IMG/VR virus record: IMGVR_UViG_3300031857_001766
Coordinates: 1 to 20,059 of that record
Source of the DNA: a virus
Strand: one strand, 5' to 3'
Length of the DNA stretch: 20,059 nt
Of the stretch, positions 1-20,059 are shown in pieces. The position numbers and the translations under genes were made by a program. A model generated the notes under the pieces. It had not been told where the DNA came from, did no database searches, and saw only the letters and a list, made by a program, of their open reading frames with translations. How positions within the stretch are numbered: the first letter of the stretch is position 1; each line of letters begins with the position of its first letter.

Positions 1-1
1 G

Positions 2-100
2 CGCAAGCGGTCGTTTTGTGCACGGATGGCAGGAGTGGTGGCAAAATCAAAGGGCCCGGCCGAGCGTGCCAAAGCCTCTCTCAAACGATGGAAGTGTTGA
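2..100 (+). CDS. C-terminal end of a small basic FCARM-motif protein (5' truncated)
   Basis: The frame is open from the window edge to a TGA at 98-100 and encodes about 32 residues. It begins RKRSFCARMAG and ends with the basic tail SLKRWKC. An FCAR(M/S)xG motif followed by a Lys/Arg/Ala stretch and a terminal W-(K/N)-C is a pattern I remember from short conserved proteins of unknown function in marine and freshwater phages. That is memory, not a search. The gene ends 10 bases before the next ATG, and its stop lies just in front of that gene's Shine-Dalgarno, so the two are probably read together. The start and full length lie outside the window. A short reading frame could be chance, but the motif at both ends of the fragment argues for a real gene. 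Confidence 0.6.
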   Translation, partial: RKRSFCARMAGVVAKSKGPAERAKASLKRWKC

Positions 101-105
101 AAGGA
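100..105 (+). promoter_or_regulatory. Shine-Dalgarno that fixes the start at 111
   Basis: AAAGGA lies 5 bases before the ATG at 111. The same frame is open further upstream to an ATG at 18, but nothing like a ribosome binding site precedes that one, and using it would overlap most of the truncated upstream gene. The ATG at 111 is therefore the better start. Confidence 0.7.
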
Positions 106-110
106 CGGAC

Positions 111-566
111 ATGGAATACACGAGCAAAAACACCAATCGCCACAAGATGATGGCAATGGGTATGCCGATCAAAGCCGCCAAGGGTGGTTCGATCACCAAG
201 GCCAAGAAGATGGCCAGTGGCGGCGATGCCATCAAGGATCGTCAGGGCCGCGCTCTGATGCCCGGCAAGCTGGCCAAGAACCTGCCGATGATCGCTCCCC
301 AGCGCGCGTATGCCAAGGGCGGTGAAGTCAAGCCGTCAGCCTATGATCGCAAGCAAGACATGGCCATGCAAAAGCATGAGAACGAGCCGATGGGCGTGGC
401 GCACAAGGCGATGAAGAAGGCCAAGGGCGGCATCATGGAAAAGGGCAGCGGCGAGCGGTATGCCAGCAAAGCAGCTATGATGAAGCATGAGGCAAAGGAA
501 TCCGCCGCCATGGAAAAGGCCGAGCACAAGAAGCGCGGCAGCTCCATGAAACGCAAGTTTGGCTAA
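111..566 (+). CDS. Lys/Met/Ala-rich basic protein with four AxGG motifs, unknown function
   Basis: The product has 151 residues, is very basic, and is rich in Lys, Met, Ala and Gly with almost no hydrophobic core. Four short motifs of the type (basic/aromatic)-A-x-G-G recur: KAAKGGSI near 21-28, MASGGDA near 34, YAKGGEV near 67 and KAKGGIM near 103. The last third is Lys/Glu/Met-rich and probably helical, and the C-terminus is a basic KRKFG. Such a composition suits a disordered protein that binds DNA or sits inside the virion, but that is inference. It lies between two other small genes directly upstream of the neck genes. The same AxGG motif reappears in the 706-residue virion protein at 14153-16273. 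I do not recognise a named family. Confidence 0.8.
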   Translation: MEYTSKNTNRHKMMAMGMPIKAAKGGSITKAKKMASGGDAIKDRQGRALMPGKLAKNLPMIAPQRAYAKGGEVKPSAYDRKQDMAMQKHENEPMGVAHKAMKKAKGGIMEKGSGERYASKAAMMKHEAKESAAMEKAEHKKRGSSMKRKFG

Positions 567-580
567 CCAAGGAGAATCAC

Positions 581-763
581 ATGAAACAAGGTGGCAAGCG
601 CGGCGTTGGAGCCGCAATCAAAGGGTTCGGTGCTGTGATGTCCGAGAGCACTGAACAGGCCAAGAAGCCGGTGCCGGTGGACGTCAACTTTGACTCGCAA
701 AAGAATGCGGGTTCGGTTGAGAATCCCCCGACCAAGCGCATTCCGCAGCCGACCAGCTGGTAA
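581..763 (+). CDS. Small hypothetical protein, 60 residues
   Basis: This is a short gene with a strong Shine-Dalgarno (AAGGAG at 569-574, 6 bases before the ATG). The N-terminal half is Gly/Lys-rich (MKQGGKRGVGAAIKGFGAVM) and the C-terminal half is hydrophilic and Pro-rich, ending IPQPTSW. No domain is recognisable. Its TAA stop shares one base with the ATG of the adaptor-like gene (TAATG at 761-765). Translation is therefore probably coupled, and the protein likely belongs to the same late virion operon. The good binding site and exact packing between neighbours support it being real; its role is unknown. Confidence 0.75.
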   Translation: MKQGGKRGVGAAIKGFGAVMSESTEQAKKPVPVDVNFDSQKNAGSVENPPTKRIPQPTSW

Positions 764-1440
764 TGCCCACGTCCGGAACAACCACGTTCGATCTGGACGT
801 GGATGAGCTGATCGCCGAAGCGTATGAGCGCTGCGGTCTTCAAGCTCGTGCAGGCTACGACATCAAAACGGCTCGCCGTTCCTTGAACCTCATGTTCTTG
901 GATTGGGCGAGCCGTGGCCTGAACCTCTGGACGATTGAACAACGCACGCTGGCATTGACGGCGGGAGTGTACGAGTACAACCTCCCGTTGGATACTGTCA
1001 ACGTGCTCGAAGCCGTGATCCGCTCGAACGTGAACGGTGTCCAAACAGACATCACGTTGAATCGTTTCAGCCGCGCCGAGTGGCTGCACACGCCGGTCAA
1101 GATCAGCACACAGTCAAGGCCTGCTCAGTTCTACGTGCAGCGCACGATCACACCGCAGGTGTACTTCTACCCCAACCCGGATGATTCGGTGGCCTACACG
1201 TTCGTGTATTACGCCATCAGGCGCATTCAGGATGCGGGGGCATACACCAACACGACGGACATCAACTTCCGTTTCCTGCCGTGTCTGGCATCGGGATTGG
1301 CCTACTACATCTCGATGAAGCGCGCGCCGGAGCGCATGACGATGCTCAAGCAGATTTACGAAGAGGACTTCCTGCGTGCTGCGCAGGAGGACCGCGATAT
1401 CGCCAGCGTGTATCTGGTTCCTGACCGGACGATGGCATAA
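763..1440 (+). CDS. Putative head-tail adaptor (neck) protein 1
   Basis: The product has 225 residues. The N-terminal region (about 10-60) is helical, with FDLDVDELIAEAYERCG followed by TARRSLNLMFLDWASRGLNLW. A beta-rich middle (about 60-165) has repeated short strands such as GVYEYNLP and PQVYFYPNPD, and a helical C-terminus carries ERMTMLKQIYEEDF. This helix/beta/helix plan and the size fit head-tail adaptor proteins of the P22 gp4, T7 gp11 or SU10 adaptor type, which form the ring under the portal. The assignment rests on pattern and on a second adaptor-like gene close by (1763-2443), not on a search. No Shine-Dalgarno precedes the start; it overlaps the previous stop (TAATG), so it is probably translated by coupling. 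A general virion structural protein of another fold is the alternative. Confidence 0.7.
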   Translation: MPTSGTTTFDLDVDELIAEAYERCGLQARAGYDIKTARRSLNLMFLDWASRGLNLWTIEQRTLALTAGVYEYNLPLDTVNVLEAVIRSNVNGVQTDITLNRFSRAEWLHTPVKISTQSRPAQFYVQRTITPQVYFYPNPDDSVAYTFVYYAIRRIQDAGAYTNTTDINFRFLPCLASGLAYYISMKRAPERMTMLKQIYEEDFLRAAQEDRDIASVYLVPDRTMA

Positions 1441-1766
1441 TGTATGCGCAAGGAAGACGATCCCTTGCGCTGTGTGACCGTTGTAACCAGCGGTTCTTTC
1501 TCAGTGAGCTGAGAAAGGAATGGCAGGGTCTGAAGACCTGCCCGTTTTGCTACGAGCCCAAGCACCCGCAGCTTGAGCCTCGCCGAAATGTCTCGGATGC
1601 AATTGCCCTGCAAGAGCCGCGTCCGCAGCCCAAAGAGCCTTTTGACGTGTACGTCGGCGGCCCGGGCAACTCGATGTTTGCTTCGGTAGGAATGTTTCCG
1701 GACCCAGAGAAGGAACTGGTTCTGGCCCAATGCATGCTTAATTCGGTGACGGTCGTAATCACATGA
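1440..1766 (+). CDS. Small zinc-ribbon protein between the two adaptor genes
   Basis: The product has 108 residues. Two CxxC knuckles, C12-D-R-C15 and C34-P-F-C37, are 18 residues apart, a typical zinc-ribbon arrangement. Around them are LSELRKEWQGL and CYEPKHPQLEPRR, a combination I remember from uncharacterised marine phage proteins next to neck genes. The second half is hydrophilic and Pro-rich (about 42-70) and then more hydrophobic at the C-terminus. Its start overlaps the adaptor-1 stop (TAATG) and its own stop overlaps the next start (ATGA, 1763-1766), so it is locked into translation with both adaptors. Possible roles are a structural zinc-bound virion part or an assembly factor; a DNA-binding regulator is less likely in this place. 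Function unknown. Confidence 0.75.
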   Translation: MYAQGRRSLALCDRCNQRFFLSELRKEWQGLKTCPFCYEPKHPQLEPRRNVSDAIALQEPRPQPKEPFDVYVGGPGNSMFASVGMFPDPEKELVLAQCMLNSVTVVIT

Positions 1767-2443
1767 ACTACACACAGTTCACGGACAACATCAAGAGCTA
1801 CATGGAGATCGACTCCAACGTCTTCACACCGACGGTGTTGGGTAACTTCATTCTTGTCTCTGAGAACCGCATCATGCGGGACGTCGACCTTGACGCGTTC
1901 AAGGAGTACGACGTTGCAACGATCGGCACAACCAATCCCAAGGTACAGGTGCCCAGTGGCTTCCTGTTCCCGCGTTACCTGCAGTACATCCCGACCAATG
2001 GCAACCGCGTCATGCTCGAGCAGCGCGACATCAGCTTCATGACTGAGTACGTGGCCAACACGTCCACCAGCTCGGCGACGCCGAAATACTACGCCTTGTG
2101 GGATCAGACCACGCTCTACATTGCACCTGCGCTGACAGGATCGTTGAATTACCAGTTGGAGCTGGCGTACTTCCGCCGTCCGACGCAACTGTCAGCCGCC
2201 AATCCCAACACATGGATTTCGGACAACGCACCGGAAGTGCTGACCTATGCTGTGTTGGTAGAAGCGTACCTGTTCACCAAAGGTCCGCAGGAAATGATTG
2301 GTCAGTTCCAGCAGCGTTACAACGACGCTGTGGCCAAGTTGGCAGCAGAGCAGCAAGGTCGCGGACGTCGCGACGAATACCGCGATGGAATGCTCCGCGT
2401 TCCGTTGGTCTCGAATCCCCCGCCGTATGCGCGTGGCGTTTAA
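1763..2443 (+). CDS. Putative head-tail adaptor (neck) protein 2, SU10-adaptor-like
   Basis: The product has 226 residues. The N-terminus, MNYTQFTDNIKSYMEIDSN followed by FILVSENRIMRDVDLDAFKE, has the two-helix start I associate with adaptor proteins of short-tailed phages, in which a Q/N-rich helix leads to an E-x-R-I segment. A beta-rich middle follows (about 50-150), with PSGFLFPRYLQY, TPKYYALWDQTTLYIAP and YQLELAYFRRP. The C-terminal helices carry TYAVLVEAYLF and QRYNDAVAKLAAEQQ. These features fit the SU10/P22 gp4-type adaptor class, which joins portal and tail; the match is from memory and needs a profile search. The start overlaps the zinc-ribbon gene's stop by four bases (ATGA). The C-terminal tail is Arg/Pro-rich. 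Confidence 0.75.
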   Translation: MNYTQFTDNIKSYMEIDSNVFTPTVLGNFILVSENRIMRDVDLDAFKEYDVATIGTTNPKVQVPSGFLFPRYLQYIPTNGNRVMLEQRDISFMTEYVANTSTSSATPKYYALWDQTTLYIAPALTGSLNYQLELAYFRRPTQLSAANPNTWISDNAPEVLTYAVLVEAYLFTKGPQEMIGQFQQRYNDAVAKLAAEQQGRGRRDEYRDGMLRVPLVSNPPPYARGV

Positions 2444-2456
2444 TTAGGAGAGTGAT

Positions 2457-2912
2457 ATGGCAGGTTTGACACAAGCGATGTGCACCAGCTTCAAGGTGCA
2501 GTTGCTCACTGGAGCGCAGAACTTCACCAACGGGGCATCCCCTGCATACAAGATTGCCTTGTTCAAGGCCAATGCCAGCATCACAGGCACGTATGGTGCT
2601 GCGACGACCAACTACAGCAACATGACGGGCAACAGCGACGAGCTGCCCAACGGCAGCGGCTACACCACCGGCGGCAACACGCTGGTGAACGTGACGCCGA
2701 CTTCCAGTGGCACGACTGCTTTTGTGGACTTCAGCGATACCAGCTGGACTTCGGCTACGTTCACGTCGCGCGGTGCGATGATCTATCAGGCCAGCACGGG
2801 TTATGCGGTGTGCATTTTGGACTTCGTGACGGATCAGGTGGTGTCCAGCGGTACGTTCACCATTGTGTTCCCGACGGCTGGCGCAGGTACCGCGATCATC
2901 CAGATTGCGTAA
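2457..2912 (+). CDS. Small conserved virion protein, unknown function
   Basis: The product has 151 residues, is beta-rich and low in charge. Segments that look conserved are SFKVQLLTGAQNF near 11-23, YKIALFKANASI near 31, a Gly/Thr-rich GSGYTTGGNTL near 67, DFSDTSWTSATFTSRGAMIY near 91-110, and a hydrophobic beta C-terminus. I remember this plan (a helix, then IALY-type strand, then GY-GG, then ATFTARGA) from unnamed structural proteins of aquatic phages, where it is annotated only as hypothetical or structural. A clear Shine-Dalgarno, AGGAG at 2446-2450, precedes the ATG. It sits between adaptor 2 and the fibre-type proteins. A decoration, tail-tip or fibre-base role is possible but unproven. 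Confidence 0.75.
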   Translation: MAGLTQAMCTSFKVQLLTGAQNFTNGASPAYKIALFKANASITGTYGAATTNYSNMTGNSDELPNGSGYTTGGNTLVNVTPTSSGTTAFVDFSDTSWTSATFTSRGAMIYQASTGYAVCILDFVTDQVVSSGTFTIVFPTAGAGTAIIQIA

Positions 2913-2924
2913 GGTGGGTAGTTG
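2911..2924 (+). promoter_or_regulatory. Weak ribosome binding site and TTG start
   Basis: AAGGTGGG (2911-2918) precedes TTG at 2922-2924, directly behind the previous stop. The first in-frame ATG lies deep inside the repeats (codon 216), so TTG is the only start that includes the repeated N-terminus. A rare start with a weak site may hold this protein at low copy number (inference). Confidence 0.55.
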
Positions 2925-4007
2925 GCCGATGCGACAGTAGCGTTTGACGGATGGAATTCCGCTCTTAGCTGGGGTCAGCAGGGGTGGGGAAACGGTTCAT
3001 CCTCCGTTTCGGCTACTGGATCGGTCAACAGCGTCAGCTTCTTGATTGGAGCGGATGCGACAGTAGCGTTTGATGGTTGGAATTCGGTAGTTGGTTGGGG
3101 GCAGCAAGGCTGGGGCGATGCAGCGTCGTTTGTCTCGGCCACGGGATCGGTCAACAGCGTCACGGTGCAGGTCAACATTGACGAAGAGGTCAGTGGGGTA
3201 TCCGCAACGGGCAGTGTTGGAACGGTTTCGATTCAGGTAAATGAAGACGTTGAGGTCAGTGCAGTAGTAGGAACAGGATCGATTGGCAGTGTTTCGATTC
3301 AGGTAAATGACAGTATTGAAGTTAGTGGGCTGGTAGGGACACTGTCGGTCAACAGCGTTTCGCTTCAGATAGACGACGGTTTTGAAGTAGCTGGGGTGTC
3401 GGCGACGGGTGCAATTGGCACTGTCGTAGCGCAAATCGACACCAGTTTTACTGTGACAGGGCTTGTGGGAACGGGTTCTGTCAACAGCGTAGAGCCTCAA
3501 GTAGGCGACTCCGTAGAGGTATCGGGGCTGTCAGCAACAGGTTCGGTTAACAGCGTGTCCATCAGCTTGAGCATGGACGTGGCGGTGACCGGCGTAGTAG
3601 GAACAGGCGTCATTGCCGGGGTTGTGTTGAACAAGTCCGTCAATGCCACTGGAGTGGTGGGAACGGGGTCGGTCAACAGCGTCACACCGGCGATCGACAC
3701 CAACGTGTCTGTGACCGGCGTTACGGCGACGGGCTCGGTCAACAGCGTAGTGATTCAGACGGTGACGGTGGTATCTGTCACTGGAGTTTCAGCGGTAGGT
3801 TCGGTAAACTCGGTCCTGATTTGGACCAAGGACAACAACGTATACAGCCCGGGATGGACGATTGATAGCAGCACGCAAAGTCCAAGCTGGGTGCAGGACA
3901 GCAGCACACAGAGCCCGACATGGACGGCAGATAGCAGCACACAAAGTCCGAGCTGGGTAACGGATTCTTCAGTTCAGGCTCCGGCTTGGACCAAACTTGC
4001 GGCATAG
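2922..4007 (+). CDS. Tandem-repeat beta protein (22- and 11-residue repeats), TTG start, probable fibre
   Basis: The product has 361 residues and is built almost entirely from repeats. Residues 2-43 and 44-85 are a near-identical 42-residue duplication (ADATVAFDGWNS, WGQQGWG). From 71 to about 310 a 22-residue unit (VSATGSVNSVSIQVxxxxEV) repeats eleven times, with one unit of 20 residues; a twelfth copy of the core sits at 29. From 301 to 356 six tryptophans are spaced exactly 11 residues apart around DSSTQSP. The regular alternation of small and Val residues predicts an elongated beta structure. Similar V-T-G-V-x-A-T-G-x-V-G-x-V proteins occur in aquatic phages as fibre-like virion proteins (memory). 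The frame has no ATG near its beginning; TTG at 2922, preceded by the weak purine-rich AAGGTGGG, is the best start. A fibre or surface role is inference. Confidence 0.75.
   Translation: MADATVAFDGWNSALSWGQQGWGNGSSSVSATGSVNSVSFLIGADATVAFDGWNSVVGWGQQGWGDAASFVSATGSVNSVTVQVNIDEEVSGVSATGSVGTVSIQVNEDVEVSAVVGTGSIGSVSIQVNDSIEVSGLVGTLSVNSVSLQIDDGFEVAGVSATGAIGTVVAQIDTSFTVTGLVGTGSVNSVEPQVGDSVEVSGLSATGSVNSVSISLSMDVAVTGVVGTGVIAGVVLNKSVNATGVVGTGSVNSVTPAIDTNVSVTGVTATGSVNSVVIQTVTVVSVTGVSAVGSVNSVLIWTKDNNVYSPGWTIDSSTQSPSWVQDSSTQSPTWTADSSTQSPSWVTDSSVQAPAWTKLAA
2925..3176 (+). repeat. 126-bp direct tandem duplication in the repeat protein
   Basis: Codons 2-43 and 44-85 are two copies of one 126-bp unit. Both begin GCNGATGCGACAGTAGCGTTTGA-like and keep the WGQQGWG and ATGSVNSV coding stretches. 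DNA identity is high, which suggests a fairly recent in-frame duplication. Confidence 0.85.
3132..3851 (+). repeat. Array of 66-bp repeats encoding the 22-residue unit
   Basis: Eleven consecutive units of 66 bp (one of 60 bp) encode variants of VSATGSVNSV plus a variable 12-residue half. The core TCGGTCAACAGCGT recurs almost unchanged in many units, while other units have diverged (for example GGCAGTGTTGGAACG). Old and young copies are therefore mixed, as expected from repeated slippage or unequal recombination. Confidence 0.85.
3822..3989 (+). repeat. 33-bp repeats encoding W-x(10) units
   Basis: Six Trp codons fall exactly 33 bp apart (protein residues 301, 312, 323, 334, 345, 356), with DSSTQSP-type sequence between them. 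The DNA AGCAGCACNCAAAGNCC recurs. The period is half that of the upstream 66-bp array. Confidence 0.85.
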
Positions 4008-4014
4008 GTGACAA

Positions 4015-5043
4015 ATGGCTTCTACTTACTCGACCAACCTTGCACTTGAGTTGATGGCCACAGGTGAAAAGGCCAATCAATGGGGCGACATCACCAATAC
4101 CAACCTTGGTACGCTGCTAGAGCAAGCGATCAGTGGCTATGTGACGCAAGCCATCACTGACGGCTCTGGGGCCACGACCACCATCACGATCCCCAACGGC
4201 GCGACCGGTGTTGCCCGTAACATGTTCATCGAGATGACAGGCGCGCTGACATTCAGCACCACCAGCCTAGTTGTCCCGGCCAACAAGAAGCTCTACTTCA
4301 TCTACAACAACACCAGCGGTGGTTACCCGGTGCAGGTGAAGGTCAGTGGGCAGACCGGCGTAGCGGTGCCCAATGGTCAGAAGATGGTGCTGGTCAGCAA
4401 CGGCACGGATGTGGTGGTGGCAACCAACTACATGGCGACGCTGGCAGTGGGCAGCTTGACCTCCGGCCGTGTTCCGTATGCCACGACTGCGGGACTGTTG
4501 ACCGATTCTGCCAACCTGACCTTCAACGGCACAAAGCTGACCGCTGCGGGTTTGATTGATTCAGCTTTGACGTCTGGTCGTGTTACGTATGCGACCACCT
4601 CTGGTGAGTTGACCGATTCTGCCAACCTGACCTTCAACGGCACCACGTTGACGGCCAACACGATTGGCGCGTTCACGCTCTCTGGGACGATCGCAGGCGG
4701 CGGCAACCAGATCAACAACGTGATCATCGGCACGAGCACCCCGTTGGCCGGATTTTTCACCACCCTCTCGGCTACCACTTCTCTCACCACGCCTTCTGTC
4801 ACAAATGCGGGAACCTTGGCGCTGTCTGCCACTGGCGCAAACTACATGACGGCCAGCACCAACGGCACAGAGCGCATCCGCGTCACCTCCAATGGGGGCG
4901 TGTCCTTCGGCGCAACCGGCACCGCATACGGCACAGCAGGGCAGGTACTGCAATCAAACGGAGATGCCCCGCCGACTTGGGCAACAGCATCTGGCATCAC
5001 AACCGGCAAATCCATCGCAATGGCGATGATCTTTGGTTTCTAA
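4015..5043 (+). CDS. Tail-fibre-like protein
   Basis: The product has 342 residues. The N-terminus MASTYSTNLALELMATGE followed by WGDITNTNLGTLLEQAISGY is the helical start I know from many phage tail fibres of aquatic phages (L-x-L-x-x-x-G-E...WG...TN-x-N). A beta domain spans about 45-140. Two copies of a fibre repeat, LTSGRVxYATTxGxLTDSAN, lie at 147-177 and 184-214. The distal part (about 265-320) has GANYMTASTNGTERIRV and AYGTAGQVLQSNGDAPPTW, typical of fibre shafts. The C-terminus GKSIAMAMIFGF is short and hydrophobic. It would form trimeric fibres that contact the host (family knowledge, inference). The start follows the previous stop by 7 bases, with a weak AGGTGA site. No peptidase or chaperone domain follows the shaft. 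Confidence 0.8.
   Translation: MASTYSTNLALELMATGEKANQWGDITNTNLGTLLEQAISGYVTQAITDGSGATTTITIPNGATGVARNMFIEMTGALTFSTTSLVVPANKKLYFIYNNTSGGYPVQVKVSGQTGVAVPNGQKMVLVSNGTDVVVATNYMATLAVGSLTSGRVPYATTAGLLTDSANLTFNGTKLTAAGLIDSALTSGRVTYATTSGELTDSANLTFNGTTLTANTIGAFTLSGTIAGGGNQINNVIIGTSTPLAGFFTTLSATTSLTTPSVTNAGTLALSATGANYMTASTNGTERIRVTSNGGVSFGATGTAYGTAGQVLQSNGDAPPTWATASGITTGKSIAMAMIFGF
4453..4656 (+). repeat. 111-bp-offset duplication in the tail-fibre gene
   Basis: Residues 147-177 and 184-214 of the fibre are two copies of one unit. The DNA around TTGACCGATTCTGCCAACCT is identical in both, at 4498 and 4609, an offset of 111 bp (37 codons). This suggests a recent in-frame duplication of a shaft segment. 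Confidence 0.85.
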
Positions 5044-5052
5044 GGAGCAATC

Positions 5053-5445
5053 ATGGCTAACCCCAATATCGTCAACGTAACAACCATATACGGTACGACG
5101 ACCTACTACACCCCATCAGGCACGACTGCGGTTGTTCTGCTGCCTAATGCCGCTTCCTCTGGCAAGGTCTACAAGATCAACCAGATCGTCGCAGCTAACA
5201 CGACTGGAACAGCAGCTAACGCCACGGTGTCGATCTACAGCAACGGCGCTGTGGCACAAGGCTCTGCCCCATCGGGTGGTACGGCGTACCCGGTGGCTTC
5301 AGCTATCTCGGTTCCGGCCAACGCTTCGCTGATCTGTGTGGACAAGACAACCGCGATCTACCTGATGGAAGGCACTTCAATCTCCATCACTTCCGGCACG
5401 GCCAGTGCGCTGACCTTTTCGATCTCCTACGAAGACATCTCCTAA
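5053..5445 (+). CDS. Small conserved beta-rich virion protein
   Basis: The product has 130 residues. It begins MANPNIVNVTTIYGTTTYY and continues with AASSGKVYKINQIVAANTTG (about 34-53), GGTAYPVASAISVPANASL (about 75-93) and DKTTAIYLMEGTSI; it ends with an SYEDIS tail. I remember proteins of this exact plan as frequent, unnamed members of aquatic phage structural clusters, next to fibre genes. A single beta-sandwich is likely. A strong Shine-Dalgarno, AAGGAG at 5042-5047, precedes the ATG. Its place between a fibre and a large adhesin suggests a fibre-base, capping or decoration protein, but no function is established. Confidence 0.8.
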   Translation: MANPNIVNVTTIYGTTTYYTPSGTTAVVLLPNAASSGKVYKINQIVAANTTGTAANATVSIYSNGAVAQGSAPSGGTAYPVASAISVPANASLICVDKTTAIYLMEGTSISITSGTASALTFSISYEDIS

Positions 5446-5454
5446 GAGGCAGCC

Positions 5455-8019
5455 ATGCCAATCAACGGCTACCTTGGTAATGTAATCAGCGCAACTGCAC
5501 CGACTGTCAACAGCGGTGTGGCAAGCGGTATCTTTACGCTTGAAGAACAGATGCAAGCTGCGGGAACGTGGCCTGTTGGCGGCTATTACCTCATCAGCCG
5601 CAGTGTGCGGATTCGTGCGTCTGCGTCTGCCTATTTCAGTCGGACGCCTTCAAGCGCAACCAATCGTTCAACATGGACATATAGTGCGTGGATTAAAAAA
5701 TCACCGCTTGACTACAATCAATCACTTACTTTACTAAGTGCAGGTTCTTTTGGCAGTGATTTATTCACCATTCAAGTAACGGACAATGGCCTCTCTGTAC
5801 CATGTATTGCTGTATATGGGCAAATTAGTGGAAGTGCTGTATTAAACATAGCAGAAACACCTGCTAGACGCGATCCAAGCGCATGGTTTCATTTAGTGGT
5901 GGTACTTGATACCACTCAAGCCACTGCATCTAACCGGCTGAAGTTGTATTACAACGGGGCGCAAGTCACTGCGCTTACAACGGCAACCTATCCAAACCAA
6001 AATACCACTTTTGCAATAAATAACAATCAAGCAACAGCAATTGGGGCAAGGGCTGGCGGCGGTGCGCCGTATTACGACGGCTACCTAACCGAAATCAACT
6101 TTGTTGACGGTCAAGCCTTAACACCCACCAGCTTTGGCGCAACAGACGCTGTGACCGGCGTATGGAATCCCATTCGCTACACCGGAACGTATGGAACGAA
6201 TGGCTTCTATCTGAACTTCAGCGACAACAGCGGTGCTACTGCCACAACCATCGGCAAGGACTCAAGCGGCAACGGCAACAACTGGACACCGAACAACATC
6301 AGCGTGACCGCTGGCACGACCTACGACAGCATGGTTGATGTGCCAACCAACTACGGCAGCGATACAGGTGCTGGTGGTGAGGTGCGTGGTGACTACTGCA
6401 CATTCAATCCTTTGAATGCTACCGACACGACATTTTCAAACGGTAATTTGCGGATGGTTACGGCATCGCCGGGGTATGGCAGACCGCATCTATCCACATT
6501 TGGAATTGCGTCAGGGCAAAAGTTTTATGCTGAATTTGTAGTGACAAGTGTTGGCGCTTCAAGTGATGTAACGATAGGCATCGACGATGGCTCTATAGTT
6601 CCTGCGTATTATTCAAATAGTGGATCAACTTCTGGTTTGCCAGCAAATTTTCGTGGCTATCGTAATGGTGGCGGCACTTATGTTGGCTCAACTTATACAT
6701 CAGGATCGCCCGGAATATCCTATACAAACGGCAACACAATCAGCGTAGCCGTTGATAGGTCTGCAAACCAAATTACTTACTACAAAAACGGTTCATCCGT
6801 CTACACTCAAAGCATAGCAAGTAGTGTTGATCAGTATTATTTGTGCGTGATGACCTTTACTGGCTCGGCGGATTTGACATTGAACGCCGGGCAGACTGCA
6901 TTTTCCTACACCGCCCCATCAGGCTTCAAAGCCCTCTGCACACAGAACCTGCCCACGCCGACGATCAGCAACGGCGCGAACTACATGGCGGCAACGCTGT
7001 GGACAGGAACAGGGGTAGGTTCTAGGGCAATTACAAACACTTCTAATGGTGTTTCATTCCAACCTGATTGGGTATGGATCAAAAGTAGATCGGCTGCCTA
7101 TTCCCATCAAACAAACGATTCTGTTCGTGGTGCAACTAACGGTTGCCTTTACACAGATTTAACAAATGCTGTTGATGCTAACTTTGGCATAACAAGTTTT
7201 GATGCTAGTGGATTTACGCTTGGGAATACTGCTTCGTTAATTTCTTCTTCTTTTGCTTCACAAAATGGTAGTGGCACAACCTTTGTGGGTTGGCAATGGA
7301 AAGCAAGCGGATCAACCGTATCCAACACGGTGGGAAGCATCACTAGCACGGTCAATGCAAATACGACCGCTGGCTTTAGCATATTGACTTACACGGGTAA
7401 CGGAACTGTTGGAGCAACTGTTGGCCACGGATTAGGCGCAACGCCCGGAATGGTAATTGTAAAAAGCAGAAGTGCAACAGCAGATTGGCCTGTTAAAATT
7501 TTGCCGTATATGACCGGTGGCCAAAGATTAGAATTAAGTACAACTAACGCAATAACAACCGAAGCCGCAGGGTCTGGTAGTTTATGGAACGCAACAAACC
7601 CAAATAGCACAGTAATCACGCTTGGCAATCAAGCAATGACAAATACTAATGGCACTACCTATGTCGCCTATTGCTTTGCTCCCATCACGGGCTACAGCGC
7701 GTTTGGTTCGTACACTGGCAATGGAAGTACGGATGGGCCTTTTGTGTTTACCAATATGAGGCCAAGATGGTTGATGTTCAAAAGAACGGATACCACCAAT
7801 AATTGGATTATGTACGACACATCACGCAGCACATATAACGCCGCCCAAAACTTCTTATATCCTGACCTTGCAAACACAGAAGGCACTGGCGTTTATATTG
7901 ATTTTGTTTCCAATGGCTTTAAGTTGCGAGACACAAACGCTATTTTTAACGCCAGCGGCGGCACATACATCTACGCTGCCTTCGCAGAAAACCCCTTCAC
8001 GATTAGCAGAGCGAGGTAA
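5455..8019 (+). CDS. Large multidomain adhesin: N-terminal anchor, LamG-like, SPRY-like, three-module C-terminus
   Basis: The product has 854 residues. Residues 1-42 hold an anchor-like segment, SGIFTLEEQ then AGTWPVGG, that is also found on the polyglycine adhesin. About 48-225 is LamG/concanavalin-like: WTYSAWIKK, WFHLVVVLD, RLKLYYNGAQV, DGYLTEINFVDGQ. About 330-495 looks SPRY-like: FYAEFVVTS, DVTIGIDDG, TISVAVDRSANQITYYKNG. The last third has three related modules, starting QPDWVWIKSRS (536), TPGMVIVKSRS (663) and RPRWLMFKRTD (769). Such proteins probably bind surface glycans on the host (inference from domain type). GAGG at 5446-5449 sets the start. From about 5640 to 7900 the GC is much lower than around it (hand counts of single 60-base lines: 40% at 5701 and 35% at 7141, against 68% at 11701), pointing to an imported adhesin cassette. 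Confidence 0.8.
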   Translation: MPINGYLGNVISATAPTVNSGVASGIFTLEEQMQAAGTWPVGGYYLISRSVRIRASASAYFSRTPSSATNRSTWTYSAWIKKSPLDYNQSLTLLSAGSFGSDLFTIQVTDNGLSVPCIAVYGQISGSAVLNIAETPARRDPSAWFHLVVVLDTTQATASNRLKLYYNGAQVTALTTATYPNQNTTFAINNNQATAIGARAGGGAPYYDGYLTEINFVDGQALTPTSFGATDAVTGVWNPIRYTGTYGTNGFYLNFSDNSGATATTIGKDSSGNGNNWTPNNISVTAGTTYDSMVDVPTNYGSDTGAGGEVRGDYCTFNPLNATDTTFSNGNLRMVTASPGYGRPHLSTFGIASGQKFYAEFVVTSVGASSDVTIGIDDGSIVPAYYSNSGSTSGLPANFRGYRNGGGTYVGSTYTSGSPGISYTNGNTISVAVDRSANQITYYKNGSSVYTQSIASSVDQYYLCVMTFTGSADLTLNAGQTAFSYTAPSGFKALCTQNLPTPTISNGANYMAATLWTGTGVGSRAITNTSNGVSFQPDWVWIKSRSAAYSHQTNDSVRGATNGCLYTDLTNAVDANFGITSFDASGFTLGNTASLISSSFASQNGSGTTFVGWQWKASGSTVSNTVGSITSTVNANTTAGFSILTYTGNGTVGATVGHGLGATPGMVIVKSRSATADWPVKILPYMTGGQRLELSTTNAITTEAAGSGSLWNATNPNSTVITLGNQAMTNTNGTTYVAYCFAPITGYSAFGSYTGNGSTDGPFVFTNMRPRWLMFKRTDTTNNWIMYDTSRSTYNAAQNFLYPDLANTEGTGVYIDFVSNGFKLRDTNAIFNASGGTYIYAAFAENPFTISRAR

Positions 8020-8021
8020 CA

Positions 8022-8534
8022 ATGTTTTATCGCGCAGCATCAAACCAGTACATAGTTGAACAGGCTCCGTTCACTATTGACGGTACGGGCTACCCGGCTG
8101 ACTGGCTGAACAAGGCTTCGGCCGAGGACAAAGCCACACTGGGGCTGGTTGAGGTGACCTACGAAGGAACGCGGGAAGATGACCGCTTCTACTGGGTGAC
8201 CGAGAACCGCAACGGCGCTGTGATCAGCTACACCAACACCGCCAAGGACTTGGCTGCACTGAAGGCGCAGTGGAAGGCCCAGATCAACCAAAACGCCTAC
8301 ACAATGCTTCTACCCAGCGACTGGATGGTGGTCAAGGCTGTTGAGACTTCGACGGCTGTGGCGGCTGATTGGACGACCTACCGCGCTGCTGTACGTACTG
8401 CGGCTGCTACGGCTGTGGCTGCCATTGAAGCTGCGGCGGATGTTCCTGCCCTGCAAGCGGCTGTTCAAGTGACTTGGCCGAACGACCCCAACTTCGTTGC
8501 TCCGACCGAAACCGATACCCAGCAACAGGCGTAA
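8022..8534 (+). CDS. Tail-fibre assembly-like protein
   Basis: The product has 170 residues. The N-terminal part is a short beta domain (GTGYPADWLNKAS, VEVTYEGTREDDRFYWVTE). From about 75 it is helical and Ala-rich, with KAQWKAQINQNAYTMLLPSDWMVVK and later DWTTYRAAVRTAAATAVAAI. An R/K-rich helix followed by a LLxxxDW turn and a W-x-x-(Y/W)-R-x-x-(V/L)-R helix is the hallmark I know from phage tail fibre assembly chaperones of the Phage_tail_APC/DUF4376 type. It sits directly between two adhesin genes, as chaperones often do. GAGG at 8013-8016 is its binding site, overlapping the end of the upstream gene. It could instead be a minor structural part of the fibre. Confidence 0.7.
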   Translation: MFYRAASNQYIVEQAPFTIDGTGYPADWLNKASAEDKATLGLVEVTYEGTREDDRFYWVTENRNGAVISYTNTAKDLAALKAQWKAQINQNAYTMLLPSDWMVVKAVETSTAVAADWTTYRAAVRTAAATAVAAIEAAADVPALQAAVQVTWPNDPNFVAPTETDTQQQA

Positions 8535-8536
8535 AC

Positions 8537-10318
8537 ATGGATTACTCTGGCCGAATCATCACCAAGAACCCTACTGCTCCGACAAAGAGCAGTGCATCAG
8601 GCATATGGACGCTTGATGAAGCCACGCAGTACATCAAGGCGGGCACATGGCCAATAGGCTTTGGTGATTTTAGCTACCTTGTTATAGGTGGCGCAGGTGG
8701 AGGTGGCGCAGGCGGTGGCGGTGGTGGTGCAGGCGGCTATCGTTCGTTTACAGGGCAAGGCGCGTTACTTAATGTTGCTTACACCCTCACGGTCGGCGCA
8801 GGCGGGGCTGGCGCATCTACTGGGTCGGCTGCAAATGGAACTACGGGTAGTAATTCAGTTTTCAGTACTAGCACTTCTGCCGGTGGTGGCGGTGGCGGTA
8901 GTGGAAACGCTGTTGCCGGGTTGTCTGGCGGATCGGGTGGCGGCGGGTCAGGACTGTTCAACCCTACCGGGGGTACTGGTGGCGCAGGAAATACGCCAAG
9001 CACATCTCCCGTTCAAGGCTACAACGGCGGCGACGGCAGTGGGTCTGCTTCGTACTATGGAAGTGGCGGGGGCGGTGGATCGGGCGGCGCTGGCGTTAAC
9101 GGCACGGGGTCGGGCGGGGGCAATGGCGGTATAGCCACATCTAATTCTATTACCGGCTCGGCTGTTTATTACGCTGGCGGCGGAGGCGCAGGATCGTACA
9201 CCAGCGGCGTAGCAGGTCTTGGTGGCGGCACCGCAACGGCCGGGCAAAAAGGCGGGGCGACCGACGGAAATACTGCTGGAGGCACTGCGTCCAACGCAAC
9301 CGCAAACACGGGCGGCGGGGGTGGCGGTGGCGGATACGGCGCTCCATATATGGCAGGTGGCAACGGTGGTTCGGGTATCGTAATCATCAAAGTGCCTGAC
9401 ACGATTGGCGCAGTATTTTCAAGCGGCGTAACATACACGTTAAGCACTGCTGTTTCGGGCTACAACATTTATTCTGTAACTGCAACTAGCACCAGTAGCG
9501 AGACAGTCACGTTTGCCTTAAGGTTTTTTGCTGAATACCTTGTAGTCGCGGGTGGTGGATCGGGAGCCTCTCGATTTGGCGGCGGTGGCGGTGCTGGAGG
9601 TTATAGAACCGCAGCAAACTTTCTTATAGCTCCCGGAATCGGGTACACGGTTACAGTTGGTGCGGGTGGCGCAGCAGTCAATAGCCCCGGCTCTGTCACA
9701 GATGGCAACTCAGGATCAAACTCAGTCTTTTCTTCCATCACCTCTACAGGTGGTGGTGGCGGCGGGGGAAATGGTGTTGGAAAAAATGGTGGCTCGGGCG
9801 GCGGCGGTGGCGGTGGCGGGAGCGCCGCAGGAACAGGGACATCAGGGCAAGGAAACAACGGTGGTACTGGTGGAGATGGAGTCACTTATCTTGCAGCAGG
9901 TGGTGGTGGTGGAGCATCGTCCATAGGTGGTACCTATAGCGGACCCGCACCGGGCGTCGCAGGGGTTGGAGGAAATGGCACATCAAGCTCCATTACTGGG
10001 TCGGCTGTAACTCGTGCTGGTGGGGGCGGCGGCGGAAGTTTTTCTGGTACAGGCAGTGCCGGTGGAACCGGCGGCGGCGGAACAGGCGCAACAAATAATG
10101 GCGGTGATACAGCCGGAACAGTGAATACGGGCGGTGGCGGTGGCGGTGGCGGAAACGGTTCGGGGGGTGGATCAGGTGTTGTCATCATCAAGATTCCTGA
10201 CACCTACACCGCAACTTTCTCCGGCGGCGTAACGCAGACTTCTAGTACCAGTGGCGGTTACAAGATTTATACTGTTACTGCAACCTCAACAACTAGCGAA
10301 ACCGTTTCGTTTGCATAG
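8537..10318 (+). CDS. Doubled polyglycine adhesin
   Basis: The product has 593 residues and is dominated by glycine. Residues 1-42 carry the same anchor type as the 854-residue protein (SGIWTLDE, AGTWPIG). Two homologous halves follow, about 47-327 and 334-593. Each runs YLV(I/V)xGG, then GGAGGYR, Y(T)xTVGAGGA, GSNSVFS, a poly-Gly core, ITGSAV, then G(I/V)VIIK(V/I)PDT and a closing TATSTxSETVxFA. Poly-Gly segments of this kind pack as polyglycine-II helices in the gp38 adhesin of Salmonella phage S16, where they carry host-specific loops (established for that family; applied here by analogy). The frame is open back to a TTG at 8474, inside the previous gene, but ATG 8537 right after that gene's stop is the better start. 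The gene is very rich in GGN codons. Confidence 0.8.
   Translation: MDYSGRIITKNPTAPTKSSASGIWTLDEATQYIKAGTWPIGFGDFSYLVIGGAGGGGAGGGGGGAGGYRSFTGQGALLNVAYTLTVGAGGAGASTGSAANGTTGSNSVFSTSTSAGGGGGGSGNAVAGLSGGSGGGGSGLFNPTGGTGGAGNTPSTSPVQGYNGGDGSGSASYYGSGGGGGSGGAGVNGTGSGGGNGGIATSNSITGSAVYYAGGGGAGSYTSGVAGLGGGTATAGQKGGATDGNTAGGTASNATANTGGGGGGGGYGAPYMAGGNGGSGIVIIKVPDTIGAVFSSGVTYTLSTAVSGYNIYSVTATSTSSETVTFALRFFAEYLVVAGGGSGASRFGGGGGAGGYRTAANFLIAPGIGYTVTVGAGGAAVNSPGSVTDGNSGSNSVFSSITSTGGGGGGGNGVGKNGGSGGGGGGGGSAAGTGTSGQGNNGGTGGDGVTYLAAGGGGGASSIGGTYSGPAPGVAGVGGNGTSSSITGSAVTRAGGGGGGSFSGTGSAGGTGGGGTGATNNGGDTAGTVNTGGGGGGGGNGSGGGSGVVIIKIPDTYTATFSGGVTQTSSTSGGYKIYTVTATSTTSETVSFA
8675..10315 (+). repeat. Two tandem glycine-rich domains
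   Basis: Copy 1 (about 8675-9517) and copy 2 (about 9536-10315) encode the same domain plan from a YLV strand to a TATST-SETV-FA end. The edges are well conserved while the poly-Gly interiors differ in length and order, so the duplication is old or the interior evolves fast. Confidence 0.8.
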
Positions 10319-10325
10319 GACAATC

Positions 10326-10688
10326 ATGGCGCATTTTGCAAAACTTGATAAAGATAATGTCGTGGTGTTTGTCACCGTCGGCAGGGATGAAGACAACGGC
10401 AAAGAGGCAGAACTGACTGCTCGCACCGGCGATGTTTACAAGCAGACCAGCTACAACACGCTGGGCGGTGTTCATGCTTTAGGGGGTACTCCTTTCCGCA
10501 AAAATTACGCTGGTCTGGGGTACACCTATGATGCGCAGCGTGATGCCTTCATTCCTCCGCAGCCATATCCGTCTTGGACGCTAGATGAAAACACTTGTTT
10601 GTGGTCTCCGCCAACTCCGATGCCAACTGATGACAAGCGTTACATGTGGGATGAAGCCAACCAATCTTGGGATGAGATAACAACGTGA
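10326..10688 (+). CDS. Conserved phage protein (MAHFAKLD...), unknown function
   Basis: The product has 120 residues. Conserved-looking segments are MAHFAKLDKDNVVV, YKQTSYNTLGGVHALGGTPF, RKNYAGLGYTYDAQRDAFIP and PSWTLDENTCLWSPPTPMP, ending YMWDEANQSWDE. I remember this family well from cyanophage and other marine phage genomes, where it is conserved but functionally unassigned and often sits near tail-fibre genes. The frame extends upstream to 10251 in another gene, but ATG 10326 with AGGA at 10317-10320 and 5-base spacing is clearly the start. The repeated Trp/Pro-rich strands suggest a small beta protein, perhaps attached to a fibre (inference). It shares one base with the next gene's ATG (TGATG). 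Confidence 0.85.
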   Translation: MAHFAKLDKDNVVVFVTVGRDEDNGKEAELTARTGDVYKQTSYNTLGGVHALGGTPFRKNYAGLGYTYDAQRDAFIPPQPYPSWTLDENTCLWSPPTPMPTDDKRYMWDEANQSWDEITT

Positions 10689-10837
10689 TGGTCAACCTTC
10701 CGATGGACACTGCCAACGCCATTCTTGGCTACTTGGCCACCCGCCCGTACCAAGAGGTCTACCAGCTGATCGCCGCCTTCCAAGAGGCAGCCAAGCAGTC
10801 GGCTGCCCCGAAAGAAGCTCCGACGGAGGCCGAGTAA
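10688..10837 (+). CDS. Short helical protein, 49 residues
   Basis: A small gene sits precisely between two others. Its ATG overlaps the TGA of the previous gene (TGATG, 10686-10690), and its TAA overlaps the next ATG (TAATG, 10835-10839). The product begins MVNLPMDTANAILGYLATRP, continues as YQEVYQLIAAFQEAAKQ, and ends in an acidic, Ala/Pro-rich tail. It is predicted mainly helical. Small helical proteins of this look, with a V-x-x-L-I-x-x-(I/F)-Q helix, occur in marine phage tail clusters (memory). The perfect one-base overlaps on both sides are the main evidence that it is translated. Function unknown. Confidence 0.7.
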   Translation: MVNLPMDTANAILGYLATRPYQEVYQLIAAFQEAAKQSAAPKEAPTEAE

Positions 10838-11064
10838 TGCTGATCACAGTCGAGTCGCAAATTGTTGGTACAAACGACGACGGATCGCTTAAAATCTTGC
10901 CACGGCACGATATCGAAGTGCTGTGCGCCGCGTGCCGCGATCCGGTGAGCGAGCAGGAAGAGCAAACGGGTATCTGCACGAGCTGTGGCCAGCCGTGGCA
11001 ACCTGCGCAAAGCACGGCGGTCCATGTGACCTCCACTCCCATGGTAGGAACAGCTAGGGTGTAA
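10837..11064 (+). CDS. Second small zinc-ribbon protein
   Basis: The product has 75 residues. Two knuckles, C30-A-A-C33 and C47-T-S-C50-G, are 13 residues apart, a typical treble-clef or ribbon zinc site. The N-terminal half (MLITVESQIVG, DGSLKILPRHDIEVL) reads as beta strands, and the C-terminal tail is hydrophilic. It differs in sequence from the zinc-ribbon protein at 1440-1766, so the two are not recent copies. Translation is coupled to the previous gene through TAATG. It lies just before the nozzle-like gene. A structural or assembly role is more plausible here than transcription control, but this is inference. Confidence 0.75.
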   Translation: MLITVESQIVGTNDDGSLKILPRHDIEVLCAACRDPVSEQEEQTGICTSCGQPWQPAQSTAVHVTSTPMVGTARV

Positions 11065-11067
11065 AAG

Positions 11068-12906
11068 ATGGCGCTGACCAAGGTCTCGTTTGCTGCCGGA
11101 ATTGACAAGCAGGATTCAAAGTACGGAGCCGAGGGCCGCTGGGTAGACTCGGACTACGTTCGCTTTCGCTATGGGTTGCCCGAGCAGATTGGTGGTTGGG
11201 CGGCGTTTTCGGACAAGAACTTGATTGGGGTCTCGCGGGACATCTGGACGTGGACCGCGCTCAACGGCACACCGCAGCTGGCCCTTTCCACCAACAAGAA
11301 GCTCTATGCCTACAACGGCGGCAGCTGGGGAGACATCACCCCGGTCACCAAGACCTCGGTAGGCAAAACCATTACCCCAACCAATGCCTCGACAGTCATC
11401 ACGGTGACCGACACCGCTCATGGCACGAATATCGGGGACATCGTCTCCTTTTCCTCGGTGTCTTCGCCTTTTGGTGGATCGGCAGGTACGACGTACGACA
11501 TTCAGTACGAAGTGCAGACGGTGGTCGACGCGGACAACTACACCGTCAAGTCGCCTGTGACGTTGTCTGGCACAACGCCGGGCACGGCGACGATCAAGTA
11601 CCTGTACCCGATCGGTAATTCGATTGCCTTGTCCAGCTACGGCTGGGGCGCGGGCACATGGGGTACTGGCACGTGGGGCACGCCGCGCACCTCCGGTGTT
11701 TCGCTGCCCCCGCGCATCTGGTCGCTCGACAACTTCGGCGAGAATCTGGTGGCCTGCCCGGCACTTGGCGCGCTGTACCAGTGGTCGCCTATCACGGACG
11801 GCTTGAGCTCTCCGGCCAGCATTGTCAACGGCGCGCCGACTTCCAGTGCCTTCATCCTTGTCTCCACCCCGGACCGCCATTTGGTTTGCTTTGGCACGGA
11901 AGAGACCATCGGTTCCCCTGCTACGCGCGATCCGATGCTGGTGCGCTGGGCGGACACTGAATCCCTGACGGATTGGACGATCACGGCCACCAACAGCGCG
12001 GGCTCGCAGCGGCTGACCGATGGCAACGAGTTGGTGGGCGCGGTGCGCTCGCGCAACCAGACTCTGGTGTTCACCGACAATGCCCTGTACGGCATGCAGT
12101 ACGTGGGCACGCCCTACACCTTTGGGTTTCAGCAGCTGGGCACGAACTGTGGCGGCGTGAGCCAGAACGCAGCGGCCGACGTCAACGGCGTGTGCTTTTG
12201 GATGTCGGCGCAGTCGTTCTTCGTGTTTGACGGTACGGTCAAAAAGCTGCCCTGCTCGGTGCAGGATGCGGTGTTCAACAACTTCAACTACACCCAGCAC
12301 CAGCTGGTGTACGCGGGCCTGAACACGCAGTTTAACGAAGTTACGTGGTTTTACCCGACTGCCAACAGCAATCAGATCGATGGTTTTGTGACCTACAACT
12401 ATGTTGAGAACTGCTGGCAGCAGGGCACGTTGGCGCGGACCGTGTGGCGCGATCGCGGGGTATTTGAGCTGCCGCTGGCCACCAAGTGGGACCCCGACAG
12501 CGTATCCGGGGCCTACCCGACGGTCTCTGGCCTGTCCAACGGCATCAGCATCCTGTACGAACAGGAGACGGGAGATAGCGCCAACGGCGATGAAATCTAC
12601 TCGTATGTGCAGTCGGCGTTCTTTGACATTGCCGACGGTGACAGCATTTCGTTTGTCAAGCGCTTGGTGCCGGACTTCTCGGTGCAGAACGACACGATGG
12701 ACTTCTATGCGGTGTCCCGTGCGTTTTCGATTGCGCCTGACTCGCCCAGCTCGCTCACCCCCTACGAATTTTCTCCGACAACGCAGAAGATTGACACGCG
12801 GATCAGGGGACGTGCGCTGTCGATCAAGATTGAGAGCACCAGTGCCAACAATGGCTGGCGCTTTGGTACGTTGCGTCTGGACATCCAACCTGACGGCATG
12901 CGTTAA
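11068..12906 (+). CDS. Putative tail-nozzle / DNA-stabilisation protein (P22 gp10- or T7 gp12-like)
   Basis: The product has 612 residues and is beta-rich. The N-terminus (FAAGIDKQDSKY, GRWVDSDYVRFRYGLPEQIGGW, about 8-44) is a conserved opening I remember from neck and tail-tube proteins of aquatic short-tailed phages. It continues with blade-like strands (LALSTNKKLYAYNGG) and a likely inserted domain at about 98-180 with a H-G-x-x-x-G-D-x-V-x-F...Y-x-V-x-T-V-x-D-x-D-N-Y pattern. A Trp-Gly stretch, GWGAGTWGTGTWG, is at 192-204. Further strands run to the C-terminus. Size and plan fit a beta-propeller nozzle of the P22 gp10 or T7 gp12 kind that extends the tail below the adaptor (inference). 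A DNA-free structural role is expected. A general virion glycan-binding protein remains possible. Confidence 0.65.
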   Translation: MALTKVSFAAGIDKQDSKYGAEGRWVDSDYVRFRYGLPEQIGGWAAFSDKNLIGVSRDIWTWTALNGTPQLALSTNKKLYAYNGGSWGDITPVTKTSVGKTITPTNASTVITVTDTAHGTNIGDIVSFSSVSSPFGGSAGTTYDIQYEVQTVVDADNYTVKSPVTLSGTTPGTATIKYLYPIGNSIALSSYGWGAGTWGTGTWGTPRTSGVSLPPRIWSLDNFGENLVACPALGALYQWSPITDGLSSPASIVNGAPTSSAFILVSTPDRHLVCFGTEETIGSPATRDPMLVRWADTESLTDWTITATNSAGSQRLTDGNELVGAVRSRNQTLVFTDNALYGMQYVGTPYTFGFQQLGTNCGGVSQNAAADVNGVCFWMSAQSFFVFDGTVKKLPCSVQDAVFNNFNYTQHQLVYAGLNTQFNEVTWFYPTANSNQIDGFVTYNYVENCWQQGTLARTVWRDRGVFELPLATKWDPDSVSGAYPTVSGLSNGISILYEQETGDSANGDEIYSYVQSAFFDIADGDSISFVKRLVPDFSVQNDTMDFYAVSRAFSIAPDSPSSLTPYEFSPTTQKIDTRIRGRALSIKIESTSANNGWRFGTLRLDIQPDGMR

Positions 12907-13799
12907 TGGCCAAGATCACCAACGTCCGTTTACCAAACGCTGCGGAGAAGCAATACAGCGCGCAGCAGTTTGACCAGCTTGTGCGGTCGTTGGAACAGAT
13001 CATCCTGTCGCTGAACACGAACTACACGCCGATCGTGACGGAGAACACCGATCAGGCGGTAGCTTGGTTCGAGGGCAGCGGCATGTTGACCGGGACCGAA
13101 GGCGGATCGCTGCCGTTGCTGCCGTATGGCGCATGGCAGGATTTTGCTGGGACTACGCTGGGGGCCAACATCAACAACTCGGTGACGACGATCACCACAC
13201 CAGCCAATGGTACGACGGCATTTCCGACTGCCGGGCAGATTCTGATTGAGAGCGAGATCATTTCCTACACGGGAAAGACCACGTCCTCTTTCACCGGTTG
13301 CACGCGCGGCGCGTTTGGCACGACGGCGGCCTCGCATTCGGCAGGAGTGGCAATTGTCAAATCGCAGTGCCTTGCTGCCAACACGTCCGGTCCAATGTAC
13401 CTGAATCAGACCGATTCGGCCTATGACATGGCATTGGTCAACACGACACAACTGACGACGTATCAACCGGGCGTATACAACTTCCAGTGGAGTGGGCAGT
13501 TCGTCAATTCGGACACACAGCTGCATGATGCATCGATATGGGTGCGGATCAATGGTGTGGACGTGCCCGGATCGATGGGTTTTGTTTCCGTTCCAAATAG
13601 CCACGGTGGCATTGACGGACACACCATCATCGGCTGGAACTACTACTTGACGCTGAACGCCAACGATTACGTGGAGTTGTACTGGTCGCCGAATGATCAG
13701 AAGGTGACCTTAGAATGCATTCCGACCCAGACAAGCCCGACGCGGCCCAGCACGGCCTCGGTGATTGCTACCCTAGCCTTCGTATCTTCAATCGCTTAA
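12906..13799 (+). CDS. Virion protein with N-terminal helix and two beta domains
   Basis: The product has 297 residues. Residues 1-40 (MAKITNVRLPNAAE, then YSAQQFDQLVRSLEQIILSLN) form a likely trimeric coiled coil. About 85-150 is a small beta module with INNSVTTITTP, TAGQILIESEIISYTG and FTGCTRGAFGTTAASHSAG, a pattern common in phage virion proteins. About 185-297 resembles a jelly-roll or TNF-like tip (GVYNFQWSGQFVNS, ASIWVRINGVDVPGS, LNANDYVELYWSPN, TASVIATLAFVS). Coiled coil plus jelly-roll tip suggests a short trimeric fibre or spike (inference). The start overlaps the previous stop (TAATG) with no Shine-Dalgarno, so coupling to the nozzle-like gene is likely. Confidence 0.75.
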   Translation: MAKITNVRLPNAAEKQYSAQQFDQLVRSLEQIILSLNTNYTPIVTENTDQAVAWFEGSGMLTGTEGGSLPLLPYGAWQDFAGTTLGANINNSVTTITTPANGTTAFPTAGQILIESEIISYTGKTTSSFTGCTRGAFGTTAASHSAGVAIVKSQCLAANTSGPMYLNQTDSAYDMALVNTTQLTTYQPGVYNFQWSGQFVNSDTQLHDASIWVRINGVDVPGSMGFVSVPNSHGGIDGHTIIGWNYYLTLNANDYVELYWSPNDQKVTLECIPTQTSPTRPSTASVIATLAFVSSIA

Positions 13800-13808
13800 A
13801 ATACCGCC

Positions 13809-14141
13809 ATGGCCAATAAATACTTCCGTGAAGCACTGATTCCGAGCGCAGCGACTGAAACCACGCTGTACACGGTTCCCACGGATTCGGCAACTGTCGC
13901 TCGTTCCCTGCGCATCACAAATGCAGGTGCTGCAGCGGCAGCGATTACCGTAGTTCAGTATTCTTCAGGTGATGCTACGGCGCATTACCTGCTTAAGTCG
14001 CGCAACTTGTCGATCAACGCGACCTATGACGTCTTGAATGGCGTCCCTCTGGTTCTGGAAGGTGGCGACACGCTCAAGGTCACTTCCAGCATTGCATCGG
14101 TTCATTTCTACCTGTCCTATCTCGAGATGGACAGGACTTAA
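13809..14141 (+). CDS. Small beta-rich virion protein, unknown function
   Basis: The product has 110 residues. It starts MANKYFREALIPSAATETTL and contains ARSLRITNAGAAAAAITVVQ, HYLLKSRNLSINATYDVLNGVPLVLEGGDTL and VHFYLSYLEMDRT. The strands alternate as in a jelly-roll or Ig-like sandwich. I remember near-identical plans from aquatic phage structural clusters but no assigned role. No clear Shine-Dalgarno precedes the ATG (the 9 bases after the previous stop are AT-rich), so re-initiation after the upstream gene is likely. A decoration, tail-tip or cement protein is a reasonable guess only. Confidence 0.75.
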   Translation: MANKYFREALIPSAATETTLYTVPTDSATVARSLRITNAGAAAAAITVVQYSSGDATAHYLLKSRNLSINATYDVLNGVPLVLEGGDTLKVTSSIASVHFYLSYLEMDRT

Positions 14142-14152
14142 GCGAGGCACAC

Positions 14153-16273
14153 ATGGCCAACGGAATCATGGATTTGCCCCAAGGGCAGCCGCAACAACCG
14201 CAGATGCCTCTGGTATCCAGTGCAGATGCATATGACGCTGCAACGACGGCGCTGGGTATGGTTGATCCTGCGCAGCTGCAACAATACAAAGCGGCTATCC
14301 AGCAGTCGATTGCGCAGCTGCAGCTGACGCCCGAGCAGATTGACCAGATGATTCAGGTTTTTGAATACCTGACGCAAAATAAAGAGCGGTATCCAGAGGC
14401 GCTGCAGCAGCTGATTCAGCAAGGCGTACTGGAAGCAGGCGACCTGCCTGATCAGTTTGATCCGCAGTTGATGGGCGTGATCATCATGGTGCTGCATGAG
14501 TTGAAGGCCAAAGGCGGCGCACAGCAACCGCAAGTACCTTCGCAGTTTGCAGAGGGAGGCTTGGCCGACGCAGCGCGGCACTTGCAGGCCCAAGGCCGCA
14601 ACGGCGACACCCTTCTTGCACACATCAGCCAACAAGAAGCGGCGATGTTGAAGGCCATGGGCGGATCGGGAACGATCAATCCGAACACGGGGTTGCCTGA
14701 ATTTTGGAATCCCTTTAAAGCAGTATCTAATGCCATCTCCAGCGTGGCCAAATCCGTTGTCAACGTCGCAAAGGATGTGCTGGCTTCTCCGATCGGTCAG
14801 ATCGTGGGCACCATTGCACTGGCCACGGTCCTCGGACCGGGGGGCGCGATTGGACTCTTTTCTGCGCCGATGGCGGCAGGATTGGCGGGAGCCGGGGTCA
14901 ACCTTCTTTCCGGCGGGGACATCAAGTCTGCGCTGGTCAGCGGTGCACTGGGCTACTTCGGTGGTGGCGGGGGTATTGGCGGGTTCAATCCCTCTTCTGC
15001 TATTCAAAGCATGCTGCCTTCGACTGCCTCGGCCTACTTAGGAAAAGCGTTGACCGGGGGTGCGGTTGGTACTCTTGGCGCATTGGTGCAAGGCAAGGGC
15101 ATTGGAGAGGCTCTTGGACAGGGTGTGAAAAGTGGGCTTCTTTCAGGCACTACAGCGGCTCTGCAGGGCGGTGCGCCTGCTGCTGCTGCCACTGCGCCCG
15201 GAACAGAGAGCGCTACGGCACAGGACTTGAGAATCAACTCTACCGGTAGTACGGGGACGGCGGGAACGGCCACCAATCCCAACACTACGCTGACTTCCGC
15301 TCCAGCGTCTGCGCCGCTGTACGAGGCCACCGGTTTGGCTGACTCATATAACCCAGAGGCCGTTCGCATCGCAACAGACGCTGCGCAAAACGGCACATAC
15401 GCGGATGTTCCCCGCCCCGGCATCGCAGGTTTGATGGACACGGCCAACGAGTACAAAACCCGGGCAATGGACTACCTCACCCGAGGTGGCGCCACGCAAG
15501 CCGAAGTGGATTTAGCCAAGGCAGAGGCCGGGCAGCGAGCAGTGGCAAAGGCACGCTCCATTACGCTCAAGCCCCTGTCTTCCGATTTGGAATACAAAAT
15601 CTACACGGATGCGGCAAATGCGGCAGGACCCGGCACGCTGGCCACCTATGGCCCGACAGCGGCCATATTGGGCGGGATTGCCATGGCATCGGGGGCAGGA
15701 AAGCCTGCTCCGGTAGACAAAGAGCCTCTTTACAAGCCGCAGACTGGGCAGGACTACATCAACGCCAACCCGCAGATTTTTGGCCAGTGGAAGTCCTTTG
15801 GCGAGCCGGGCGTGGCCGCGCCGACCAGCACGGGTTTTGTCCAAACCGTCGGCCCCCAGCCGCGCGGCTTGGCCAGCCTGCAGGCTGCACCGTTGTACAC
15901 CCCGCCTACAGCTGCCGTCACCGGGGGGCAACCGTTGAACCAGCCGTACAATGTTGCTGGCGCGTATCGCATCCCGGTGTACAATCGCGCGAACGGGGGA
16001 GCAGTCAACAACCCCATGCACAGTGGCACCGCTCCCACAGGGATGACCAGTGCGTTTGCTTCAGGCGGTCAATACCCGCGTCGCACAGGTGCGATCGATG
16101 GGCCGGGGACCGGTACTTCCGATTCGATTCCGGCGATGCTGTCGGACGGCGAATTCGTCTTCACGGCAAAGGCCGTGCGCAACGCAGGCGGCGGCAGTCG
16201 TCGCGCAGGTGCTAAGAAGATGTACCAGCTCATGCAAAAGCTTGAGCGTGGTGGCAAAGTGCAAGGAGCATAA
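14153..16273 (+). CDS. Large internal / tape-measure-like virion protein
   Basis: The product has 706 residues. Residues 38-115 are Gln-rich helices. Around 153-185 lies LLAHISQQEAAMLKAMGG then GTINPNTGLPEFW, and around 213-255 an Ala/Gly/Leu-rich hydrophobic stretch that could cross or disturb a membrane. A low-complexity Ala/Thr/Gly linker covers about 335-390. The C-terminus carries AIDGPGTGTSDSIPAMLSDGE (about 647-667) followed by a basic GSRRAGAKKMYQLMQ tail. A DS(I/V)PAMLxxGEFV box is also seen in tail tape-measure proteins (family knowledge from memory). Short AxGG motifs occur at 132 (FAEGG), 612 (RANGG) and 635 (FASGG). In a short-tailed phage it would be an ejection protein; in a long-tailed one a tape measure. 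GAGG at 14144-14147 sets the start. Confidence 0.7.
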   Translation: MANGIMDLPQGQPQQPQMPLVSSADAYDAATTALGMVDPAQLQQYKAAIQQSIAQLQLTPEQIDQMIQVFEYLTQNKERYPEALQQLIQQGVLEAGDLPDQFDPQLMGVIIMVLHELKAKGGAQQPQVPSQFAEGGLADAARHLQAQGRNGDTLLAHISQQEAAMLKAMGGSGTINPNTGLPEFWNPFKAVSNAISSVAKSVVNVAKDVLASPIGQIVGTIALATVLGPGGAIGLFSAPMAAGLAGAGVNLLSGGDIKSALVSGALGYFGGGGGIGGFNPSSAIQSMLPSTASAYLGKALTGGAVGTLGALVQGKGIGEALGQGVKSGLLSGTTAALQGGAPAAAATAPGTESATAQDLRINSTGSTGTAGTATNPNTTLTSAPASAPLYEATGLADSYNPEAVRIATDAAQNGTYADVPRPGIAGLMDTANEYKTRAMDYLTRGGATQAEVDLAKAEAGQRAVAKARSITLKPLSSDLEYKIYTDAANAAGPGTLATYGPTAAILGGIAMASGAGKPAPVDKEPLYKPQTGQDYINANPQIFGQWKSFGEPGVAAPTSTGFVQTVGPQPRGLASLQAAPLYTPPTAAVTGGQPLNQPYNVAGAYRIPVYNRANGGAVNNPMHSGTAPTGMTSAFASGGQYPRRTGAIDGPGTGTSDSIPAMLSDGEFVFTAKAVRNAGGGSRRAGAKKMYQLMQKLERGGKVQGA

Positions 16274-16275
16274 GC

Positions 16276-17541
16276 ATGGCCGATCCAACAACAGTCACTC
16301 AGCAGATAGTCAGTGAATCGCCCGCGATTGAGGCGTACAAGACCAATCTGCTCAAGACCGCCTCTGACCTTGCCTACAACGTCAACCAGCCGACGCTGGC
16401 TTCGCAACTCCCGCAGTATCAGGTAGCGGGCTTCGCCCCCAGCCAAGAAACGGCGCTGCAGGCGGCGGCCAACACGGGGATCGGCTCGTTCGCACCCTAC
16501 GTCAACACCGCACAGCAGTATCTGACGGGTGCTGCCGGTACGACGGGCGAAGCGGCGGACATCGCACGCACGGCCGACACACGCAACCAGTACGCTGCTG
16601 CACAGCAAGCGATGAGCAACGCCGGGCAATCGGCGGCCAACATCAGCGCAGGCCTGCCGTTGGTACAAGCTGGCGGCATCGGCGCACTGGGCGGCATGGG
16701 CATGATCTCGGGCGCGCAGGGGCAGTACGACCCCAACAGCGTCTCGCAGTACATGAACCCGTACACGCAAGAAGTCCTGCGCAACCAGCTGCAGGAGATG
16801 AGTCGCCAAGCGCAGATGCAACAACAGGCGAACCAGACACAAGCCGTGCGCTCGGGCGCATTTGGTGGTGGCCGGGCCGCGATCGTCGATGCAGAAACCC
16901 AGCGCAATCTGGCGCAGCTGCAGAATCAAGCGATCGCACAGGCGTACAACCAGAACTACAACCAAGCGCAAGCAGCGGCTATGCAGGCCTTTGAGGCCGC
17001 GCAGCAGCGCGCACTGGCCGGTGGCCAAGCGATGGGTCAACTGGGTACGCAACTGGGCAACCTCGGCGCGCAGCAAGGTAACATTTATGCTACTCAGGCC
17101 GGAGCCGAGCAACAGCTTGGCCAAGGCATTGGATCGCTGGCCGCGCAACAGTATGGCATCGGCCAGAACCTCGCATCGACTTTGGGTACGCTGGGTGGCC
17201 AGATGGGCAACCTTGGCGTGCAGCAGGCGGCACTGGGACAGACTGCACAGCAGATGAACCAGATGGACATCAACAACCTGTACACCGCCGGTCAGGCGCA
17301 GCAAGCGCTCAACCAGCAGCAGCTGGATGCTGCCCGGGCCAACACCTTGCAGAAGGTCTACGCACCGTACCAGCAGGCGGGTTTCCTGTCCGACATCTAC
17401 AAGGGCGCGCCGTCCACGCAGATGGCCACCACGGCAGCAAGTCAGGCCACCCCCAGCCCGTTCATGCAGGCCCTCGGAACGGGGATCGCGGCCACTGCAG
17501 CAGGGGCAGCGGCCAAGAAATCAGGCCTCTTTGGCTCTTAG
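16276..17541 (+). CDS. Gln/Ala/Gly-rich internal virion (ejection) protein candidate
   Basis: The product has 421 residues, with very high Gln, Ala and Gly content and almost entirely predicted helix. Landmarks are QVAGFAPSQETALQAA (about 49-64), YDPNSVSQYMNPYTQEVL (about 151-168), the AFGGGRAAI turn (195-203) with long helices around it, and from about 250 to 325 a run of imperfect LGxxxGxLGxQQ-type repeats suited to helix packing. The short C-terminal segment GTGIAATAAGAAAKKSGLFG is hydrophobic and then basic. The MNPY box with an AFGGxR turn is one I remember from internal virion proteins of aquatic phages. AAGGAG at 16263-16268 lies inside the end of the upstream gene. Ejection with the DNA is inferred from composition and place. 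Confidence 0.7.
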   Translation: MADPTTVTQQIVSESPAIEAYKTNLLKTASDLAYNVNQPTLASQLPQYQVAGFAPSQETALQAAANTGIGSFAPYVNTAQQYLTGAAGTTGEAADIARTADTRNQYAAAQQAMSNAGQSAANISAGLPLVQAGGIGALGGMGMISGAQGQYDPNSVSQYMNPYTQEVLRNQLQEMSRQAQMQQQANQTQAVRSGAFGGGRAAIVDAETQRNLAQLQNQAIAQAYNQNYNQAQAAAMQAFEAAQQRALAGGQAMGQLGTQLGNLGAQQGNIYATQAGAEQQLGQGIGSLAAQQYGIGQNLASTLGTLGGQMGNLGVQQAALGQTAQQMNQMDINNLYTAGQAQQALNQQQLDAARANTLQKVYAPYQQAGFLSDIYKGAPSTQMATTAASQATPSPFMQALGTGIAATAAGAAAKKSGLFGS

Positions 17542-17554
17542 TTAAGGAAATCGG

Positions 17555-20059
17555 ATGAACCCGAAGATCATGTCCCGCCCGATGTTCTCGGGCCCCAAGC
17601 AAGACGTGAACAACGTCGGCATCATGCAGGGATTTGCCGAGGACGACGGCGAGGAAATGGGAATGGAGCCGGAGCAGGAAGCTGCCCCGTCCGACCGTTC
17701 GCCCAGCGATCCGGAAGTTCTGATGAACAACCTGCGCGGGGACTACCGCTCGGTGGATGCTCGGTACATGGAACTGGCACAGATGGTGGGCGAAGAAGCC
17801 GCCAGCCAGACGCCGCCCGAGGTCTTGGCCATGCTGCAAATGCAGATGGCTCCGCCCGCCGGTGGGATTGGTGATCTGCAGGGCATGCAGCCCGCGATGC
17901 CGCCTGCTGCCGCTGGGATTGCCGGGCTGCCGCAAGCGCCGCAACAACCGATGCCGCAACCCCAACAAGCCATGCCTCCGGGTATGGCGGGTGCTGCCCC
18001 TTTTCCGCAGGGCGGGGCTGAACAGGCTCCGCCCACCCCGGACGGTCTTCCCCCGGCCCACGCCGTTGTCGGCGGTCTGATGACACAGGCCGCGCGCCTC
18101 GGTCCGTATCTGGCGGGTCTGGGCAGCGAAGCTGCCATCGGTGCGCGTCTGTATGGCCAGCAGTTGGCAACGGCCGCGCGTCCGTACACCGAGCGCGTGG
18201 CCACTGCTGCTCGTCCGTACATGGAAGCGGGCAACCAGTTTTTGGGCCGCATGACGATGACCCCACAGCCTACAGTAGGGCGCATGTTGGGATCAGATGG
18301 TCTTCCTGTTGCTGTACAAGGACGTGAAGCCTTGATTCGCGGTCCGGGCGGTGAATTGATGATGGGCCAAGGGTCCAAATTTATTCCAAACCCTCAGACG
18401 GTAACGGGTATTCGTTCGCCCAGCCTGACCGAAGGCCTCAACATGGGTGCGCGGGAGATGCTTCAGCGCTACCTCCCTGCAGGTTCCGCTGGACGGGCAT
18501 CTATAGGTGCATCTGCGGCAGGCATTCCGCTGGCCGGAGCGGCGGTGATTGGTTCGGGGGGAGAGCGGGCCGCACAGCCTGACAGCCCGGCCAGACAGGC
18601 ACTGGACAGAATCGATGCACAGTGGCTTGCCCAGCAAAACCCGCCGAGCCCGCAGCTGCGGGAAGTCGATCGCCTGACTGCGCTCGGCGCAGCACGTGCC
18701 GAAGCCGAGCGCGCAGCGCAACGGAATCTTCCGCCTGCTGTGCCACCGGTGGCCGCTCCGGCCGCTGCTGCGCCTGCGGCAGCTCCCACTGCCTCCGAGG
18801 AAGGCGCATCCGCAGTCGTGGCCCCCGGACCTACCCAAGCCGAGCCCGCCGTTACGACGGAGCGTCTGCGCACGATGCTGGGAACAACCGGAACCGCCAC
18901 TGATCGCATTTCGCGGATCAAGGCAGCGCGGGATGAGTACGCCCCGCTGTTCCAAGAGTTGCTGGGCGATACCAAGAAGGACACCGAGATCAACGCACTG
19001 CTGTTGCTGGCCGATGCGGGTCTGAAGCTGACCCGTTCCACGGGCCGCACGCCGTTGCAGCAGATTGCCGAAGGCGCTTCCGGACTCCCGGCCGGTTTTG
19101 CCGCGCTCGCCGCGCAAAACAAAGAGCTGGAGATGAAGGCACGTCAAGGTGCGTTGCAGCAAGGCATCAGCGATGTGACCGAGCAAGACAAGGCACAGCG
19201 CGATCTGCAGAAGCTGATAGCGCAGGGTGATATGCGCATTCTGCTCGAGCAGGTAAGAAAAACGGGTGGCAAGGTGGAAGATGCGGGGCTAGGCGGACGC
19301 ATTACAACGGATCGGAATGGTAGCTTTGTAGGCTTTGGTATTGAGACAACCGATCAGGCATACACGAGCGCGATGGATAGCCGCTACACCCTGCGCCCGA
19401 CCGACAATCCGTTTGTCGTGAATCGTGGCGCTGCTCCAACGAGGATAAATCAAGACAAGCCACAGCGCCTCAAGCTGGGTGAAACGCTGGATGCGCTGGA
19501 TAACAGTCTGTCTACCTTGGACAGCCTGAAAGGGGAGTACGTCAATGCCTACCGCCCCGGCACGTGGGCTTGGGACAAAAGTAACAACCTGCTTGTACCG
19601 TTGCTGCCTGAAGAATTGGTTAAACCATTGGGTAACATTGATTTGGTTGCCAGCAAGACTCGCATCAACACTGGTCTGAATACCATCCTGAAGAACATTG
19701 CTACGGCCAACAATTCCGGCCGTGTTGCTGTGCAGGAACAGGAGTGGGCACGTGAGACGGCCGCTGATGTCTTGAATCCGACTGCGTTCTTCCAAAACCC
19801 GCAACTGGCCGCCAAGCAGTTTGTCGCAATGGAAGCCATGCTTCGCAACGCGCGTCAGAACGTCATAACGCAGCTGGGCTTTGAGAGGAACGACTACGTG
19901 ATGAATACTCCGGCTACGGGCACCCGTGCCGATCCGTTCGTCCTTCCGGCTGATCCGAAGGCGCAAGAGCCCATGCTGCGCTTCCTTGCGGGGACCATCG
20001 GCAGAGTGCAAAATGAGAAGGCAACGGTGCACATCCAGCTGCCCAATGGCACAGTGCAA
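17555..20059 (+). CDS. Very large internal virion protein (3' truncated)
   Basis: From ATG 17555 (AAGGAA at 17544-17549) the frame stays open to the window edge, giving at least 835 residues. Order: 1-50, Met/acidic, SRPMFSGPKQDVNN; 52-98, a helical block PEVLMNNLRGDYRSVDARYM and LAQMVGEEAASQTPPEVLAM; 98-165, Met/Pro/Gln/Ala low complexity; about 180-225, helices with ATAARPY twice; about 314-335, a hydrophobic Ala/Gly/Ile stretch; 391-432, an Ala/Pro linker; about 436-560, long helices (RISRIKAARDEYAPLFQELL, EINALLLLADAGLKLTRSTG); then a mixed, better-folded part to the end. Helix-rich low-complexity proteins of this size at the end of a virion cluster are usually internal or ejection proteins (inference). 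No catalytic motif (for example a lysozyme or transglycosylase) is visible in this part; one could lie beyond 20059. Confidence 0.75.
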   Translation, partial: MNPKIMSRPMFSGPKQDVNNVGIMQGFAEDDGEEMGMEPEQEAAPSDRSPSDPEVLMNNLRGDYRSVDARYMELAQMVGEEAASQTPPEVLAMLQMQMAPPAGGIGDLQGMQPAMPPAAAGIAGLPQAPQQPMPQPQQAMPPGMAGAAPFPQGGAEQAPPTPDGLPPAHAVVGGLMTQAARLGPYLAGLGSEAAIGARLYGQQLATAARPYTERVATAARPYMEAGNQFLGRMTMTPQPTVGRMLGSDGLPVAVQGREALIRGPGGELMMGQGSKFIPNPQTVTGIRSPSLTEGLNMGAREMLQRYLPAGSAGRASIGASAAGIPLAGAAVIGSGGERAAQPDSPARQALDRIDAQWLAQQNPPSPQLREVDRLTALGAARAEAERAAQRNLPPAVPPVAAPAAAAPAAAPTASEEGASAVVAPGPTQAEPAVTTERLRTMLGTTGTATDRISRIKAARDEYAPLFQELLGDTKKDTEINALLLLADAGLKLTRSTGRTPLQQIAEGASGLPAGFAALAAQNKELEMKARQGALQQGISDVTEQDKAQRDLQKLIAQGDMRILLEQVRKTGGKVEDAGLGGRITTDRNGSFVGFGIETTDQAYTSAMDSRYTLRPTDNPFVVNRGAAPTRINQDKPQRLKLGETLDALDNSLSTLDSLKGEYVNAYRPGTWAWDKSNNLLVPLLPEELVKPLGNIDLVASKTRINTGLNTILKNIATANNSGRVAVQEQEWARETAADVLNPTAFFQNPQLAAKQFVAMEAMLRNARQNVITQLGFERNDYVMNTPATGTRADPFVLPADPKAQEPMLRFLAGTIGRVQNEKATVHIQLPNGTVQ

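Follow-up and report, generated by a model that had tools for sequence, protein, structure and literature searches.

Modular tailspikes and tail fibres are built from a conserved N-terminal anchor and an exchanged receptor-binding domain, in such a way that the trees of anchors and heads disagree (PMC10408124). The branched tailspikes of the Ackermannviridae place several receptor-binding proteins on each virion, where N-terminal modules fix the place of each one and the heads are exchanged by recombination (PMC11414711). Phage SU10 carries two fibre types at two places: a nozzle loop whose three tryptophans form a pseudo-threefold arrangement holds the N-termini of its short fibres, and its long fibres dock on the adaptor (PMC9509320).

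The DNA analyzed here (the window) is a stretch of 20,059 bases from an uncultivated virus record. Two of its genes begin with a common segment, and these are the only two copies in the record:

5455-8019, + strand: P0001, 854 aa
5455..5580, + strand: slot-1 anchor, residues 1-42 of P0001, from its likeness to 8537-8659, gene order and pLDDT
5581..8019, + strand: exchangeable body of P0001, LamG-like, SPRY-like and DUF7483, from Pfam, structure matches and the other leaders found on it
6976-7995, + strand: DUF7483 domain of P0001, from Pfam
8537-10318, + strand: P0002, 593 aa
8537..8659, + strand: slot-2 anchor, residues 1-41 of P0002, from its likeness to the P0001 anchor and gene order
8660..10318, + strand: exchangeable body of P0002, Gly_rich_2 (PF21722), from Pfam

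The segment common to residues 6-42 of P0001 and 3-41 of P0002 has 22 of 41 positions identical (54%), and BLASTP between both proteins gave E=1e-5 for this pair, with no second significant match outside the N-terminal segment. Its local alignment scored 85, and none of 20,000 shuffles reached that value (mean 22.5, sd 4.5, maximum 51), so a chance likeness is ruled out and the shared N-terminal segment described in the original prediction is real. At the DNA level, the longest match between the two coding stretches does not exceed 12 bp, which at 54% protein identity also rules out a recent duplication. For P0002, the ATG at 8537 was favoured over an upstream TTG at 8474 because the relatives start at the same point.

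The distribution of the segment was studied with scans based on four sub-alignments, plus P0001 and P0002 scans, that yielded 412 sequences. The segment profile detected 519 ORFs (376 unique) and placed the segment at the protein start (Met within a few residues) with around 15 exceptions that mostly fit an alternative start codon; no protein among the 376 had two copies. Behind the segment the bodies form 56 clusters, and those sampled included tandem laminin G, Gly_rich_2, SBBP propeller, RCC1, fn3 plus propeller, LamG/SPRY/DUF7483 and unclassified types. The segment is a true N-terminal module fused to diverse adhesin-like bodies, as had been anticipated. Most of the 80 IMG/VR loci with a P0001 relative align only from around residue 45, and the relatives devoid of the segment carry short, differing leaders instead, such as MFASKDTLLTRPSG or MSVINATPLLAAAGG. 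When P0001 was modelled with AlphaFold from 44 anchored sequences, the mean pLDDT was 80.7, with values of 35-44 and a single short helix (29-35) in residues 1-40. Residues 1-41 are thus predicted to be unfolded beside a folded body, which rules out for P0001 that the segment belongs to the adhesin fold and agrees with the original view of it as a separate piece.

In the INPHARED collection the anchor was found in phage DSL-LC04 only. As a separate observation, two contigs assigned to bacterial MAGs (L490 and L491; Chitinophagales and Gammaproteobacteria) carry relatives of the small protein P0003, described below, followed by proteins with an anchor-like segment; we propose that they are prophages or misbinned viral contigs.

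The number of segment genes was counted in 319 loci retrieved by anchor, body or P0003 queries, the frequencies of which are not population estimates: 196 had two, 2 had three and 121 had one. Exactly two anchored proteins in 196 of the 319 make it likely that one phage has two host-binding heads, as originally suggested, and the 121 single-anchor loci, possibly including truncated contigs, count against a reading with two slots. In 104 dereplicated genomes with a pair, the 208 anchors were labelled as upstream or downstream from gene position alone. This label changed once on the anchor tree of 208 tips, compared with around 70 times (67-80) in the label shuffles listed. The branch that parts the two classes had an SH-aLRT of 79, the bipartition being the one solid part of trees that are otherwise weak, built as they are from 45 residues. 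Moreover, profiles trained without the tested group predicted the slot correctly for 206 of the 208 anchors. On a tree of 65 DUF7483 domains the slot label changed 20 times, within the range of the shuffles (15-27, mean 21.4), whereas on the tree of the anchors of those same 65 proteins it changed once. The anchor classes track gene order while the DUF7483 bodies do not, and therefore we deal with two slot-specific anchors and exchangeable heads.

The anchors are hence two sequence classes following gene order, and this points to two different cognate slots on the virion. The original prediction held that both segments probably dock to the same site, which would make the two proteins alternatives competing for it. 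The recognizable homology of both anchors, and the fact that a single profile finds both, are in line with a common site, but a shared site would not be expected to keep the classes apart, and they follow gene order almost without exception though bodies move between slots. We therefore regard the common site as unlikely, and the single label change and the held-out predictions above go against that part of the prediction.

The bodies behind the anchors were also compared. P0001 matched DUF7483 (PF24299) in Pfam with 360 bits and SPRY below the threshold, and its model matches SPRY and laminin-G structures. Its body class is also found with other leaders and on slot 2, and the closest relatives of the P0002 body include slot-1 bodies (L115 and L211). 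In the window LamG/DUF7483 is on slot 1 and the Gly-rich body on slot 2, and in L015 the arrangement is the reverse, with body classes set by simple rules in the locus survey. Thus, the earlier statement that the two proteins have nothing in common after the segment holds in the window and fails elsewhere, where the same body class is often behind both anchors. Among 777 anchor pairs at least 88% identical, 133 had bodies less than 35% identical over their first 120 residues. Exchange is not unrestricted: for 131 of 202 bodies, the closest relative from a different genome occupies the same slot. The proposed swap between heads is consequently supported, from the DUF7483 tree, as an evolutionary exchange of bodies between slots, but was not seen as a switch within a genome. 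By similarity the heads show only lectin-like and propeller folds, and they are candidate receptor binders. We found no paper on DUF7483, and none on RCC1/laminin G tail fibres under those terms.

A further gene lies between the two adhesin genes of the window:

8022..8534, + strand: P0006, tail-fibre-assembly-like (Phage_tail_APC, sub-threshold), which goes with DUF7483 bodies

Relatives of P0006 follow DUF7483 bodies in 32 cases, on either slot, and unclassified bodies in 3, with no case after Gly-rich, RCC1 or FN3 bodies, as if this putative assembly protein travelled with the body. Other genes are found in the same position: an enzyme-like 2OG-Fe(II) oxygenase gene in L083 (5324-5944) and, judged by eye, a sulfotransferase- or kinase-like protein in L226 (4252-5997).

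P0006 bears on a second explanation, namely that the segment is an assembly tag, for chaperone binding or trimer formation, and that the virion is contacted elsewhere. A linear segment with one short helix is as expected of such a tag, and a fibre-assembly-like protein is encoded beside P0001. That protein, however, tracks the DUF7483 bodies and not the anchor, being also present in 60 of the 67 P0001-family loci that lack the anchor, and a generic tag leaves two order-bound classes unexplained, so that we consider this explanation improbable. Finally, the conserved 5' end might be preserved chiefly as a stretch of homologous DNA at which recombination exchanges the bodies. This would suit the exchange of bodies behind it and the guidance of recombination by conserved tailspike 5' ends in the Ackermannviridae (PMC11414711), but the two window anchors, with the identity and DNA matches given above, are alike in protein and not in DNA, so that the constraint is on the peptide and there is hardly any chance that this explanation is right.

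Two slot-specific anchors thus remain the preferred reading, and a small protein encoded just upstream of slot 1 is associated with them:

5053..5445, + strand: P0003, 130-aa predicted beta-sandwich, proposed anchor partner or cofactor, from linkage, the reverse test and its model

Of 101 genomes with sufficient sequence, 99 have a P0003 relative upstream of slot 1; the distance has a median of 21 bases and exceeds 1 kb in about a quarter. Within P0001-family loci they were present in 11 of 13 anchored and in none of the 67 unanchored ones; in those 67, relatives of the two adaptor-like proteins and of the nozzle-type protein described below were detected in 9, 13 and 4. In the reverse test, a full anchor was found within 2.6 kb in 57 of 71 P0003 loci with downstream sequence, and in the other 14 the next gene encodes an adhesin-like protein whose start resembles, by eye, the first half of the anchor (GG(F/I)I.PG.NPL and similar), in such a way that an anchor follows P0003 in all 71 when half-anchors are included. 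The small protein at 5053, which the original prediction had named for complex modelling, is accordingly tightly linked to the anchor. The one at 10326 (P0004), named there as well, is rejected as a general partner, with relatives near only 11 of the 104 pairs within the flanks covered (6-8 kb, many neighbours falling outside).

P0003 gave no Pfam match above the cut-off and only a marginal PHROG match. Its model is a beta-sandwich with a pLDDT of 89.8, and among predicted structures it comes closest to small phage proteins, several of which are annotated as virion structural protein; against the PDB, sequence matches were at chance level only and no structural match fell below E 0.001.

The number of P0003 copies and of slot-1 genes varies. 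Locus L298 (770-10164) has extra P0003 copies, each before a further adhesin-like gene, and in four loci the halves of the slot-1 anchor are divided between two successive adhesin-like genes, after which comes the slot-2 gene:

L226, 1867-4200: split slot-1 anchor
L252, 1837-4224: split slot-1 anchor
L356, 1335-3605: split slot-1 anchor
L371, 2229-4544: split slot-1 anchor

In L348 (585-1702) and similar loci, three copies of P0003 are in tandem. The window ORF at 13809-14141 has a counterpart in L036 (13444-13771) that matches the P0003 profile, so that this ORF, close to the nozzle gene, may encode a distantly related P0003 paralog.

The surroundings of the two anchored genes were examined for candidate docks:

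763..2443, + strand: two SU10-adaptor-like proteins (763-1440 and 1763-2443; PF24175) with a small ORF between them
2949..3116, + strand: a pair of three-Trp loops in P0009 that may be further docks, from sequence inspection and inference
11068..12906, + strand: P0007, nozzle-type tail protein (PDB 9nwi and 8zkk; PHROG 3287)
11641..11679, + strand: three-Trp loop GWGAGTWGTGTWG, residues 192-204 of P0007, candidate fibre dock, from comparison with the SU10 loop

P0007 matched 9nwi (1.6e-12), 8zkk ('nozzle gp16', 0.0014) and PHROG 3287 (virion structural), and its relatives in annotated phages include 'stabilization proteins' as well as proteins from phages of Pelagibacter, Roseobacter, Planktothrix and Pseudomonas; it has no sequence match to the SU10 nozzle. 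With adaptor-like proteins upstream and a nozzle-type protein downstream, the anchors are thus in the tail module of a short-tailed phage. Anchored phages contributed 33 nozzle proteins to the alignment, and 20 of these, among them the type of the window, have the three Trp at the corresponding position; several other nozzle proteins have a Tyr version (GYG..YG...YG), two of them from loci where no anchor was detected. As the three-Trp loop is also present in two loci in which no anchor was detected, it is not specific to anchored phages, and this counts against the two-slot reading. By analogy, the three-Trp nozzle loop is suggestive of a fibre dock, and we assign no slot to it.

P0009 (2922-4007) carries two GWN..WGQQGWG three-Trp loops in its first part and, close to the C-terminus, five Trp repeats resembling 'P.W.xDSS(T/V)Q', and tandem loops are also present in a P0009-related protein of DSL-LC04 (L083, 1150-2280) and in others. 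When genomes with sufficient flank were searched by regular expression, 21 of 62 encoded a protein with at least one three-Trp loop upstream of slot 1. On this count the idea that a tandem three-Trp protein is universal there was discarded, and a looser Trp-cluster count failed to separate the rest.

The same organization was found in DSL-LC04 (OR003939), a metagenome-assembled, uncultured phage, which has the same two anchors in order, a nozzle-type protein downstream and a P0003 relative ('putative lectin') just upstream of slot 1. The part of its description considered here (PMC10611076) does not describe the anchors.

Taken together, we consider it quite probable that slot-specific linear anchors mount two adhesins on one tail and that their heads are replaced by recombination. 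A linear virion anchor of around 40 residues would start two tail adhesins of a short-tailed phage, in its slot-1 form on the gene at 5455 and in its slot-2 form on the gene further downstream (8537), and each class would most likely dock its own adhesin, along with any trimer that it may form, at its own place in the adaptor/nozzle region. P0003, encoded just upstream, would be a partner or cofactor of the docking, and one virion could then present two heads simultaneously. The anchors would stay put while recombination replaced the bodies that follow them, in some cases across slots. A wider version is more doubtful, though it is a real possibility: two slot-coded tags, three or more in some lineages, would be read by P0003 and three-aromatic tail loops to mount many adhesin bodies in either slot, the slot-1 tag being split over two consecutive adhesins in some lineages, and the arrangement would be widespread in uncultivated short-tailed phages.

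In uncultivated aquatic phages, the diversity of the heads makes receptor-binding proteins difficult to recognize. A short anchor profile together with P0003 flags such proteins whatever the head and shows their number per phage, providing a natural data set on which heads get exchanged and on how one tail could display two of them simultaneously. Should docking be confirmed, the anchors would be a compact linear attachment code, comparable with the SU10 dock.

As in modular tailspikes (PMC10408124), a conserved N-terminal part is found here with varied heads, the C-terminal heads are exchanged and the trees disagree. The tailspike anchors are regarded as folded domains, at most around 150 aa long, that follow the phage genus, whereas here the anchor is a linear tag of around 40 residues, with two classes that follow gene order within the genome. 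The spikes of the Ackermannviridae are connected with one another through XD/TD domains, whereas here there are short tags; XD/TD domains are not named among the Pfam and PHROG matches of P0001, P0002 and the scanned relatives, the Ackermannviridae domains themselves not being among the queries. The window shares with SU10 the adaptor-like proteins (PF24175), a nozzle-type protein and the three-Trp nozzle loop, but the likeness rests on this loop and the tail genes and not on the sequences of the fibre N-termini, the anchor having no sequence match in the PDB. Modular receptor-binding proteins and multi-spike virions are already established (PMC10408124, PMC11414711); what is new is the two-slot, linear-tag arrangement.
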